A stretch of DNA of 64,000 bases, from the NCBI GenBank assembly GCA_017451645.1, contig JAFTNZ010000021.1, positions 181,715 to 245,714 of the forward strand, read 5' to 3'. Below, piece after piece: positions 1 through 64,000 of this stretch. Origin of the DNA: Bacteroidaceae bacterium. GTDB taxonomy: Bacteria > Bacteroidota > Bacteroidia > Bacteroidales > Bacteroidaceae. The position numbers and the translations under genes were made by a program. The notes under the pieces were generated by a model. That model saw only the letters and a list, made by a program, of their open reading frames with translations. It ran no database searches and was not told the origin of the DNA. Numbering within the stretch: the stretch's first letter is position 1; the number at the start of each line of letters is the position of its first letter.

Positions 1-66
1 TTTATCAGGTGTTGTCTCGGCCCAATGTTCCAACCAATCGCCGAGAGTTCTGTTTGATAATTCCAT
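1..66 (-). CDS. AMP-binding acyl-CoA synthetase-like protein (5' end only)
   Basis: Only the first 22 codons are inside the window; the gene runs off the left edge. The minus strand reads ATG at 66 and gives MELSNRTLGDWLEHWAETTP. A short amphipathic N-terminus with a W-x-x-x-x-W-A-x-x-x-P pattern is typical of AMP-dependent (long-chain) acyl-CoA synthetases and ligases, where it precedes the adenylate-forming domain. It lies 70 bases downstream of the XRE/cupin regulator on the same strand; that gene pair is common in Bacteroidales. The assignment rests on a very short stretch and on context. Confidence 0.5.
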   Translation of the reverse strand, partial: MELSNRTLGDWLEHWAETTPDK

Positions 67-102
67 GTTGTCCTTTATCTTGTCTTGTTTTAGGGAAATA
101 GG

Positions 103-131
103 AGGAGTAGAGCTTGTAGCTCATCACTCGT
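103..131. repeat. Word-type intergenic repeat (CTTGTAGCTC / ACTCGTAACT)
   Basis: Short degenerate words, GCTTGTAGCTC then CACTCGTAACT, sit between the regulator and the partial AMP-binding gene. The same words recur at 18275-18310 (CTCGTAGCTTGTCGCTCGTA then ACTCGTAACT). No function can be read; it looks like a dispersed low-complexity repeat family. Confidence 0.5.
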
Positions 132-136
132 AACTA

Positions 137-715
137 TTAAATTGGAGTATATACTACGGCCAAAATCTTGGCGGCTTCTCCTTGATAACCATGCAAGTGG
201 TGGGGTACGATAGAGTCATAGTAAATGGTGTCGCCAGTCTTGATTACATACTTGTTTTTACCGTGGCATACTTCGATGGCACCCTCCATAACATAGACAA
301 ACTCTTCCCCTTCGTGAGAAGAGAGTTCATACTTATTCTCATCTGTAGCTTCAATGTCTATGATGAACGGTTCCATATGTCGGTCTGCTTTTGACTTCGA
401 CAAAGAATGGTAACGCATATGGGTACGGGCGTCTAAAGCGTTGTTAGAGAAACTGATGGTTGTGTCTGTCTCTTCTTGTTTGCGGCATACTACAGCACCG
501 GTCTCGTCCTGATCGTCTAAGAATGTACCCAAACGTACACCCAAAGCACGGGCTATCTTGATAAGTGGAGCCAATGAAGGTATGTCTATGTTATTTTCGA
601 TACGTGTAATTTGTTCTTCGGCAAGACCCGACCGTTCGGCTAATTCGGAGATGCTGATTTCACGGGTTTCTCGAAGTGATTTAATCTTTTCACCTACAAT
701 CTTTGTACTGTCCAT
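137..715 (-). CDS. XRE-family transcriptional regulator with C-terminal cupin
   Basis: 192 residues. Residues about 5-65 form an XRE/Cro helix-turn-helix (ISELAERSGLAEEQITRIE, then the second helix pair ending in GVRLGTFL). Residues about 115-190 are a small cupin barrel (HEGEEFVYVMEGAIEV, GDTIYYDSIVPHHLHG) that probably binds a small effector or metal. Such proteins are cytoplasmic one-component regulators, often of a neighbouring acyl-CoA or amine gene, here likely the AMP-binding gene just downstream. The gene is divergent from sufS. A minus-strand -7 box (TACCTTTG, plus-strand 785-792) lies about 70 bases upstream of the ATG. The target is inferred from position only. Confidence 0.9.
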   Translation of the reverse strand: MDSTKIVGEKIKSLRETREISISELAERSGLAEEQITRIENNIDIPSLAPLIKIARALGVRLGTFLDDQDETGAVVCRKQEETDTTISFSNNALDARTHMRYHSLSKSKADRHMEPFIIDIEATDENKYELSSHEGEEFVYVMEGAIEVCHGKNKYVIKTGDTIYYDSIVPHHLHGYQGEAAKILAVVYTPI

Positions 716-875
716 CTTTTCTTATATTCTTATGTGTGATTATTGTTTTTGTTATTTCCTGAACCTTTTTTGTGTATAGGGGGTCAAAGGTAAGTAAAAG
801 TATCCAATTGGGCGAATATTTTAGTGGAAAAGTAAAAAGAACAGGTCAGAATGACGGGCATTTCGGTAAAAATTG

Positions 876-883
876 TATCTTTG
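876..883 (+). promoter_or_regulatory. -7 box of the sufS promoter
   Basis: TATCTTTG matches the Bacteroidetes -7 consensus TAnnTTTG and lies 20 bases before the sufS ATG at 904. No clean TTTG is seen at the -33 spacing. Its position rules out the longer reading frame that opens upstream at 772. Confidence 0.55.
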
Positions 884-903
884 TGCCATCTAAATCGACA
901 AAT

Positions 904-2118
904 ATGTACGATATATATAAGATTCGCGAAGATTTTCCCATCTTGGGGCGTGAGGTGTATGGTAAACCGTTAGTCTATTTGGACAATGGAGCTACTACAC
1001 AGAAACCACGTGTGGTAGTGGATGCGATGGTGGATGAATATTATAGTGTGAATGCCAATGTGCATCGGGGGGTACACTTTCTTTCCCAACAGGCCACAGA
1101 ATTGCATGAGTCGAGTCGCGAGACGGTGCGCCGGTTCATCAATGCCCGTTCGGCCAACGAGGTGATTTTTACCCGAGGTACAACGGAGAGTATCAATTTG
1201 TTGGCTTCTTCGTTTGGTGAAGAGTTTATGTGCGAGGGTGATGAGGTGATAATCTCCACGATGGAGCATCATAGCAATATTGTGCCTTGGCAGTTGCTGG
1301 CAGCCCGAAAAGGAATTGCTATCAAGATTATCCCCATGAATGACAAAGGGGAATTACTGTTGGATGAGTATGAAGAACTTTTCAGCGAACGGACAAAGTT
1401 AGTCAGCGTGACCCATGTGAGCAATGTTTTGGGGACGGTGAATCCGGTGAAACAGATAATCTCTGTGGCTCACGCTCATGGGGTACCTGTTCTTGTGGAC
1501 GGGGCTCAGGGAGTTCCTCATGTGGCAGTGGATGTGCAGGATTTGGGCGCAGATTTCTATGCCTTTAGTGGACACAAAGTCTATGGGCCTACGGGTGTGG
1601 GAGTCTTGTATGGCAAAGAAGAGTGGCTCGACCGTCTGCCGCCTTATCAGGGGGGAGGAGAGATGATTCAGACCGTCACTTTCGAGAAAACGACCTTCAA
1701 CGAACTGCCTTTCAAATTCGAAGCCGGTACCCCCGATTATATTGCTACCACCGCTTTGGCGCGGGCATTGGATTATGTGACTGCTCTTGGTATGGACAAT
1801 ATTGCCGTTCATGAACACGACCTTACACAATATGCCATGAATCGCTTGCGTGAGATTCCAGGTATGCGTCTGATTGGTGAAGCTGCCGAAAAGAGCGGTG
1901 TCGTCTCTTTCCTTGTGGGCGACATCCATCATTTTGATATGGGCACTTTGCTCGACCGTCTTGGTATTGCTGTGCGCACCGGACATCATTGTGCACAGCC
2001 CCTGATGCAACGTCTTGGCATTGAAGGCACAGTCCGTGCCTCCTTCTGTCTTTACAATACCCGGGAGGAAGTGGATGCTTTAGTTGCTGGAGTGGAAAGG
2101 GTAAGCCGGATGTTTTGA
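904..2118 (+). CDS. sufS: Cysteine desulfurase SufS
   Basis: 404 residues, the usual length for SufS. A PLP-dependent group II cysteine desulfurase, cytoplasmic, that takes sulfur from cysteine for Fe-S cluster assembly. The PLP lysine is K225 in the motif FSGHKVYGPTGVG, and the persulfide cysteine is C363 in RTGHHCAQPLM, almost the same numbering as the E. coli enzyme. Other family motifs: LDNGATTQKP near the start, EHHSNIVPWQ, and VDGAQGVPH. The start at 904 is chosen because a -7 box ends at 883 and the protein then begins as family members do. Other suf genes are not next to it here, so it appears as a single gene. Confidence 0.95.
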   Translation: MYDIYKIREDFPILGREVYGKPLVYLDNGATTQKPRVVVDAMVDEYYSVNANVHRGVHFLSQQATELHESSRETVRRFINARSANEVIFTRGTTESINLLASSFGEEFMCEGDEVIISTMEHHSNIVPWQLLAARKGIAIKIIPMNDKGELLLDEYEELFSERTKLVSVTHVSNVLGTVNPVKQIISVAHAHGVPVLVDGAQGVPHVAVDVQDLGADFYAFSGHKVYGPTGVGVLYGKEEWLDRLPPYQGGGEMIQTVTFEKTTFNELPFKFEAGTPDYIATTALARALDYVTALGMDNIAVHEHDLTQYAMNRLREIPGMRLIGEAAEKSGVVSFLVGDIHHFDMGTLLDRLGIAVRTGHHCAQPLMQRLGIEGTVRASFCLYNTREEVDALVAGVERVSRMF

Positions 2119-2231
2119 TTTGAAATGATATACTCTGCCATATAGATGTTAAGATTAAGATTAAAAGTTGATTTGCTTGTATGCAAAGTTAATAAGACTT
2201 GCTGAAAAATCAAAATTGCTTTGCATGAAAC

Positions 2232-2317
2232 TTTAATCATCGTCGATGTTTATATAATCATCGACGATGACTATGTGATTATCGACGATGTTTATATAGT
2301 TATCGTCGATGATTAAA
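2232..2317. repeat. 86-bp near-perfect palindrome built of four ATCGWCGATG units
   Basis: Four copies of a 13-base core (ATCATCGTCGATG, ATCATCGACGATG, ATTATCGACGATG, then a GTTATCGTCGATGATT copy) are spaced 21-22 bases apart with AT-rich spacers (TTTATATA, ACTATGTG, TTTATATA). Each core is itself an imperfect palindrome and the whole block reads almost the same on both strands, centred near 2274. It lies downstream of sufS and of the convergent thioredoxin-family gene. Confidence 0.75.
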
Positions 2318-2336
2318 CTTTTCTCTTTAGTCATAT

Positions 2337-2393
2337 AAAAAAAAGCAAGAGACAAACCGATTTTAGAGTGCGGCAAATCGGATTTATCTCTTG
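2337..2393 (-). terminator. Intrinsic terminator of the 2420-3940 gene
   Basis: On the minus strand the arms CAAGAGA and TCTCTTG enclose a second pair around AAATCGG and CCGATTT, followed by eight T residues (A run at 2337-2344 on the plus strand). It lies directly after the stop of the minus-strand gene. Confidence 0.75.
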
Positions 2394-2419
2394 GCTGTTA
2401 TGGGAAACGGTTCACCTGA

Positions 2420-3940
2420 TTACTCAGCAGACTTTACCTTCACCCCAATCATGCGCCAGCAATCGTTCGGTTTGTTCTCCTCTTCGTAGTAGCTGAACGA
2501 GGCTGCATTGGCCGGTAGGGCAGGGAAGTGAAGGGTAAATTCCATGACATTGCTTTCGGGTGTGTAGCATCTTTTGTTGAGTGTGATGTTGGATGCCGAG
2601 CGGATGGGCAGTTTCTCATTGCCGTCGGTGATGAGGTGCGACTCGTCACTGATGCGGAACCATTGGCTGGAGGGATAGAACACACGGAAGGTGACGGCCG
2701 TCTCCTTGTCTGTCAGTTCCACACGGCGGATGTACATCGTGCTGATATGCTCTTCGGCCACCGTGGGATAGTCGATGATGCGCTTGTCTCCTTCGGTGCG
2801 GTAAGTGGGTTGCTTGCCGGCCTTTTCCATATTCAGCAGAACGAACGGTTTTAAGACACCCTTTCCGTAGCCACCTTTGTTTGCTATCACCTTTCCTTCG
2901 GGTGAAACAAGGAAGTAATCGGGAATGCCCTGCACACCGAAGCGGGCAAAGATGCCGTTGTCCTTCTGTAGGTCGTTCCAGTTGTGCCACGTGATGTTGT
3001 GCTTGGCCGACGCTTTCTTCCAATGCTTTTCGCCATCCTGACTGATGCTGACCACCTCCAATGAGTCTGCCATCTGTTCGGAGAGTTCCTTCAGTTCTGG
3101 AAAGCTCATGATGCAAGGGCCACATCCGCTGCTCCAGAAGTCGAGCAAGAGATATTTCCCCCTTAACTCCTGCAGGTGGTGACTGTTACCCAACGTGTCC
3201 TTCAGTTCGAGGTTAGGGACCATGTCGCCCACCCTCATCATTTGGGGATACAGTTTGTTCATGATGCGTCTTCCCCGATACGATGTTCTTTGCTCCTCGC
3301 TCATGCGTTGGGCCAGTTCCTTTCCTTTGGCCAACAGTGTGGTGTCTTTCGATACCGCCAGATAATAGAGATGGTTCATCCAAGCCTCGTCCACAGGCAA
3401 TGTCTCCAGCAGGGCGATGTCTTTCCGTGGAATGGCCATACACAACAGTGAGTCCGCTTGCCGATAATACTTCCCGTCGCCTGTCCGATAATATTCCGTG
3501 TAGGCGTGTGTAAATTCGCTCAGCTCCTTGTGGGCATTGTCCCGAAATTTGTTTTCCGTCTTTTGGGCAGGCACATTGCTCTCGATTTTCCATGCCGAAT
3601 AGTCCATCCCGTCGCCTGTAATCTTGATACGTGCCCCGGGCATTACCCACAAGGTGTGTTGGGTAAAGAATCCCGTTCCGGCATCCATGAGGTGCCCCGG
3701 GTTCACTCCACCATCCTCCGAAACATCCTCAATACGGAACTTTCCGCCTAACACCGTATCTCCATTCAGCGTGGAGAGTTGTGCCCCCACATCCTCCAAC
3801 AGGTTCAGGTACATGCTGTCCGGCACATTGGCCAGTTCGCCTTCAATCACGATTGTCTCTCTCTGTGGTGCATTAGTGCACGCCATCAGGCTCACGGCGG
3901 CCATCATCAGTGCTGCCATCAGGAAACCTTTCTTTCTCAT
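2420..3940 (-). CDS. TlpA/DUF4369-type thioredoxin-fold lipoprotein
   Basis: 506 residues. The signal peptide ends in a lipobox (SLMAC, Cys near 21), so it should be a lipid-anchored envelope protein. Residues about 27-110 resemble the DUF4369 beta domain that precedes thioredoxin domains in Bacteroidetes. A TlpA-like thioredoxin domain lies at about 235-375 with the redox pair C273-G-P-C276 in FWSSGCGPC and the cis-Pro region GIPDYFLVSPEGKV. The C-terminal 120 residues look like a separate beta domain. Probable role: thiol-disulfide exchange in the periplasm, substrate unknown. Its promoter and leader are duplicated upstream of the permease at 4256-6592. Confidence 0.85.
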   Translation of the reverse strand: MRKKGFLMAALMMAAVSLMACTNAPQRETIVIEGELANVPDSMYLNLLEDVGAQLSTLNGDTVLGGKFRIEDVSEDGGVNPGHLMDAGTGFFTQHTLWVMPGARIKITGDGMDYSAWKIESNVPAQKTENKFRDNAHKELSEFTHAYTEYYRTGDGKYYRQADSLLCMAIPRKDIALLETLPVDEAWMNHLYYLAVSKDTTLLAKGKELAQRMSEEQRTSYRGRRIMNKLYPQMMRVGDMVPNLELKDTLGNSHHLQELRGKYLLLDFWSSGCGPCIMSFPELKELSEQMADSLEVVSISQDGEKHWKKASAKHNITWHNWNDLQKDNGIFARFGVQGIPDYFLVSPEGKVIANKGGYGKGVLKPFVLLNMEKAGKQPTYRTEGDKRIIDYPTVAEEHISTMYIRRVELTDKETAVTFRVFYPSSQWFRISDESHLITDGNEKLPIRSASNITLNKRCYTPESNVMEFTLHFPALPANAASFSYYEEENKPNDCWRMIGVKVKSAE

Positions 3941-3953
3941 AATTTCTATATCT

Positions 3954-3999
3954 TTGTTTGTCTTACTTTTCCTGGTACTCTTCTTTGTGGCAAAAATAG
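3954..3999 (-). repeat. 46-bp promoter/leader repeat, copy 1
   Basis: A 46-base stretch identical to 6654-6699. On the minus strand it starts with the -7 box TATTTTTG and continues through the first part of the 5' untranslated region (GCCACAAAGAAGAG...). The flanks differ on both sides, so the identity ends sharply. Confidence 0.9.
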
Positions 4000-4022
4000 C
4001 TTTATTCTTCTTTTATTCCAAA
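3991..4022 (-). promoter_or_regulatory. Promoter of the 2420-3940 lipoprotein gene
   Basis: Minus strand: TTTG at 4022-4019, a 20-base spacer, then TATTTTTG at 3998-3991. This is a full match to the Bacteroidetes housekeeping promoter. The transcript would start near 3984, about 44 bases before the ATG. The rest of the gap up to 4255 has no gene; a hairpin with 9-bp arms (AGTTGACGG at 4206-4214, CCGTCAACT at 4233-4241) lies just past the stop of the permease gene and has no T tract. Confidence 0.75.
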
Positions 4023-4255
4023 TTTATTGCCATATTTTTGGATTATACCATCTGTTTGCCTCCTTTCTTCTCATAGTTTTTCTTTGTGTCTAATTTATCT
4101 CACATTTCTTTCCTTCCTCATGATATGCAGGAACAGTATCGGGCAATTATCGCAGATAAACTTGCTGTGCTACGATGATGATTCTGATTAAGTTGATAAG
4201 GATTCAGTTGACGGGGAATAGTCCGCATGATTCCGTCAACTCGTTGACTGAAGAC

Positions 4256-6592
4256 TCACCCCTTACAAACCTCATCCGCCGGATGGGCTGTAGCCGTCTT
4301 CCATACGCGCCAGCCGATGCAGAGGGCGACGAGCAAGGCGACACTAACGAAGATGGCAGGGCAGAGCCACAGGGGAATCTCCACCTGATGAATGTATCCC
4401 TCCAACCATGGTTTGACACAGACGTAGGCAATGGGGAAGGCTACTACAGCCGCTGCTAAGAGCACCACCACTTGCTCAGTGAAGAAGAGTCGCAGAATGT
4501 CGCCCACTTTGGCACCGAACACCTTGCGTACGGCTATCTCCTTGCGCCGCTGTTCGCAACTGATGGTTATGAGTGAATACACCCCGAACAGGGCTATCAG
4601 GATGCAGACGGCCGTCATCACGTGGAACAGATTCAGCAAAGTTTCCTCGGAATGGAGCAGGCGGTTGAAATCTTCATTAATATTCTCGGTGTACCAGCCC
4701 TCATAATCCCTGTCATTGAATCGGTTCTTGACCGAATCGCGTAGGGCTTTCCACGAACCGGGGCGATAGCTGAAACTGACATGTGACTTCTCCAATTCTT
4801 TCAATTTTCTATCCGACTTGGGAATATAGAGCAACGGCTCCTGTGGCACAATGAGCGACTTGGCACTGACGTTACGCACCACCCCCTTGATGTGCAGCCG
4901 CAGATTATGTATAAAGGTATCCACCGGATGTGTCAGGTTCAGGCTTTTCACTGCTGCCTCGTTGGCTAAGGCTACATCCTTTTCATGGTTTTCCATCCAC
5001 TGCCCTTCCAACAGTTCCAATCCCCAAAAGTCGGTTTCCTCACGCGTAATCTCCTTCGTGCCGATTCTTACAATGTTTCCCTTTTCATCGCGAATTATAC
5101 GCTTAGTGCTAATGTATGCAATATTGTCGCATCCGGCCTTAACCTCTTCCACATCGGGATGATTGCGCAAATAATGCGCCAACGCTTCCGTAAATTCGGG
5201 ATTGCTGTAACTGTAAATGATTGCACGGTTTTCGTAGTTGAAGCCAGCTGTGGTTTCAGAACGCAAGTAACGGAGTTGCAGGATGATGACCGATGTGAAG
5301 AACACGAGTCCCATGCCTACCGCCAATTGCACCCATTGGCTCAAGGGACGGAACAGATTACGATGTACGGTGACCATGCCTTTGTGCAATGTCTCGTTCA
5401 GCGCCTGTCGCTGCATCCACCAGGTGACACCCACCAACAGGGGCAAGGTGCCCAATGCCACGACAAGCATGTAGATTCCCATCTCAGTAAGGAAGAAAGA
5501 GGCTTCTTCCTCGATATGGGCAATACCTTTGAACTCCGGGAGAGTCAGGTTCACAAACAAAATTCCCAAAATGCAGGATGCCAGAAGCAACAGGAGGAAC
5601 TCGGTAGAGAGCAATGCTAACAATTGTTTGCGCGATGAACCACAAACCAGCCGTAAGGCCAGTTCGCGTGCTCGCATACGGATGCGGATAACGTATAGGG
5701 ACAGATAATTGAACACGGCACATATCACAACAACCAATCCTAACAGCGCAAAGATGCGGATGTAGTCAACTTTGACAAGATGACCAAAAAAGTTCGGACA
5801 TTCAGACCGGAAATCCTTGAGTGGGACAACCCGTGATTCCATATTACCACTTAGTCCTATCTTGTTGATAAGGGCCGAAACAGTATCGGCATCGGCTAAG
5901 GCATGAAGGCGCATGACATTGTGATAGTCCATCAGGAGGTTCTCTTTATTCGAAGTCCGTTTTGCTATTTCTTCCGATTTGAACGGTATCAGGCAATCAA
6001 AGGGGAAAAAGGTGTGTTTCCCCCAATCCTTCACGACGGCAGCCACCGTGTAGATGCCGTTTTCCCACATTTCACCCCTATAAGTTTGGGGAAGTGCCAA
6101 GTTTATTCCATTGCCGATGCAGTTGGTAGTCCTGAACAGTTTCAATGCCAGTTTGTCCGTAATGACCACACCTGTCCCATTAGGATGCATCAGCGGATAA
6201 CTGCCAGCTATCAATTCAGGTTGGAATATGGGCAGAAACAGCGAGTCCACCACCATAATGTTTGCCGAAACACTGTCATTTACACTTAATGACCTGTGCG
6301 GACTACGGAATATCGTGGCCTGCTCCACTTGTGGCATTTTCTCCATGGCAGTAGAAGCCGCCGAATAGCAAGTTACCGGATAAGTTGTAGCCCAATCATC
6401 GTGGGAACTGATTTGTAAATACAGATTCTCCGCCTCGGGATGAAACGCATCATACGTCGTTTCGTACCTCCACCATAGGTAGGAGAGGGCAAAGCATGTG
6501 AATCCTACGGCCAAGCCGATGAGGCTCAGCAGTGTCTGCAGTTTGTACTTCGTCAGTTGGCTCAGGGCCATGGTCAAATAGTGTAGCGACAT
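4256..6592 (-). CDS. FtsX/MacB-type ABC transporter permease
   Basis: 778 residues with the double architecture of the Bacteroidetes 8-TM permeases: TM1 near 15-38, a periplasmic MacB-like core about 40-280, three TM helices about 290-400, TM5 near 425-445, a second periplasmic core about 450-640, and three C-terminal helices with the FtsX motif EQRRKEIAVRKVFGAKVGDI near 680. The family moves or mechanically gates substrates (lipoproteins, antimicrobials) in the inner membrane using a separate ATPase. No ATPase or membrane fusion gene is adjacent. It sits between two thioredoxin-like exported proteins, which is unusual; a joint role is only inferred. Confidence 0.88.
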   Translation of the reverse strand: MSLHYLTMALSQLTKYKLQTLLSLIGLAVGFTCFALSYLWWRYETTYDAFHPEAENLYLQISSHDDWATTYPVTCYSAASTAMEKMPQVEQATIFRSPHRSLSVNDSVSANIMVVDSLFLPIFQPELIAGSYPLMHPNGTGVVITDKLALKLFRTTNCIGNGINLALPQTYRGEMWENGIYTVAAVVKDWGKHTFFPFDCLIPFKSEEIAKRTSNKENLLMDYHNVMRLHALADADTVSALINKIGLSGNMESRVVPLKDFRSECPNFFGHLVKVDYIRIFALLGLVVVICAVFNYLSLYVIRIRMRARELALRLVCGSSRKQLLALLSTEFLLLLLASCILGILFVNLTLPEFKGIAHIEEEASFFLTEMGIYMLVVALGTLPLLVGVTWWMQRQALNETLHKGMVTVHRNLFRPLSQWVQLAVGMGLVFFTSVIILQLRYLRSETTAGFNYENRAIIYSYSNPEFTEALAHYLRNHPDVEEVKAGCDNIAYISTKRIIRDEKGNIVRIGTKEITREETDFWGLELLEGQWMENHEKDVALANEAAVKSLNLTHPVDTFIHNLRLHIKGVVRNVSAKSLIVPQEPLLYIPKSDRKLKELEKSHVSFSYRPGSWKALRDSVKNRFNDRDYEGWYTENINEDFNRLLHSEETLLNLFHVMTAVCILIALFGVYSLITISCEQRRKEIAVRKVFGAKVGDILRLFFTEQVVVLLAAAVVAFPIAYVCVKPWLEGYIHQVEIPLWLCPAIFVSVALLVALCIGWRVWKTATAHPADEVCKG

Positions 6593-6653
6593 GTCGTCTC
6601 CTTAATTTATAGTTAATGATTTTGTAGTGGAAATACTTTCCTCTTTATGGCTC

Positions 6654-6699
6654 TTGTTTGTCTTACTTTTCCTGGTACTCTTCTTTGTGGCAAAAATAG
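6654..6699 (-). repeat. 46-bp promoter/leader repeat, copy 2
   Basis: Identical to 3954-3999 over 46 bases and placed in the same way, from the -7 box into the 5' leader, upstream of the permease gene. Confidence 0.9.
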
Positions 6700-6721
6700 T
6701 CGTTTCCCATCTCCCCTCCAA
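6691..6721 (-). promoter_or_regulatory. Promoter of the permease gene
   Basis: Minus strand: TTGG (6721-6718), a 19-base spacer, TATTTTTG (6698-6691). A further -7-like box, TACTTTTG at 6811-6804, is followed by the same GCCACAAAGA word as in the duplicated leader and may be a diverged third copy. Confidence 0.65.
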
Positions 6722-6857
6722 GGTAAAGTCAAAAAACGTCTGTTTCCGATGCCAGAATGTCTAATTTTAGACACCTATATATTATATAAGCGTATCTTTG
6801 TGGCAAAAGTAAAGTTTAAATTCTGCTTTTTTTTGAATGGCATTTTGCCGCAACCGA

Positions 6858-8804
6858 TTATTCTAATCTATTTTTCAGTTCTTTCAGTTTCTCGGTAAAT
6901 GTGTTAGTATCGTAGAGGCGGTACTCCAGTCCTTCGCGCACCACGTTACCGTTCTTGTCCAGCGTTTCGTAGTGGGGAATGCCATTGAACTGGAAGAGTT
7001 CCATCAGTTTGTTGTACTCGTCGCGGGTGATGAGGTGGCAGTCCTCCCCGTAGAGGTTCTCCTTCACGTAGTTGTTGTATGCCTCTTCGGTTGACTCAGG
7101 TGCCGCAATGAAGAGGAAATCCACCTCGGGATGGAGTCTGAAGGTCTTGCGCAACTCCTTGGAGTGTTCGATGGCGCTCCGGCAGGGACCGCATCCCATT
7201 CCCCAGAAGTCGATGAGCAGGTATTTCCCCCTGTACTTGTCCGTCATGCGGCGCAGGATACGGGTTGCTTCCGTGTCGGGCAGGCTGTAGGTCAGTGTCT
7301 GCCGTTCCAGCTCCTTGGCATAAAGGCGGTCGAGATTGGCCTGCAAGCCGGGATGTTCCAATGTCTCGCGGCGGAGTTCCACCAGCCTCTTCTGTTCCTC
7401 CTTTTCCTTCCGGAAGTTTTTGAGATTGTTCTCCGTCTTTCTCAGTACGACAATCTTTCCCCATAGCGAGGGGCTGTCTGCTCCTGTCACCTTCATGTCG
7501 TTGGCCAGTATGGTACTGTCTTTGCTTGCTTCATAGTCGGCTTTCACTATGAGGAGCCTGAAGGCTTCGTCCAGCACCGGGGCAAATTCATAGCGGTTCA
7601 GCATGATGCTTATGTTGTTGCTGGTCAGTGAAGAGACATCGTTGTAGGGCAATTCCCTGAAGAATCCCCAATTGGCCGCATCGGTCACATCGGCCAACCT
7701 CTTATAGGCACGGATGCTGTCTTCACCCGTCACTTTTCGGTAGGTTGCAAACCGGGCATCCATGATGTACTCCATAATCCACTGGGCATGGCCCAACTTG
7801 TTCCATACGTGTGCCAAGTGATGCTCCCAAGGGTTGAAGCCGTTGCGCCAGGCTATGTAGTCCACTGTCCGTTCTTTGGCCTTGGACAGTCCCATCAGTT
7901 TTTCCTGCATCTCTGCAAACGACAGCGTCCCCTTGTCTTTTTCATAATTCATGTAGTAATAGTTGCCTATTTTGTCCATACCGCTCATCATCAGCCTTTC
8001 GCAGCGCAGCACCTCTTCATCGGAGCCTTTGTAATCTATCGTCCAGTCCTTGTGTATGTTGACCACGGTGGTGCATCCCGGCACGAAGTAGGCATTGATT
8101 GACTGATAGAGACTTGCTGTTGCTGTGCGGATAGAGAAATAGAGTTCCTTGGGATAGAAATCGACAAACTTGATTTCGAATGTCCCGTCTTCCTGCACAT
8201 CGATGGCTTTGGGTGTGTCCTCGCCTGTCAGTTCGTTCCTCAGATAGAGTTGCATGGTATTGAATCCCATGTCGCGCGAATACCCCTCAATCTGTCCGCG
8301 CAGGCAGACGGTGTCCGTGCGGATGAAGTCTTGTGGCACACCTACCGTATCCACGAAGGCGGGAATGCGGATAGGCTTCTTGGCATCGTGTATGCCCAGA
8401 ATCTGGAAGTCGCCCGACTTCTTGCCCTCTATCAAGTCAAAGAAAGGGGTCTTCTTGGGCAGAGGTTCGAACAGCAGTTTGAAGTCGTTCGCCTCGTTGG
8501 CTGTCTTTGGGAAGAATTGGTCGAACTTCTCGCCGGGGATTCCTTGGCTGCGCATGATGCGGTACTCCTTGCCTTTGTCGTCCACGAGGCAAGTGGCCCG
8601 GTCAAAGCGGATGCCATTGTTCGTGTCGTGCTTGTGGAAAGTGACGATGGTGGCCGTGTCGGTCAGCATTACGTGGGTGATTTCTGCATTGTTGATATTG
8701 CTGTTCAGCCATTGTACATCCTTGAACTGCTTCTTGAAGGCTGATGCCTGACCACCGGCCATGAGCAGCACTGCGGCCAACAAAATAATACTTTTCTTTC
8801 TCAT
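6858..8804 (-). CDS. Exported thioredoxin-fold (TlpA-like) protein
   Basis: 648 residues with a cleavable signal peptide (LLAAVLLMAGGQASAFKK) and no lipobox, so probably periplasmic. Residues 25-260 carry beta-rich sequence with a DUF4369-like part; about 270-490 is helical with coiled-coil character (KEKEEQKRLVELRRETLEH). The C-terminal thioredoxin domain (about 500-648) has C538-G-P-C541 in FWGMGCGPC and the cis-Pro region NGIPHYETLDKNG. It is likely a thiol-disulfide oxidoreductase for envelope proteins. A minus-strand -7 box (TAACTTTG, plus 8837-8844) lies about 35 bases upstream. The substrate is unknown. Confidence 0.82.
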   Translation of the reverse strand: MRKKSIILLAAVLLMAGGQASAFKKQFKDVQWLNSNINNAEITHVMLTDTATIVTFHKHDTNNGIRFDRATCLVDDKGKEYRIMRSQGIPGEKFDQFFPKTANEANDFKLLFEPLPKKTPFFDLIEGKKSGDFQILGIHDAKKPIRIPAFVDTVGVPQDFIRTDTVCLRGQIEGYSRDMGFNTMQLYLRNELTGEDTPKAIDVQEDGTFEIKFVDFYPKELYFSIRTATASLYQSINAYFVPGCTTVVNIHKDWTIDYKGSDEEVLRCERLMMSGMDKIGNYYYMNYEKDKGTLSFAEMQEKLMGLSKAKERTVDYIAWRNGFNPWEHHLAHVWNKLGHAQWIMEYIMDARFATYRKVTGEDSIRAYKRLADVTDAANWGFFRELPYNDVSSLTSNNISIMLNRYEFAPVLDEAFRLLIVKADYEASKDSTILANDMKVTGADSPSLWGKIVVLRKTENNLKNFRKEKEEQKRLVELRRETLEHPGLQANLDRLYAKELERQTLTYSLPDTEATRILRRMTDKYRGKYLLIDFWGMGCGPCRSAIEHSKELRKTFRLHPEVDFLFIAAPESTEEAYNNYVKENLYGEDCHLITRDEYNKLMELFQFNGIPHYETLDKNGNVVREGLEYRLYDTNTFTEKLKELKNRLE

Positions 8805-9003
8805 ATCCTTTTTATACTGTTGTTATTTGGGGCTTCAAAGTTATAAAATTATGCAAGAAGAAAGGGATAAAAATTTATTAATTCGTCTTTCTCGACTTAA
8901 AAGTGTCCAAAAATTAGACACATCTGCAGGATTAGAATGAGATATATTGGATAAGTGACTATACATTTGTCTTGAAAAAATCGTTTTTTTGAGAAAAAGA
9001 ATA

Positions 9004-9011
9004 TACTTTTG
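9004..9011 (+). promoter_or_regulatory. -7 box of the Tat/ferredoxin operon
   Basis: TACTTTTG matches TAnnTTTG. Transcription would start near 9018, so the TTG-initiated frame opening at 9009 cannot be the real start; ATG codons at 9042, 9066 or 9081 remain. Confidence 0.55.
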
Positions 9012-9065
9012 CAAAATGATACCTATTTTGTTGGTATCACCATGTGGAAAACTTGTATTGAAAAA

Positions 9066-10589
9066 ATGAACACAAATACCATGTTGCGAAAAATTAGAGT
9101 AGCCCTTGCCATCATTTTCTATGTAGCCATAACGATGCTGTTTCTGGATTTTACGGGAACGTTGCATGCTTGGTTCGGTTGGATGGCCAAAATCCAGTTC
9201 TTGCCGGCACTGCTTGCCCTGAATGTAGGAGTGGTAGTCATGCTGGTCTTGCTGACAGCATTGTTTGGAAGAGTCTATTGTTCGGTCATCTGTCCATTGG
9301 GCGTGATGCAGGACATCTTTGCCTGGTTGGGAAAGAAGGCCAAGAAGAACCGGTATGCCTACTCGGCCGAGAAGAGGTGGTTGCGCTACATCATGCTGCT
9401 TCTTTTTATCGTGTCGTTGCTCGCAGGTGGAGGCATATTGGCCAAATTGCTGGCCCCCTATAGTGCCTACGGACGTATTGCCCATAGCCTGTTGGCTCCG
9501 CTTTGGCAGTGGGGCAACAATGGATTGGCCTATTTGGCTGAGCGGGCAGACAGCTATGCTTTTTACGGAACAGAGGTATGGATAAGGAGTGCAACGACAT
9601 TCGGAGTCGCTGTGGTTACATTATTAATAATAGGTATATTGGCTTGGCGTGGTGGACGTACATATTGCAACACCATTTGCCCGGTCGGTACGGTATTGGG
9701 CTTCATTGCACGCTTTTCGTGGCTGAAGCCTGTGATTGACACCGGCAAGTGTAATGGATGTGGGCTGTGTGCCCGCAATTGCAAGGCGGCTTGCATCAAT
9801 AGTAAGGAACACCGGATAGACTACAGTCGCTGCGTGGCTTGCATGGACTGTTTGGACAAATGCAAACGCGGGGCCATCAGCTATAGAAGAGCTGTCGTGA
9901 AGAATCACCAACAGCCTGTAGGGGATGGGGCTGCAACCCAAGACTCGTCGCACGTGGGAGATACGTCCCGACGCACCTTTCTGGCGACAACTGCCGTGGC
10001 GACGGCTACAGCAGCCATTAAGGCGCAGGAGATGAAGGTGGATGGCGGACTGGCAACCATCGTGGACAAGGTGGTGCCTGACAGACAAACCCATCTGGTG
10101 CCTCCCGGAGCATGGAGCGCCCGCCATTTTGCCAAACACTGTACAGCCTGCCAGCTTTGTGTGTCGGTGTGCCCCAATGGGGTGCTTGTTCCCTCTACAG
10201 ATTTGACAAGGCTGATGCAGCCCGAGATGAGGTATGAGCGTGGCTATTGCAGGCCGGAATGTACCAAATGTTCGGATGTGTGTCCCACCGGTGCCATCCG
10301 TCCGATCACCCGTGAAGACAAGTCTTCTACCCAAATAGGGCATGCCGTATGGGTGAAGAAGAATTGTATTCCTCTGACTGACGGGCAGCCTTGTGGCAAC
10401 TGTGCCCGCCATTGTCCTACGGGAGCCATACAGATGATTCCTTCGGTGGAGGGTGACAAGCGTTCGCCCAAGATACCGGCCATCAATACAGAGCGGTGTA
10501 TCGGTTGTGGGGCTTGTGAGCATCTCTGTCCGGCCCGTCCCTTCAGTGCCATATATGTAGAGGGACACGAGAGACATCGGGAGATTTAG
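9066..10589 (+). CDS. NapH/NapG-like membrane polyferredoxin with an internal Tat motif
   Basis: 507 residues from ATG 9066 (ATG 9042 also possible). The N-terminal half is NapH-like: about four TM helices with two CxxxCP motifs (YCSVICPLG, YCNTICPVG) and two 4Fe-4S motifs (CNGCGLCARNCKAAC, CVACMDCLDKC). Near residue 300 there is a twin-arginine stretch, SRRTFLATTAVATATAA, followed by an exported-type ferredoxin half with four more Cys clusters (CTACQLCVSVCP, CTKCSDVCP, CGNCARHCP, CIGCGACEHLCP), like NapG. It looks like a natural NapH-NapG fusion carrying electrons from menaquinol to a periplasmic acceptor. The next genes encode a Tat-signal reductase, TatA and TatC, so it heads this operon. 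Confidence 0.85.
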   Translation: MNTNTMLRKIRVALAIIFYVAITMLFLDFTGTLHAWFGWMAKIQFLPALLALNVGVVVMLVLLTALFGRVYCSVICPLGVMQDIFAWLGKKAKKNRYAYSAEKRWLRYIMLLLFIVSLLAGGGILAKLLAPYSAYGRIAHSLLAPLWQWGNNGLAYLAERADSYAFYGTEVWIRSATTFGVAVVTLLIIGILAWRGGRTYCNTICPVGTVLGFIARFSWLKPVIDTGKCNGCGLCARNCKAACINSKEHRIDYSRCVACMDCLDKCKRGAISYRRAVVKNHQQPVGDGAATQDSSHVGDTSRRTFLATTAVATATAAIKAQEMKVDGGLATIVDKVVPDRQTHLVPPGAWSARHFAKHCTACQLCVSVCPNGVLVPSTDLTRLMQPEMRYERGYCRPECTKCSDVCPTGAIRPITREDKSSTQIGHAVWVKKNCIPLTDGQPCGNCARHCPTGAIQMIPSVEGDKRSPKIPAINTERCIGCGACEHLCPARPFSAIYVEGHERHREI

Positions 10590-10639
10590 GAGATGGAACT
10601 GTGGAAATGGAATGAAGAACAAAGTATGGAAATAGAGAT

Positions 10640-11989
10640 ATGAACAGACGCGATTTCTTAAAGATAATGGGATTGGGCACAGCCGCTGGGGCAGCCGCGT
10701 TGTGCGGGTGCAAACCGAAGGTGGAAACTGAGGTGACCGGTAGTGAGTTGGGGCCTGTCCCGACAGACAAGATGACTTGTCGCCGTTTCCCGGGATTGGG
10801 AGACGATAATGTCTCGATATTGGGTTACGGCTGTATGCGTTGGCCTACAATGCCCAATCCGGAAGGAAAGGGCGATATCATCGACCAGGATGCGGTGAAC
10901 GATCTGGTGGACTATGCCCTTGCACATGGGGTCAACTATTTCGATACAGCACCGGTCTATGTACAAGGCAAGTCGGAAAAGGCGACGGGCATCGCCCTTC
11001 AAAGACATCCGCGTGAGTCGTACTACATTGCCACCAAGTTGTCCAACTTCTCCAACTCTTCGCGCGAGAATTCATTGGCCATGTACCGGCGTTCTTTTGA
11101 AGAACTGCAGGTGGAGTATATTGACTATTACCTGTTGCACTCTTTGGGCGGTGGCGGAATGGACAATTTCCGCAAACGGTTTGTGGATAATGGCATGATG
11201 GACTTCCTGATGGAGGAACGCAAGGCCGGACGCATCCGCCGTTTGGGCTTCTCGTTCCATGGATCGCAGGAGGTGTTTGATGAGTTGTTGGCCCTGCACG
11301 ACCAGTATCATTGGGATTTTGTGCAAATACAGCTTAACTACGTGGATTGGCATGGCTCCAATGCCAAAGGTCTTTACGAGTCATTGGAAAAGTACCAGAT
11401 TCCCGGTATCATCATGGAACCGCTGTTGGGAGGCCGTCTCTCCAAATTGCCCGATCACATAGTGAAGCGGTTGAAACAGCAACGTCCCGAAAGCAGTGTC
11501 GCCTCGTGGGCCTTCCGCTTTGCCGGTACGCCGGAACTGATACTGACGGTGCTCAGTGGTATGACCTATATGGAGCATCTGCAGGACAACATACGCACCT
11601 ACTCGCCCCTTGTACCGTTGACGGAAGAGGAGAAAGAATTCCTTTTCGAAACGGGGCGGTTGATCAAACAGTATCCCACCATCCCGTGCAACGATTGCAA
11701 ATACTGTATGCCTTGTCCTTACGGAATTGATATTCCGGCAATTCTGCTGCATTATAACAAGTGTGTGAACGAAGGTAATGTGCCAGAAAGCAGTCAAGAC
11801 CCCAAATATCGCGAAGCAAGGCGTGCTTTCCTTGTGGGCTATGACCGCAGTGTCCCCAAGTTGCGTCAGGCCAGCCACTGTATAGGGTGCAACCAGTGTA
11901 GCAAACACTGTCCGCAGCGCATCAATATACCACGTCAGTTGCATCGCATTGACCGCTTCGTGGAAAGCCTCAAGCAGGATACCCTGTAA
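10640..11989 (+). CDS. Tat-exported aldo/keto reductase with two 4Fe-4S motifs
   Basis: 449 residues. The N-terminus MNRRDFLKIMGLGTAAG is a textbook Tat signal (RRDFLK); LCGC near residue 27 may be a lipobox, making it a Tat lipoprotein. Residues about 50-335 are an aldo/keto reductase barrel (NYFDTAPVYVQGKSEK, SFHGS, IIMEPLLGGRL). The C-terminus holds two ferredoxin motifs, CNDCKYCMPCPYGIDIP and CIGCNQCSKHCPQRINIP, as in the ferredoxin-fused AKR branch. It probably reduces a carbonyl-type substrate in the periplasm with electrons from the upstream polyferredoxin; the substrate is unknown. The gap to the previous gene is 50 bases, and tatA follows. Confidence 0.88.
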   Translation: MNRRDFLKIMGLGTAAGAAALCGCKPKVETEVTGSELGPVPTDKMTCRRFPGLGDDNVSILGYGCMRWPTMPNPEGKGDIIDQDAVNDLVDYALAHGVNYFDTAPVYVQGKSEKATGIALQRHPRESYYIATKLSNFSNSSRENSLAMYRRSFEELQVEYIDYYLLHSLGGGGMDNFRKRFVDNGMMDFLMEERKAGRIRRLGFSFHGSQEVFDELLALHDQYHWDFVQIQLNYVDWHGSNAKGLYESLEKYQIPGIIMEPLLGGRLSKLPDHIVKRLKQQRPESSVASWAFRFAGTPELILTVLSGMTYMEHLQDNIRTYSPLVPLTEEEKEFLFETGRLIKQYPTIPCNDCKYCMPCPYGIDIPAILLHYNKCVNEGNVPESSQDPKYREARRAFLVGYDRSVPKLRQASHCIGCNQCSKHCPQRINIPRQLHRIDRFVESLKQDTL

Positions 11990-12017
11990 AGGCTGTTCGG
12001 AGTCAGTGTATAAGATT

Positions 12018-12046
12018 ATAAATTATAAATCACAAATCATAAATCA
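12018..12046. repeat. Word-type repeat before tatA (AAATTATAAATCACAAATC)
   Basis: The 60 bases before the tatA ATG consist of near-repeats of AAATTATAAATCAC and AAATCATAAATC. This is one of several low-complexity word repeats in intergenic leaders of this window. Confidence 0.5.
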
Positions 12047-12050
12047 AACC

Positions 12051-12206
12051 ATGTTTGGAATAGGATTTCAAGAAATTATCATTATCGCCCTGATTGTTCT
12101 TCTTTTCTTTGGAGGTAAAAAGATACCTGAACTGATGAAAGGTTTGGGTAAAGGAGTGCGTAGCTTCAAAGACGGAATGAACGGGACAGAAAAGGAAGAG
12201 AAATAA
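12051..12206 (+). CDS. tatA: Sec-independent translocase subunit TatA
   Basis: 51 residues, short even for TatA. It has the family layout: an N-terminal TM helix (residues 6-20, FQEIIIIALIVLLFFGGKK), the FGGKKIPELMKGLGKG hinge, an amphipathic helix, and a short charged tail. It forms the inner-membrane pore of the twin-arginine pathway with TatC. The start is the ATG after the word repeat; the longer upstream frame has no TatA character. It ends 4 bases before tatC and follows two genes with Tat motifs, its likely cargo. No TatB is seen, as usual for two-component TatAC systems. Confidence 0.93.
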   Translation: MFGIGFQEIIIIALIVLLFFGGKKIPELMKGLGKGVRSFKDGMNGTEKEEK

Positions 12207-12210
12207 ACTC

Positions 12211-12972
12211 ATGACCTTTTGGGAACATCTTGATGAATTGCGTGGCAGCCTGATAAAGATGGTTGTTGCAGTGGTGGTGTGCGCTGTCATCGCCTTTTTT
12301 TTCAAGGACGAGTTGTTCGATATTATTCTGGCTCCACAGGATAGCGGCTTCATCACCTATCGTTTGTTGGAACAGATTGCTGCCTCTCTGTTTCCTGATG
12401 GATTGTCAGACGTGGGCGCATGGGATGTGCAACTTATCAACATCGGGTTGGCGCGTCAGTTCCTGCTCCATGTGAAGGCTTCAGTCTGTGCCGGTATCTT
12501 GCTCACGTCTCCTTATCTTATATACCTGCTTTTTCATTTCATTTCCCCTGCACTCTATACCCATGAGCGCAAATATGCCATCCGGTTGGTGGTTAGTGGA
12601 TACATCATGTTCATGCTTGGTGTGCTGCTCAGCTATTACCTGATATTCCCGTTGATATTCCGTTTCCTGGGAACCTATCAGGTGAGTGACGTAGTAGCCA
12701 ACACCGTCACCATTGATTCATATATGGAGACACTGATGACCGTAAGCCTCTCTATGGGGATAGTTTTCGAAATACCTGTAATCTGTTGGGTGCTTGGTCG
12801 TATGGGCTTCATCAATGCCGCGTTGATGAGTCATTATCGTCGCCACGTCATTGTAGTGCTACTCATCATTGCAGCCATAATCACTCCCACCTCTGATGTC
12901 TTTACGCTGATGCTTGTCGCACTCCCCATGTGGCTGCTCTATGAGGTCAGCATCCTGATTGTAAGAAAATAA
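12211..12972 (+). CDS. tatC: Sec-independent translocase subunit TatC
   Basis: 253 residues with six predicted TM helices. The N-terminus TFWEHLDELRGSLIK is the TatC signature region (HLxELRxRL) that binds twin-arginine signals; the periplasmic loop region LSYYLIFPLIFRF and the TM5-6 segment IITPTSDVFTLMLVALPMW are also typical. It is the receptor of the Tat translocase in the inner membrane. tatA is 4 bases upstream; the operon seems to end here. Confidence 0.94.
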   Translation: MTFWEHLDELRGSLIKMVVAVVVCAVIAFFFKDELFDIILAPQDSGFITYRLLEQIAASLFPDGLSDVGAWDVQLINIGLARQFLLHVKASVCAGILLTSPYLIYLLFHFISPALYTHERKYAIRLVVSGYIMFMLGVLLSYYLIFPLIFRFLGTYQVSDVVANTVTIDSYMETLMTVSLSMGIVFEIPVICWVLGRMGFINAALMSHYRRHVIVVLLIIAAIITPTSDVFTLMLVALPMWLLYEVSILIVRK

Positions 12973-13053
12973 GGAATGTAGTGTAGCGTTTTTAGAAGTT
13001 ATTGATACGTGTCATTTTTACGGGCGGAAACAAACATTCTCATTTCTTTATTG

Positions 13054-13061
13054 TACCTTTG
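13054..13061 (+). promoter_or_regulatory. -7 box of the DUF554 gene
   Basis: TACCTTTG, 26 bases before the ATG at 13088; matches TAnnTTTG. Confidence 0.55.
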
Positions 13062-13087
13062 CACCGACAATAAACAATTGAACGGAG

Positions 13088-13777
13088 ATGATAGGAACGA
13101 TAGTAAACACTTGCACGATAATCGTGGGCAGCATCGTGGGTGCTGTGATGAACAAAGGGATTAAGGAGAAGTATAAGGACACGCTATACACTGGATTGGG
13201 GTTGGCCTGCTTGGGTATCGGGCTCAATGCGGTGATAAGCAACTTCGGTAAGAGCGAATACCCCGTGCTCTTCATCGTATCGATAGCCATCGGAAGTGTG
13301 GTAGGCACGGCACTGGATCTCGACGGACGGTTTGCCGCTTTGGTTAACAAGCGCTCAAAGGGCAATAAGAATACCAATTTGGCCGATGGACTCTCCACCG
13401 CCATCTTGCTTTACTGCATCGGTCCCTTGGCCATGCTCGGGCCTGTGATAAGTGCTTTGAAGGGAGACAACACCTTCCTCTACACCAATGCCACGCTCGA
13501 CCTGGTGACCTCCACAGTCTTTGCCAGTACCTACGGCATTTGGATGATACTGGCCGCCCCCGTGCTCTTCTGTTGGCAGGGCATGTTCTACCTGGTGGCA
13601 AAGCTGTCGAGCACCGCCATCAGCGAAGCACTCATGGCAGAACTGCTCATCGTTGGCGGGCTGATGATTGTCGCCTCGGGTCTTTCCCTCCTCAAACTGA
13701 AAGATTGCAAGACGCTGAACATGCTTCCCGCACTGCTTGTCCCCGTGCTGTGGTTTCTTGTGAAGGGGCTGGTATAA
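13088..13777 (+). CDS. DUF554 family membrane protein (YdfK-like)
   Basis: 229 residues, full length for DUF554, with about seven TM segments. Recognisable parts are the start MIGTIVNTCTIIVGSIVGAV, the GLGLACLGIGLNAV helix, and LLYCIGPLAMLGPVISALKG followed by DLVTSTVFASTYGI. It is an inner-membrane protein of unknown transport function. It has its own -7 box and converges on menA with 6 bases between the stops. Confidence 0.85.
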   Translation: MIGTIVNTCTIIVGSIVGAVMNKGIKEKYKDTLYTGLGLACLGIGLNAVISNFGKSEYPVLFIVSIAIGSVVGTALDLDGRFAALVNKRSKGNKNTNLADGLSTAILLYCIGPLAMLGPVISALKGDNTFLYTNATLDLVTSTVFASTYGIWMILAAPVLFCWQGMFYLVAKLSSTAISEALMAELLIVGGLMIVASGLSLLKLKDCKTLNMLPALLVPVLWFLVKGLV

Positions 13778-13783
13778 TAAAAA

Positions 13784-14659
13784 TCACACCACCGACAACA
13801 CCACCAGCAATAGGAGAGTGAAGACGAGCAGGTTGATAGCCGTTCGGCCAAGCAGTGGGTTGAGCGCAGTTCCCCGACTGTGGATAAGTTTGCGCCAGGT
13901 GGCGATGTGTAGCGCCAGGTAAATCAGGGGAACGATGAGTGCCCATGGAGGCAGTTGCATCCACAAGGGCATCATGATGACCATTGCTACTATGCCCGAC
14001 AGGAGATAAACATAGCCCATAGCTTTGCGCCCCAAAAGTACAACCGTCGTGCGTTTCCCTACAGCCTTGTCGTCTTCCATGTCGCGGTAGTTGTTCACGA
14101 TGAGGACGTTGGCAGCCAAAAGTCCGATGGCGACAGAAGTGGTGAGCAGTACGGGCAACTCCTCCCATCCCCCTGTCTGGAGGTAACAGGTGAAGGTGAC
14201 AGGGACGATGCCGAAGAAGACAACCACTGTGATGTCACCTAACCCATGATGCGAAAGCGGGTAGGGGCCAGTGCTGTAGGCAAGGGCAAACAACAGGATG
14301 GCACAGCCGACGGGGATAAGCCACAGGCCGCCATACAGCAGCAACGAACAACCGATAACAGCCGCTATGCCCAGCATGGCAAAGGTGGCACGCTTCATGG
14401 CCTGTGGGGTGATGTCGCCCTCGGTCACTCCGCGTCGGAACCCTTCGCGACCCTTGCGGTCCATACCATTCTTGTAGTCGTAATATTCATTGCCGAAGTT
14501 GGAGGCTATCTGTGCCGACAGGGCAAACAGCAGGCAAAGCAGCGCCGGCACGATGGAAAAACCGTCCTGCCACAGGGCACAACCGCATCCGGCAAGCACG
14601 CCAGCCATGCTGACGGGGAGTGTACGAAGGCGCATGGCCTCTATCCAGTTTTTGATCAT
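13784..14659 (-). CDS. menA: 1,4-dihydroxy-2-naphthoate polyprenyltransferase MenA
   Basis: 291 residues, UbiA superfamily with about eight TM helices. It attaches the polyprenyl chain to DHNA in menaquinone synthesis at the inner membrane. The prenyl-diphosphate/Mg site is the NEYYDYKNGMDRKGR segment near residue 60 (N-x-x-x-D-x-x-x-x-D); the second Asp-rich motif is NNYRDMEDDKAVGKRT near 185. The start at 14659 is chosen because it begins MIKNWIEAMRLRTLPVS, as homologues do. It lies 5 bases after menG, so the two are co-transcribed. Confidence 0.94.
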   Translation of the reverse strand: MIKNWIEAMRLRTLPVSMAGVLAGCGCALWQDGFSIVPALLCLLFALSAQIASNFGNEYYDYKNGMDRKGREGFRRGVTEGDITPQAMKRATFAMLGIAAVIGCSLLLYGGLWLIPVGCAILLFALAYSTGPYPLSHHGLGDITVVVFFGIVPVTFTCYLQTGGWEELPVLLTTSVAIGLLAANVLIVNNYRDMEDDKAVGKRTTVVLLGRKAMGYVYLLSGIVAMVIMMPLWMQLPPWALIVPLIYLALHIATWRKLIHSRGTALNPLLGRTAINLLVFTLLLLVVLSVV

Positions 14660-14664
14660 AACAC

Positions 14665-15360
14665 TTACTTTATTCCAACATACATTCTGCAAATGCCGAA
14701 AGTGAGTGCCCGATGCTTCACTTCGCTGAAGCCGGCCTCGCGCATCATTGGGATGAACTTGTCGGGTGCAGGGAAATGAAGGACTGATGCAGGCAGGTAC
14801 TCGTATGCCCCCCGATTGCCTGACACCATGCCGCCAATGGCTGGCAGGATGTGCAGAAAGTAGAGCTTGTAGCACCAGCGGATGATGGGGTTGGAGGGGA
14901 CAGACAATTCCAAGATGACCAGTTTTCCGCCAGGTTTCAACACGCGGCACATCTCCTCCAGTCCGATGCTCAGATGCTCGAAATTGCGTACACCGAAACC
15001 TACGGATATGCGGTCGAAAGAGCCATCGGCATACGTCAGGGCTTCGCAATCGCCATATTCCAATGTGGCATCCACTTGGGCGGCGGCAATCTTTTCGCGC
15101 CCCACCTTCATCATTCCTTCTGACAGGTCGATACCTATGATGCGGCTTCCTTTGGCCACTTTGCGTGCAATCTCGATGGTGAAGTCTCCCGTGCCACAGG
15201 CCACGTCGAGCACAGCGAGCGGCTTGTCGGTATCCGCCATCTCGCGCACAGCCTTCCGACGCCACCCTTTGTCGATGTTCAGCGACATGATGTGGTTCAG
15301 CTTGTCATAGTCGGGAGCAATGTTGTCAAACATGCTCTTTATCTTCTCTTTCTTTGCCAT
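14665..15360 (-). CDS. menG: Demethylmenaquinone methyltransferase MenG/UbiE
   Basis: 231 residues, class I SAM-dependent methyltransferase. It carries out the last menaquinone step, C-methylation of demethylmenaquinone. Family signatures: MFDNIAPDYDKLNHIMSLN near the start, SAM-binding VLDVACGTGDFTIE (about 50-63), and SVGFGVRNFEHL (about 115-127). It sits between a BASS transporter gene (10 bases upstream) and menA. Confidence 0.94.
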   Translation of the reverse strand: MAKKEKIKSMFDNIAPDYDKLNHIMSLNIDKGWRRKAVREMADTDKPLAVLDVACGTGDFTIEIARKVAKGSRIIGIDLSEGMMKVGREKIAAAQVDATLEYGDCEALTYADGSFDRISVGFGVRNFEHLSIGLEEMCRVLKPGGKLVILELSVPSNPIIRWCYKLYFLHILPAIGGMVSGNRGAYEYLPASVLHFPAPDKFIPMMREAGFSEVKHRALTFGICRMYVGIK

Positions 15361-15370
15361 ATAGGATTCC

Positions 15371-16225
15371 TTAATTGGAATAGTTGAATTTCAGTAAATA
15401 AAGCAACAATATCACGTTCATCAGCAGCGCGTAGATGATGGCAGGGATAGCCATTTCTCCGCTGTTGAAGATAAATGGGGAGGTGGCAATAGCGATAGCC
15501 TGTGCCGCATTTTGCATACCCACCTCAATGACGATGGTGCGGCGCACAGCATCTGTCAGCCTGCCCACCCGTGCGAGCAGGGAACTGCAGGCCATGCTTG
15601 CCAGGATGAGCAAGCCACATGCCATACCTATCAATCGGAAATTGTCGATAATCTCTTGGGTATATTGCAGGAAAAACAGCAGTGCCAATGTCATCAGTGC
15701 AGGGAATGCCAACTTGTTGAGCACCCTGCTAACCTTCTCTGCCAGCATGGGGTTCCTGCGTCGAAACAGCCATCCTGCCATCAACGGGACAAACAGCAGG
15801 ACGATGTTCTGTACCAACAGTTTCCCAACGGGCAGTTCAATGGATATACCCGCATTGTGCGAAACAATGTGCGAAGTCAGTTCCATAATGACAGGGAGCG
15901 TGAAGAGTGTCACGATGCTGCTCACGGCCGTGAGTGTCACCGACAGGGCCACATCGCCCTTGGCCAACATGGAAAATACATTCGACGAACTTCCTCCAGG
16001 GCAGCAGGCCACCAGCACCAGTCCCATAAAATATACCGGGGGAACCTCCAACAGCCACGCAAGGGCAAAAGCAATGGCGGGTAGCAGGATTATCTGCCCC
16101 GTCATACCCAATGCGACCGCCTTGGGGTGGCGGGCCACATTTACAAAGGCCTCCTTATTGAGCTCTGTCCCCAGCAGGAACATCAGCACAATAAGAATCG
16201 GCATCACTATCCAAATCGTATTCAT
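15371..16225 (-). CDS. Bile acid:sodium symporter (BASS) family transporter
   Basis: 284 residues with about nine TM helices. The BASS core is clear: FLLGTELNKEAF at the start, LVACCPGGSSSNVFSMLAKGDVALSVTLTA near 90-120 (the crossover motif of the Na+ site), and VGMQNAAQAIAIA near 240. It moves an organic anion with sodium into the cell. It is first in a minus-strand operon with menG and menA; a menaquinone-related substrate is possible but not shown. A minus-strand -7 box (TAATTTTG, plus 16250-16257) lies 25 bases upstream. Confidence 0.85.
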   Translation of the reverse strand: MNTIWIVMPILIVLMFLLGTELNKEAFVNVARHPKAVALGMTGQIILLPAIAFALAWLLEVPPVYFMGLVLVACCPGGSSSNVFSMLAKGDVALSVTLTAVSSIVTLFTLPVIMELTSHIVSHNAGISIELPVGKLLVQNIVLLFVPLMAGWLFRRRNPMLAEKVSRVLNKLAFPALMTLALLFFLQYTQEIIDNFRLIGMACGLLILASMACSSLLARVGRLTDAVRRTIVIEVGMQNAAQAIAIATSPFIFNSGEMAIPAIIYALLMNVILLLYLLKFNYSN

Positions 16226-16332
16226 CAGTCAATCTCTTTTTGCGGCTGCAAAATTAGTCATAAATGTTGATTCTGCCGATAGGGAACGGCTGTTTTCTTT
16301 AGGTAAGAGATAGGGAAACGAACCAAATGGAT

Positions 16333-16371
16333 AAAAAACGGCCTTGCACCGATGTTGTATCGATGCAAGGC
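16333..16371 (-). terminator. Intrinsic terminator of the sigma-factor/GIN operon
   Basis: On the minus strand GCCTTGCATCGAT and ATCGGTGCAAGGC pair around a five-base loop, followed by CG and six T residues. It lies 35 bases after the GIN-domain gene. Confidence 0.85.
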
Positions 16372-16405
16372 TTTATAGCTTTAGTAATATTAATCTTGAA
16401 AATGT

Positions 16406-17329
16406 TTACAGTCCTTCCATGACCTCTTCCGTATCGACCTGTTTTTTATTGGACTTCTTTACATTGTTGGAGTTGATGACGGAAGGATTTCCGCTGTAGG
16501 TAATTTCGCCACTGCCAGTGACTTTGGTGGTCAGCTCCTTGGTGACGTAACAATCTATGTCGCCTGAGCCGGTGACTTTGGCATACACGTTCTCTGCTTT
16601 CAATTCATGGGCATGGATTTCGCCACAACCTGTAGTCTGCAGGTTGGCCTTTTGGGCTGTTCCTTGCAGGTTGATGTCTCCACTGCCGGATATGCGGGCT
16701 GCGACCTCTTTGGCCTTCAATCGGTTGGCATGGATTTCGCCACTGCCGGCAATGTCGAATGAGGCGGTCTTTCCAGTATTTCCTTCACCCACTTCAATGT
16801 GTCCGCTTCCTGCCACATCGCATTGAAGGTTCTCTTCAAGGTGCAATGTGGAGGTCTTGATGCTGCCCGAGCCTGCCACTTTGAGGGCGAGTCTTCGGTC
16901 GGTAATGGTATTCATGAGGTAAGCTTTTCCACTACCAGCCAGACTGACAACTTCAATCTGCGGGCTTTCGCATACGATTTTCAGTTTGGAGTCCCCCGTG
17001 ATGGTGGTGTTTATCGCCTTCCATCGGTTGCTGAGAGTGCCATTCTTCACTTCCACCTCTACGTAGTCACGCACATTCTCAGCTATGGTTACGACCACAC
17101 GTGTCTGTCCGTCCGAACTTTGTCGATACTCCACAGTGCCGCTACCCGCAAATTGGATTCGGTTGAAACGTTCAGGGTTCTCTAATTCATACGTGACTGT
17201 TTTCTTCGAAGCCTCTATCTTGTTGTTGTTTCCAAAGAGGTTAGACAAGGAGAAGCCTTGCCCCATCAGGGGATTGCCATACAGTAACATACAGGCTGCC
17301 AATGTGGCGATGATGATGTTTGTCTTCAT
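16406..17329 (-). CDS. Exported GIN-domain (DUF2807) protein
   Basis: 307 residues with a signal peptide (ATLAACMLLYGNPLMGQG). Residues about 45-285 are the DUF2807 'head GIN' beta-helix: at least seven turns of about 20 residues each carry a GSG or GCG tip (VAGSGSI, VAGSGHI, IAGSGEI, ISGSGDI, TTGCGEI, VTGSGDI, VTGSGEI). One tip is GCG rather than GSG. Such proteins are periplasmic or surface exposed, with suggested adhesin-like roles. It is the last gene of an operon with an ECF sigma factor, a common arrangement in Bacteroidales. Function unknown. Confidence 0.85.
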   Translation of the reverse strand: MKTNIIIATLAACMLLYGNPLMGQGFSLSNLFGNNNKIEASKKTVTYELENPERFNRIQFAGSGTVEYRQSSDGQTRVVVTIAENVRDYVEVEVKNGTLSNRWKAINTTITGDSKLKIVCESPQIEVVSLAGSGKAYLMNTITDRRLALKVAGSGSIKTSTLHLEENLQCDVAGSGHIEVGEGNTGKTASFDIAGSGEIHANRLKAKEVAARISGSGDINLQGTAQKANLQTTGCGEIHAHELKAENVYAKVTGSGDIDCYVTKELTTKVTGSGEITYSGNPSVINSNNVKKSNKKQVDTEEVMEGL

Positions 17330-17349
17330 ATTCAGATATAGTTTTTTGA

Positions 17350-18324
17350 TTATTTCTCATTTTCAGGTGTGCGGTAATGAGGGCGCTTGCGCACGTTGTC
17401 CTCCCACACGGCATTGTCTTCGGCCCACAGGCGGGGAAGAGCGCCAGCATGACTCTCTATCAGGCAGAGGGTACCATCGGGCTTCAGTGCCACACCATAG
17501 GTATGTAGGTGTCCGTCACCGTCGCGGAAGGCGATAGCCGTTTCTTCGTACTCCCAAAAGACATCGTTCGTGGCCATAAACACGTTGTACTGTTGCTGAA
17601 TCTGCTGGAAATGTTTTACCACAGCCTCATAGTCCTTTGGGGTGCAGGCAGGGATGCGGTATCGGGTGGCCCGCGTTACTTTAGTAGTGTTGTCGGCCGC
17701 AATGCTCCGATGGTATTTGCGGAGGTTCCAGTCGTAGGTTACCTGTTGCTCTCGTGTATTCCTCCTTGCAATGTATGGGCGGTAAAGGGCCTCTATCTTC
17801 CTTTTTATCTCATTCGCCTTTGGCATGGAGACGGGCAGGCGCTTGCCGTTCACATCGGCATTGGCCTTATACTGGAAACTCACTTTGTTGTTTCCCACTT
17901 CCAGCATGACAAAGTCTATTTGCCCCTCCTGAGCCGATGGTGTGGTGAGGGTGTACTTCTTGTAGTATTTTCCTTTCTCATCAATGGATTCGGTAAATTT
18001 GCGCAGGGTCTTCAGTTTGTTCAATTGGGCAAAGATGTGGTCGGGCAACTGCTGGCGTGCCTGCCTGTCCTTCTCGCTTGTAAACCAATAGTTCAGGTCG
18101 TAGATTATCCAGTCGTTCGTCTGACGGATGAGGTATGTCTGGGAGAAATTCAGTTTCAAGTCCCAAAAGAGGTTTGAGAGTTCCCGGTTCTCATAAAATG
18201 TCCGGTTCTCAAAGTTCTGCTTTTGAGCTATAGCTGTGCCAACCCCCAATAGGAACAGCAGTGCAGCGATGACACCTACTCGTAGCTTGTCGCTCGTAAC
18301 TCGTAACTCATTATAATTCTTCAT
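17350..18324 (-). CDS. Exported protein of unknown function in the sigma-factor operon
   Basis: 324 residues. The N-terminus has a hydrophobic signal segment (GVIAALLFLLGVGTAIAQ) after a long n-region (MKNYNELRVTSDKLR). That n-region is encoded by a word-type repeat (ACGAGTTACGAG...). The mature part is rich in Tyr, Arg and Lys; no known domain was recognised. It overlaps the upstream gene by 14 bases, so translation is probably coupled, and the GIN-domain gene follows 20 bases later. It is likely secreted and controlled by the same ECF sigma factor. Confidence 0.7.
   Translation of the reverse strand: MKNYNELRVTSDKLRVGVIAALLFLLGVGTAIAQKQNFENRTFYENRELSNLFWDLKLNFSQTYLIRQTNDWIIYDLNYWFTSEKDRQARQQLPDHIFAQLNKLKTLRKFTESIDEKGKYYKKYTLTTPSAQEGQIDFVMLEVGNNKVSFQYKANADVNGKRLPVSMPKANEIKRKIEALYRPYIARRNTREQQVTYDWNLRKYHRSIAADNTTKVTRATRYRIPACTPKDYEAVVKHFQQIQQQYNVFMATNDVFWEYEETAIAFRDGDGHLHTYGVALKPDGTLCLIESHAGALPRLWAEDNAVWEDNVRKRPHYRTPENEK
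18275..18310. repeat. Word-type repeat inside the start of the 17350-18324 gene
   Basis: CTCGTAGCTTGTCGCTCGTA followed by ACTCGTAACTC. The same words occur at 103-131. Here the repeat is translated as the n-region of a signal peptide (NELRVTSDKLRV). Confidence 0.6.
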
Positions 18325-18796
18325 GTGGATTGGAGTTTATATAGTGATATTCAAAGTCTGTCATATCCTCTTCGCAGGCATCGAAAGCATCTTCGATAGT
18401 AGTGCCTTTTTCTGTGTTGAAAAGGTCGTTGTATTGTGCCAAGTCCGTTTCGGGCAATTCGTGTACAATAACCCTCGGATTCTCCCCAACCGACCATCTC
18501 CCGGCCAAGAAGACAAGCACGAGCGAAGCTGCAATGCCGGCGTAGCGCAACCACGGGCGCAGGGGGATGATGCGACCTCCTTCCGTCTCGGCCACCTCCA
18601 ATTGGTTCGCTTGGGCAAAATCCTTCAACTCCTTGTCAGAGGGAACCTCCATCGGCTCACCCAACAGGGTGAACATTTCGCGATAGGGCAGATACTCCTC
18701 CGGCAGGTCATCGGCCATCAGCAGGCGGTGCAGCCGCCTTTGCTCCTCGGGCGAGGTGAGGCCATTCATGTATCGGTCAATCAATCGGTTTATCAT
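18311..18796 (-). CDS. Probable anti-sigma factor
   Basis: 161 residues. The N-terminal part (INRLIDRYMNGLTSPEEQRRLHRLLMADDLPEEY) resembles the cytoplasmic helical domain of Bacteroidetes anti-sigma factors; one TM helix follows at about 85-103 (LRYAGIAASLVLVFLAGRW), and an acidic tail. Single-pass topology next to an ECF sigma gene supports the call. No FecR domain is present. It is 153 bases downstream of the sigma gene and overlaps the next gene by 14 bases. Confidence 0.7.
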   Translation of the reverse strand: MINRLIDRYMNGLTSPEEQRRLHRLLMADDLPEEYLPYREMFTLLGEPMEVPSDKELKDFAQANQLEVAETEGGRIIPLRPWLRYAGIAASLVLVFLAGRWSVGENPRVIVHELPETDLAQYNDLFNTEKGTTIEDAFDACEEDMTDFEYHYINSNPHEEL

Positions 18797-18828
18797 ATAT
18801 CATATTCTTAGTCCCCTCTGGTCCCCTC

Positions 18829-18848
18829 TAACTCCCCCAAGGGGGGAT
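18829..18848. repeat. Intergenic GC-rich palindrome (CCCCCAAGGGGGG)
   Basis: ACTCCCCCAAGGGGGGAT, a short perfect stem with an AA turn, between sigma and anti-sigma genes. A very similar element is inside the RND pump gene at 59304-59322. Confidence 0.6.
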
Positions 18849-18908
18849 CAAAGACCAAAGTATTGGGGAAGTGTTTTTAGTTATTATACATATTTATTTT
18901 ATTCATTC

Positions 18909-18946
18909 TAAGCTCCCTCTCCTTTGGGGAGGGTAGGAGTGGGCTT
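18909..18946. repeat. Intergenic palindrome (CCCTCTCC / GGGGAGGG)
   Basis: CTCCCTCTCCTTTGGGGAGG followed by GTAGGAGTGGGCTT. The same design (CTCTC-TTTGGG-GAG then a G-rich tail ending in GGCT) occurs in frame inside the gene at 27782-30145. Confidence 0.6.
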
Positions 18947-18949
18947 CTT

Positions 18950-19444
18950 TTATCTTCTTTTCTTCAATTCCTCCAACAGTTTGTGCCGGGCTTTACAAAG
19001 AGCGGTGCGGACGGAGGTCTCGGTGATGCCCAACACATCGGCAATCTGTCGGTTGCTCATCCCCTCTGCCTGACTCATTTTCAGGATGGTCATCTGTGCC
19101 GAGGGGAGGCCTTGAATGGTGCGGCACAACCACATGTGGTCTTCGTGTTCTTCCAAATCATGGTCGGGACTTCGTTCACTACTTATTTCCACATCTTCAG
19201 ACAAAGGCAACGCCTCGGCTTGTCGCTCCCTCCATCGCGAGATGCAGAGATTCTTCACGACCACTGTAGCCAGCGCATCGGGCGAGCGGTAGAGAGTCAG
19301 ACGGTCGCGGATGAGCCATAGTTTCAATAGCGCATCCTGCACGGCATCTTCGGCATCATCTTCGTCTGCCAGCATTCGTCTTGCAACGGTCTGCAACGAC
19401 GGACGTAGCCTCCGTACCCATGTCTCAAACTCTCTGATATCCAT
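18950..19444 (-). CDS. ECF-type RNA polymerase sigma factor
   Basis: 164 residues from ATG 19444 (a TTG three codons earlier is less likely). Region 2 lies at about 20-75 (RRMLADEDDAEDAVQDALLKLW), and region 4 at about 110-160 with a clear helix-turn-helix (SQAEGMSNRQIADVLGITETSVRTALCKARHKL). Short length and lack of region 1/3 place it in the ECF group. It should direct RNA polymerase to its own operon promoter; the downstream genes are an anti-sigma factor and two exported proteins. Confidence 0.92.
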   Translation of the reverse strand: MDIREFETWVRRLRPSLQTVARRMLADEDDAEDAVQDALLKLWLIRDRLTLYRSPDALATVVVKNLCISRWRERQAEALPLSEDVEISSERSPDHDLEEHEDHMWLCRTIQGLPSAQMTILKMSQAEGMSNRQIADVLGITETSVRTALCKARHKLLEELKKRR

Positions 19445-19467
19445 TGTAAACAACAGAAATTGTTTCC

Positions 19468-20331
19468 TTATTTATAATTAGTTTCTTCTTTTTTGTATTT
19501 AATCCATTCCATTAGTTGGAAACGTTCATTGGGGGAGTGACGCCTGATCTTATAAATATCTCCTTTACAACCATAAAGTTCTATCAAATCAAAGTCATGG
19601 GATTTGTAATACCAATAAATTTGTGTAGGGGATAATATACAGAAATCAGGAGAAAAAAGTGTTGTATCAACCAAAGGTAAGTTCTGAAGGAAATCAACAT
19701 TGTCATCTACATGAAAAATTGTGTATTCTCCGGAAGTCGGATATTTCATCAGTCTGATGTTTTGGGAAAACACACTGCCTTTATTGCAATTTTGTAAAGC
19801 TGCGGCACGAAGGTAGCACATTCCATTATAAATGGAGTATTGGAATGAATGTCTGTTGGTTCCAATCGTCAAATGAACCTCTTTTGTCTGAGGGTCAAAT
19901 TCAAGATATACTCCTAAACGCCATTCTTGTAATCTTTCAGCCAATTCATTCATACCTCTCATTGATGGCATTTCGTATCGTTGTACAGTCTCTATTTTCT
20001 CTATTCTCTGTAACTTTTGTTTTTCCACATATATAACATTCCCATCTTTTCCTAATTTGGTGTTGAATGTGTGGCCATATTTCATTTTAATAGTGGAATC
20101 AGGATAAAATGTTGCCGTCATATTTATTTTTCGAGAAGGCACTATCAAGGTTGAAGAAGAACTGCCGTCAGAAATATGCTTCTCAAAATATAAGAATACA
20201 GAATCGGTTTGGACTAATTCGCAAATCGCGTTAGCCCATACTCCTTGAAAGGATGGATGAAATTGCTGCGCAATAATAGTTTTTGTACACAAAGTCCACA
20301 AAATGAGGATGAATATTCCCTTTATGTTCAT
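19468..20331 (-). CDS. Exported protein of unknown function
   Basis: 287 residues from ATG 20331. A signal peptide (IFILILWTLCTKTIIAQQ) is clear; the mature chain is about 265 residues of mixed beta character with no recognised domain. The codon usage is more AT-rich than that of its neighbours. A minus-strand -7 box (TATTTTTG, plus 20385-20392) supports this start over the TTG-opened frame at 20397. It is upstream of the sigma gene on the same strand, 23 bases away, so they may be co-transcribed. Confidence 0.65.
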   Translation of the reverse strand: MNIKGIFILILWTLCTKTIIAQQFHPSFQGVWANAICELVQTDSVFLYFEKHISDGSSSSTLIVPSRKINMTATFYPDSTIKMKYGHTFNTKLGKDGNVIYVEKQKLQRIEKIETVQRYEMPSMRGMNELAERLQEWRLGVYLEFDPQTKEVHLTIGTNRHSFQYSIYNGMCYLRAAALQNCNKGSVFSQNIRLMKYPTSGEYTIFHVDDNVDFLQNLPLVDTTLFSPDFCILSPTQIYWYYKSHDFDLIELYGCKGDIYKIRRHSPNERFQLMEWIKYKKEETNYK

Positions 20332-20455
20332 AATCTTGATGAAGTCAATTTGATAATTATGTTTCTCTTTCTGATATGATGACGCAAAAATAAGCAAAAC
20401 GTTCCTTCCCGAAGAGCGTTTTTGCTATTTTATTTCCTTGAATCTGTGCAGGATT

Positions 20456-22663
20456 TTATACTAATGTGCGTCCGCCATATTCGCTGGGCAAGACTCCAAA
20501 CATCTTTTTGAAACATTGGCTGAAATAGCGTGGAGTAAGGAAACCGACCATCAAGGAAATCTGATTGACAGGATAGTTGGTATCTGCAAGCAGGTGTGCC
20601 GCATGTTTCAAGCGGACATTACGGAGAAACTCATTGGGAGTGATGCCCAACATGGATTGCATTTTCTTGTAGAAATTGGCACGACTCATTCCTATCTCGC
20701 GTGCCAACTGATCGACCGTATATTCAGTGTTGTCCATATTTTTGTTGATGGCATCAAGTATGCGTTGCATCAATGCCTCTTCATCTTTGTTGGCCGTAAT
20801 CTTGTCCGGCTCGATGTTTACGGAATGGGCGAACTGGTGACGAGCCTCGCTTCGGAGTTCAAACAAGCGGTTCACCTTCTCCTCGTTTTTGCGCTCCAGT
20901 TGTCTCTTCCGTTTCTGTATGTATAGGTGAAAAAGAGATGCTGCAACAAATGCAATTAACAGCATATAACATGTCTTGGCCCACCATGTCAACCATAATG
21001 GAGGATTGATTTCTATTTCGGCCACAGTTGTTTCACCCCATTGGTCTGTTGTTGCAGATGACTGGACTTCAAACTGATAAGAGCCAGGCTGTAAGGCCAT
21101 AAAATGTGCAGTTCCTAATCCTGCTCCATCGTTGCTCACGCTCCATTCTTGCTCTAACGGATAAAGTCTGTAGCGATAGCGGGTGTGTGACGATGCGGCA
21201 TAGTCAAGCGAAGAAAAGTGGAATGTGAGGTGATTTTGGTTATATTTCAGCCGTATATCCTTCATGCCTGTTTCCTTATCGTTGACTTTAAAACTCGTTA
21301 TAACAACGGGCAAAGGCTTTGACTGGTTAATTACGGAATCGGGATTGAACTTGATGGCATGACTGCCGCCCAAGGCAAAGACCAATTGTCCGTCTTCCGC
21401 CAAGCATGTGGCACGCTCCATCATACTGGTTGCAGGAATCCCATCCTCTGGTCCTAAATTGACCACGGTTGGAGTGATGCGTGAGATGCCGCATGAAGTG
21501 CCGGCCCATACCCGCCCTTTCCTGTCGAGTATCAAGCTGCGGATGCAGTTGTTGCGCATCCCCTCTATTCTTTGGGCGGAATATTTCTCCATGGGACTGA
21601 TGCTGTCAACTACGAACAATCCGTTCTGTGTACCAATCCATAGCCGTTCCTCATTGTCGCGCAGCATGCAATTGTATTTGGTCGCATATTGTTCAATGTG
21701 GCGGGCAGGAGGGAATAACGCTAACGTATCAGCTTCTGTATCGAGCATGAATATTCCATTCTGTGCATAAACGACAGTCCACTGTCCGTCAATAGGGCAA
21801 GCTCCGACAAAATGACGGTAACTTTGCAATGTTGGCAATTGGGCATTCAATGAAACGAATGTGCGGTTCTCGGGCAGGAAGTAGCCTATCGTGGAGAGTG
21901 AGTCGCATAAAAGATAGAGTCCATCTTGAAGCTCTTGAATGAAAGTTGTCCGGTTATGAGGCAAGCCAATCACGTTGGTTGTATCGTATAAGGTATATTT
22001 CCCCTTTTCTTCACATTCCAACCCGTTTGTCTTGCACCGCCAGATACGTCCATTCTGATCTGTTGTGCTACGAGCCAAACCTATCAACGGATGGCCGGCA
22101 AAAAGTTCGTCAACACTTGTCTTATGAGGTGAGAGATATATTATGCCTTCGTTGCGTGTGCCAATCCAAAGACCGCCTTGATAATCAAGAACCATCGTGC
22201 TGTAGTTTTTGGCTTGCCCCAATGAGTCGATGCATTGCCATTGTCGGACATTGGGGATAGCACGATGCTCCTCACCCTTGGCAAACTGCCGTAAAGTTTC
22301 ATCGTTTAGGCGTGGTTCAATGTCATAACGGAAAGCCCTGATACGAGTATCAAAGAGGAATATACGGTAGAAATCGTGAAGCCAAAGCAACGAATCTCCT
22401 TGCCACAAATGTCCATAACCTTGGGTATAAGTTTCCATTTGGTAAGTCAGACTATAATCACAAGCAATAATATCGAAGCCTTCCCCATTCGATAGACAAA
22501 ATACACCTTCGCAATTGACAAGCATCTGCCTGTTGGGTAACTCTATGATTTGTTGCACTTCACCTGTCGGTAGTCCGTCGACTACTGTCCAATGACGGTG
22601 TGCTGCCCAAATTGTTGCAGACAACATCCATGTCAGAAGGCAATCTATTAGTCTTTTCCCCAT
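20456..22663 (-). CDS. One-component sensor: beta-propeller, Y_Y_Y domain, TM helix and AraC DNA-binding domain
   Basis: 735 residues from ATG 22663. Signal/anchor at 1-20; about 25-450 is a propeller of Reg_prop blades (GLWIGTRNEGIIYLS, RLWIGTQNGLFVVD, RVWAGTSCGISRI); about 480-550 is a Y_Y_Y domain (LDYAASSHTRYRYRLYPLEQEW); one TM helix near 562-580; a coiled coil (KRKRQLERKNEEKVNRLFE); then an AraC helix-turn-helix to the end (VDQLAREIGMSRANFYKKMQ). Hybrid two-component sensors have a histidine kinase and receiver between TM and AraC; both are missing here. It probably senses a periplasmic oligosaccharide and controls the divergent lyase operon. The -7 box TACCTTTG (plus 22689-22696) supports the start. 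Confidence 0.88.
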   Translation of the reverse strand: MGKRLIDCLLTWMLSATIWAAHRHWTVVDGLPTGEVQQIIELPNRQMLVNCEGVFCLSNGEGFDIIACDYSLTYQMETYTQGYGHLWQGDSLLWLHDFYRIFLFDTRIRAFRYDIEPRLNDETLRQFAKGEEHRAIPNVRQWQCIDSLGQAKNYSTMVLDYQGGLWIGTRNEGIIYLSPHKTSVDELFAGHPLIGLARSTTDQNGRIWRCKTNGLECEEKGKYTLYDTTNVIGLPHNRTTFIQELQDGLYLLCDSLSTIGYFLPENRTFVSLNAQLPTLQSYRHFVGACPIDGQWTVVYAQNGIFMLDTEADTLALFPPARHIEQYATKYNCMLRDNEERLWIGTQNGLFVVDSISPMEKYSAQRIEGMRNNCIRSLILDRKGRVWAGTSCGISRITPTVVNLGPEDGIPATSMMERATCLAEDGQLVFALGGSHAIKFNPDSVINQSKPLPVVITSFKVNDKETGMKDIRLKYNQNHLTFHFSSLDYAASSHTRYRYRLYPLEQEWSVSNDGAGLGTAHFMALQPGSYQFEVQSSATTDQWGETTVAEIEINPPLWLTWWAKTCYMLLIAFVAASLFHLYIQKRKRQLERKNEEKVNRLFELRSEARHQFAHSVNIEPDKITANKDEEALMQRILDAINKNMDNTEYTVDQLAREIGMSRANFYKKMQSMLGITPNEFLRNVRLKHAAHLLADTNYPVNQISLMVGFLTPRYFSQCFKKMFGVLPSEYGGRTLV

Positions 22664-22758
22664 AAACAATTATTGCGATAACTGTCCGCAAAGGTAACAT
22701 TAATTTTGTAAGAAAACTATCCGCAAGGTGCTAAATTCGTATAATAATGACTGTAATG

Positions 22759-22784
22759 ATTGTCCAAATGCTTGTTTGGACGAT
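22759..22784. promoter_or_regulatory. Candidate operator between the AraC sensor gene and the lyase operon
   Basis: ATTGTCCAAA, a six-base spacer TGCTTG, then TTTGGACGAT: 10-base arms with one mismatch. It lies about 50 bases upstream of the -7 box of the GH88 operon, where an activator would bind, and in the same divergent gap as the regulator's promoter. The link to this regulator is inferred. Confidence 0.5.
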
Positions 22785-22835
22785 TGTTTTTGCATTTTTA
22801 GACAGCAGAAACAGTGTGTATTTGCCGTGAAAATG

Positions 22836-22843
22836 TATATTTG
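22836..22843 (+). promoter_or_regulatory. -7 box of the GH88-lyase operon
   Basis: TATATTTG, 32 bases before the ATG at 22876. No good TTTG is found at -33, which fits an activator-dependent promoter. Confidence 0.5.
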
Positions 22844-22875
22844 CCGGAAAATCATAGAAAAACAAAAAACATCAG

Positions 22876-24084
22876 ATGAAACTGAGAAACATTGCAACCC
22901 TTTTTTGTACTTGTATAATCTTTGGAGCGTGCCAACCTCAACCTTTGGATGAGATAAGAACATCTTTGGATTATTGTCACGGTCAAGTAGAGCGTACTTT
23001 GTTAGAATTGAAAAGCCGCGAATCGGGCATTGATTACACGCTGATGCCGCGCAACATAGCCGACACCGTCTGCATGTGGCACCTCCGGAAAGCGACGAAG
23101 GAGGAGTGGTGCGCAGGCTTTTGGCCAGGTGTGCTGTGGTATGACTATGAACACACTGGCGACCCGGCTATTCGCGAAGAAGCGGAAAAGTTTACCGCTT
23201 CGCTGGAGTTCCTCTCTCATACACCGGCATACGACCACGACCTTGGCTTCCTTATCTTCTGTAGCTATGGGAATGGTTATCGTCTGACGAACAATCCCGC
23301 ATACAAGCAAGTGATATTGGATACGGCTGATACGTTGGCTACGCTGTTCAACCCTGCGGTAGGCGCCCTGCTCTCGTGGCCGCGCCATGTGAAGGACTAT
23401 GGTGGGCACAATGTCATCATGGACAATATGATAAATCTGGAAATGCTCTTCTGGGCGGCTAAGAACGGTGGCGGACAACACCTGTGCGATATAGCAGTAT
23501 CCCATGCCGACAAGACAATGAAGAATCATTTCCGCTCTGACTTTACGTCGTATCACGTGGCCGTTTATGACACACTGACGGGTGAACGCATCAATGCCCT
23601 TACTCACCAAGGGTATGCTGACGAAAGTTTATGGGCACGCGGACAGGCATGGGCCATCTATGGATTTACGGTTGTTTATCGCGAGACGAAGAATGAAAAG
23701 TATCTTGATTTCGTCCAGCAAGTGACCGATGCTTACTTGTCCCGTTTGCCTGAAGATGCTATCCCCTATTGGGATTTTGATGATCCGCGTATCCCTCAAG
23801 CACCACGTGATGCTTCGGCTGCCTGTGTGGTGGCTTCAGCGTTGGCAGAACTTCATACTTATTTGCCAACAGAAAAAGGTACGTATTACAAAGAGATGGC
23901 ATTGAAAATGTTGCAAAGTCTCGGCAGTGATACTTATCGTGCGGAAGAGGCGAAACCCTCATTCCTGCTGCACTCAACGGGAAACTTGCCCGCTGGCTCG
24001 GAAATAGATGCCAGCATCATTTATGCTGACTATTACTACATCGAAGCATTGCTGAGGTGGCAAAAACTTTTGATGGACAACTAA
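22876..24084 (+). CDS. GH88 unsaturated glucuronyl hydrolase (lipoprotein)
   Basis: 402 residues. Lipoprotein signal with lipobox FGAC near residue 19. The rest is the GH88 alpha6/alpha6 barrel. The two catalytic-type Asp residues are D122 (HDLGF) and D183 (MDNMINLE); their 61-residue spacing is the same as in Bacillus UGL (D88, D149). WARGQAWAIYGF near 255 is another family motif. It removes delta-4,5-unsaturated uronic acid from the ends of oligosaccharides made by polysaccharide lyases. It is first in an operon with two lyase-like genes. Confidence 0.92.
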   Translation: MKLRNIATLFCTCIIFGACQPQPLDEIRTSLDYCHGQVERTLLELKSRESGIDYTLMPRNIADTVCMWHLRKATKEEWCAGFWPGVLWYDYEHTGDPAIREEAEKFTASLEFLSHTPAYDHDLGFLIFCSYGNGYRLTNNPAYKQVILDTADTLATLFNPAVGALLSWPRHVKDYGGHNVIMDNMINLEMLFWAAKNGGGQHLCDIAVSHADKTMKNHFRSDFTSYHVAVYDTLTGERINALTHQGYADESLWARGQAWAIYGFTVVYRETKNEKYLDFVQQVTDAYLSRLPEDAIPYWDFDDPRIPQAPRDASAACVVASALAELHTYLPTEKGTYYKEMALKMLQSLGSDTYRAEEAKPSFLLHSTGNLPAGSEIDASIIYADYYYIEALLRWQKLLMDN

Positions 24085-24095
24085 AAACAATAAAT

Positions 24096-27000
24096 ATGAA
24101 TAGGACAACTCTATTGACATGGATGCTGATGTTGGTCGGATGGACTGCATGGGCACAAACTGAGAATGTGAAGATGCGTTTTGATTTCAAAAACGTGTCG
24201 GGGGCTGATGTGACGGACAATGTGTCTGGTATCACTGCTAAATTGAATGGTTCGGCCAAAGTGACGACTATGGGCGATTACAGTATCCTCGACTTAGGGA
24301 GCGGTGCGGGCTATCTGAACCTGACGGTCGAGGCGGGAAAGGTGTTTGCCGCGTGTGACAATTATACCATATCAGTTTATTACCGTGTGAACGAACAGGC
24401 GTCACTCTCAGGTAATGGTTATTTCCTTTGGGCATTCTCAACAGCTGAAGCATGTACTTCTACAGGAGGAGTTTATTCTGCCTATCGCTTGAATGCCCAA
24501 CGCATAGCTTCCAGTACGGGCGGATATAGTAATGAGACAGGATATTCCGTAAATAGTGAATCGCCCAAAGGAGAATGGATGCATGTCGCTTATACACAAG
24601 AAGGAAGAACTGGAAAACTCTATATTAATGGAGCGATGAAGAAAAGTATCACAAACATGCCACTGAATAGTGCTCTTTATCCTTCGGCCAATCCTACTGC
24701 TTGCTGGATAGGACGTGCCCCCTTTTCGGGCGACAATTATCTGGCACAGACGCTCATCACAGATTTCTGTCTTTATGACCGAGCCTTGTCGGCTGACGAG
24801 GTGACGACTTTGGCTTCCGAAGTCTCTGCTTTGGAGGAGGCCTATCTCTATGGCACAACGGGGGATGTCAGCCAGTTGAAAACCGCCATTGCCGAGGCAA
24901 AACAGTTGGTAGGGAGTACAGTCTCTTATCTGCCCGATGCATTAGCTGATTTGAACGGAATGATAACGATGGCTGAGCGTGTAGCCGCAGGAGAGTATAG
25001 TCAGACTTATATTGACAAGATATGTGCACAACTGAAACAGGTCGTTGCTCAGGTGAAATCTACGGCAAATGTAGTCCTTCCTACTGTGGGCGATGCAACC
25101 GAGGCATACGATACAGACCGTGGGTTCACTCATCCGGGAGGATTGCATACGCAAGCAGACTTTGACCGCGTGCGTCGCCAGTTGGCGGAAGGAAACGAAA
25201 AAGTGAAAGCGGCTTACGAGATATTGAAAAAGGCGGAATATGCCCAGCCGGGTGTGCAGACTTGGCCGGTTGAGACCATCGTACGCGGTGGTGGAGTGGG
25301 GGAAAACTATATCAATGCTGCACGTGGAGCCACGATGGCTTATCAGAATGCCCTGCGATGGAAGATTGAGGACAATAAGGCTTGTGCCGATGCGGCTGTA
25401 CGCATCCTGATGGCATGGGCAAATACGACCAAAGCCATTGGCGGAGACAGTAACTATGCACTGGCTGCCGGTCTTTACGGCTATCAGTTTGCCCAAGCGG
25501 CCGAGCTGATGCGTGATTATGAGGGGTGGAGCCGCGAGGAGTTCAATACTTTCAAGGGGTGGATGCTCTCTGTGTGGTATCCCAGTGCTATAGGTTTCTT
25601 GCGTGGACGTAATGGGACGTGGGAGAATGCTGACAAATGGTGGCAGGCACCGGGACACTATTGGTCGAATTGGGGACTTTGCAATGTCATGTGCGTCATC
25701 AGCATCGGAATCTTGTGTGACGATGTCTATATCTACAATCAGGGAATGTCTTACTTCAAGTATGACCAAGTGGGCAATTTTCATGACCCACGTACGGATA
25801 ATCCCATTAAGAATGACGGGTTGACAGAATACCTCGGTAATCTGGTGGTTACCCATGTGGATAGTGAACTTGAAACAGGTGCTTATGGCAAACTGGGTCA
25901 GATGAACGAAAGTGGACGCGATACAGGCCATTCGGCTATGGCATTAGGATTGGCTATCGATGTGGCTAAAGTGGGATGGAATCAGGGCGATGACCTTTTT
26001 GCCTATATGGATCACCGTTTGGCTGCCGGCATTGAATACGTGGCTGCACAGACGCAGAGTGTGGCAAACCTGCCTTGGACAAACTATGCTTATGGGACTA
26101 ACGGGTATTACTATACTGATAGCCGTGTGTGGGTGATGGTAGGCCCTGCCCTTGGAGCGCAGATGCGTCCTTATTGGGGCACTGTCATTGGTATTTACGA
26201 AGGAGTGAAGGGCGTGAAAATGCCTTTCTCGGAAAACTCCTACAATAGCATGGGTATAGATGCAGGTGGCATGGGTACGACCAGTGGCGGATATGACCAC
26301 ATGGGATATAGCGTGTTGATGAATACGCGTGATGTACAGTTGGCACCGGTTGACCAAATTCCGACGGAACTGTCGCCATGTATGGAGTATAGCGGTACGC
26401 TTACTTCCAATATCATTCCCAGTCTTGGTGTAGAACAGAAATTGGGGAACGTCAGTGGTAAGCAGATTGCACATGGTGAATTAGGAGGATTGGTAAATGC
26501 ATTTGCAGTCAATAACCAGACTTGTGTACCCCGTGGAGAAACTGTAAAACTGATACCCCAATTGCCCGAAGGGGAGGAGGATACAGGACTTTGGCAATGG
26601 GAAACGGGTGAGCAGACACGTGAAATTACTGTCAGCACTGACCGAAGTTATGTCTATCGTGTGACATATACTAACGGAAAGGGGGTGAAAAGCCAACAGT
26701 GTTTCTCTATTGCCGCAGAGAATGATTGTAATCCGACGATGCTCACTCCCAGTGTAACTTACAATGGCCAGACTGTTACAGGAACAGATACCATCAATGT
26801 GGTTTATGGCGAAAGTGTCACCCTGACAGCAGTTCCTTCTTGTGGATGGGGAACATATCAGTGGTCAACGGGCCAAACTACACAGAGCATCACTACCACT
26901 CCTGTCGTAGCTCCGCGTACCTATACCTTATATTATATAAACCAAGGCTCAGCCGTCAGCGCCTGTACTTTCCATGTGAATGTAATAGCTGCCTCACCTT

Positions 27001-27785
27001 ATATTGAGAAAGCGGGTGAAACGATACAGGCATCAGAATGTATTGTCAATGCAGGTGAAGAGGTGACTCTTGGATTAAACCTGTCGCCCTCTGTGCCGGC
27101 AAGCTGTGTCACTTGGAGTACGGGAGAACAGGGTAGTAAGATTACTATCAGCGGGTTAGAAACAAGTGGTGATTATACCGCTTCATTCACAATGGAAGGT
27201 GAGACTGTTGAGGTGGTGTTTAAGGTGTTGGTGAAATCTGATAAACCTTCCACAGTTTTTTCAGGATATTATCTCATTTGTCATGAAGAGACCGGATTCC
27301 TGCTTACAGGAAAAGGTATTAACGAAACGGTCTTTTTTGAAGAGGGGGACGTATCTCATCCGGCAAATACCCAGATTTGGAATATCTCTAATTCCGGCCA
27401 ACGGCATGGCATTAAAAATTTGGAAGGAAACTTATCGCTTTTTATCAATGGAGTATTGGGAGAAATCAATATGTATGTCTTCTACATTGAACAAGCTGTC
27501 GGTTCTGACCGTTTTGCTTTACGTACTGGAAATTCCGCCAATTCTATTAAATACTGGAATATGGAAGCTGATGGCAGTATCAATATGGAACAGACAGTCT
27601 TCAACGGTTTCCCTTTCAGGCTTATTCCTATAGAGCCATCTACAGCGATAGAGACAGTGGTGATTGAGGATGAAAAAAAATCCCATTCTGATGTTATTCA
27701 TGATTTACAAGGGCGACTTGTAAGAACAGGGAATATGGGAACGGGAGTTTATATTCTTAATGGTAAAAAGGTTATCCGCAAATGA
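24096..27785 (+). CDS. Giant alginate-lyase-like protein with LamG, Ig-like and T9SS-type C-terminal domains
   Basis: 1229 residues, secreted (signal peptide to about residue 21). About 25-240 is a LamG/concanavalin-like jelly roll; about 240-325 a helical linker; about 335-760 an alpha/alpha toroid of the alginate lyase superfamily (ENYINAARGATMAYQNALRW, NESGRDTGHSAMALGLA, NQGDDLFAYMDHRLAAGIEY), perhaps PL38-like; about 800-1080 two or three Ig-like repeats with WxTGE motifs; then a beta domain; and a C-terminal sorting-like tail (HDLQGRLVRTGNMGTGVYIL). It should cleave a uronic-acid polymer outside the cell. The next gene overlaps by 4 bases. The exact polymer cannot be told. Confidence 0.8.
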   Translation: MNRTTLLTWMLMLVGWTAWAQTENVKMRFDFKNVSGADVTDNVSGITAKLNGSAKVTTMGDYSILDLGSGAGYLNLTVEAGKVFAACDNYTISVYYRVNEQASLSGNGYFLWAFSTAEACTSTGGVYSAYRLNAQRIASSTGGYSNETGYSVNSESPKGEWMHVAYTQEGRTGKLYINGAMKKSITNMPLNSALYPSANPTACWIGRAPFSGDNYLAQTLITDFCLYDRALSADEVTTLASEVSALEEAYLYGTTGDVSQLKTAIAEAKQLVGSTVSYLPDALADLNGMITMAERVAAGEYSQTYIDKICAQLKQVVAQVKSTANVVLPTVGDATEAYDTDRGFTHPGGLHTQADFDRVRRQLAEGNEKVKAAYEILKKAEYAQPGVQTWPVETIVRGGGVGENYINAARGATMAYQNALRWKIEDNKACADAAVRILMAWANTTKAIGGDSNYALAAGLYGYQFAQAAELMRDYEGWSREEFNTFKGWMLSVWYPSAIGFLRGRNGTWENADKWWQAPGHYWSNWGLCNVMCVISIGILCDDVYIYNQGMSYFKYDQVGNFHDPRTDNPIKNDGLTEYLGNLVVTHVDSELETGAYGKLGQMNESGRDTGHSAMALGLAIDVAKVGWNQGDDLFAYMDHRLAAGIEYVAAQTQSVANLPWTNYAYGTNGYYYTDSRVWVMVGPALGAQMRPYWGTVIGIYEGVKGVKMPFSENSYNSMGIDAGGMGTTSGGYDHMGYSVLMNTRDVQLAPVDQIPTELSPCMEYSGTLTSNIIPSLGVEQKLGNVSGKQIAHGELGGLVNAFAVNNQTCVPRGETVKLIPQLPEGEEDTGLWQWETGEQTREITVSTDRSYVYRVTYTNGKGVKSQQCFSIAAENDCNPTMLTPSVTYNGQTVTGTDTINVVYGESVTLTAVPSCGWGTYQWSTGQTTQSITTTPVVAPRTYTLYYINQGSAVSACTFHVNVIAASPYIEKAGETIQASECIVNAGEEVTLGLNLSPSVPASCVTWSTGEQGSKITISGLETSGDYTASFTMEGETVEVVFKVLVKSDKPSTVFSGYYLICHEETGFLLTGKGINETVFFEEGDVSHPANTQIWNISNSGQRHGIKNLEGNLSLFINGVLGEINMYVFYIEQAVGSDRFALRTGNSANSIKYWNMEADGSINMEQTVFNGFPFRLIPIEPSTAIETVVIEDEKKSHSDVIHDLQGRLVRTGNMGTGVYILNGKKVIRK

Positions 27786-30145
27786 AAAAGTTCTTGATAT
27801 TCCTCTCGCTCCTCTGTTTGCCACTCATCGTCAATCACCTTCAAGCGCAAACAGATTATCAAATGGCTGGTCCTTACGAAGTGATTGCCCGCGACGGACA
27901 ATTCCGTCACTCTAAAGGTGGGAGTGAACGCGATATGAAAGCGGCATTTGAGTGTGCTCAAAAGGGATATAGAGAAAAAGCATTGGAAATTATCAATGCA
28001 TACGCTACAACGTTGCAACGGCTCGACGGGCACGATGCGCCACTTTGTGCCATCCAGTGCTATGATCTTGTAAAAGCAATGATATTAATGAAGGAACACC
28101 GTACAGCCCAATGGGATGAGATGGTGCACCGTGCCCTGCTCCCTATGATGGATAAGTTTGAGGCTGACAGTCCATACGCCAATGGGAATTGGGGTGCCAT
28201 CGTCAACCGCTTGCGTATGGCATGTGGCATTTTCCTTGAAGATACTACCATCTATCGTGCAGCGATTGACTACTATTTGACAGCTAATGATAATGGTTCT
28301 TTACCTAATTATATCAGTGAGACGGGCCAATGCCAAGAAACCGGGCGCGACCAGAACCATGCCCAACTGGGTCTTGAAGCTCTTGCGCACATCTGCGAAA
28401 TGGCTTGGGGGCAAGGCGATGATTTGTGGGGCGCATTGGACAATCGTCTGATGAAAGGATTTGAATATACTGCCCGATACAATCTTGGATATGATGTCCC
28501 CTTTGAAACATGGACAGATTGCACCGGCCTGTACAACGATTGGACAACACCTGGCGAAATGGGTCGTGGACGTTTGTGGGACATCTACGAACTTCCCTAT
28601 GAGCATTATGTAGAGAGGAAAGGCATGAAAATGCCTTATACCAAGAAAGTGCTCTCCCTGCAAGCAAAATCCGAAAGGCGGGGTGAAAGTCGCGAAACGC
28701 ATGCTCCGGGTGTAAAGGAGGGGGCAAAAATACATTCTGTATTCACTTATCCGGCTCCTGAAGGTGCACCTTTGAAGGGCGACTACGACGTGTTCATCCG
28801 TCCGCGTGGGGTGGACGAATGGACGCGCATCGACACCTATATGGCCAAAGTGAATGCTCCAATTGGAGAAAACAAGCATAAGATATCCGAAATATCGTAT
28901 GCATTCTTCGACTTCACTGGTGATGTCTATGTACGTGTGGTGTGCAAGAACAAGAAATTCAGCGAGGCACGTATCCGTCCCGATTACCGCGGAGTGATAG
29001 CCAATGTGCAAAACGATTCAACCGTACAGTTTTTGCTCTTCCAACCCGAGAATGTGAGTGTGGAGTTTGACGGCTGCATTACGGACAATCTCTTGCTGTT
29101 TACATCCAAACCGCCTGTGACGGTGGAGGAAGCCCGTAAGGAAGCCAAGCGGCAGGGACGTGGTTTTATCCACCTTCCTGCAGGCTATTACGATAGCATC
29201 CCTCCTCTCTTTGGGAGAGGGGCTGGGGGAGAGGCTCTCATTCCTTCCAATACCACCGTATATTTGGAAGGAGGCAGTTATTTTACCGGTACATTTGCCA
29301 TCGAGGATGCAGAAAATATAAGTATCCTTGGTCGTGGCGTGGCTCGTCCGCCCAGTGGCTATGAAGGATGTCATGTGCATCGTAGCCGCAATATCTTGAT
29401 TGATGGTCTTGTTCTCAATACTTGCCCTGTAGGGGAGAGCAACGGAGTGACCCTGCATGATGTACGGAGTATTTCGCATCCCGCTTGGGGGGACGGACTG
29501 AATGTATTCGCTTCGAGCAATGTGCTTTATGACAGGGTGTTTTGTCGCACTTCCGACGATTGCACTACCGCCTATGCTACCCGCAAAGGGTTCAACGGCT
29601 CGGTCTATAATGTGCGCATGACCAATTCGACACTGTGGGCAGATGTGGCCCATCCTATCTTTATCGGCATACATGGCAACTCTGATGTGCAGGACAGTAT
29701 CGTGGGGATTGTCTATGAAAACATCGACATTCTTTGTCAAAGCGAACCTCAGGTGGACTATCAGGGATGCATGGCCATCAACTGTGGTGACAACAATTAT
29801 GTGAAGGATGTGCTGTTTGACAATATCCGCATTGAGCAGATTCATCAGGGTTGTCTCTTTCAGGTAAAGGTCGGTTATAATCAAAAGTATTGTACCGCTC
29901 CTGGTCGTGGCGTGGAGAATGTTACCTTCCGCAATATCCGCTACTATGGTGCGCAGCCTTATATGTCTGTCATAAACGGATATAACGAAGAACGCCGTGT
30001 GAAGAATGTTACCTTTGAAGGGCTGAAAATCAACGGGCGTACCATTTACGATGAAATGCCGGGCAAGCCCCGTTGGTACAGTACGGCCGATTTTGTTCCT
30101 GCATTCATCGGGAATCATGTAGATGGTGTGACGTTCAAGAAATAA
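27782..30145 (+). CDS. Fusion of an alginate-lyase-like domain and a GH28/GH49-like beta-helix
   Basis: 787 residues, signal peptide to about 23. About 25-285 is an alginate-lyase-like toroid related to that in the previous protein (SETGQCQETGRDQNHAQLGL, WGQGDDLWGALDNRLMKGFEY), though shorter. About 315-440 is a beta-sandwich, and 440-787 a right-handed beta-helix with pectinase/dextranase-type rungs (NILIDGLVLNTCPVG, WGDGLNVFASSNVLYDRVFC, RTSDDCTTAYATRKG). Residues 474-485 (PPLFGRGAGGEA) are encoded by a palindromic intergenic-type repeat at the domain's start. It probably acts with GH88 on one uronate-containing glycan. The upstream ATGA overlap suggests coupled translation. Confidence 0.75.
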   Translation: MKKFLIFLSLLCLPLIVNHLQAQTDYQMAGPYEVIARDGQFRHSKGGSERDMKAAFECAQKGYREKALEIINAYATTLQRLDGHDAPLCAIQCYDLVKAMILMKEHRTAQWDEMVHRALLPMMDKFEADSPYANGNWGAIVNRLRMACGIFLEDTTIYRAAIDYYLTANDNGSLPNYISETGQCQETGRDQNHAQLGLEALAHICEMAWGQGDDLWGALDNRLMKGFEYTARYNLGYDVPFETWTDCTGLYNDWTTPGEMGRGRLWDIYELPYEHYVERKGMKMPYTKKVLSLQAKSERRGESRETHAPGVKEGAKIHSVFTYPAPEGAPLKGDYDVFIRPRGVDEWTRIDTYMAKVNAPIGENKHKISEISYAFFDFTGDVYVRVVCKNKKFSEARIRPDYRGVIANVQNDSTVQFLLFQPENVSVEFDGCITDNLLLFTSKPPVTVEEARKEAKRQGRGFIHLPAGYYDSIPPLFGRGAGGEALIPSNTTVYLEGGSYFTGTFAIEDAENISILGRGVARPPSGYEGCHVHRSRNILIDGLVLNTCPVGESNGVTLHDVRSISHPAWGDGLNVFASSNVLYDRVFCRTSDDCTTAYATRKGFNGSVYNVRMTNSTLWADVAHPIFIGIHGNSDVQDSIVGIVYENIDILCQSEPQVDYQGCMAINCGDNNYVKDVLFDNIRIEQIHQGCLFQVKVGYNQKYCTAPGRGVENVTFRNIRYYGAQPYMSVINGYNEERRVKNVTFEGLKINGRTIYDEMPGKPRWYSTADFVPAFIGNHVDGVTFKK
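29201..29236. repeat. Palindromic repeat inserted in frame in a CDS
   Basis: CCTCCTCTCTTTGGGAGAGG then GGCTGGGGGAGAGGCT: exactly 36 bases, 12 codons, inside the 27782-30145 gene. It matches the design of the intergenic element at 18909-18946. Confidence 0.7.
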
Positions 30146-30590
30146 CGCAGTTTGCTGCATAAAAGTGGGGAAATCTTCCAAATCGGAAAGATTATAATGA
30201 AAATCGGTTATAACCGCAAAAAGTTCTTCGTACGGTGATTAAAAGAGAAAAGTAGTGTGTTCATGGAATCGGAACTCTCCTTTTTGAGCAATTGCACTCC
30301 ATCGTCCATTTAATATATTTTAATTGGCAAAGTAATATATACTCCGTTGACAAAGTAAGTGCTCTTCTTCTTTTCCATCCATTCGTTGCGGATGTCTTGA
30401 GTTATTAGCATTTATAATGCGCTCGTATCTGTCAAACCCGATGAACCTGCATAAACGGAATCTGAATTGTATATAAACTTTTGGGAGCAAAAGATATGTC
30501 GGACTTCCTCGTAAAAAGGGAAAACGTTTTTAAGGCATTCGCTTCAAAATATCGCGCAAGTATACATCACTTACGTTTTCAAAATCGGCT
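30146..30590. other. Gap without a convincing gene
   Basis: No gene is supported. A short palindrome (CGGTTATAACCG near 30205) and a direct word repeat (TTGGCAAAGTAA / TTGACAAAGTAA, 30330-30356) are visible. A 33-codon minus-strand frame (30411 to 30310) opens with ATG but has no promoter. The part nearest 30591 may hold the decayed N-terminus of the Crp-type pseudogene. Confidence 0.5.
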
Positions 30591-30978
30591 TTGCTTGGGA
30601 AAGATATGACAGAACATATCGCTTACGAAAATGGAATGGTCATTTGTATTGAAAGTTATTTCTGTCAGAAACCAACCCATCTGATAGTTGAGGCATTGGA
30701 ACCATGTGTACTTTGGAATATTCCACATGATTATATTGAAGATTTGGAGACAGGAATAATGAAGTGTCCTATCTTTATAGGAAAATAGTTGAAAATTCAC
30801 TGATTCTGTCGCAGGTGAAGGCCGACCTCCTTCGTTTTGAGTCTGCCAAAGAGCGTTATTCGAAGCTGATGCAGCTTTATCCTGAATTAGTAAAAGGGCT
30901 TCCCTTACGCATGTCTCGTCTTATCTTCAAATGTCACTGGAGACCTTGAGCAGGGGGCGGGCTAATATTACAGGATAA
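30591..30978 (+). pseudogene. Crp/Fnr-family regulator pseudogene with two frameshifts
   Basis: Three frames joined give a Crp-like C-terminal half: cyclic-nucleotide-domain remnant (GKDMTEHIAYENGMVICIES, FCQKPTHLIVEALEPC), dimer helix (RFESAKERYSKLMQLYPELV), and the HTH recognition helix (SYLQMSLETLSRGRANITG) ending at TAA 30976. Frame changes occur at about 30753 (GGAATAATGAAG, where GGAAATAATGAAG would restore NNEVSYLYRK) and about 30910 (CGCATGTCT, where CGCCATGTCT would restore RHVSSYLQ). Each is explained by one missing base. The N-terminal third is not recognisable. Confidence 0.75.
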
Positions 30979-31009
30979 AAAAGAAGAGGATGTACTGGCC
31001 GTCCTCTTC
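30977..31009 (-). terminator. Intrinsic terminator of the small minus-strand unit
   Basis: On the minus strand GAAGAGGA, an 11-base loop, TCCTCTTC, then six T residues. The T tract exists only on this strand, so it ends leftward transcription. It overlaps the stop codon of the Crp-type pseudogene. Confidence 0.8.
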
Positions 31010-31114
31010 TCCCCATGATAGTCTGAATTTTCTATAATAAATCTCTTTTGAGGCAGTTATCTCATGTGGATAAATGCCGTTTTGTTATCCTTTGTTCTTG
31101 AAATCGTTTATCTC

Positions 31115-31258
31115 CTATTTGTTTCTTTTTTCAATGTTATAATTGATTGGTATCATACCTGTGGGACACAAAAAGTTTATTCTTTTGTTTCTGTCCATTT
31201 GCATGTCTTCTGTGCGATATGTCAGCACAAAATCTACTTTGTTTACAATCTTTCTCAT
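31115..31258 (-). CDS. Small ORF of 47 codons with its own promoter and terminator
   Basis: Starts at ATG 31258 (MRKIVNKVDFVLTYRTED...) and ends at TAG 31115. The protein is basic, soluble and without TM segment or known domain. It is supported by a full-consensus promoter 88 bases upstream and a strong intrinsic terminator 106 bases downstream, giving a transcript of about 360 nt. The unit might instead be a non-coding RNA with a chance ORF. It lies between the Crp-type pseudogene and the ribosomal operon. Confidence 0.45.
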   Translation of the reverse strand: MRKIVNKVDFVLTYRTEDMQMDRNKRINFLCPTGMIPINYNIEKRNK

Positions 31259-31345
31259 GTTTTCTTGATGTTAAATTAGTAATAGAGTTTATAGACTATC
31301 AAAATTTTCTTTTACTGTTATCCTTTTAATTCTTTTTTTACGCTG

Positions 31346-31378
31346 CAAAGTTATACCATTTCTACACGTCACTCCAAA
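31346..31378 (-). promoter_or_regulatory. Promoter of the small minus-strand unit
   Basis: Minus strand: TTTG (31378-31375), 21-base spacer, TAACTTTG (31353-31346). A full match to the Bacteroidetes consensus, pointing away from the ribosomal genes. Confidence 0.7.
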
Positions 31379-31682
31379 AAAAAGAAGGAGAATCTGCGTG
31401 ATTCTATGTTTTATTTGACAAATGTCAAATTCAATCGACCTCTCTTAGGCTTCCGTCGGAGTTTAGGATCGGTTCCGTCTAGACGGATGTCTATGAGAGG
31501 TGAAAATGGAAGTGGAGGCCCAACCTTGGTTAAGGTATGGAGAAGCAGGTGCGGAAGTGAAGGGAGGGGTGTGTATTACAGAAGAAGCATTTGTACATGC
31601 GAAACTTAAATTATGTATATAGCCTTTGGGGGCTTCCTTGAAGTGTATTTCCTCAATCAATTGAAAAAAGAGGGGTAAAAAC
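31379..31682. other. Gap between divergent promoters
   Basis: About 300 bases between the leftward small unit and the rplM promoter. A 67-codon frame opens at 31406, but its product is a low-complexity Arg/Gly/Ser string with no promoter or domain. No feature is supported here. Confidence 0.5.
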
Positions 31683-31713
31683 CTTGTCAGTTGAGAAAAA
31701 ATGTGTACCTTTG
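31683..31713 (+). promoter_or_regulatory. Promoter of the rplM-rpsI-rpsB-tsf cluster
   Basis: CTTG (31683-31686), 19-base spacer, TACCTTTG (31706-31713). Transcription should start near 31720, giving an untranslated leader of about 127 bases. Confidence 0.75.
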
Positions 31714-31719
31714 CAGGCC

Positions 31720-31846
31720 GATTATTATCAGATTAGTGATAAAAGTTTAGTTTATAGCACATTACTGTGTCTTTTTGTGTCCGATGAGATACGGTTGTGT
31801 TGCTGAAAAGTTTTTTAGTAGTTAACAAATTAAAAGTTTAAGAAGA
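31720..31846 (+). promoter_or_regulatory. Structured 5' leader of rplM
   Basis: Small stems are visible: TTATCA-GATTAG-TGATAA (31727-31744), CACA-TTAC-TGTG (31759-31770), and CCG-CGG around ATGAGATA. A long structured leader before a ribosomal protein gene suggests autoregulation, but this is not shown. Confidence 0.35.
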
Positions 31847-32308
31847 GTGGATACTTTAAGTTACAAGACCATTTCTGCAAACAAAGAAACGGCAACTAAA
31901 GAATGGGTTGTCGTGGATGCTACCGGTCAGGTTTTGGGCCGTCTCGGTGCGAAAGTTGCGAAACTGTTGAGAGGTAAGTACAAGCCTAACTTCACTCCCA
32001 ACGCTGATTGTGGCGATAATGTAATCATTATCAATGCTGACAAAGTTGTATTGACAGGTAATAAGTGGACAGATCGTGTATATCTGCGTCATACTGGTTA
32101 TCCTGGTGGACAGAGAGAAATGACTCCTGCTCGTTTGATGGCTCGTCCTAACGGTGAAGAAAAGCTGTTGAAGAAAGTCGTTAAGGGTATGTTGCCTAAG
32201 AATCGTTTGGCTGCAAAGCAGTTGGCAAACCTTTATGTGTATGCCGGCTGCGAGCACAAGCACGAAGCACAAAGCCCTAAGTCAATAGATATTAACTTAC
32301 TTAAATAA
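31847..32308 (+). CDS. rplM: 50S ribosomal protein L13
   Basis: 153 residues. The start codon is GTG at 31847, giving MDTLSYKTISANKETATKEW as in other Bacteroidales L13 proteins. The L13 signature VDATGQVLGRLGAKVAKLLRG and the motif GYPGGQREMTPARLM are present. It binds 23S rRNA early in large-subunit assembly. rpsI follows after 5 bases, the standard pair. Confidence 0.98.
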   Translation: MDTLSYKTISANKETATKEWVVVDATGQVLGRLGAKVAKLLRGKYKPNFTPNADCGDNVIIINADKVVLTGNKWTDRVYLRHTGYPGGQREMTPARLMARPNGEEKLLKKVVKGMLPKNRLAAKQLANLYVYAGCEHKHEAQSPKSIDINLLK

Positions 32309-32313
32309 GCAAC

Positions 32314-32700
32314 ATGGAAGTAGTAAACGCATTAGGAAGACGTAAACGCGCTATTGCTCGCGTATTCGTTACCGAGGGTACAGGAAATATTACTATCAAC
32401 AAGAGAGACCTCACTCAGTACTTCCCTTCAACTATTCTGCAGTATGTGGTGAAGCAACCTCTTAACAAGTTGGAAGTAGCTGAAAAATATGATATTAAAG
32501 TGAATCTTTGTGGCGGTGGTTTCACCGGACAGTCACAGGCTTTGCGCTTGGCTATCGCCCGTGCATTGGTGAAAATCAATCCCGAAGACAAGAAAACTCT
32601 GCGTGCAGAAGGCTTCATGACTCGTGATCCTCGTGCTGTTGAGCGTAAGAAACCGGGTCGTCCCAAAGCTCGTAGAAGATTCCAGTTCAGTAAGCGTTAA
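32314..32700 (+). CDS. rpsI: 30S ribosomal protein S9
   Basis: 128 residues, normal length. It starts with MEVVNALGRRKRAIARVFV, has GGGFTGQSQALRLAIARALV in the middle, and ends with the conserved tail RKKPGRPKARRRFQFSKR, which reaches the P-site tRNA. Cytoplasmic, in the 30S head. Second gene of the rplM operon. Confidence 0.98.
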   Translation: MEVVNALGRRKRAIARVFVTEGTGNITINKRDLTQYFPSTILQYVVKQPLNKLEVAEKYDIKVNLCGGGFTGQSQALRLAIARALVKINPEDKKTLRAEGFMTRDPRAVERKKPGRPKARRRFQFSKR

Positions 32701-32701
32701 T

Positions 32702-32791
32702 TTGAGTTCTTGTGTTTTTAAGTTTATAAGTTTTTTAGTTTGTAAAATTCACAGACTCATCAACTCACGAACTTACCAACTTACAAAACTG
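32702..32791. repeat. Word-type inverted repeat between rpsI and rpsB
   Basis: AAGTTTATAAG, AGTTTGTAAA on one side and ACGAACTTACCAACTTACAAAA on the other (read in parts) form an extended imperfect hairpin built of repeated AAGTTTRTAA words. It could act as a processing or attenuation hairpin; the words look like a dispersed repeat. Confidence 0.5.
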
Positions 32792-32800
32792 GAACAATAG

Positions 32801-32878
32801 CGTTTAGAATCTAAACCGACAGGATTCTTTGTGGACGAGAGACTACCTGACGGTTGGTGAACAAAATGCCGCAAGGCA
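32801..32878 (+). promoter_or_regulatory. Structured leader RNA upstream of rpsB
   Basis: Three helices in a row: CGTTTAGAATCTAAACCG (32801-32818); CCGACAGG (32816-32823) with CCTGACGG (32846-32853), one A-A mismatch; and TGCC-GCAA-GGCA (32867-32878), a stem with a GNRA tetraloop. It ends 40 bases before the rpsB ATG. The layout suggests a ribosomal-protein binding leader, probably for S2. Confidence 0.45.
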
Positions 32879-32918
32879 AAAAGCTAAAAAGAAAGTAAAC
32901 GATTAAAAAAAGAAAAAA

Positions 32919-33737
32919 ATGTCAAGAATTAATTTTGATACACTGTTGGAAGCCGGTAGCCACTTCGGTCACTTGAAGAGAAAGTGGAATCCTGCTATGG
33001 CTCCCTATATTTTCATGGAACGCAATGGTATCCACATCATTGACCTCCATAAAACTGCTGCTAAAGTGAATGAAGCCGCTGAGGCTCTGAAGCAGATTGC
33101 AAAGTCAGGAAAGAGAATCCTGTTTGTTGCTACTAAGAAACAAGCAAAGCAGGTTGTTGCTGAGAAAGCAGCATCTGTAAATATGCCTTATGTCATCGAG
33201 CGTTGGCCCGGTGGTATGTTGACCAACTTCCCCACTATCCGCAAGGCTGTGAAGAAGATGGCTACCATTGATAAGCTGACAAGCGATGGCACTTATTCTA
33301 ATCTGTCAAAACGTGAAATCCTTCAAATCTCTCGCCAGCGTGCCAAGTTAGAGAAGAATCTTGGTTCTATTGCTGATTTGAGCCGTCTGCCTTCTGCTCT
33401 CTTCGTTGTTGATGTGCTGAAGGAGAACATTGCTGTGCGTGAGGCCAATCGTTTGGGTATTCCCGTATTTGCTATCGTAGATACTAACTCAGATCCCAAT
33501 AACATTGATTTCGTAATTCCTGCTAACGATGATGCTACAAAGTCTATTGAGGTAATCCTTGATGCTTGCTGTGCAGCCATTCAGGAAGGACTTGAAGAAC
33601 GTAAGGCTGAGAAAGTGGATATGGAAGCAGCCGGTGAGGGCGCTCCCAAAGGAACACGTAAGAAAGGTGCTTCAAAAGCTCGTGTAGAAAAGGCTGAGGA
33701 GGTTGAAGAAACTCCTGCTGCTACTGAAGAGGCTTAA
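32919..33737 (+). CDS. rpsB: 30S ribosomal protein S2
   Basis: 272 residues. Family motifs: GSHFGHLKRKWNPAMAPYIF, IIDLHKT, RWPGGMLTNFPTIRK and VFAIVDTNSDPNNIDFVIPANDDA. It binds the 30S body near S1. The C-terminal 45 residues are a charged Lys/Ala/Glu tail (KGTRKKGASKARVEKAEEVE) that is longer than in E. coli. The next gene is tsf, the usual partner. Confidence 0.98.
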   Translation: MSRINFDTLLEAGSHFGHLKRKWNPAMAPYIFMERNGIHIIDLHKTAAKVNEAAEALKQIAKSGKRILFVATKKQAKQVVAEKAASVNMPYVIERWPGGMLTNFPTIRKAVKKMATIDKLTSDGTYSNLSKREILQISRQRAKLEKNLGSIADLSRLPSALFVVDVLKENIAVREANRLGIPVFAIVDTNSDPNNIDFVIPANDDATKSIEVILDACCAAIQEGLEERKAEKVDMEAAGEGAPKGTRKKGASKARVEKAEEVEETPAATEEA

Positions 33738-33741
33738 TTTT

Positions 33742-33853
33742 TATAATTATGAATTGTGAATTGTGAATTATGAGAGGCTTGCTTCTTATGATTCATCATT
33801 CACAGTTCATATTTTTGTTTTAAATCAGAATTCATAACTAATAATTCATAATT
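33742..33853. repeat. Word-type inverted repeat between rpsB and tsf
   Basis: AATTATGAATTGTGAATTG and TGAATTATGA on the left, then ATTCATCATTCACAGTTCAT and AATTCATAACTAATAATTCA on the right. The two sides are reverse-complement words, so the RNA can fold into a long imperfect hairpin. It fills nearly all of the intergenic space. Confidence 0.6.
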
Positions 33854-33862
33854 GAAAGAAAT

Positions 33863-34852
33863 ATGGCTGTAACAATGGCTGAAATTACCAAGCTCCGCAA
33901 GATGACCGGTGCTGGTATGATGGACTGCAAGAACGCCTTGACTGAAGCAGAAGGTGATATCGATAAGGCAATGGAAATTATCCGTAAGAAGGGACAGGCT
34001 GTGGCTGCAAAACGCTCTGACCGTGAAGCTTCTGAAGGTTGTGTGTTGGCTAAGGCTGACGGTGGCTTCGCTGCTATCATTGCTTTGAAGTGCGAAACAG
34101 ACTTCGTTGCTAATAATGCAGATTTCGTGAAATTGACTCAGGATATCCTTGATTTGGCTGTAGCCAACAAATGTCAGACTTTGGACGAAGTGAAGGCTTT
34201 GACATTGGGCAACGGTACTGTGCAGGATGCAGTGACTGACCGTAGTGGTATTACCGGTGAGAAGATGGAACTTGATGGCTATATGACTGTAGAAGGCGAA
34301 TATACTACCGTTTACAACCATCAGGGTAAGAACCAACTTTGTACACTCGTGGCTATGAACAAGGTTGCTGAAACTGCTGCTAAGGGTGTGGCTATGCAGA
34401 TTGCAGCTATGAACCCCATCGCAATTGACGAAGACGGTGTTTCTGAAGAAATCAAGAACCAGGAAATCGCTGTAGCTGTTGAGAAAACTAAGGCTGAGCA
34501 GGTGCAGAAGGCTGTTGAGGCAGCTTTGAAGAAGGCTGGCATCAACCCCGCTCACGTAGATAGCGAAGACCACATGGAGAGCAACATGGCTAAGGGATGG
34601 ATTACAGCAGAGAATGTAGCCAAGGCTAAGGAGATCATCGCTACTGTGTCTGCTGAGAAGGCTGCTAACTTGCCTGAAGCTATGATTCAGAACATCGCCA
34701 AGGGTCGTCTCGGTAAGTTCCTGAAGGAAGTTTGTCTGCTCAATCAGGAAGACATCATGGATGGCAAGAAGACTGTACGCGAGGTGTTGAAGGATACTGA
34801 CCCTGAACTGAAGATTGTTGCCTTCAAGCGTTTCACTCTGCGTGCCGAGTAA
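33863..34852 (+). CDS. tsf: Elongation factor Ts
   Basis: 329 residues. The N-terminal UBA-like domain (AEITKLRKMTGAGMMDCKNAL), the TDFVANN motif (KCETDFVANNADFV) that contacts EF-Tu, and the C-terminal dimerisation region are present. It exchanges GDP for GTP on EF-Tu. An insertion of about 40 residues (IKNQEIAVAVEKTKAEQVQK to DSEDHMESNM) is typical of Bacteroidales EF-Ts. Last gene of the translation cluster. Confidence 0.98.
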   Translation: MAVTMAEITKLRKMTGAGMMDCKNALTEAEGDIDKAMEIIRKKGQAVAAKRSDREASEGCVLAKADGGFAAIIALKCETDFVANNADFVKLTQDILDLAVANKCQTLDEVKALTLGNGTVQDAVTDRSGITGEKMELDGYMTVEGEYTTVYNHQGKNQLCTLVAMNKVAETAAKGVAMQIAAMNPIAIDEDGVSEEIKNQEIAVAVEKTKAEQVQKAVEAALKKAGINPAHVDSEDHMESNMAKGWITAENVAKAKEIIATVSAEKAANLPEAMIQNIAKGRLGKFLKEVCLLNQEDIMDGKKTVREVLKDTDPELKIVAFKRFTLRAE

Positions 34853-34884
34853 ATCGAAAGCATAATAAAGCTGATAGATAATAG

Positions 34885-34918
34885 AAAAAGGCTGCGTTCA
34901 TAGGATGCAGCCTTTTTT
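34885..34918 (+). terminator. Intrinsic terminator after tsf
   Basis: AAAAAGGCTGC, loop GTTCATAGGAT, GCAGCCTTTTTT: an 11-bp stem ending in a T run, 33 bases after the tsf stop. Confidence 0.92.
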
Positions 34919-34976
34919 ATTGTTATTTTTTTTAAAATAGTGACACCTTAATTTCTATTTTCTAATAGAAGATACG

Positions 34977-34984
34977 TATCTTTG
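34977..34984 (+). promoter_or_regulatory. -7 box of the GH115 gene
   Basis: TATCTTTG, 29 bases before the ATG at 35014; a -33 TTTG is not clear. Confidence 0.5.
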
Positions 34985-35013
34985 CTGCCAAATGTAATAT
35001 CAGAAGAAAATCT

Positions 35014-37560
35014 ATGAGAAATAAATCTTTTTCTATTAAGTTGCTGTCTTTGGTTGTAATGCTGCTGTCGGTGGAAGGTGTTGTTGCTGAAGAGGTGGAA
35101 TGGTATGATGGAGAATCTCCTGTGACCTACTTCATACAGGGTAAAACCGATCCCGTAGTGGTGATGGCGCTTGATATGTTTGCCGGAGATATGGATGCCG
35201 TTACAGGTAAACGGGCTATAAAGACTGGCGAGAAACTGGCAACCATTAGGGTTGTGCAACTTGATAGGGCTACAGATGGCGTAAAGAAATCCTTGGCTGA
35301 GTCGGGGGTGCCCGTAGAGGATTTGAAGAAGAGAATTGATGGTTTTCATATAGCTGTCATTGATGGTAAAATAATCATTGTTGGCACTAACGGACGCGGA
35401 ACAGCTTATGGCGTGTTAGAACTTTCGCGTATGGCAGGTGTGAGCCCTTGGATCTGGTGGGGAGATCTCGTTCCTGAGAAAAGAGAACAACTTGTAATAG
35501 ACTGTGATTTCGAAACAACCCAAGGTGCTTCGGTTGAATATCGTGGTATATTTCTGAATGATGAAGATTGGTCAACACGACCGTGGAGTTATGGAAATTT
35601 TGAACCAGGTAAATTTGGATACATAGGTTCAGAAACCTATAAAAAGATTTTTCAGTTGCTTATGCGTCTGCGTGCCAATGCCATTTGGCCGGGGATGCAT
35701 GAAGGAACAACTGCGTTTTTTAAGGTTGAAGGAGCCAAGGCGGTAGCCGATAGCTGTGGTATTGTCATCGGAACAAGCCATTGTGAACCCTTGTTGCGTA
35801 ATAATGTGGATGAATGGAACGTGCGGGAACGAGGTCGCTTCAATTATATCACCAATAAGGAAGAGGTTCATAATTATTGGATTGAGCGCCTGCAAGAAGT
35901 GAGCAAGTCGCAGAATAATATGTTCACTATCGGTATGAGAGGCATTCATGACGGCTCAATGGAAGGTGTAAAGACCATGCAGGAGAAATTTGATGCTTTA
36001 CAGCAGGTCGTTGATGACCAACAGGAACTGATAGCGAAATACGTTGGTAATCCATCCCAGCAGGTGCAAGTGTTTGTCCCTTATAAAGAAGTCTTGGAAA
36101 TTTATGAACGTGGGTTGAAAGTGCCTGAGTATGTTACCCTGATGTGGTGCGATGACAATTATGGATACATGACCAGACTTTCCAATTCTGATGAGCAGCA
36201 GCGTATTGGGGGTGGTGGAGTATATTACCATTTGAGCTATTGGGGGCGTCCCCATGATTATCTATGGCTCACGACCACCCAACCAGGCCTTATCTACAAC
36301 GAGATGCGTGCTGCTTATGATCATAATGTCCGAAAGATATGGATATGTAATGTGCACGATCCCAAGGTAGCTGGCTATGATTTGGAGCTTTTTCTTGATA
36401 TGGCATGGAACATAGATTGTGTGTCAGCACAAAGTCTTGACAATCACTATAAGGCATGGCTTTGTCGTCAGTTTGGCAGTGAAATAGGAGAAAGACTTTT
36501 TCCGGCCATGCATGAGTTTTTCCGTCTTTGCGGGCAACGTCGTCCCGAATTTATGGGATGGACTCAGGTGGAACTAAGCAAAACTGTTTACGATCGAGGA
36601 TTGAGTCATCTGCGCAATACTGAATTCAATTCACAGGTATTCGGTAATGAACTTGACCGATATTTGGAACGTTACAATACTATTTGTCAGATGGTAGAGG
36701 AATTGGAAGTCGATATTCGCCCTGAACTGAAAGATGCCTATTTTGCTGCAATCAAATATCCAGTACTGGCAGCTTCTGCCCATGCAACAAAAGTATTGGA
36801 GGCGCAGCGGGCACGTCAATATGCAGTAGGTAACCCACGTAACGGCATGACTGACAATCCTGAACCTGTTTATATTGCAGCAGCCAAGAGTCAGAAAGCT
36901 TATCAGGAGATACGTTCGTTGACTGAACATTACAACTTGACGATGGCAGGTGGTAAGTGGAATCGTCTGATGAATATGGCTCCGCGTGATTTACCAGTTT
37001 TCGGTGCTCCTGTTTTACCTGTTCTACTGACAGACAAAGAGGTTGAGGAATACTTGGAAAAGTCTCCTGCTCGCAAGGAATATCCTATAAAACTTGATGG
37101 AGCAATAGCTTGTAATGCCTGTGATTATGATTATGCGAGCGAGGGAACCGAAGTAGTGCAGATGCTTGGTCATAGCATGAACGCAGTGGCATTACAAAAA
37201 GATGGAGAATTGGCTTATAATTTTGTTTTTGATGGTGAAGGGGAGGCTGTATTGCGGGTGGCTCTCATTCCTACCCAGCCAAACGATGATGGTGACCTCC
37301 GTTTCAGTGTTAGTGTGGATGGGGCTACCCCCGTGGTTTATACTCTGAAAGAGAAGTTCCGTTCCGAAGGATGGAAGCAGAATGTTCTGCGTGGGCAGTC
37401 TGTACGCGAACTGAAACTCAATCTATACAAGGGACATCATACATTAAAAATTAAGGCACTCGATCCGCATATTATTGTTGACCAATGGATGATAGATACG
37501 GATATGAACCGAAAATTTTATCTGTTTCCTATAGAGTATCAGAAAGTAATGAAAAAATAA
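35014..37560 (+). CDS. GH115 alpha-glucuronidase
   Basis: 848 residues with a signal peptide (LLSLVVMLLSVEGVVAEE). The family is recognised from the N-terminal domain (GTNGRGTAYGVLELSRMAGVSPW then WWGDLVPEK), the barrel (RGIFLNDEDW, RLRANAIWPGMHEG, TIGMRGIHDGSM, WCDDNYGYMTRLS), and the C-terminal beta domains. GH115 enzymes remove 4-O-methyl-glucuronic or glucuronic acid side chains from xylan and related glycans. The next gene, a pectate lyase, follows after 50 bases. Likely periplasmic or surface-located. Confidence 0.93.
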   Translation: MRNKSFSIKLLSLVVMLLSVEGVVAEEVEWYDGESPVTYFIQGKTDPVVVMALDMFAGDMDAVTGKRAIKTGEKLATIRVVQLDRATDGVKKSLAESGVPVEDLKKRIDGFHIAVIDGKIIIVGTNGRGTAYGVLELSRMAGVSPWIWWGDLVPEKREQLVIDCDFETTQGASVEYRGIFLNDEDWSTRPWSYGNFEPGKFGYIGSETYKKIFQLLMRLRANAIWPGMHEGTTAFFKVEGAKAVADSCGIVIGTSHCEPLLRNNVDEWNVRERGRFNYITNKEEVHNYWIERLQEVSKSQNNMFTIGMRGIHDGSMEGVKTMQEKFDALQQVVDDQQELIAKYVGNPSQQVQVFVPYKEVLEIYERGLKVPEYVTLMWCDDNYGYMTRLSNSDEQQRIGGGGVYYHLSYWGRPHDYLWLTTTQPGLIYNEMRAAYDHNVRKIWICNVHDPKVAGYDLELFLDMAWNIDCVSAQSLDNHYKAWLCRQFGSEIGERLFPAMHEFFRLCGQRRPEFMGWTQVELSKTVYDRGLSHLRNTEFNSQVFGNELDRYLERYNTICQMVEELEVDIRPELKDAYFAAIKYPVLAASAHATKVLEAQRARQYAVGNPRNGMTDNPEPVYIAAAKSQKAYQEIRSLTEHYNLTMAGGKWNRLMNMAPRDLPVFGAPVLPVLLTDKEVEEYLEKSPARKEYPIKLDGAIACNACDYDYASEGTEVVQMLGHSMNAVALQKDGELAYNFVFDGEGEAVLRVALIPTQPNDDGDLRFSVSVDGATPVVYTLKEKFRSEGWKQNVLRGQSVRELKLNLYKGHHTLKIKALDPHIIVDQWMIDTDMNRKFYLFPIEYQKVMKK

Positions 37561-37610
37561 GCCTTTCACTATATGTAAGGGCGGCAATTGATATAAATAA
37601 ACGAATATAT

Positions 37611-40313
37611 ATGAATAAACAACTATGGATGAGTGTCCTGTTCGGAACATTGGTAACCGGAACAATGGCACAGAAGATTGATTTCAATTTGGCTGGGCGA
37701 AGTGAGAATCAGGTGAATGAATCTGGTTATACAGCATGGGCTGTAAATACTGCAACTACCAACCAAAAGACTTTGGAAAATGGGGTTACTGTAACATTAA
37801 AAACTACAGTAACAGGACAAACCATGAAGTCCAATTGGTGGAAAGACGCGGTTTCCAGCAAGAACTCTAAACTGATTGGAGACTGTGTGGCAGTTTATGG
37901 TTTGGATGCCGATGGGAACACCCCCCAATTGACGAATGTGTCATCAACGTTGCAAATGGTGTTGAGCGGACTTACAGCAGGTGAACATTCGGTATTGGCT
38001 TATCATAATGTAACCGATGGAAACCAAACAAATCCGGCAAAGATTAATGTAAGTGTGAATGGAGTAGAAGTGTTGACTGGTGTTGCACAATCGTCACGTG
38101 AATTACTTCCTTCTGAAGCCGGACAATCGTATGTGAAATTTACTGCTGCGGAAGGAGAGACGGTGACTATCAATTACACTACAGTGCTTGAAGAGGGGCA
38201 GACCTATACCACAACAGGTGTATTTGTCAATGCTTTGATTTTTGATCAGCCTAATCCTAAAACGACAGCTTTGAATCCTTATCCGACAAACCATGATATG
38301 CATGTGGATGCCGATGCTGGAAAGATAGATTTGACATGGGTGATGGCTACCAGTGCTGTAAAAAATCATATTTATGTGGGAACATCTGTTGATGCAATGG
38401 AAAAGGTGGCCGTCAATACGGATGGCAGATATACATTGTCAGATGTTTATTCGATGAATACTTATTTTTGGCGTGTAGATGAAGAGGATGCTGAAGGTAA
38501 TGTCTATCAAGGCGAAGTGTGGACCTTCCGTTCGCGGCATTTGGCTTTCCCTGGTGCTGAAGGATATGGCCGTTTTGCTACCGGTGGCCGTGGAGGAAGC
38601 GTCTATCATGTAACGTCGTTGGATGATGATGCTGTCAATCCTCAGCCAGGAACTCTGCGTTATGGATTGACAAAGGTGAGTGGACCACGCACTATCGTAT
38701 TTGATGTTGCAGGTGTTATCACTTTGCAGGCACGTCTTGTATGTTCGGACCCTTATGTGACGATTGCAGGTCAGACTGCCCCCGGTACAGGTGTGATGCT
38801 TAAGGGGAAAGCCTTTGGTATGGGCAATGAAGGTATTACCCGTTTCTTGCGTTTACGCTTGGGTGGTGGAGATAGTTGGGATGGCAAGTCGCCTAACCCT
38901 AATACCAGTGATGGAATGGGTATGGCAGGAAATGACCATAGTATTATGGATCATTGCTCTATGGGATGGACCATAGATGAGGCCTTCAGTTCACGTAATG
39001 CTAAGAATGTGACTTTACAGCGTACACTCATCAGCGAAGCTTTGAATGTGGCTGGGCATGCCAATTATGGAGCCGGTACAGGACATGGATATGCAGCCAC
39101 TATCGGTGGCGATTATGGAAGCTATCACCACAACCTGTTAGCTCATAATGAAGGCCGTAATTGGAGTATGTCGGGTGGATTGGATGGTGGAGGCTCATAT
39201 GCCGGACATCATGACATGTTCAACAATGTGTGTTATAATTGGCGTGGGCGAACGACTGATGGGGGTACACACCAAGGTCAGTTCGTTAATAACTATTATA
39301 AGATGGGACCCGCCACAACACATACCTATCTGTTGACGGCAGATCTGGAAGGAACAGGTACCGGTTCACAATCATACTATGTGAGTGGCAATATCCGTGA
39401 GAATAGGGATGGTTCACTCACTACGGACAAGGAAAATGTGACTTATCGGGTCAACGCAGAACAGACATACAATTGGGATGTTTTCGTTGATCAGCCCTTC
39501 TTTGAGTCGTATGCTACCATCGAACCTGCAAAGTTGGCATACAAGACAACTCTTTCTGACGTGGGTTGCAACCAACCGTTTTTTGATAATCATGATACCC
39601 GTATGGTGAAAGAGACATTGGCCGGTTCATATACCTATAAAGGAGGTCGTACCGGTTATCCTGGGTTGATTGACAAAGAGAGTGATTCGGAAGGGTTTGC
39701 CGGCTTGAATATTGTGGCAGAATATCGTCCTGCCAATTTTGATACCGATCAGGATGGTATGCCTGATTGGTGGGAAAAGGCAAAAGGAACAGACCCCAAC
39801 ACTGCTGACAACAATAAAGATGAGGACCGTGATGGCTATACTGCTTTAGAAGATTATTTGAATTGGTTAGCCGAACCTCATTATATAATCAGTAACACGA
39901 AGCCTTTTGAGTTGAATTTGCGTACTTTGTTTGCAGGATTTGACAATGAACCTTCATTTGAAGTTGTATCGGTGTATTCTGACATATGTTTTGAGACGGC
40001 TGCAGATGGAGTAATGACCGTTACCCCGGAGACAAACGAAAACTTCTATACCATTCAAGTTACCGCTACCGATAAGGATAATGTGGGAAGCATGACACGT
40101 AATGTCCATTTCTACACAACGGCTGACGAAGCATTAGGAATCTGTATCCCTTCTTTGAAAGCCGATGACGAGAATACCCGTTATCAGCTCTATACCGTAG
40201 GCGGAGTCTTGGTGTCTGAAGGAAAAAATACGGACAATCTGCCCATAGGCACATACATCCTGAAACTTATCAATGGTAAGCAGGTGCATACAATGAAGGT
40301 GATGAAGAAATAA
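37611..40313 (+). CDS. PL1-like pectate lyase with Ca-binding repeats and T9SS-type C-terminus
   Basis: 900 residues from ATG 37611. Signal peptide to about 20; an N-terminal beta-sandwich (20-220) and an FN3-like part (235-315). About 330-700 is a right-handed beta-helix of the pectate lyase type (FPGAEGYGRFATGGRGGSVY, PRTIVFDVAGVITL, PYVTIAGQTAPGTGV, NDHSIMDHCSMGW). Acidic Ca-type repeats follow (DTDQDGMPDWWE, DEDRDGYTALEDY). The end (YTVGGVLVSEGKNTDNLPIG then a Lys-rich tail) matches a type A T9SS sorting domain. It should cleave pectin-type galacturonan outside the cell and be processed by PorU, encoded at 43698. Confidence 0.88.
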   Translation: MNKQLWMSVLFGTLVTGTMAQKIDFNLAGRSENQVNESGYTAWAVNTATTNQKTLENGVTVTLKTTVTGQTMKSNWWKDAVSSKNSKLIGDCVAVYGLDADGNTPQLTNVSSTLQMVLSGLTAGEHSVLAYHNVTDGNQTNPAKINVSVNGVEVLTGVAQSSRELLPSEAGQSYVKFTAAEGETVTINYTTVLEEGQTYTTTGVFVNALIFDQPNPKTTALNPYPTNHDMHVDADAGKIDLTWVMATSAVKNHIYVGTSVDAMEKVAVNTDGRYTLSDVYSMNTYFWRVDEEDAEGNVYQGEVWTFRSRHLAFPGAEGYGRFATGGRGGSVYHVTSLDDDAVNPQPGTLRYGLTKVSGPRTIVFDVAGVITLQARLVCSDPYVTIAGQTAPGTGVMLKGKAFGMGNEGITRFLRLRLGGGDSWDGKSPNPNTSDGMGMAGNDHSIMDHCSMGWTIDEAFSSRNAKNVTLQRTLISEALNVAGHANYGAGTGHGYAATIGGDYGSYHHNLLAHNEGRNWSMSGGLDGGGSYAGHHDMFNNVCYNWRGRTTDGGTHQGQFVNNYYKMGPATTHTYLLTADLEGTGTGSQSYYVSGNIRENRDGSLTTDKENVTYRVNAEQTYNWDVFVDQPFFESYATIEPAKLAYKTTLSDVGCNQPFFDNHDTRMVKETLAGSYTYKGGRTGYPGLIDKESDSEGFAGLNIVAEYRPANFDTDQDGMPDWWEKAKGTDPNTADNNKDEDRDGYTALEDYLNWLAEPHYIISNTKPFELNLRTLFAGFDNEPSFEVVSVYSDICFETAADGVMTVTPETNENFYTIQVTATDKDNVGSMTRNVHFYTTADEALGICIPSLKADDENTRYQLYTVGGVLVSEGKNTDNLPIGTYILKLINGKQVHTMKVMKK

Positions 40314-40322
40314 GTTTGAGTA

Positions 40323-40661
40323 ATGAAGAATAACGATTGGAAAGAACGTCTGGGTATGGTGTATTCCACCAACCCGGACTTTCAGTTTGATACAGGAGAA
40401 GAGGAAGAAGAAGAAACTCTTCCCAAGAACCAGCAACGTTTGCGTGTCAGGATGGAGAAGAACGGCCGTGGAGGAAAGACCGTGACCATTGTGGCTGGAT
40501 TTGTAGGTGGTGAAGCCGACCTGAAAGAGTTGGGCAAATGGTTGAAAGGCCGTTTGGGAGTAGGCGGAAGTACCAAGGATGGTGAAGTGCTGGTACAAGG
40601 TGATTTCAAGCAACGCGTCATAGACCTGCTAAAGAGTGATGGTTATACCCAAACCAAATAG
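40323..40661 (+). CDS. SUI1/eIF1-like translation initiation factor (YciH family)
   Basis: 112 residues. The C-terminal SUI1 fold is clear (QQRLRVRMEKNGRGGKTVTI, VAGFVGGEADLKELGKWLKG, LVQGDFKQRVIDLLKSDGY). The N-terminal 40 residues are acidic. Family members bind the small ribosomal subunit near the P site. The gene is 9 bases after the pectate lyase and 5 bases before mnmD. Confidence 0.92.
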   Translation: MKNNDWKERLGMVYSTNPDFQFDTGEEEEEETLPKNQQRLRVRMEKNGRGGKTVTIVAGFVGGEADLKELGKWLKGRLGVGGSTKDGEVLVQGDFKQRVIDLLKSDGYTQTK

Positions 40662-40666
40662 TAAAG

Positions 40667-41359
40667 ATGGAACAAGGACAGTTGTCGTGTGAATTTCAGC
40701 ATACAATAGAGGTGACCGACGATGGGTCGGCCACCCTTTTTGTTCCCGCTTTGAATGAACACTACCATTCGGTGAAGGGGGCCTTGACAGAGGCCGGGCA
40801 TATCTATCGGGATTGTGCTTTTATGCATCGTGCACAGAGTGGAGTGGGAGAGCGGTTGCGCTTGTTGGAAGTTGGTTTTGGCACAGGGTTGAATGCCTGT
40901 GTTACAGCGATGGTTGCTGACGAGTCACATCCGGTTCATTATATCTCATTGGAAAAATACCCGGTAGATAATAGCATATTGAAAGCTCTTCGGTATGATA
41001 ATTTGTTGGATAACGGTTTGATGCATGCGATTCATGAGGCGCCGTGGGATGAGGCCGTATCTGTTACCCCCTATTTTACATTAGAGAAAAAGCGGGCCGA
41101 CTATTTGTCCGACCCGCTTCCTGTCTCTGTTGATGTTGTCTATTTTGATGCTTTCGCTCCGGAAAAGCAACCGGAGATGTGGACTCCCGAAGCTTTCCGC
41201 CGTTTGGTGGAAGTTATGAATGCTGGTGCCGTCCTTACTACCTATTGTGCCAAAGGAGAAGTCCGTCGCCTGTTGGCCTCATTAGGCCTGACAATGGAAC
41301 GCCTTTCAGGTCCGGTAGGAGGGAAGCGTGAGATTCTACGTGGCACTCTTCTGTTATAG
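40667..41359 (+). CDS. mnmD: tRNA (mnm5s2U34)-methyltransferase MnmD
   Basis: 230 residues, matching the stand-alone MnmC methyltransferase domain (DUF752). SAM-binding motif LLEVGFGTGLNACVTAM near 65, VDVVYFDAFAPEKQPEMWTP near 165, and LTTYCAKGEVRRLLASLGL near 195. It methylates nm5s2U to mnm5s2U at the wobble base of tRNAs. No FAD domain is present, as in MnmD. Its 3' end overlaps the convergent GH28 gene by 6 bases. Confidence 0.92.
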   Translation: MEQGQLSCEFQHTIEVTDDGSATLFVPALNEHYHSVKGALTEAGHIYRDCAFMHRAQSGVGERLRLLEVGFGTGLNACVTAMVADESHPVHYISLEKYPVDNSILKALRYDNLLDNGLMHAIHEAPWDEAVSVTPYFTLEKKRADYLSDPLPVSVDVVYFDAFAPEKQPEMWTPEAFRRLVEVMNAGAVLTTYCAKGEVRRLLASLGLTMERLSGPVGGKREILRGTLLL

Positions 41360-42784
41360 TTCCTTCCCGTTGAATAGGGTATTTTGGAAGAAGACTCCTT
41401 CGGCTCCGACAATGGAGTTTGTCTTCTCGTCCGTGATGCCGTCAAGTTTGCAGTTCTTCAAAGCCACGTTCCGTACACAGATGTGGTCTTCTAATCCGTC
41501 AATCCAGATTCCGTAACGGCTCTTCTGGCAAGTGATGTTTTCCAATAGGATGTTTTCAAACAAAGGATAGTAAGGACCTTCGGTCACTTTCTCATATTTC
41601 AGTTCCAGTTTCAGTACCGCCTGTTTGCATTCGCTGATGTTGATATTGCGGATGTAGAAACCGCTGACCACTCCACCGCGTATGGCATTTGATTTGATGC
41701 GGAAAGGACGGTCCATTTCAGGACTTCCTATTTGACAATCCTCCATCCATACATTGTAACAGCTGCCTGATATTTCACTGCCGATGGCTACTCCTGCATG
41801 TCCGTCTTTCATCTGGCAGTTGCGCACAATGATGTTTCGGCTGGGTAGCTTCCAGGCTCGCCCGTCGTTGTTGCGTCCGCTTTTGATGGCTATGCAGTCG
41901 TCACCTGTATTGAAAATACAGTTCTCTATAAGCACATTCTCGCATGACTCGGGATCGCATCCGTCGTTATTCGGTCCATGACTGTCGAATGTGACATTGC
42001 GTACGATGATATTCTTTGACATCAATGGATGTAGCAGCCAGAAGGGAGCATTGTTCAGTGTTACCCCCTCTACCAGAATACGGTCACATTGGTAGAACTG
42101 CATGAATTGTGGTCGCAGCTCGTCGTGTTCCGTAAAGATTCTGTCAGCTATAGATGTGATGTTCTTTTCAAAGTCGTGCAGCTTCTCTTTTCCCATAAAT
42201 TTGCCGATAGCCTTGTCCTCAGCAGACGTGCGTGCGCGCAGTTTCCACCAGTTCTCCCATGAAGCTTGTCCGTCCAATATGCCTTCGCCCGTCACGGCAA
42301 TATTGTCTTGCCGATAAGCATAGATAAGGGGAGACATCCCCATACAGTCAATCCCTTCCCAGCGGGTGGGCACTTGTGGCGCATAGTCTGTAGCAGTAGT
42401 CGAGAATTTTAGTGTTGCTCCTTTTTCTATATGCAGATTTACATTTGACAGCAGGTGTATGGCTTTGGTATAATATTCTCCAGCAGGTATAACCACCCGT
42501 CCGCCGCCGGCACGGTGACAGTCGCTGATGGCACGGCGTAGCTTCTCGGAGATATCTTCTCCGGATACGGCCTTATAATCGTTTCCCAAATGGAATATAA
42601 GATCAGGGAAATCTGTCCGTTGTATTCTTTTTTCCACTTCTGCCATAGCCTTCCATGGATTGGCGTTATCAACGGTAATGGAGTCTGCTCCTGTATAATC
42701 GTTGTGTCGGCAATTGTTTGTGCATCCGATCAGAGTCATAAATAAGGCGCTACAAAGAAGTGTGATTCGTTTTTGAATATGCAT
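41354..42784 (-). CDS. GH28 family glycoside hydrolase (lipoprotein)
   Basis: 476 residues. Lipobox LIGC near residue 21. GH28 beta-helix with the catalytic signatures NNDGCDPESCENVLIENC (NxD), NTGDDCIAIKSG (DD), GHAGVAIGSEISG (GHG variant, with Ala in place of Gly) and FRIKSN (RIK). It hydrolyses galacturonan-type glycosidic bonds, most likely as an exo-acting enzyme on pectin fragments. A minus-strand -7 box (TATATTTG, plus 42817-42824) lies 33 bases upstream. Confidence 0.93.
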   Translation of the reverse strand: MHIQKRITLLCSALFMTLIGCTNNCRHNDYTGADSITVDNANPWKAMAEVEKRIQRTDFPDLIFHLGNDYKAVSGEDISEKLRRAISDCHRAGGGRVVIPAGEYYTKAIHLLSNVNLHIEKGATLKFSTTATDYAPQVPTRWEGIDCMGMSPLIYAYRQDNIAVTGEGILDGQASWENWWKLRARTSAEDKAIGKFMGKEKLHDFEKNITSIADRIFTEHDELRPQFMQFYQCDRILVEGVTLNNAPFWLLHPLMSKNIIVRNVTFDSHGPNNDGCDPESCENVLIENCIFNTGDDCIAIKSGRNNDGRAWKLPSRNIIVRNCQMKDGHAGVAIGSEISGSCYNVWMEDCQIGSPEMDRPFRIKSNAIRGGVVSGFYIRNINISECKQAVLKLELKYEKVTEGPYYPLFENILLENITCQKSRYGIWIDGLEDHICVRNVALKNCKLDGITDEKTNSIVGAEGVFFQNTLFNGKEL

Positions 42785-42878
42785 GAATAAAAGTGTTTAA
42801 TGGTTTAAAATTGTTGCAAATATAAACAATAAAATGACTTGAAGTCCTGTTTTGCCCTGTCGTTTTAAAAAAAAAACG

Positions 42879-42886
42879 TATTTTTG
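42879..42886 (+). promoter_or_regulatory. -7 box of the FAH-family gene
   Basis: TATTTTTG followed by a leader of about 140 bases that holds a 44-codon frame (42905-43039) whose stop overlaps the next ATG (ATGA). Confidence 0.5.
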
Positions 42887-43035
42887 CGGCACAATCAGGA
42901 CGTAATGACTGCAGTACATTCATTAAAGACAACTTCACACCTTTCCGTATCAGGATGTCCGAACATACTGTTATGCAGAATACGTCGTTTTTATGCCCAT
43001 TCGGCATTGATGTTTAACCGCTTGATTTTGAATCG

Positions 43036-43653
43036 ATGAAAATTATGGCCATTGGCATGAACTATGCCGAACACAATAAAGAGTTAGACAATACGTTAAT
43101 AGAGTTGGAGAAACCCGTCATATTCATGAAGCCAGACTCGGCACTACTGAAAGATGGAAAACCCTTTTTCATCCCCGATTTCTCGACAAGAGTGGATTAC
43201 GAGACGGAATTGGTGGTGCGCATTTGTCGGTTGGGCAAACATATAGCTCCGCGTTTTGCCCATCGCTATTATGATGCAGTGACTGTGGGAATAGATTTTA
43301 CTGCCCGTGATTTGCAGAACGATTTCCGCAGCAAAGGTCTTCCTTGGGAACTTTGTAAAGGGTTTGATGACTCTGCTGTGATAGGTAGTTTTGTCCCTCT
43401 ACAGGAAATTGGAGACATTCAGGACCTTCATTTTCATCTCGATATAGATGGGCAGATAGTGCAACGGGGGCATACGGCAGACATGCTACATCGGGTAGAT
43501 GATATCATTGCTTATGTCAGCAGTTTCTGTACATTGAAAATTGGCGATCTGCTTTTCACTGGGACTCCCGTCGGAGTCGGTCCCGTTGCTGTAGGTCAAC
43601 ATCTGCAAGGGTTTCTCGAAGGGCATAAACTGCTTGATTTCCACGTCCGGTAG
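43036..43653 (+). CDS. Fumarylacetoacetate hydrolase (FAH) family protein
   Basis: 205 residues, the short FAH form. Metal-site pattern: FMKPDSALLKDGKPFFIPD, then RVDYETELVVRI (E-x-E type), and DFTARDLQ; the C-terminus has LLFTGTPVGVGPV. These enzymes hydrolyse or decarboxylate acylpyruvate-type compounds using Mg or Mn; oxaloacetate decarboxylase or acylpyruvase activity is possible. Cytoplasmic. It stands 45 bases before porU. Confidence 0.88.
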   Translation: MKIMAIGMNYAEHNKELDNTLIELEKPVIFMKPDSALLKDGKPFFIPDFSTRVDYETELVVRICRLGKHIAPRFAHRYYDAVTVGIDFTARDLQNDFRSKGLPWELCKGFDDSAVIGSFVPLQEIGDIQDLHFHLDIDGQIVQRGHTADMLHRVDDIIAYVSSFCTLKIGDLLFTGTPVGVGPVAVGQHLQGFLEGHKLLDFHVR

Positions 43654-43697
43654 TCTGGTGGTTTTGTTTGAGTAAGGAATTTTATTAGGTTGGTTTT

Positions 43698-46600
43698 ATG
43701 TATATGCACGTTCGTTGTTGGTTGACGTTGTCCGTACTGTCTCTGTTTGTCATTTTGCAGTCGGCCAAAGCTGATGAGTTTGTTTCTATCGATTGGGACA
43801 GACTCCGGGTTGACTCAGTGTTGCCCTTTTACACGCACAGTTTCCCTTTGCCACAAGACTATATGTCCTATGATTACGATATCCGGTTAGAGTATCCGGA
43901 ATTCGAGAAAGTTTCTCAGAAAGAGGCTGTACAATTGGCCCGGTTAGAGGGAGTGCCCGAAGGGATGCCTGTTGTCAGGACATCGGTAGAAACTGTATCC
44001 AAACAAGGAATCCTCTATGCCGAATTGGTTCCTGTAGTGTGGCGCGAGGGAACTTTTCAGCGGTTGGTATCTGTCAAATTTACAATCGTTCGCAAACGGA
44101 AACCGGCTGTTGCTGCTATGGTTGGAACTTCCGAGGAAGAAGGCAGATATATTGCCTCGTCTGTCTTGTCACAAGGACGTTGGGTGAAGATTCGGATTTC
44201 AGAAAGTGGAGTCTATCGAATCACTCACAAAGAATTATCCTCCATGGGATTTAATCGCCCGGAGAAAGTGCGCCTGTATGGTCAAGGTGGACGGATGTTG
44301 TCTGAGAATAAAATACAGCATTGTGTGGATGACTTGAAGGAAGTCCCAATCTTTCGCAGAAATTCTGATTTCTTGTTTTATGCCCGCGGTACGGTGAAGT
44401 GGGCGCGTGATGGAAGCAGTTTTGTGCATTCGCAAAATACCTATTCTCGTCACGGTTACTATTTTTTGACAGAAAATGATTCCACACCTCCCATGGAGTT
44501 TATTCAGGCGCAGGCAGTTGAAGGAGGGAAGGAAGTCAAGACCTTTACAGACTATGCTCTTTATGAAAATGACGCTTTTCACTGGATTGAGCGTGGACGG
44601 CAGTTTTTTGAAAATTACGACTATAAGAATGGTCGTACCAAAAGCTATATTTTTGATTTGCCTGGGGTGACAGCTGAAGGCTATTCTATGGTAAAAGTAG
44701 CTTTTGGGTCGGATGATAGCAGTGGTTCTACCGTGGCCGTTTCTGTGAATGGTGAAGCATGTGGCAAGATGGATGTCCCTTTTTTGAACGTTTCCAAGAA
44801 CTCTTATACCAGATTCCGGACAAACGTCAAGACGTTGACAACTACTGGTAAATTGCTTCCACAGACAAATATCACGTTGACGCATACTTCACCATCGGTC
44901 TCTTCGGGACGTTTGGACTATATTGTGGTGAATTATACGCGCGAATTGGCTTTGAATGGTGCTTATACCTGTTTCCGGAGCAATGCTTCCGGCAAACAGA
45001 CATTTTCCATTTCCGCAGCAGATGCTAATACCCGTGTGTGGAAAATCTCTGATGGAGGTGCAGCCGGAGATATTTATACTGAATTGTCCGGTGTCTATGC
45101 CGATAATATATATAAGGTGGGTGACAATGCATCGTTGACAGATGAATATGTGGTATTTGATGCCATTGCTACCGGCTACCCTTCGGTGGAGGTGGTAGGT
45201 GAAGTGCCTAACCAGAATCTTCACGGATTGTCAGCGACGGATATGGTCATCGTTGTTCCCTCTTCAGCAACATGGCTCAGTCAGGCCGAACGCTTGGCCG
45301 AACTACATCGCAATTATGATTCTTTGCGGGTAGTGGTGGTGCGTGCCGACCAGATTTATAACGAGTTTTCTTCCGGAATGCCCGATGCCACGGCTATCCG
45401 TCGGTTCTTGAAGATGTTTTACGACAGGGCAAAGGTGGATGCTGATTTGCCCAAATACCTTTTGTTGTTTGCCGATTGTGCATCAGACAACCGTATGATT
45501 TCTGCAGCTTGGCGGAATTCCAGTCCGGATGACTATTTACCCTGTTTCCAGTCGGAGAACTCTTATAGCGAAACTACTTCGTTTGTGATGGAAGAATACT
45601 TTTGTCTGCTTGACGATGATGAAGGTTCTGAGTGGCGAGTGGCTCGTGCAGATGCCGCAGTAGGTCGTTTGACTGTCCACTCATTGGCTGAAGCCAAGAC
45701 GGTGGTGGACAAGATTGAAGCATATATGAGCGGACGCGATGCAGGTGTATGGCGAAGCCGTGTCTGTATGTTGGGTGATGATGGAGATGAGAATGGACAT
45801 ATGAAAGATGCTGATTGGGTTGCTGAACAGATTCAGGAGTCTAATCCGGACATGATGATAGAAAAAGTCTATTGGGATTGTTTTACGGTAGAGAAGAGTT
45901 CCAGTGGATTGCGTTATCCGGCGGTGACCCAACGTATGCGTGATATTTTGGCAGAAGGGACTTTGATGATGAACTACTCAGGTCATGGGCGTGCTGATGA
46001 ATTGTCGCATGAATTGGCTTGGGGAAGTGCGGAAATGGCTGCACTCACTTCGCCTCGTTTGCCCCTATGGGTGATGGCTGGTTGTGATATTGGCCCGATC
46101 GATTTACCTGAAGACAACATGAGCGAGATAGCTTTGCTCAATGAGAAAGGAGGAGCCGTCGCCGTCTTGGGTACCACCAGATCAACTTTCAGGGATAAGT
46201 CCAATTTACTTAACAAAGCCTTTTGCAAATATCTCTTTGCCGAGCGGCTTCCGATGGGAGAAGCTTTGCGGCGTGCCAAGAATGAGACTATTTCTTCTGT
46301 TTCAGAGAATCATCTTCATTTTGTCCTTATTGGCGATCCGGCTTTGCGTCTGGCTACTCCTGATGATTACCAGGTGAAAGTGACCGAGATAGATGGTTAT
46401 GCTGTTGCAGAAGGCGGAGACGTTGCATTACCCAAATTCAAGGCAGGCGCACAAGTTACCTTAAAAGGTGTTGTGGTGGATGCTTTCGGCAATCGGATGG
46501 ATGGATTTAATGGTTTGCTTTTCCCTACGCTCTACGACCGTAGGGAGAAAGTCGTTTGTCTGGGTAATGCTGTGGTAGATGAATTGTTCGAGTTTTGGGA

Positions 46601-47462
46601 TTACCCACGCAAACTCTATGCAGGCAGGGATTCTGTGCGTAATGGTGAATTTACGTTTACTTTTCCTATACCATTGGATATAAGCTATTCAGATGATAAT
46701 GGAGCCCTTTTCCTCTATGCAATCAATGATGCGCGCGAAGAAGCGCAAGGTTCTTTTACCGACTTCATCATTGGTGGCACAGAAGAAGGTTTGGTTAATG
46801 ATTCTGTCGGACCGGAAATCAACGTTTGGTTCAATACAACCGATTTCCTTCCAGGTGGAAGTACCAACGAGACTCCATTGCTTATGTTGGCATTGCATGA
46901 TGAAGATGGCATAAACACTACAGGTATCGGTGTAGGACATGACCTCATCGCCATAGTGGACAACGACCCACAAATGACCTATGTGCTCAACAGTTACTAT
47001 GCATCTGATGCTGGAGATTATACACGAGGCAGTGTAACTTTCAGTATGCCGGAACTGGCAGAGGGAGAACATACATTGATGGTTCGCGCATGGGATGTGA
47101 TGAATAATTCGTCAACGGTAGAAGTCCCGTTCTCTGTAGTCAAGGGACTGCGTCCATTGATGACGGATGTTTGGTGTACCGACAGTCCGGCCCGGACTTC
47201 CACTACTTTTGTGGTGACTCATGATCGTCCGCAGACTGCATTGGATGTTAAGATTGAAGTCTTTGATTTTGCAGGACGTATATTATGGGAACATACAGAA
47301 AGTGGAACCTCTTCAGGCAATGAGAGTCGCGTCATCTGGAATCTGGATACGACGAGTGGACAGCCCATAGGCAATGGGGTCTATCTTTACCGGGCCACTA
47401 TTTCGTCTGCAGGAGGAAGTGAAAGCTCGAAAACACGAAAAATCCTTGTTGGAAGACAATAA
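43698..47462 (+). CDS. porU: Type IX secretion system sortase PorU
   Basis: 1254 residues with a signal peptide (LSVLSLFVILQSAKADEF). N-terminal beta domain with VKIRISESGVYRIT; central gingipain-like C25 caspase fold about 500-890, with catalytic-type H763 (MNYSGHGRADELSHE) and C796 (WVMAGCDIGPID). The C-terminus has Ig-like domains and a final GNGVYLYRATI stretch. PorU works at the outer membrane, cutting the C-terminal domains of T9SS cargo and attaching A-LPS. It is followed by porV, its physical partner. Two cargo candidates are in this window. Confidence 0.93.
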   Translation: MYMHVRCWLTLSVLSLFVILQSAKADEFVSIDWDRLRVDSVLPFYTHSFPLPQDYMSYDYDIRLEYPEFEKVSQKEAVQLARLEGVPEGMPVVRTSVETVSKQGILYAELVPVVWREGTFQRLVSVKFTIVRKRKPAVAAMVGTSEEEGRYIASSVLSQGRWVKIRISESGVYRITHKELSSMGFNRPEKVRLYGQGGRMLSENKIQHCVDDLKEVPIFRRNSDFLFYARGTVKWARDGSSFVHSQNTYSRHGYYFLTENDSTPPMEFIQAQAVEGGKEVKTFTDYALYENDAFHWIERGRQFFENYDYKNGRTKSYIFDLPGVTAEGYSMVKVAFGSDDSSGSTVAVSVNGEACGKMDVPFLNVSKNSYTRFRTNVKTLTTTGKLLPQTNITLTHTSPSVSSGRLDYIVVNYTRELALNGAYTCFRSNASGKQTFSISAADANTRVWKISDGGAAGDIYTELSGVYADNIYKVGDNASLTDEYVVFDAIATGYPSVEVVGEVPNQNLHGLSATDMVIVVPSSATWLSQAERLAELHRNYDSLRVVVVRADQIYNEFSSGMPDATAIRRFLKMFYDRAKVDADLPKYLLLFADCASDNRMISAAWRNSSPDDYLPCFQSENSYSETTSFVMEEYFCLLDDDEGSEWRVARADAAVGRLTVHSLAEAKTVVDKIEAYMSGRDAGVWRSRVCMLGDDGDENGHMKDADWVAEQIQESNPDMMIEKVYWDCFTVEKSSSGLRYPAVTQRMRDILAEGTLMMNYSGHGRADELSHELAWGSAEMAALTSPRLPLWVMAGCDIGPIDLPEDNMSEIALLNEKGGAVAVLGTTRSTFRDKSNLLNKAFCKYLFAERLPMGEALRRAKNETISSVSENHLHFVLIGDPALRLATPDDYQVKVTEIDGYAVAEGGDVALPKFKAGAQVTLKGVVVDAFGNRMDGFNGLLFPTLYDRREKVVCLGNAVVDELFEFWDYPRKLYAGRDSVRNGEFTFTFPIPLDISYSDDNGALFLYAINDAREEAQGSFTDFIIGGTEEGLVNDSVGPEINVWFNTTDFLPGGSTNETPLLMLALHDEDGINTTGIGVGHDLIAIVDNDPQMTYVLNSYYASDAGDYTRGSVTFSMPELAEGEHTLMVRAWDVMNNSSTVEVPFSVVKGLRPLMTDVWCTDSPARTSTTFVVTHDRPQTALDVKIEVFDFAGRILWEHTESGTSSGNESRVIWNLDTTSGQPIGNGVYLYRATISSAGGSESSKTRKILVGRQ

Positions 47463-47566
47463 AAGTCAGTGAAGTAAGTTCTTATAAGAGTCGCTCCCTT
47501 TTTATGGGAGGATGCAGGATTATAAGATAAAGTAAAGGAAAACGAAGAATAAAGGAAAAGTTGAAG

Positions 47567-48733
47567 ATGAAGAAAATATCGGTTATTATGATGTTGCTGC
47601 TGTGGGTGTCGCAGCTTGTTCATGCTCAGAAAGAGCAGTTCAATCCTGTACAGACAGGGGTAAATTCACTTTCCATTGCTCCCGATTCGCGTGGTGGAGG
47701 AATGGGAGACGTAGGTGCAGCCACTGAAGCGGATGTCTATTCCCAATATTGGAATCCGGCCAAATACCCTTTCAATATTGCCCGTGCCGGTGTCGGCCTT
47801 TCTTACACACCTTGGCTTCGCAAACTTGTGAGTGATATAGACCTTGCTTATATGTCAGGTTTCTACCGCATTGGCGATTATTCTGCATTAAGTGGTTCTC
47901 TCCGTTATTTCTCGCTGGGAGAGGTTCCTGTTGACTATGATGCCAATGGCGAATCCATCAACTCTATCAATCCTTACGAGATGGCGGTCGATGTGGCTTA
48001 CTCGCGTATGCTGTCTGAAACATTTTCGGCAGCTGTAGCCCTTCGGTTCATTTATTCCGATTTGGCCTATAGTGAAGAGGAGGACATTACCCCGGGATCT
48101 GCATTTGCAGCAGATATCGCTTTCTATTATAATAACTACATCATGTTGGGACAGCGCGAGTGTATGCTTGGCTTGGGCTTGAATGCTTCCAATATAGGTA
48201 GCAAAATCTCTTATGATGAAGGCAACTCCAGTGAGTTCTTGCCTACCAACCTCCGTATCGGTGCTTCATTATTGATTCCGATTGACGACTACAACACTAT
48301 TTCGTTCAGTGCCGATGTCAGCAAACTGATGGTACCTACACGCCCAATGCAAGAAGAGGATGAAAGCGATCAGGATTATCAGGATCGTTTGCAGAAAGAT
48401 TACTATGACCAGTCTCCCATCAGCGGAATCTTCAAATCGTTTAATGATGCCCCCGGTGGTTTCAGCGAAGAGTTGAAGGAAATCCAGTGGAGTGTGGGTG
48501 CCGAATATATGTATAACAATCAATTTGCTTTGCGTGCAGGATATCATCACGAAGATCCTTATAAGGGAAACCGCAAGTATTATACCGTTGGTGCCGGTTT
48601 CAAGATGAGCGTATTTTCACTTGATGCCTCTTATGTCATATCTGTAGCTCAAACCAATCCGCTTGACCAGACATTGAGATTTTCTCTGTCGTTCGATTTG
48701 GATGGCATCCGTGATATTTTTGGCAGAAGATGA
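47567..48733 (+). CDS. porV: Type IX secretion system outer-membrane protein PorV
   Basis: 388 residues from ATG 47567, signal peptide to about 20 (LLLWVSQLVHAQK). A FadL-like outer-membrane beta-barrel with the PorV start SLSIAPDSRGGGMGDVGAAT and NPAKYPFNIARAGVGLSYTPWL. PorV shuttles cargo from the translocon to PorU. It is 104 bases after porU, with ispF following. The order porU-porV is the usual one. Confidence 0.93.
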   Translation: MKKISVIMMLLLWVSQLVHAQKEQFNPVQTGVNSLSIAPDSRGGGMGDVGAATEADVYSQYWNPAKYPFNIARAGVGLSYTPWLRKLVSDIDLAYMSGFYRIGDYSALSGSLRYFSLGEVPVDYDANGESINSINPYEMAVDVAYSRMLSETFSAAVALRFIYSDLAYSEEEDITPGSAFAADIAFYYNNYIMLGQRECMLGLGLNASNIGSKISYDEGNSSEFLPTNLRIGASLLIPIDDYNTISFSADVSKLMVPTRPMQEEDESDQDYQDRLQKDYYDQSPISGIFKSFNDAPGGFSEELKEIQWSVGAEYMYNNQFALRAGYHHEDPYKGNRKYYTVGAGFKMSVFSLDASYVISVAQTNPLDQTLRFSLSFDLDGIRDIFGRR

Positions 48734-48770
48734 CCGAGAATAGCAATAACTCCCCAAACTTTTATATCTT

Positions 48771-49247
48771 ATGAAGATACGTGTTGGTTTTGGCTTTGAT
48801 GTCCATCGTTTGGTTGAAGGGCGTGAATTGTGGTTGGGCGGTGTGCGTTTGGATCACGAGTTGGGCTTGTTGGGGCATTCCGATGCAGATGTGTTGATAC
48901 ATGCCATCTGCGATGCGTTGTTAGGAGCTGCCAATATGCGTGACATTGGTTATCACTTCCCCGACAATGCTGGAGAGTACAAGAATGTCGACAGCAAGAT
49001 ATTGTTGGAAAAGACTGTCTCTCTTATTGCAACTAAAGGCTATCGGGTGGGCAATGTCGATGCAACGGTTTGTGCCGAGCGTCCCAAGTTGAAAGCTCAT
49101 ATCCCTCATATCCGTGAGACTCTTGCCCAAGTGATGGGTATAGATGTGGATGATGTTTCCGTGAAGGCTACCACTACCGAGAAATTAGGCTTTACAGGTC
49201 GTGAAGAGGGAATTTCTGCTTATGCTACAGTGCTGATAGAGAAGTAG
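48771..49247 (+). CDS. ispF: 2-C-methyl-D-erythritol 2,4-cyclodiphosphate synthase IspF
   Basis: 158 residues, full length. Zinc-site residues are in GFGFDVHRLVEG (D8/H10-type) and HSDADVLIHAICDALLGAANMRDIG; the C-terminus has TTEKLGFTGREEGISAYA. It forms MEcPP in the MEP isoprenoid pathway. The gene follows porV by 37 bases, and an acyltransferase gene follows by 10. Confidence 0.97.
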   Translation: MKIRVGFGFDVHRLVEGRELWLGGVRLDHELGLLGHSDADVLIHAICDALLGAANMRDIGYHFPDNAGEYKNVDSKILLEKTVSLIATKGYRVGNVDATVCAERPKLKAHIPHIRETLAQVMGIDVDDVSVKATTTEKLGFTGREEGISAYATVLIEK

Positions 49248-49257
49248 TAGGACTATC

Positions 49258-50298
49258 ATGTTCAAATCTTTACAATCGCTCCGTTTCTTTTTTGCTCTGA
49301 TGATATTCTGTCATCATTTTGTACTTAATGATGGCAGGTTCTTGTTTGATGCAGGAGGAGACTGTGGGGTCGCCTTCTTTATGATACTGGGAGGGTTTGT
49401 TATGGCTCATGGTGTTGGTCCTCAAGTTTGTCGTCCGGATTTTAGCTATAAGACATACTTGACGAGGAGGTTGGCACGCATCTACCCGTTGCATTTGTCG
49501 TGTCTGTTGTTCTCCATTGTGTGGAATCACTCAAATTTTTCTCTCGTTTCTTTAGTGAAACTGTTGCCTGATTTTTTGTTGTTGCAGTCTTGGTTCCCTG
49601 AGAAAGATGTTTTCTTTGGAGGCAATGCGCTCTCTTGGTATTTGTCAGTATTGTTGTTCTTTTATGCTGTATTTCCTTTTATGTGGAGATTCTTGGTTCC
49701 CCTCCATGCTGGTAGAGTTTTCAGGTTGGTTATAGGCTGTTTGTTGGTCTATTTGTCATTGTTGTTATTGCTTCCTTCCTCGTTATGGCTTCCCATACTC
49801 TATGTTTCTCCTCTTGTACGTATATTGGATTTCTTGTGGGGTATGTTGTTGTATCGTGCTTACGAGTCACTGCGATGCAGATTCCGTTGTCACTCATTTT
49901 TTCTTAACAGTATATTGGAATTTTCCGTGTTGTTTATACTGATAATGTCTTTATGTCTTTATGACAAAGTTCCGGCATGTATAGCTCTTGCATGTTATTT
50001 TTGGCCCATAATGCTTTTGCTTGTGTTGCTGTTTGCTCTGTTTGAGGATGGTGGAGGTTGTGTCTCATGGTTGTTACATCGTCCGATTTTCCAAAAACTC
50101 TCAGCAGTAAGTTTTAGCTTTTATATGATTCATTTGCTGTTATTACGTGTGTTGGATTACGTTTGTTTCCGGATGGATGTGGCACTATCTGATCCTTTGC
50201 GTATTGTACTCTTTTTCTGCATTACATTGTCCGTAAGTTATGCTGTCCATTACTGGTATGAATTGCCAATATCCTCGTGGTTAAAGCGTCATTCATGA
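49258..50298 (+). CDS. Acyltransferase 3 family (OafA-like) membrane O-acyltransferase
   Basis: 346 residues with about ten TM helices. The N-terminal signature is FKSLQSLRFFFALMIFCHHF (RFxxAxxVxxxH type), followed by FMILGGFVMAHG and RRLARIYPLHL. Such proteins acetylate surface glycans or lipids from acetyl-CoA in the inner membrane. It lies directly after ispF and is AT-richer and more Leu/Phe-rich than the neighbours. The acceptor is unknown. Confidence 0.9.
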   Translation: MFKSLQSLRFFFALMIFCHHFVLNDGRFLFDAGGDCGVAFFMILGGFVMAHGVGPQVCRPDFSYKTYLTRRLARIYPLHLSCLLFSIVWNHSNFSLVSLVKLLPDFLLLQSWFPEKDVFFGGNALSWYLSVLLFFYAVFPFMWRFLVPLHAGRVFRLVIGCLLVYLSLLLLLPSSLWLPILYVSPLVRILDFLWGMLLYRAYESLRCRFRCHSFFLNSILEFSVLFILIMSLCLYDKVPACIALACYFWPIMLLLVLLFALFEDGGGCVSWLLHRPIFQKLSAVSFSFYMIHLLLLRVLDYVCFRMDVALSDPLRIVLFFCITLSVSYAVHYWYELPISSWLKRHS

Positions 50299-50366
50299 AA
50301 GAATATTCTCTTTACCTTGCACGAACATGATTATTGGACAAGATTCGGCCATGACGTGAGGTGTTG

Positions 50367-50981
50367 TCATTCTTCCATAGCAAAATCCAGTTTTAGCTGT
50401 CCGTCTCCCAAAAGATTGAAAGTCATCCGATGATAAGGGGTAGTGCCATGTGTGCGGATGCCCTCTCTGTGTTTCTTGGTCGGATACCCCTTATTCCCTT
50501 TCCAATCGTAGTACGGATACTCATCATGCAGATTGTTCATGTAGTCATCTCGATAGGTTTTGGCCAAAATGGATGCGGCTGCAATAGAAAGGTATTTTCC
50601 ATCCCCTTTTACAATGGTGGTGTGGGGCAGTTGCTGGTAAGGCTTGAATCGGTTACCATCCACAATCAACGCTTCTGGGCGTACCTTCAAGCCGTCTATG
50701 GCTCGGTGCATGGCCAATATGGATGCATTGAGGATGTTGATTTTGTCAATCTCCTGTGGCGAAACGATGCCCACGGCCCATGCCACAGCTTCGCGTTCTA
50801 TTACTTCTCGCAGTGCATAGCGTTGCCGTTCACTCAATTGTTTGGAATCATTCAGCAAATCGTTATGGAAGTCTTTGGGAAGTATGACTGCTGCTGCATA
50901 GACAGCACCGGCCAGACAGCCACGTCCGGCCTCATCGCATCCTGCTTCTATGATATCTTTGTTCAGGTATGGTAACAACAT
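50367..50981 (-). CDS. rnhB: Ribonuclease HII
   Basis: 204 residues. The catalytic acidic residues are in [15 protein letters not shown] (D/E pair), [10 protein letters not shown] follows, then an Asp in VDGNRF and [21 protein letters not shown]. It cuts the RNA of RNA-DNA hybrids, including single ribonucleotides in DNA. Minus strand, downstream of the tRNA-Asn pair and their terminator, convergent with the acyltransferase. Confidence 0.96.
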
Positions 50982-51030
50982 AAATCTGTTTATTTATAGT
51001 CTGTAGGAATATTATACTCCCATTGATAAC

Positions 51031-51062
51031 AAAAGAGGATATATCATTACTGATACATCCTC
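51031..51062 (-). terminator. Terminator of the tRNA-Asn transcript
   Basis: Minus strand: GAGGATGTATC, loop AGTAAT, GATATATCCTC, then TTTTGTTAT. An 11-bp stem with one G-T pair. Confidence 0.75.
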
Positions 51063-51079
51063 CTTCTCCTTGTTTCTTG

Positions 51080-51153
51080 CGCTTCAGGATGGGCTTGAAC
51101 CAACGACCCCCTGATTAACAGTCAGGTGCTCTAACCAACTGAGCTACTGAAGC
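51080..51153 (-). tRNA. tRNA-Asn (GTT), copy 1
   Basis: 74 nt with discriminator G. Acceptor GCTTCAG/CTGAAGC, D-loop TAGCTCAGTTGGTTAGAGCA, anticodon stem CCTGA-CTGTTAA-TCAGG with anticodon GTT, and T-arm GTTCAAGCC. CCA is not encoded. Confidence 0.96.
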
Positions 51154-51185
51154 AGTGATTTTTTTATGAGAACGCTTTGCTTTTG

Positions 51186-51259
51186 CGCTTCAGGATGGGC
51201 TTGAACCAACGACCCCCTGATTAACAGTCAGGTGCTCTAACCAACTGAGCTACTGAAGC
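51186..51259 (-). tRNA. tRNA-Asn (GTT), copy 2
   Basis: Identical in sequence to the copy 106 bases away; the identity extends a few bases into the flanks, so it is a tandem duplication. The promoter is upstream at 51292-51323. Confidence 0.96.
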
Positions 51260-51291
51260 AGTGATTTCGATGTCTCTTTCGAAATTCGGTG

Positions 51292-51323
51292 CAAAAGTAA
51301 TGCATTATTTTTAATTGTGCAAT
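51292..51323 (-). promoter_or_regulatory. Promoter of the tRNA-Asn pair
   Basis: Minus strand: ATTG (51323-51320), 20-base spacer, TACTTTTG (51299-51292). Confidence 0.6.
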
Positions 51324-51410
51324 AAAATGGTCGAAAAAAACAAAGAAAAAATGCAAATCGTGCATTTGGTGGGCTTTTAGTGCAGTCTGAATGCTATGTA
51401 AAAGGAATGA

Positions 51411-51461
51411 AACGCAGATGACACGGTTTGCGATCTTATTTCAAACCGTGTCATCTGCGTT
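51411..51461 (-). terminator. Perfect 20-bp hairpin downstream of hisS
   Basis: AACGCAGATGACACGGTTTG (51411-51430) and its exact reverse complement at 51442-51461 enclose an 11-base loop. It starts 16 bases past the hisS stop. The T content after it is moderate (TTTCATTCCTTTTAC), so it may be a terminator or an mRNA-stabilising hairpin. Confidence 0.65.
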
Positions 51462-51476
51462 ATTGGCGGATAAAAA

Positions 51477-52838
51477 TCACTTCACAACAGCTGTCAGTTC
51501 ATCAGCTGTAAGCAGGCTCTGTTCTCCGGTTGCCATGTTTTTCAGCATGATTTTTCCTTCTGCCATTTCATTTTCACCGGCAATGGCTACGAAGGGGATA
51601 TTTTGGGAGTTGGCATAAGCCATTTGTTTCTTCATTTTACTGCTGTCTGGATAAATCTCCGAAGCTACTCCGGCAATGCGCAAATTGTTCAGCAGTGGAA
51701 GGCAATAGGCTACCTCTTTTTCTCCGAAGTTGACAAAAAGCACCCGTGTACCCGTTACGGCCTCTTTCGGATAGAGGTTGAGCTGATTCAACACATCGAA
51801 AATGCGGTCAGCACCGAATGATATTCCCACTCCGGAGATGCCTGGCATACCGAAGATGCCGGTCAGATTATCGTATCGTCCGCCTCCGGTGATGCTGCCT
51901 ATCTGCACATCAAGTGCTTTTACTTCGAATATGGCTCCGGTGTAGTAGTTCAGTCCCCGTGCCAAAGTCAGGTCAAGTTCTACTTCGTTATTCAAGCCGA
52001 TAGTTTCCAGTGTTTTGAGGATGTATTCACTCTCTTCCACTCCCTTGAGTCCTGTTTCGCTTCCGGCAAGCACCTCTTTCAGGGTTGCCAGTTTGTCGGT
52101 ATTGCTTCCGCTGAGTAGGATGATTGGCTGCAACTTGTCGATGGCTTCTTGGCTGATACCCTTCGACACTAATTCGGCATTCACGTTGTCCAGTCCTATT
52201 TTGTCGAGTTTGTCGATAGCCACGGTGATGTCAACGATTTTGTCTGCCTCACCGATAATTTCTGCAATGCCGCTTAATATCTTACGGTTGTTTATCTTGA
52301 TGCATACGCGGATTCCGAAGCGTGTAAACACCGTATCCACAATCTGCATCAGTTCCACTTCGTTCAGCAATGAGTCGCTGCCCACTACATCAGCATCGCA
52401 TTGGTAGAATTCACGGTAACGTCCTTTCTGTGGGCGGTCTGCTCTCCATACAGGCTGTATCTGATAACGTTTGAAGGGGAGGGCCAGTTCTTCACGATGC
52501 ATCACCACATAGCGGGCAAAAGGTACGGTGAGGTCATACCGGAGTCCTTTTTCGCAGAATTTCGAAGCCAGTTTGGTTGCGTTGCGGCTGAGCAGTTCTT
52601 CATCGGTAAGTCCTTTGAAATAGTCTCCTGAATTCTGTATTTTGAAGAGTAGTTTGTCTCCTTCTTCGCCATATTTTCCCATCAGTGTAGAGAGATTTTC
52701 CATGGCTGGTGTTTCTATCTGCTGAAAACCGTAAAGAGCATACACTTCACGAATGGTATTGAATATATAATTGCGTTTCGCCATCTCTACGGGAGAGAAG
52801 TCGCGCGTCCCCTTTGGGATACTTGGTTTTGCTGCCAT
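51477..52838 (-). CDS. hisS: Histidyl-tRNA synthetase
   Basis: 453 residues, class II synthetase. Motif 1 region near 40 ([14 protein letters not shown]), motif 2 ([32 protein letters not shown], read in parts, near 120), the histidine motifs ([28 protein letters not shown]), motif 3 ([16 protein letters not shown]), and an anticodon domain at the C-terminus. It charges tRNA-His. It lies 66 bases downstream of the tRNA-Val pair, with a terminator between. Confidence 0.97.
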
Positions 52839-52864
52839 TGTTTTGTTGTTTTAGGGTTTATAAC

Positions 52865-52893
52865 AAAAAAGCACCACATTCAGTATGTGATGC
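52865..52893 (-). terminator. Terminator of the tRNA-Val transcript
   Basis: Minus strand: GCATCACAT, loop ACTGA, ATGTGGTGC, then six T residues. It separates the tRNA-Val genes from hisS. Confidence 0.82.
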
Positions 52894-52904
52894 TCTATTT
52901 TCGG

Positions 52905-52979
52905 TGGGCGCTGAGGGATTCGAACCCCCGACCCTCTGCTTGTAAGGCAGATGCTCTGAACCAGCTGAGCTAAGCGCCC
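52905..52979 (-). tRNA. tRNA-Val (TAC), copy 1
   Basis: 75 nt with discriminator A. Acceptor GGGCGCT/AGCGCCC, D-arm TAGCTCAGCTGGTTCAGAGC, anticodon stem CTGCC-TTACAA-GCAG with anticodon TAC, and T-arm GGGTTCGAATCCC. CCA is not encoded. Confidence 0.96.
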
Positions 52980-53022
52980 GAAAGGAACTTGCTTTTTATC
53001 GAAAGAGCCGGATGATTTTTTG

Positions 53023-53097
53023 TGGGCGCTGAGGGATTCGAACCCCCGACCCTCTGCTTGTAAGGCAGATGCTCTGAACCAGCTGAGCTAAGCGCCC
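53023..53097 (-). tRNA. tRNA-Val (TAC), copy 2
   Basis: Identical to copy 1, 118 bases upstream in the transcript. Both are driven by the promoter at 53124-53155. Confidence 0.96.
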
Positions 53098-53123
53098 GAG
53101 ACTCTTTCTTTTCAAAAGCGATG

Positions 53124-53155
53124 CAAAGGTATAGCTTTTCTTCGATATAGGCAAA
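53124..53155 (-). promoter_or_regulatory. Promoter of the tRNA-Val pair
   Basis: Minus strand: TTTG (53155-53152), 20-base spacer, TACCTTTG (53131-53124). A full consensus match. Confidence 0.8.
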
Positions 53156-53315
53156 CTTTTTGCTTTGTTTTTTTGAGTTTTTTTAATCTGCTATTGTAAG
53201 TGCTTGATAACCAACTGTAGTTTTCTTTGCCTTATTTCCCACTGCCTTCTCCTTATTTGTTAGGAGACAGATTATTTACACCTTATTATATATAGTATAG
53301 ATTAATCCGGTCCGG

Positions 53316-54374
53316 TTATAGCATGGTTTCTCTATAGAAGTCGAACATTTCATCAATTTCCTGCCGGGTGGCGCTTTGGTTGATACGTATGTCTCCCACT
53401 TCTCCCAATAGGGTGAAGTTTATGATGCCTGAAGTATTCTTTTTGTCGTGAGTCATAAACTTGTAGAGGCGGTCGTAATGCTTGCAGTCGAAATGAAAGT
53501 TTCCATAGGTTTCTCGGATGAAGCGTATTGTTTGCCTCATTTTATCAGTAGGGAATCCGCACTTCAGATTCGCGAGGTACAACTCGCACACCATTCCCCA
53601 AGCCACTGCGTATCCGTGCAAATGGGGGCGGTTTTCTTCTAACGCGAGGCTTTCGAATGCGTGTCCTACAGTGTGCCCCAAGTTGAGAGCTTTACGGATA
53701 CCGTGTTCCAATGGGTCTTGTTCCACGATGTCCTCTTTTATCTTCACACTCTTTGCTACCAATGTCTGCAGTGCTTTGTAGTCAGTCTGCTGCAGGTCAA
53801 AGTTCAGGAGTTCGCCCCAATGGTCAGTGGTGCTGATGAGGCCGTGCTTTATCATCTCGGCATAGCCTGAAGCCAGATTCTGATAGTCAAGTGTGCGCAA
53901 GAAGTCGGTGTCAATGAGTACACTGCGTGCCGGTGAGAAAACGCCAATCTCATTCTTCAGCCCATTGAAGTTGATACCGGTTTTTCCTCCTACAGAAGCA
54001 TCGACCATGGCTAAAAGTGTGGTGGGAATGTTGATGTAGGCAATGCCTCGCTTGAAGGTAGAGGCGGCAAAGCCACCGAGGTCCGTCACCATACCTCCTC
54101 CGAGATTGATCATCAGTGAATGGCGTGTTGCCTCTTTATCTCCCAAACTTTTCCATACGTGTGCCAATGTCTCCAAGGTCTTGTGGGTGTCGGTGGCTCC
54201 GATGACAATATGTTCGGCATCGGACAGGAAACCGAATGGTTGGACGAGTGGCAGGCAGAGTCTGTGTGTACACTCGTCGGTGAGGATAAACAGTTTGTCG
54301 TATTTGTTTTTATCGGTAGCCGTCTGCAGGCTCTTTTCCAAATTCTCGGATAAGATGACTTCTTGTTTGTTCAT
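53316..54374 (-). CDS. aroB: 3-dehydroquinate synthase
   Basis: 352 residues from ATG 54374. The longer frame to 54431 is rejected because a -7 box (TATCTTTG, plus 54411-54418) lies inside it. NAD-binding GGGMVTDLGGFAAS, then TTLLAMVDASVGGKTGIN and zinc-ligand regions (ASGYAEMIKHGLI; LNLGHTVGHAFE; HGYAVAWGM). It converts DAHP to 3-dehydroquinate, the second shikimate step. Cytoplasmic, single gene on the minus strand. Confidence 0.96.
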   Translation of the reverse strand: MNKQEVILSENLEKSLQTATDKNKYDKLFILTDECTHRLCLPLVQPFGFLSDAEHIVIGATDTHKTLETLAHVWKSLGDKEATRHSLMINLGGGMVTDLGGFAASTFKRGIAYINIPTTLLAMVDASVGGKTGINFNGLKNEIGVFSPARSVLIDTDFLRTLDYQNLASGYAEMIKHGLISTTDHWGELLNFDLQQTDYKALQTLVAKSVKIKEDIVEQDPLEHGIRKALNLGHTVGHAFESLALEENRPHLHGYAVAWGMVCELYLANLKCGFPTDKMRQTIRFIRETYGNFHFDCKHYDRLYKFMTHDKKNTSGIINFTLLGEVGDIRINQSATRQEIDEMFDFYRETML

Positions 54375-54566
54375 GTGGACGAAAAATGTTTCAATGTCTG
54401 AATCGGGTGGCAAAGATACATATTTTGTCACGAACGGCCATCTATCTTTTCTTTTTTCTTCTTTTTTTAGACTTGGTGGCTTAAACCTTTTGCCGGATCA
54501 AGTTGTCAAATAATCAGTTGAACTTAAAAAAACAACGATAGTAAACCTAATAAGATTTTTGAAAGT

Positions 54567-55079
54567 ATGAAAAAGTTTGGATTGATTTTGTTGGCTTTTG
54601 TAGCCATGGTGGCCGGAGTGGCAGCCCAGGATAGAGGTGATCGTGGCAATCGTCGTGGGCCTCGTATGAATCGGGCAACCATTGTAGAGCGTATGACTGC
54701 CCGTCAGGTAGAACGCCTCTCGCTCAATGAGGAGCAGACCGCCCGTATGAAAGAGTTGAATGCTGAATATTTTGCCCAATTGGAACAGTTGATGCGTGCC
54801 GGTGGTTCCGAACCGACCGATTCTGTTGCCGGCAAAAAAGTGACAAAGGAGGAGCGCAAGGCACAGCGCGAAGCCATGGAAGAGAAAACCAAGGCTGTGC
54901 GTGCTGATTATTTGGCAAAAGTGAAGGAAGTGCTTACTCCAGAGCAGTATGCAGAATTTGAGAAGATGGAGAAAGAGCGTCCGCAAGGACGTCCGGGCGG
55001 ACGTCGGGGACCCGGTTCGCGTGACAGAGGTGGAAATCGTGGATTTGGTAATCCGCCTTCAGATGACTTTATGGAATAA
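54567..55079 (+). CDS. DUF4890 family exported protein
   Basis: 170 residues with signal peptide (LILLAFVAMVAGVAAQD). The mature chain is helical, rich in Arg, Glu and Lys, with RLSLNEEQTARMKELNAEYF and VKEVLTPEQYAEFEKME, the same repeated 'LTxEQ' logic as CpxP/Spy periplasmic chaperones. The tail is Gly/Arg-rich (RPGGRRGPGSRDRGGNRG). Function unknown; possibly an envelope stress protein. A terminator follows. Confidence 0.82.
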   Translation: MKKFGLILLAFVAMVAGVAAQDRGDRGNRRGPRMNRATIVERMTARQVERLSLNEEQTARMKELNAEYFAQLEQLMRAGGSEPTDSVAGKKVTKEERKAQREAMEEKTKAVRADYLAKVKEVLTPEQYAEFEKMEKERPQGRPGGRRGPGSRDRGGNRGFGNPPSDDFME

Positions 55080-55104
55080 GAGAATATAATGGGTTGAAAA
55101 AAGG

Positions 55105-55152
55105 AGAAAAGGGGCACGTCGGTTATCGGCGTTGCTCCTTTTGCATTTTTTT
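55105..55152 (+). terminator. Terminator after the DUF4890 gene
   Basis: AAAAGGGGCACG, loop, CGTTGCTCCTTTT, then GCATTTTTTT: an imperfect stem with a T run. Confidence 0.65.
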
Positions 55153-55187
55153 AGTTTCGGGCTTTCTGTTAAAAGAAAGATTTTATA

Positions 55188-55195
55188 TACCTTTG
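55188..55195 (+). promoter_or_regulatory. -7 box of the CvfB-metal efflux run
   Basis: TACCTTTG, 26 bases before the ATG at 55221; the -33 candidate TTTC lies 21 bases further up. Confidence 0.55.
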
Positions 55196-55220
55196 CACGC
55201 GCATATATCACACAGAGAAC

Positions 55221-56084
55221 ATGAGTCATATCAGATTAGGTCGGTATAATCAGCTGGAAGTCGTGAAAACGGTTGATTTTGGAGTGTATCTTGACGGAGA
55301 TGATGATGGTGAAATCTTGCTCCCTCAACGTTATGTTCCTGCAGGTTGTCAGCCGGGCGACATACTCAATGTATTTATTTATCTCGACAATGAGGAACGC
55401 TTGGTAGCGACAACTTTGGAGCCATTGGTGCAAGTGGGTGAGTTTGCCTGTTTGGAAGTGGCTTGGACGAATGAATATGGTGCTTTTCTCCATTGGGGGT
55501 TGATGAAGGATCTTTTTGTCCCCTTCCGTGAGCAGAAGGTTCGTATGCAGCAAGGACGGAGCTATCTTGTCCATGCCCACCTTGATGAAGAGAGCTATCG
55601 CATCATGGCTTCAGCCAAGGTTGAGCGTTTTCTCAGTAAGGAAATGCCGGGTTATACCTCCGGTGATGAAGTGGAAGTTCTCGTATGGCAAAAGACGGAG
55701 TTGGGTGTGAAGGTGATTGTTGACAACAAGTTCGGCGGACTGCTCTATGATAGTGAGATTTTTGTTCCGCTTTCTGTTGGTATGCGGCTTACGGCCTACG
55801 TGAAACAGGTGCGTGAAGACGGCAAGATAGATTTATCCTTACAGCGTGTGGGGTATGGTAAGGTAGAAGATTTCTCTACCCGGTTATACGATTATCTGGT
55901 TGCTCACGACGGCTATGTCTCTTTGCATGACAAGAGCCCGGCTGAAGCTGTTTATGCTGCGTTCGGAGTGAGTAAGAAAACGTTCAAGAAGGGTGTGGGC
56001 GACCTTTACAAGAAGCGGCTTGTAACAATCAGTGAGGCCGGAATCAGGTTGTCCGGAACTGATGTGGCGGGGGAGAAAGAATGA
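55221..56084 (+). CDS. CvfB-like S1 RNA-binding protein
   Basis: 287 residues. Three S1-like OB segments (1-65, with LGRYNQLEVVKTVDFGVYL; 70-135; 150-210, with LGVKVIVDNKFGGLLYDSEI) and a C-terminal winged helix (GYVSLHDKSPAEAVYAAFGV). CvfB-type proteins bind RNA and influence virulence gene expression in Gram-positives; the role here is unknown. Cytoplasmic. Its stop overlaps the next ATG (ATGA at 56081-56084). Confidence 0.9.
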   Translation: MSHIRLGRYNQLEVVKTVDFGVYLDGDDDGEILLPQRYVPAGCQPGDILNVFIYLDNEERLVATTLEPLVQVGEFACLEVAWTNEYGAFLHWGLMKDLFVPFREQKVRMQQGRSYLVHAHLDEESYRIMASAKVERFLSKEMPGYTSGDEVEVLVWQKTELGVKVIVDNKFGGLLYDSEIFVPLSVGMRLTAYVKQVREDGKIDLSLQRVGYGKVEDFSTRLYDYLVAHDGYVSLHDKSPAEAVYAAFGVSKKTFKKGVGDLYKKRLVTISEAGIRLSGTDVAGEKE

Positions 56085-56503
56085 TGATGTTCCGTAGATA
56101 CAGAGCTCGTCTGCTGCTTGTTGTCAGTCTGCTGTTGGTGGGGATTCCCGTTATCCCTCATCACCACCACCACCGTCATTGGGATGAATGCAGTTTGGTG
56201 CCGTGTGCAGACAGTGATTGTCTTGCGGAAGGCAGTCTCAATGTACCCGATAGCCCGGGGCATTCACACACGGGTAATGGGTGTGCTGGCGGTTGTGCCG
56301 CACAGTTCCGCTGTCCGTCTCCACCGGCTTCCCTCGTGCAGTTGCTTCCTTACGGCCTTCCTGTAGCTTTTCTTTGTGATATTGCTTTTTTGTTCTCTGT
56401 TTTAGAGACAGGAGTTTCCATTCAGAATTTTGCTTATACTGAAACAATACCCCTTGAACCCGTTTTGGGGAATTGTGCTTTGCGTGCACCGCCTGTGGTT
56501 TGA
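56081..56503 (+). CDS. Small exported His/Cys-rich protein at the head of metal-efflux genes
   Basis: 140 residues. The N-terminus is a signal anchor (RLLLVVSLLLVGIPVIP) followed at once by a run of five His residues and many Cys and His (HHHHHRHWDECSLVPC, GHSHTGNGCAGGCAAQFRC). This pattern resembles the small Bacteroidales proteins placed before cusB-like genes (DUF6769-like, an uncertain recollection). It probably binds a soft metal such as copper, silver or zinc in the envelope. Overlap with the CvfB gene by 4 bases suggests coupled translation. Confidence 0.65.
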   Translation: MMMFRRYRARLLLVVSLLLVGIPVIPHHHHHRHWDECSLVPCADSDCLAEGSLNVPDSPGHSHTGNGCAGGCAAQFRCPSPPASLVQLLPYGLPVAFLCDIAFLFSVLETGVSIQNFAYTETIPLEPVLGNCALRAPPVV

Positions 56504-56574
56504 TTTGTGGGTGGGGTAAACAAATGTGGCATTTCTTGTGCTGCAAACACGTAATGTAATCAGTATAACAAAGT

Positions 56575-57771
56575 ATGAAAAGAATAATCAATTTATGCTA
56601 TCCGGTGGTGTTTTTTTACATCACGATATGGTGTATGTCCGCTTGTAGCGGTCATAATCATTCTTCTCATGAGGGGCATGCCCACGAGAAGGAGTCAGAA
56701 GAAGAACATGCTCATCCTGTCAGAGACAGCCACGCACATGGGCATGCGGGAGAAATCATCCTTTCTCCCGAGCAGGCGCATGCCAACGGGGTTGTGGTGG
56801 AAGAGCTCCGTCAGCAACCTTTTCGTCAGGTCATTCCTGTCAGTGGAGAGTTGGTTTCAGCTCAGGGTGAAGAGTCTGTAGTGGTGGCCAATGTGGCCGG
56901 CACTGTACATCTCAGCAAACCTCTGACGAATGGTCTGCACGTAGGCAAGGGCACACCGTTGCTCACGGTTTCATCCGGAAACATGGCCGATGGAAATCCT
57001 GTGGAGCGTGCACGCATTGCCTATGAAGCCGCACGGCGCGAGTATGAACGTGCCGTCAGGTTGGTGGAAGAAAAAATTGTGTCGGAAAAAGAGTTTGTCC
57101 GTATCAGGGAGGCTTATGAAAATGCCCGTCTTACTTACGAAGCCTTGTCGGCAGACAGGTCAGGAAAGCAAGGGTCTGTTGTGAAAGCTACGATTGACGG
57201 ATATGTCAAAAGTTGCCTGGTCAGTGAAGGCGACTATGTGTCTGTAGGCCAGCCACTGGCCGTCATCGCCTGTACTTGCCGTCTTTATTTGCGGGCAGAT
57301 GTGCCGGAAAAGTACTATGGCGTTCTCAGTCGCATCCGTTCGGCCAATTTCCGCACAGCTTATCACGAGGAGGTATATACCCTTGACGAACTGAATGGGC
57401 GTATGCTTTCCTACGGCCATACGGCAGGAGGCGACTCATATTATCTGCCTGTTACATTTGAGTTGGACAATCGTGAAGGGCTTGTGTCAGGTTCGTTTGC
57501 AGAAGTGTGGCTGTTGGCTGATGAGAAACCGGAGGCATTGGTGCTTCCGCTGACAGCCTTGACCGAAGAACAGGGGATACACTACGCCTATGTGCAGTTG
57601 GATGAGGAGTGCTACGAACGGCGTGAAGTGAGCATCGGTGCTGCCAATGGGTGCGAGGTGGAGATTCTTTCCGGACTGAAAGCAGGCGAACGGGTTGTCA
57701 CCGAAGGGGCTTGTCAGGTAAGGTTGGCCTCTGTCAGCAAAGCGATTCCGGGACATAGTCATGAACATTGA
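56575..57771 (+). CDS. RND efflux membrane fusion protein, CusB/CzcB type
   Basis: 398 residues. Lipobox MSAC near residue 26, then a His-rich stretch (HNHSSHEGHAHEKESEEEHA, later HAHGHAGE) that suggests metal binding. The fusion-protein fold follows: lipoyl-like halves (NVAGTVHLSKPLTNGLHVGK; ATIDGYVKSCLVSEGDYVSV), a short helical hairpin (ARREYERAVRLVEEKIVSEKE), and a beta-barrel. It joins the inner-membrane pump to the outer-membrane channel. The stop overlaps the pump ATG by one base. Confidence 0.92.
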   Translation: MKRIINLCYPVVFFYITIWCMSACSGHNHSSHEGHAHEKESEEEHAHPVRDSHAHGHAGEIILSPEQAHANGVVVEELRQQPFRQVIPVSGELVSAQGEESVVVANVAGTVHLSKPLTNGLHVGKGTPLLTVSSGNMADGNPVERARIAYEAARREYERAVRLVEEKIVSEKEFVRIREAYENARLTYEALSADRSGKQGSVVKATIDGYVKSCLVSEGDYVSVGQPLAVIACTCRLYLRADVPEKYYGVLSRIRSANFRTAYHEEVYTLDELNGRMLSYGHTAGGDSYYLPVTFELDNREGLVSGSFAEVWLLADEKPEALVLPLTALTEEQGIHYAYVQLDEECYERREVSIGAANGCEVEILSGLKAGERVVTEGACQVRLASVSKAIPGHSHEH

Positions 57772-60700
57772 TGCAGGAAGATATGCTGAACAGAATCATA
57801 CATTTTTCATTGCATAACCGTTTGTTGGTGCTGGTGGCCAGTATGCTTGTGCTGGCAGGTGGCATCTACACGGCTTTTCACACGGAGGTGGATGTCTTTC
57901 CCGACCTGAATGCCCCCACCGTAGTGGTTATGACAGAAGCCAATGGCATGGCTGCAGAAGAGGTGGAACAATTGGTCACATTCCCTGTAGAGACAGCGGT
58001 CAATGGAGCAACCCACGTGCGCCGCGTCCGTTCGTCGTCAACCAATGGCTTCTCGGTCGTATGGGTAGAGTTTGACTGGGGGACAGACATTTATCTGGCT
58101 CGTCAGATTGTTTCAGAAAAATTGGCGGTGGTAGCAGAAGAGCTGCCGGACAATGTCAACAACCCCACGTTAGGCCCCCAGTCGTCCATCTTGGGCGAAC
58201 TGATGATTATTGGTCTGACGGCAGACAGCACTTCGATGCTGGAATTACGGACACTGGCCGATTGGACGTTGCGTCCGCGCTTGCTCTCCATGGGAGGCGT
58301 CGCACAGGTAGCCGTGTTGGGAGGCGATGTGAAGGAATACCAGATACAAATCGATCCTTTCCGCATGAGACACTACGGTGTGACAGTCGATGAAGTGTTG
58401 GCAGCAGCCCGCGACATGAACGTCAACACGCATGGTGGAGTGCTTTACGAATACAGCAATGAATACATCGTACGTGGTCTGGTCTCTACCAATCGGGTGG
58501 ATGAGCTGGCCAAAGCTGTCGTCAAACGGGTAGGGAAGATGCCTGTGATGCTGGGCGATGTGGCCGAAGTCTGTGTCGGGGCGCAAGAGCCGAAGCTGGG
58601 GTGTGCTTCGGTAGAAGGAAAACCGGCGGTGCTCATCACTGTCACCAAGCAACCCCAGACAGGTACGTTGGACCTGACAGAGCGGATAGATGAGGCATTG
58701 GCCGAGCTGAAGCAGACGTTACCTGCGGATGTAGAGGTGAATACCGAGATATTCCGTCAGTCCCGCTTCATCGATAGTTCTATAGGGAATGTCAAAAAAT
58801 CGCTTTTCGAGGGAGCCATTTTCGTTGTCATCATTCTGGCACTTTTTCTGGCCAATGTGCGCACCACTTTCATTTCATTGGTCACACTTCCCCTTTCGCT
58901 CGTCTTTTCTTTGCTCGCGTTGCATTATATGGGGCTTTCCATCAACACCATGAGTTTGGGAGGTATGGCTATCGCCATCGGCTCGTTGGTGGACGATGCC
59001 ATTGTGGATGTGGAGAATGTGTGGAAACATTTGCGTGTCAATCGTCAGCTTCCGGAGAGCGAACGTCGTCCGGTGCTTGATGTCGTTTACGAAGCCAGTC
59101 GGGAGGTGCGTATGCCCATTCTCAACTCTACCTTGATTATAGTTGCCAGTTTTGTGCCTCTCTTCTTCCTTACAGGCATGGAGGGTCGCATGCTGGTGCC
59201 GTTGGGCATAGCTTTTATTGTGGCATTGTTTGCTTCCACTGTTGTGGCACTGACACTCACTCCCGTGTTGTGCAGTTGCTTGCTGGTAGGCAAGGGAAGT
59301 TCCGCTTCCCCCAAGGGGGAGAGTGTGTTGGTCGTGTGGCTGAAGCGGTACTACCGCAGTGCTTTGGAGTGGTCGTTGCGTCACAGGCGGACAGTGCTCG
59401 GTGGCACGGTTGCACTGTTTGTCGTGGCCTTGGGGCTGTTCTTCACTTTAGGGCGCAGTTTCCTTCCCCCGTTCAATGAAGGTTCGTTCACCATCAATGT
59501 CAGTTCGCTTCCCGGCATTTCATTGGAAGAGAGCGACCGTATCGGACGGCGGGCCGAAGAATTGTTGTTGACGGTACCTGAGATTGAGACTGTAGCCCGA
59601 AAGACCGGTCGGGCAGAGCTGGACGAACATGCTCTCGGGGTGAACACCTCAGAGATAGAAGCCCCCTTTACGTTGAAAGACCGTTCGCGGGAAGAGGTGA
59701 TGGCAGAAGTGCGTGAGAAACTTTCTGCGCTGGTGGGAGCCAACGTGGAGATAGGGCAGCCTATCAGTCATCGCATCGATGCTATGTTGAGTGGCACAAA
59801 GGCCAGTATAGCCATCAAGTTGTTCGGTACCGACCTTAACCGGATGTTTGCCATCGGCAACCGTATAAAGGAGGTCATCGGCGGAGTAGAGGGGATAGCC
59901 GACCTCAATGTAGAGCAGCAGATAGAGCGTCCGGAGTTGAAAATCATTCCCCGGAGGGAAATGCTGGCACGCTACGGTATCACTTTGCCGGAGTTTGTTG
60001 AGTTTGTTTCTGTGTCGATGGGAGGCATGGTTGTTTCTCAAGTCTATGAAGAGGGAAAGACGTTCGACCTGGTGGTGCGCACTGCCGGAAACAAGCGCGA
60101 CCGTATGGAGAAGGTGCGTCTGCTGATGATAGATACTCCGGAGGGGAAAGTGCCTTTGAGCCAAGTGGCCGAAGTAACCTCTTCCATGGGGCCAAACTCC
60201 ATCAGTCGTGAGAATGTGAAGCGTAAGGTGGTCATCTCTGCCAATACCTCCGGACGCGACTTGCGGAGTGTGGTGGAAGACATCCGGGAAAAGATTGAGG
60301 CTGAAGTGTCCCTTCCTGAAGGCTATCACATAGCATATGGCGGACAGTTTGAGAGTGAACAGGCAGCTTCGCGCACACTGTTGCTGACTTCCCTGATGAG
60401 CATCATCATCATATACCTCTTGTTGTATATGGAGTTCAAGAGCTTCAGCGAGAGTGGTGTGGTGCTGCTCAATCTGCCGTTGGCTCTGATTGGTGGAGTC
60501 TATGCTCTTTGTCTGACCGGGGGAGAAGTCAGTATTCCGGCCATCATCGGATTCATATCCCTTTTCGGCATTGCCACACGCAATGGCATGCTGCTCATTT
60601 CCAACTACACGAGGTTGCAAGAGCAGGGTATGGGGCTGTATGAGAGTGTGGTGGAAGGGTCACTTGACCGTCTCAATCCCATTCTGATGACCGCACTTTC

Positions 60701-60863
60701 TTCTGCTTTGGCCATGATACCATTGGCTGTGGGAGGCGATTTGCCCGGCAACGAAATACAAAGCCCCATGGCCAAAGTGATATTGGGTGGACTTTTAACC
60801 TCTACTCTGTTGAACGGTTTCATCATTCCGATTGTTTATTTGCTGATAAATAGAAAAAAGTAA
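57771..60863 (+). CDS. Heavy-metal RND efflux pump, CusA/CzcA type
   Basis: 1030 residues from ATG 57771 (TTG at 57768 rejected). Twelve-TM RND pump with FHTEVDVFPDLNAPTVVVMT near the start, the TM4 motif GGMAIAIGSLVDDAIVDVEN near 400 (paired Asp of the proton relay), a second set of helices and the end FGIATRNGMLLISNY. It exports metal cations or other compounds across both membranes using the proton gradient. SASPKGES near 513 comes from a palindromic repeat. The adjacent genes supply the fusion protein and channel. Confidence 0.93.
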   Translation: MQEDMLNRIIHFSLHNRLLVLVASMLVLAGGIYTAFHTEVDVFPDLNAPTVVVMTEANGMAAEEVEQLVTFPVETAVNGATHVRRVRSSSTNGFSVVWVEFDWGTDIYLARQIVSEKLAVVAEELPDNVNNPTLGPQSSILGELMIIGLTADSTSMLELRTLADWTLRPRLLSMGGVAQVAVLGGDVKEYQIQIDPFRMRHYGVTVDEVLAAARDMNVNTHGGVLYEYSNEYIVRGLVSTNRVDELAKAVVKRVGKMPVMLGDVAEVCVGAQEPKLGCASVEGKPAVLITVTKQPQTGTLDLTERIDEALAELKQTLPADVEVNTEIFRQSRFIDSSIGNVKKSLFEGAIFVVIILALFLANVRTTFISLVTLPLSLVFSLLALHYMGLSINTMSLGGMAIAIGSLVDDAIVDVENVWKHLRVNRQLPESERRPVLDVVYEASREVRMPILNSTLIIVASFVPLFFLTGMEGRMLVPLGIAFIVALFASTVVALTLTPVLCSCLLVGKGSSASPKGESVLVVWLKRYYRSALEWSLRHRRTVLGGTVALFVVALGLFFTLGRSFLPPFNEGSFTINVSSLPGISLEESDRIGRRAEELLLTVPEIETVARKTGRAELDEHALGVNTSEIEAPFTLKDRSREEVMAEVREKLSALVGANVEIGQPISHRIDAMLSGTKASIAIKLFGTDLNRMFAIGNRIKEVIGGVEGIADLNVEQQIERPELKIIPRREMLARYGITLPEFVEFVSVSMGGMVVSQVYEEGKTFDLVVRTAGNKRDRMEKVRLLMIDTPEGKVPLSQVAEVTSSMGPNSISRENVKRKVVISANTSGRDLRSVVEDIREKIEAEVSLPEGYHIAYGGQFESEQAASRTLLLTSLMSIIIIYLLLYMEFKSFSESGVVLLNLPLALIGGVYALCLTGGEVSIPAIIGFISLFGIATRNGMLLISNYTRLQEQGMGLYESVVEGSLDRLNPILMTALSSALAMIPLAVGGDLPGNEIQSPMAKVILGGLLTSTLLNGFIIPIVYLLINRKK
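59304..59322. repeat. GC-rich palindrome inside the RND pump gene
   Basis: CTTCCCCCAAGGGGGAGAG: the same CCCCCAAGGGGG core as the intergenic copy at 18829-18848, translated here in frame in a cytoplasmic loop between TM6 and TM7. Confidence 0.6.
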
Positions 60864-60869
60864 CAGTAT

Positions 60870-62051
60870 ATGAAGAAAATTTTGAGCATTGTAGTGTGTC
60901 TGGCCGGCTGCTTGGTAGCCGGTGCACAAAGCGCAGATCCCATTACGCAAATATTGGGTGAGATTGAGCAGAACAACTTGTCGTTGCAGGCAGCCCGTCA
61001 GGAACAGGCAGCGGAGGTCCTGGAGGCCAAAGCCGAGAATAATCTTTCTGACCCGTCGGTTGAGTATGTACGCCAATATAGCAAGCATACGTCTGATGCA
61101 GAAGACGAACTGGTGGTGACGCAGGAGTTCGATTTCCCTACGGCTTATGCAGCCCGTAGCCGTTACAACCGTTTGCAGGCCAATGTCGCCCAATCGCGTT
61201 ATGCGGTTGAACGTCGCAACATCCTGATGGAGGCCAAGTTGCTTTGTCTGGATTTGATAGGGCTGAACCGACAGGAACGGCTGATTCGCCTGCTGGCTGT
61301 CAATGCCGACAGTCTGGCCGCCCGTTCAGATAAGCGGTTGCAGTCGGGCGATGCCACGGCATTGGAAGCCAATCGGGCACAACTGAACCAGATGTCGCTT
61401 CGGACAGAATTGGCCGATAACGCTTCGGAGCATAGAGCGTTGCTCCAACGGCTGTTGGCCATGAATGCAGGTCACTATTTGCCCGAGTTGACCACTGACG
61501 AATATCCCCAACTTCCCGAACTTCCTTCGTACGAAGTGGTACGCGACGAAGTCATCCCTGCCCGGCACGAACTGCAAGAGGCTGCTTCAGCAAGTGATGC
61601 GGCCCGCAAACTGGTGTCAGTGGAGCAGGCAGGATGGTTGCCCAAACTGGCAGTAGGCTATCGTCGTAACACCGCTCCGGGTGAAGAATTGAATGGATTT
61701 ATTGTTGGGGCATCACTGCCAATCTTTGAGAATCGCCACAAGGTGAAGGCTGCCCGTGCCCGTTCGGTCAGTGCGGCTTTGCGTCAGGAGGAACTGGCCT
61801 TGCAGGTTGAGGCACAGTTGCAGGGACTCTACAACGAAGCCCGTCAGGTGAAAGAGGCCATGGAGGTCTATGACCTTCCCCTCATCGAGCGTTCGTTCAC
61901 CCTGTTGTCCCGGTCGTTGGAAGGGGGCGAAATCTCCTGGCATGAGTATTACGAAGAACTGGAAGCACTCGTCCGCCGCAAGTTGGACTATTATCAGTTG
62001 GAGAACCGTTACCAGAAGCTGATGGCAGAAATTTATGCCGACCGATTGTGA
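60870..62051 (+). CDS. TolC-family outer-membrane channel, CusC/CzcC type
   Basis: 393 residues with a signal peptide (VVCLAGCLVAGAQSADP). Long helices typical of TolC-type channels (ARQEQAAEVLEAKAENNLSD; EEFDFPTAY region; NRLQANVAQSRYAVERRNI) and NGFIVGASLPIFENRHKVKAAR near 275. It is the outer-membrane part of the tripartite pump. It follows the pump gene by 6 bases. No lipobox, unlike E. coli CusC. Confidence 0.9.
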   Translation: MKKILSIVVCLAGCLVAGAQSADPITQILGEIEQNNLSLQAARQEQAAEVLEAKAENNLSDPSVEYVRQYSKHTSDAEDELVVTQEFDFPTAYAARSRYNRLQANVAQSRYAVERRNILMEAKLLCLDLIGLNRQERLIRLLAVNADSLAARSDKRLQSGDATALEANRAQLNQMSLRTELADNASEHRALLQRLLAMNAGHYLPELTTDEYPQLPELPSYEVVRDEVIPARHELQEAASASDAARKLVSVEQAGWLPKLAVGYRRNTAPGEELNGFIVGASLPIFENRHKVKAARARSVSAALRQEELALQVEAQLQGLYNEARQVKEAMEVYDLPLIERSFTLLSRSLEGGEISWHEYYEELEALVRRKLDYYQLENRYQKLMAEIYADRL

Positions 62052-62086
62052 GTGAATGGAAACAGAATCATAAAAATGCGTTTATT

Positions 62087-63367
62087 ATGAGAGAGATTAT
62101 AGAACTGATTAATGAGATGTCCCCCTACCTGCTACTGGGTTTTCTCTTGGCAGGGGTGATGCATGCCTTCGTACCGGCCACCCTTTATCGGCGTTATTTG
62201 GGTGGCCGGTCGTTCCGCTCCGTTTTCAATGCAGCCATGTTGGGTATCCCCTTGCCACTGTGCTCGTGCGGAGTGATTCCCACAGCCATGTCATTGCGCC
62301 GCGAGGGAGCTTCGCGTGGAGCCACCGTGTCGTTTCTTATCGCTACACCGCAGACGGGAGTCGATTCCATCATTGCCACCTATTCTTTGATGGGGCTTCC
62401 GTTTGCCTTGGTGCGTCCGTTGGTAGCTCTGGTGACAGCCTTGTTGGGTGGATGTCTGGTCAACCTCACCGATAAGGAGACGGCACCGGCCTTTTCTTCA
62501 TCCGCTGCAGGTGAAGTTGCCGACAGCTCTTCCGGCTCATTGTGGCAAAAGGTGGAGCGTGCGTTGCACTATGCTTTTGTAGAGATGATGCAGGACATTG
62601 GCCGTTGGCTCCTCTTGGGTCTGGTCATAGCAGGACTTATCACTGTTTTTGTGCCCGATTCGTTCTTTGCACTGTTTGCAGACAACTCTTTGCTCAGTAT
62701 GCTGTTGGTGCTGACTTTCGCTGTGCCCATGTATCTTTGCGCCACCGGCTCCATCCCTATTGCCATGGCCCTGATGTTGAAAGGACTTTCTCCCGGTACG
62801 GCTTTAGTGCTCCTGATGGCCGGCCCTGCGGTCAATGCCGCTTCCATGCTGGTCATCAGCAAGGTGATGGGTCGGCGCACACTGTTCTTTTACCTGCTCT
62901 CCATCGTCAGTGGAGCCGTAGGGTTCGGTCTGGTGGTCGATTGGCTTCTGCCACGCGAATGGTTTACCGCTCATCTGGAGGTCATACAGCAGTGTTGTCA
63001 TACTGCCCCCGCCTATTTCAATGTAGGATGCAGCCTGCTGCTCGTGGCATTGCTGGTCAATGCATTCGTCCGTCGTTATCGGCATAAGGGAGCGTGTGCC
63101 TGCTGCCATACAGAAGGAAAAGAGAGTGATGCGAATTGTGAGGCCGCAGCAGGTGCAGTTGCACGTACACTTGTTGTCCATATCAAAGGAATGAGTTGCA
63201 ACCATTGCCGCACGAATGTGGAGCGGGCCATAGCCTCATTGCCTGAAGTGGACGAAGTGCAGGTCGAACTCTCGTCGGGCAAAGCAGTCATTACAGGCAG
63301 TCCGGACAAGGAAGCCCTTCGTCAGGCAGTGGAGAGTCTTGGTTTCGAAGTTTCATTCCTCGGTTAA
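62087..63367 (+). CDS. Cu/Zn-type permease (SO_0444-like) with C-terminal HMA domain
   Basis: 426 residues from ATG 62087 (GTG 62048, overlapping the previous stop, is possible). The N-terminal 330 residues are a DUF318/YraQ-like permease with PLPLCSCGVIPTAMSLRREG near 50-70 and LCATGSIPIAMALMLKGLSPG near 230, each with the small-residue and Cys/Ser pattern of the family. A Cys/His cluster (ACACCHTEGKESDANC) precedes a heavy-metal-associated domain (IKGMSCNHCRTNVERA). It probably removes metal from the cytosol, working with the RND pump. Last gene of the run. Confidence 0.88.
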   Translation: MREIIELINEMSPYLLLGFLLAGVMHAFVPATLYRRYLGGRSFRSVFNAAMLGIPLPLCSCGVIPTAMSLRREGASRGATVSFLIATPQTGVDSIIATYSLMGLPFALVRPLVALVTALLGGCLVNLTDKETAPAFSSSAAGEVADSSSGSLWQKVERALHYAFVEMMQDIGRWLLLGLVIAGLITVFVPDSFFALFADNSLLSMLLVLTFAVPMYLCATGSIPIAMALMLKGLSPGTALVLLMAGPAVNAASMLVISKVMGRRTLFFYLLSIVSGAVGFGLVVDWLLPREWFTAHLEVIQQCCHTAPAYFNVGCSLLLVALLVNAFVRRYRHKGACACCHTEGKESDANCEAAAGAVARTLVVHIKGMSCNHCRTNVERAIASLPEVDEVQVELSSGKAVITGSPDKEALRQAVESLGFEVSFLG

Positions 63368-63453
63368 ACCATACCTTTTTCTTCTCACCAGCATGTAATC
63401 TCTTGATGTAAATCAAAAAGTATGTTGTATAACATAAAATATTGCTTCAATCT

Positions 63454-63484
63454 CTTGCAGATTCAGCAGAAAGCCGTACCTTTG
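63454..63484 (+). promoter_or_regulatory. Promoter of the small RNA candidate
   Basis: CTTG (63454-63457), 19-base spacer, TACCTTTG (63477-63484), the same combination as at rplM. Confidence 0.7.
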
Positions 63485-63489
63485 CATCA

Positions 63490-63552
63490 AGTTTTTCATG
63501 GTATTAGATTTAAGGTTAATAAAGGTTGGGTCAAGGCGTTGACCCTTTTTTT
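63490..63552 (+). ncRNA. Candidate small RNA or attenuator leader (about 63 nt)
   Basis: From the predicted start near 63490 the transcript ends in a strong intrinsic terminator, GGGTCA-AGGCGT-TGACCC plus seven T residues (63528-63552). A 14-codon frame (MVLDLRLIKVGSRR) opens at 63499 and its TGA lies within the terminator stem, so a translated leader peptide with attenuation is also possible. No longer gene is present. Confidence 0.5.
63528..63552 (+). terminator. Terminator of the small RNA candidate
   Basis: GGGTCA/TGACCC stem with T7. Confidence 0.85.
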
Positions 63553-63667
63553 ATATCTGTACGTTTCGTACCCTGTCATTTTTCATTCCGCTAAACAGCT
63601 GATAATCCGTAATCGGTTGCTAATTAGAATGTTGAAGAATATTATAGTACGTAATAATCTCTAAAAT

Positions 63668-63700
63668 AACAGTCCGTCTCCTACTAGGAGACGGACTGTT
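63668..63700. repeat. Palindromic hairpin, copy 1
   Basis: AACAGTCCGTCTCCTA, one central base, TAGGAGACGGACTGTT: a perfect 16-base inverted repeat. It recurs with one change at 63856. A minus-strand -7 box (TATCTTTG, plus 63708-63715) lies just to its right. Confidence 0.85.
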
Positions 63701-63855
63701 CATGCCGCAAAGATATAGTTTTTTTCTGATTCTTAGCACTTTTCAGTTAAAAAAATCGGGAATAATAAAAGTCCTTTTTGAGGCATTTTGGCCTTTTTTC
63801 TAAGTAAAATCCCCTTGTAAGAAATGATAATCCTCTGTTAATCAAATGAATGGCT

Positions 63856-63886
63856 AACAGTCCGTCTCCTAGTAGGAGACAGACTA
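63856..63886. repeat. Palindromic hairpin, copy 2
   Basis: AACAGTCCGTCTCCTA then GTAGGAGACAGACTA: the same palindrome with one arm mismatch, ending 14 bases before the ATG at 63901. Confidence 0.8.
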
Positions 63887-63900
63887 TCAAGTGAGCCATT

Positions 63901-64000
63901 ATGGAGGTAAAAAGCGCTGCTGCACAGACCATTTCCGTACCGGTTGTCAATGGGACAACCGACCGCGAAGCGCTTCCCAAACATTGGATAGCCGCCCTCG
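63901..64000 (+). CDS. Unrecognised gene, first 33 codons
   Basis: An open frame from ATG 63901 to the window edge (MEVKSAAAQTISVPVVNGTT ...PKHWIAAL). The product starts with a soluble segment and turns hydrophobic at the end, as before a first TM helix. No family is recognised from so short a piece. The twin hairpin at 63856-63886 would be in its 5' leader. Confidence 0.45.
   Translation, partial: MEVKSAAAQTISVPVVNGTTDREALPKHWIAAL

Follow-up and report, generated by a model that had tools for sequence, protein, structure and literature searches.

A close described counterpart of the locus analyzed here is MLMS-1 Q1NSB0, a dual Sec/Tat-targeted polytopic polyferredoxin whose C-terminal domain was reported to be Tat-dependent on the basis of E. 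coli reporter fusions (Tooke et al. 2017, PMC5449189). The same paper treats NapGH as a quinol dehydrogenase, in which electrons run outward from quinol, and cites MsrPQ as another pairing of a membrane protein with a Tat-exported enzyme that draws on respiratory-chain electrons. It was the only paper that appeared relevant by title or abstract in our literature search, which was a weak test as its wording was partly unable to match 'aldo/keto'.

In the window, i.e. the whole 64,000-nucleotide stretch of Bacteroidaceae DNA that was analyzed, four intact and tightly packed genes occupy positions 9066-12972 of the forward strand. The original prediction described them as a NapH/NapG fusion, an aldo/keto reductase (AKR) carrying two 4Fe-4S motifs and an RRDFLK signal, and a TatA/TatC pair, and family profiles and motif positions agree with this gene set. 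The polyferredoxin (PFD) and AKR genes are separated by 50 bases, AKR and TatA by 61, and TatA and TatC by 4. The features of the operon are as follows:

9066..10589, + strand: PFD, polyferredoxin with a NapH-like membrane part fused to a NapG-like part (profile matches, cysteine conservation)
9750..9863, + strand: cysteine-rich 4Fe-4S region of PFD, residues 229-266, ahead of the Tat segment; predicted cytoplasmic by analogy with the published polyferredoxin family
9963..10016, + strand: Tat signal inside PFD, SRRTFL with a weakly hydrophobic segment (PF10518 and TIGR01409 over cut-off)
10140..10529, + strand: C-terminal 4Fe-4S motifs of PFD, residues 359-488; predicted periplasmic
10640..11989, + strand: AKR, aldo/keto reductase with a Tat signal and a C-terminal ferredoxin domain (profiles, AlphaFold2, Foldseek)
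10637..10699, + strand: N-terminal Tat signal of AKR, NRRDFLK; the match starts one codon ahead of the ATG (PF10518, TIGR01409)
10709..10711, + strand: lipobox Cys24 of AKR (Cys in 76 of 79 rows)
11687..11716, + strand: 4Fe-4S motif 1 of AKR, C350-C359 (sequence, alignment)
11879..11911, + strand: 4Fe-4S motif 2 of AKR, C414-C424 (sequence, alignment)
12051..12206, + strand: TatA, 51 aa (TIGR01411 over cut-off)
12211..12972, + strand: TatC, 253 aa (TIGR00945 over cut-off)

In scans of the window, a Bacteroides-type promoter pattern matched 7 times and never upstream of PFD, a sigma-70-type scan gave 10 matches against 6.3 (sd 3.0) in shuffles, terminators numbered 4 against 4.2, and the only repeats were short, chance-like pairs.

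PFD matched the Fer4 and Fer4_5 profiles with 84.1 and 58.6 bits, and scored below every NCBIfam equivalog cut-off of its presumed relatives (83 and 75.3 bits for NapH, with cut-offs of 213.05 and 234; 67 bits for NapG, with a cut-off of 269). All 29 of its cysteines are conserved in at least 69 of the 70 aligned rows, and an in-frame ATG at 9081 provides an alternative start that agrees with the usual MLRKIR start in relatives. We noted a second, internal Tat signal in this protein that the first reading had overlooked, which exceeded the cut-offs of both PF10518 (23.4 bits) and TIGR01409 (22.1 bits). By hydropathy, four hydrophobic helices are followed by a twin-arginine pair (R302 in 67 and R303 in all of the 70 rows) and a fifth segment of low hydrophobicity, with a mean hydropathy of 1.85 as against 2.34-2.70 in helices 1-4. 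Every row has a lysine or arginine after this segment, and 65 of the 70 have two or more. PFD is thus apparently dual Sec/Tat targeted, as judged from these sequence features.

The AKR matched PF00248 with 117.4 bits (cut-off 24) and Fer4_9 with 29.3 bits (cut-off 27). Its RRDFLK signal scored 27.6 bits against PF10518 in the genome search and 22.0 bits for the protein alone (cut-off 22.7), and 20.5 bits against TIGR01409; the first arginine is present in all 79 aligned rows and the second in 78. Also overlooked earlier was the lipobox cysteine at position 24, around which a lipobox-like pattern is seen in 73 of the 79 rows. D102, Y107 and H167 are invariant and K133 is retained in 77 rows; these correspond to the D-Y-K-H residues of aldo/keto reductases. 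The eight cysteines of the 4Fe-4S motifs (C350/353/356/359 and C414/417/420/424) are each kept in 77-78 rows. An AlphaFold2 model (mean pLDDT 81.3) recovered the AKR barrel in Foldseek, and the two best solved relatives in the profile search were L-galactose dehydrogenases, at 20-23% identity. The architecture and the predicted Tat export of both PFD and AKR are well supported by sequence.

TatA scored 63.6 bits against TIGR01411 (cut-off 53.9) and TatC 180.8 bits against TIGR00945 (cut-off 132.7). These were the only matches over cut-off for TatA/B/E and TatC in the genome, which is 72.6% complete, and PF10518 and TIGR01409 each found exactly two proteins in it, PFD and AKR. The many other Tat substrates that would have spoken against the original prediction did not appear in this 72.6% complete genome by either model, of which PF10518 undercounts Tat signals, matching nothing in 11 of the 48 further genomes that carry the AKR. 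A genome-wide RRxFL pattern at the DNA level showed no excess (405 matches against 561 in the reversed control), and among 30 of the 405 places that were inspected, 3 had a true twin arginine near a possible start and none resembled a Tat signal. 'Dedicated exporter' seems a fair label for this genome, with its two Tat-signal matches, one TatA and one TatC, but it does not hold as a general rule: of the 80 named loci of relatives, just 15 have TatA plus TatC linked with the AKR, and in some relatives the number of Tat-signal matches reaches 9.

What is conserved is the pair of PFD and AKR: the two adjoin in 75 of the 80 named loci. A close AKR is present in 49 of 295 Bacteroidales genomes and, among the matches listed, PFD of at least 51% identity occurs in exactly the same 49. 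TatC is found in all 49 of these genomes as opposed to 197 of the 246 others (p 5.5e-5, related genomes not being independent); hence, the expectation that the AKR goes with Tat genes holds at the level of the genome and fails in most loci at the level of the neighborhood. The self-contained block of four genes, intact here, is one of the arrangements. In a tree of 78 AKRs (15 tat-linked, 48 not), built by a quick method and with the long-branch rows L104 and L114 retained, the tat label requires 10 changes, with no fewer than 7 by starred branches, against a mean of 13.6 in shuffles, 7 of 500 of which were as low. This suggests that tat linkage is somewhat clustered, yet has been gained or lost on several occasions; the window AKR groups with three others (L064, L065 and L066), all tat-linked. 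In a phylum-wide sample of 395 genomes, 5 had an AKR match at E 1e-40: four belong to Bacteroidales and the fifth, a distant match (37%), does not.

Some relatives, a minority, carry the PFD-AKR pair alongside DUF1893, a TonB receptor and an S-component of ECF type (ECF-S). DUF1893 is linked to 29 and ECF-S to 18 of the 80 AKR loci, and at two of them (L106 and L120) the gene order is PFD-AKR-DUF1893-TonB receptor-ECF-S-TatA-TatC. Across the 295 genomes, which are not independent, 26 of the 29 with DUF1893 have the AKR (p 1.3e-20), and so do 22 of the 33 with the ECF-S-like protein (p 3.7e-12, counting close AKRs), the other 11 being without it. The ECF-S-like protein scored under the cut-off of PF12822; in Foldseek its first 13 matches were all ECF transporter entries (RibU, FolT, ThiT and similar; probability 0.75-1.00, TM-score by query 0.43-0.65, E-values weak at 0.02 or more), and its predicted structure is accordingly like that of an S-component. 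Of three TonB receptors scanned, two had their top score with the vitamin B12 receptor model and the third with the siderophore receptor model, all far below cut-offs. Neither DUF1893 nor ECF-S had a match in the 72.6% complete genome of the window, so that the importer link fails here unless the genes sit in the missing quarter. Furthermore, at one locus (L176) ECF-S and DUF1893 accompany an AKR that is distant (33%) and lacks a Tat motif, indicating that the importer does not need a periplasmic AKR. A search of the window and 14 loci for riboswitches that might hint at the cargo gave only one, for fluoride, at L150 and away from the module.

In our view (probability about 0.55), the four genes together specify a periplasmic reductase linked to quinol and the Tat exporter required by PFD and AKR alike. 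Sec would insert the first four helices of PFD and Tat would take over at the internal twin-arginine segment, a handover that would place the NapG-like clusters in the periplasm. The AKR would acquire its 4Fe-4S clusters and fold in the cytoplasm, be exported by TatAC and be anchored as a lipoprotein, as its motifs suggest. Electrons of menaquinol would then travel via PFD to the clusters of the AKR, which would reduce a small periplasmic molecule akin to a carbonyl or quinone. Aldo/keto reductases act by hydride transfer, and a bound NADP or flavin partner would therefore be expected; Pfam detects no flavin domain in PFD or AKR, which leaves the step from one-electron carriers to hydride unexplained. 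Least certain of all, the substrate may be the cargo, or a cargo precursor, of the vitamin-type uptake route represented in relatives by the TonB receptor, ECF-S and DUF1893. The NapGH homology makes a pathway of reductive respiration plausible; we infer rather than observe the direction of electron flow, the substrate and the importer link.

The AKR could simply serve anaerobic respiration, reducing an abundant external acceptor (a carbonyl, quinone or similar) with the importer genes being incidental. This is a serious possibility that stops short of being probable: it is consistent with the homology of PFD to NapH/NapG, with the AKR lying directly ahead of TatA, with no importer between, in the window and in 8 of the 15 tat-linked relatives, and with the lack of ECF-S and DUF1893 matches in this 72.6% complete genome, but it sits poorly with how strongly DUF1893 and ECF-S co-occur with the AKR across the 295 genomes, and with several DUF362-type PFDs that also adjoin ECF-S and a TonB receptor. 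The same co-occurrence instead points to salvage of a cofactor or vitamin, an option absent from the original prediction, whereby the TonB receptor would import a precursor, AKR and PFD would reduce it in the periplasm, ECF-S would take it up and DUF1893 would act inside. The S-component fold, the seven-gene order and the receptor matches are in keeping with such a route; it too stops short of being probable, given that DUF1893 and ECF-S have no match in this 72.6% complete genome, that they are linked in a minority of loci and that no cargo riboswitch appeared in the window and 14 loci.

That the flow is reversed, with the AKR oxidizing an alcohol or sugar in the periplasm and PFD handing the electrons to menaquinone, is suggested by the L-galactose dehydrogenases among its solved relatives; their identity is low and NapGH runs the other way, making this unlikely. 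A role in envelope repair or redox maintenance would have its precedent in MsrPQ, but the Pfam matches include no known repair domain and the relatives associate with importers, and we regard it as highly improbable. Returning to the quinol-linked periplasmic reductase, a bolder and quite speculative extension is that gut Bacteroidales possess a modular, Tat-built periplasmic chain (PFD paired with the AKR, DUF362 or a protein resembling FMN reductase) that reduces a vitamin- or cofactor-like molecule between the TonB receptor and ECF-S. Such extracytoplasmic salvage by reduction would be a step so far undescribed, with the window carrying its most compact form, in which the exporter serves the module alone. 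A complete Tat system whose visible clients are the two proteins of its own operon would offer a compact natural test case for the Sec-to-Tat handover, and the relatives would connect an unnamed ECF S-component, as well as DUF1893 and DUF362, both of unknown function according to Pfam, with a redox step in the periplasm of gut bacteria.

Among Bacteroidales, distant AKRs share 32-36% identity with that of the window, spanning the barrel and the ferredoxin motifs in most matches; unlike the Tat-signal AKR, 9 of 11 (L167-L177) have no twin-arginine motif near the start, the exceptions being L168 and L177. In the DUF362 sets, an enzyme with a twin-arginine motif adjoins a PFD of 37-46% identity, just as the AKR does, but its domain (PF04015) is unrelated to the AKR. 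One such set consists of DUF362, PFD, TatA and TatC (L181), and another locus (L148) unites ECF-S, a phosphoribosyltransferase, a TonB receptor, DUF362 and PFD. With NapGH, PFD shares homologous domains and likely the route from quinol to the periplasm; it differs in being a single fused protein, in scoring well under the equivalog cut-offs for NapH and NapG, and in that none of the four genes encodes a nitrate reductase. The resemblance to MLMS-1 Q1NSB0, as described in PMC5449189, extends to the NapH-NapG fusion, the clusters on both sides (as predicted for the Bacteroidales protein), the twin arginine ahead of a weakly hydrophobic fifth helix and the positive charges after it, whereas the partner in Bacteroidales is an AKR, and the word 'aldo' is absent from the main text of that paper.

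The four-gene operon of the original prediction is correct as described: its genes lie together on the forward strand, and the products of the last two, TatA (51 aa) and TatC, score above the cut-offs of their curated models.

9066-12972, + strand: PFD-AKR-TatA-TatC block, four closely spaced genes
starting 115 bases after this block: DUF554 gene, downstream neighbour

The polyferredoxin (PFD) matches family models for NapH-like Fer4_5 motifs and NapG/NapF-like ferredoxin domains, but its scores fall far short of the equivalog cut-offs for NapH and NapG, and the aldo/keto reductase (AKR) exceeds the Pfam cut-offs for PF00248 and one ferredoxin domain model. The component parts are of known kinds. 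Elsewhere in the window, 63489-63555 (+) matches RF04319, the FopS sRNA family of Bacteroidetes, at 70.8 bits, and there are two tandem tRNA gene pairs (51079-51259 and 52903-53097 (-); Asn(gtt) twice, Val(tac) twice).

AKR matches at E 1e-20 were found in 58 of 295 Bacteroidales genomes; 9 with distant matches alone were set apart from the 49 with the close form. The match in G242 does not include the signal region. PFD at 51% identity or more occurs, among the matches listed, in exactly those 49 genomes, the threshold having been chosen after viewing the matches, of which the next listed stands at 49%. One in-frame stop codon is counted in each of the PFD copies of G101, G286 and G293, either within the region of the match or in the frame that holds it. 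TatC is present in 246 of the 295 genomes and in all 49 with close AKR (p 5.5e-5). The best 80 of at least 593 relatives, from a scan of named genomes, are all Bacteroidales by record title, many from animal guts. PFD adjoins AKR in 75 of these 80 loci; 15 have both TatA and TatC within 5 kb, and 2 have TatA alone, with DUF1893 nearby in 29, an ECF-S-like gene in 18 and a TonB receptor in 5; among the 64 loci with at least 4 kb downstream, the counts are 14 for TatC, 24 for DUF1893 and 14 for ECF-S. In L078 and L082, TatA lies near AKR with no TatC match in range. Eight of the 15 tat-linked loci have the window-like order, with TatA less than 400 bases after AKR; in the other seven, including the nearest relative L064 (AKR identity 82%), DUF1893 and ECF-S intervene between AKR and TatA, joined in two by a TonB receptor.

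Across the 295 genomes, DUF1893 (PF08973, TM1506) occurs in 29, 26 of them with close AKR, and the ECF-S-like protein in 33, 22 of them with close AKR; G000, the genome that the window comes from (2.5 Mb in 38 contigs, 72.6% complete), has a match to neither. A model of the L064 ECF-S-like protein (168 residues, mean pLDDT 85.3, built from 14 sequences) gave ECF transporter chains (RibU, FolT, ThiT and similar) as its first 13 structure matches, at query TM-scores of 0.43-0.65 and weak E-values. In L176 (from 2565; DUF1893 frame from 4430) a distant AKR without Tat motif adjoins ECF-S and DUF1893, and in L179 and L182 TatC occurs with ECF-S, with no AKR within the stretch fetched. In 15 of 17 further loci, hand-chosen from PFD matches at 37-46% identity, the neighbour of PFD is a DUF362-like gene that carries an RR motif. 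ECF-S is present too in five of them (L144, L147, L148, L151, L153) and, by match coordinates from the ECF-S genome search, in L150; a TonB receptor occurs in L148, L150 and, at 31%, L153, and a phosphoribosyltransferase gene in L144, L147 and L148. The DUF362 and phosphoribosyltransferase proteins of L148 and L144 were assigned by Pfam scan, the others by BLAST similarity. The remaining two loci, L154 and L155, have AKRs of 42 and 39% with RR motifs, and L155 (6144-10715) has in a row AKR, an FMN reductase-like protein (each with an RR motif), PFD and ECF-S. L181 (from 3702; TatC frame from 6525) reads DUF362-PFD-TatA-TatC, the window's layout with a different RR-motif enzyme.

The interpretation in the original prediction, a dedicated extracytoplasmic reductive pathway with its own exporter, is correct in part. 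G000 has a single TatC and a single TatA above cut-off. The Tat-signal model PF10518, counted over 80 selected genomes, has no match in any of the 9 genomes without a TatC match, which argues that false matches are rare; it also has none in 11 of the 48 other close-AKR genomes despite the presence of AKR, and it therefore undercounts. These 48 genomes have 0 to 9 matches each (median 1), and the 22 with TatC but without close AKR have 0 to 12 (median 1.5). Judged by such counts, 'dedicated' appears a fair reading for G000 and wrong for some relatives.

Two predicted features had been overlooked: the AKR lipobox cysteine and an internal Tat signal in PFD. In the AKR alignment, whose 79 rows are open frames 430 residues or longer (some loci giving more than one), the first arginine of the RR motif is present in every row, the second in 78 and the cysteine in 76. 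Frame selection was done by script, and a few of the deviating rows may be frame errors. Surface export in this phylum follows a rule of acidic residues just after the lipobox cysteine. A lipobox-like pattern is seen in 73 rows, only 3 of which have at least two acidic residues right after the cysteine, so AKR is likelier to be periplasmic than surface-exposed. Its model (mean pLDDT 81.3, low at the signal region) contains a typical AKR barrel. All 50 solved structures listed as matches are AKRs, several of them NAD(P) complexes by title; at 258-346 residues they are too short to include the whole of the extra domain. Glucose-fructose oxidoreductase carries bound NADP through Tat, and by analogy AKR may do likewise, since its conserved S205, Q231, S306, G307 and N317 sit at what we take to be the positions of cofactor contacts in AKRs. 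Any reading as a reductase is at its weakest where one-electron clusters must yield a hydride. A source of flavin chemistry could lie near the module, where L120 (141-6425) has flavodoxin-family proteins and further AKRs, and L126 (1854-2477) a flavodoxin-family protein, all with apparent signal peptides.

A literature search, which covered the spelling 'aldo/keto' imperfectly, gave, among the papers listed, no match for the combination of a dual Sec/Tat polyferredoxin, an AKR-ferredoxin of the Tat lipoprotein kind, a TatAC of its own and, in some relatives, a vitamin-type importer.

In G000, PF10518 and TIGR01409 match the same two places, both within the operon: the AKR start and the internal site of PFD (window 9963-10016). 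In an alignment of 70 PFD rows (the window plus those 69 of 71 open frames that reach 470 residues), the arginines of this site are conserved in 67 and 70 rows, and none of the window protein's 29 cysteines is present in fewer than 69. The segment after the arginines is less hydrophobic than the four preceding helices and is followed by positive charges. PMC5449189 describes dual Sec/Tat proteins with a weakly hydrophobic segment after the RR, then positive charges; one of them is a NapH-NapG fusion, for which reporter fusions in E. coli showed Tat dependence. PFD shares with the proteins described there both the low hydrophobicity of this segment and the positive charges that follow it (PMC5449189).
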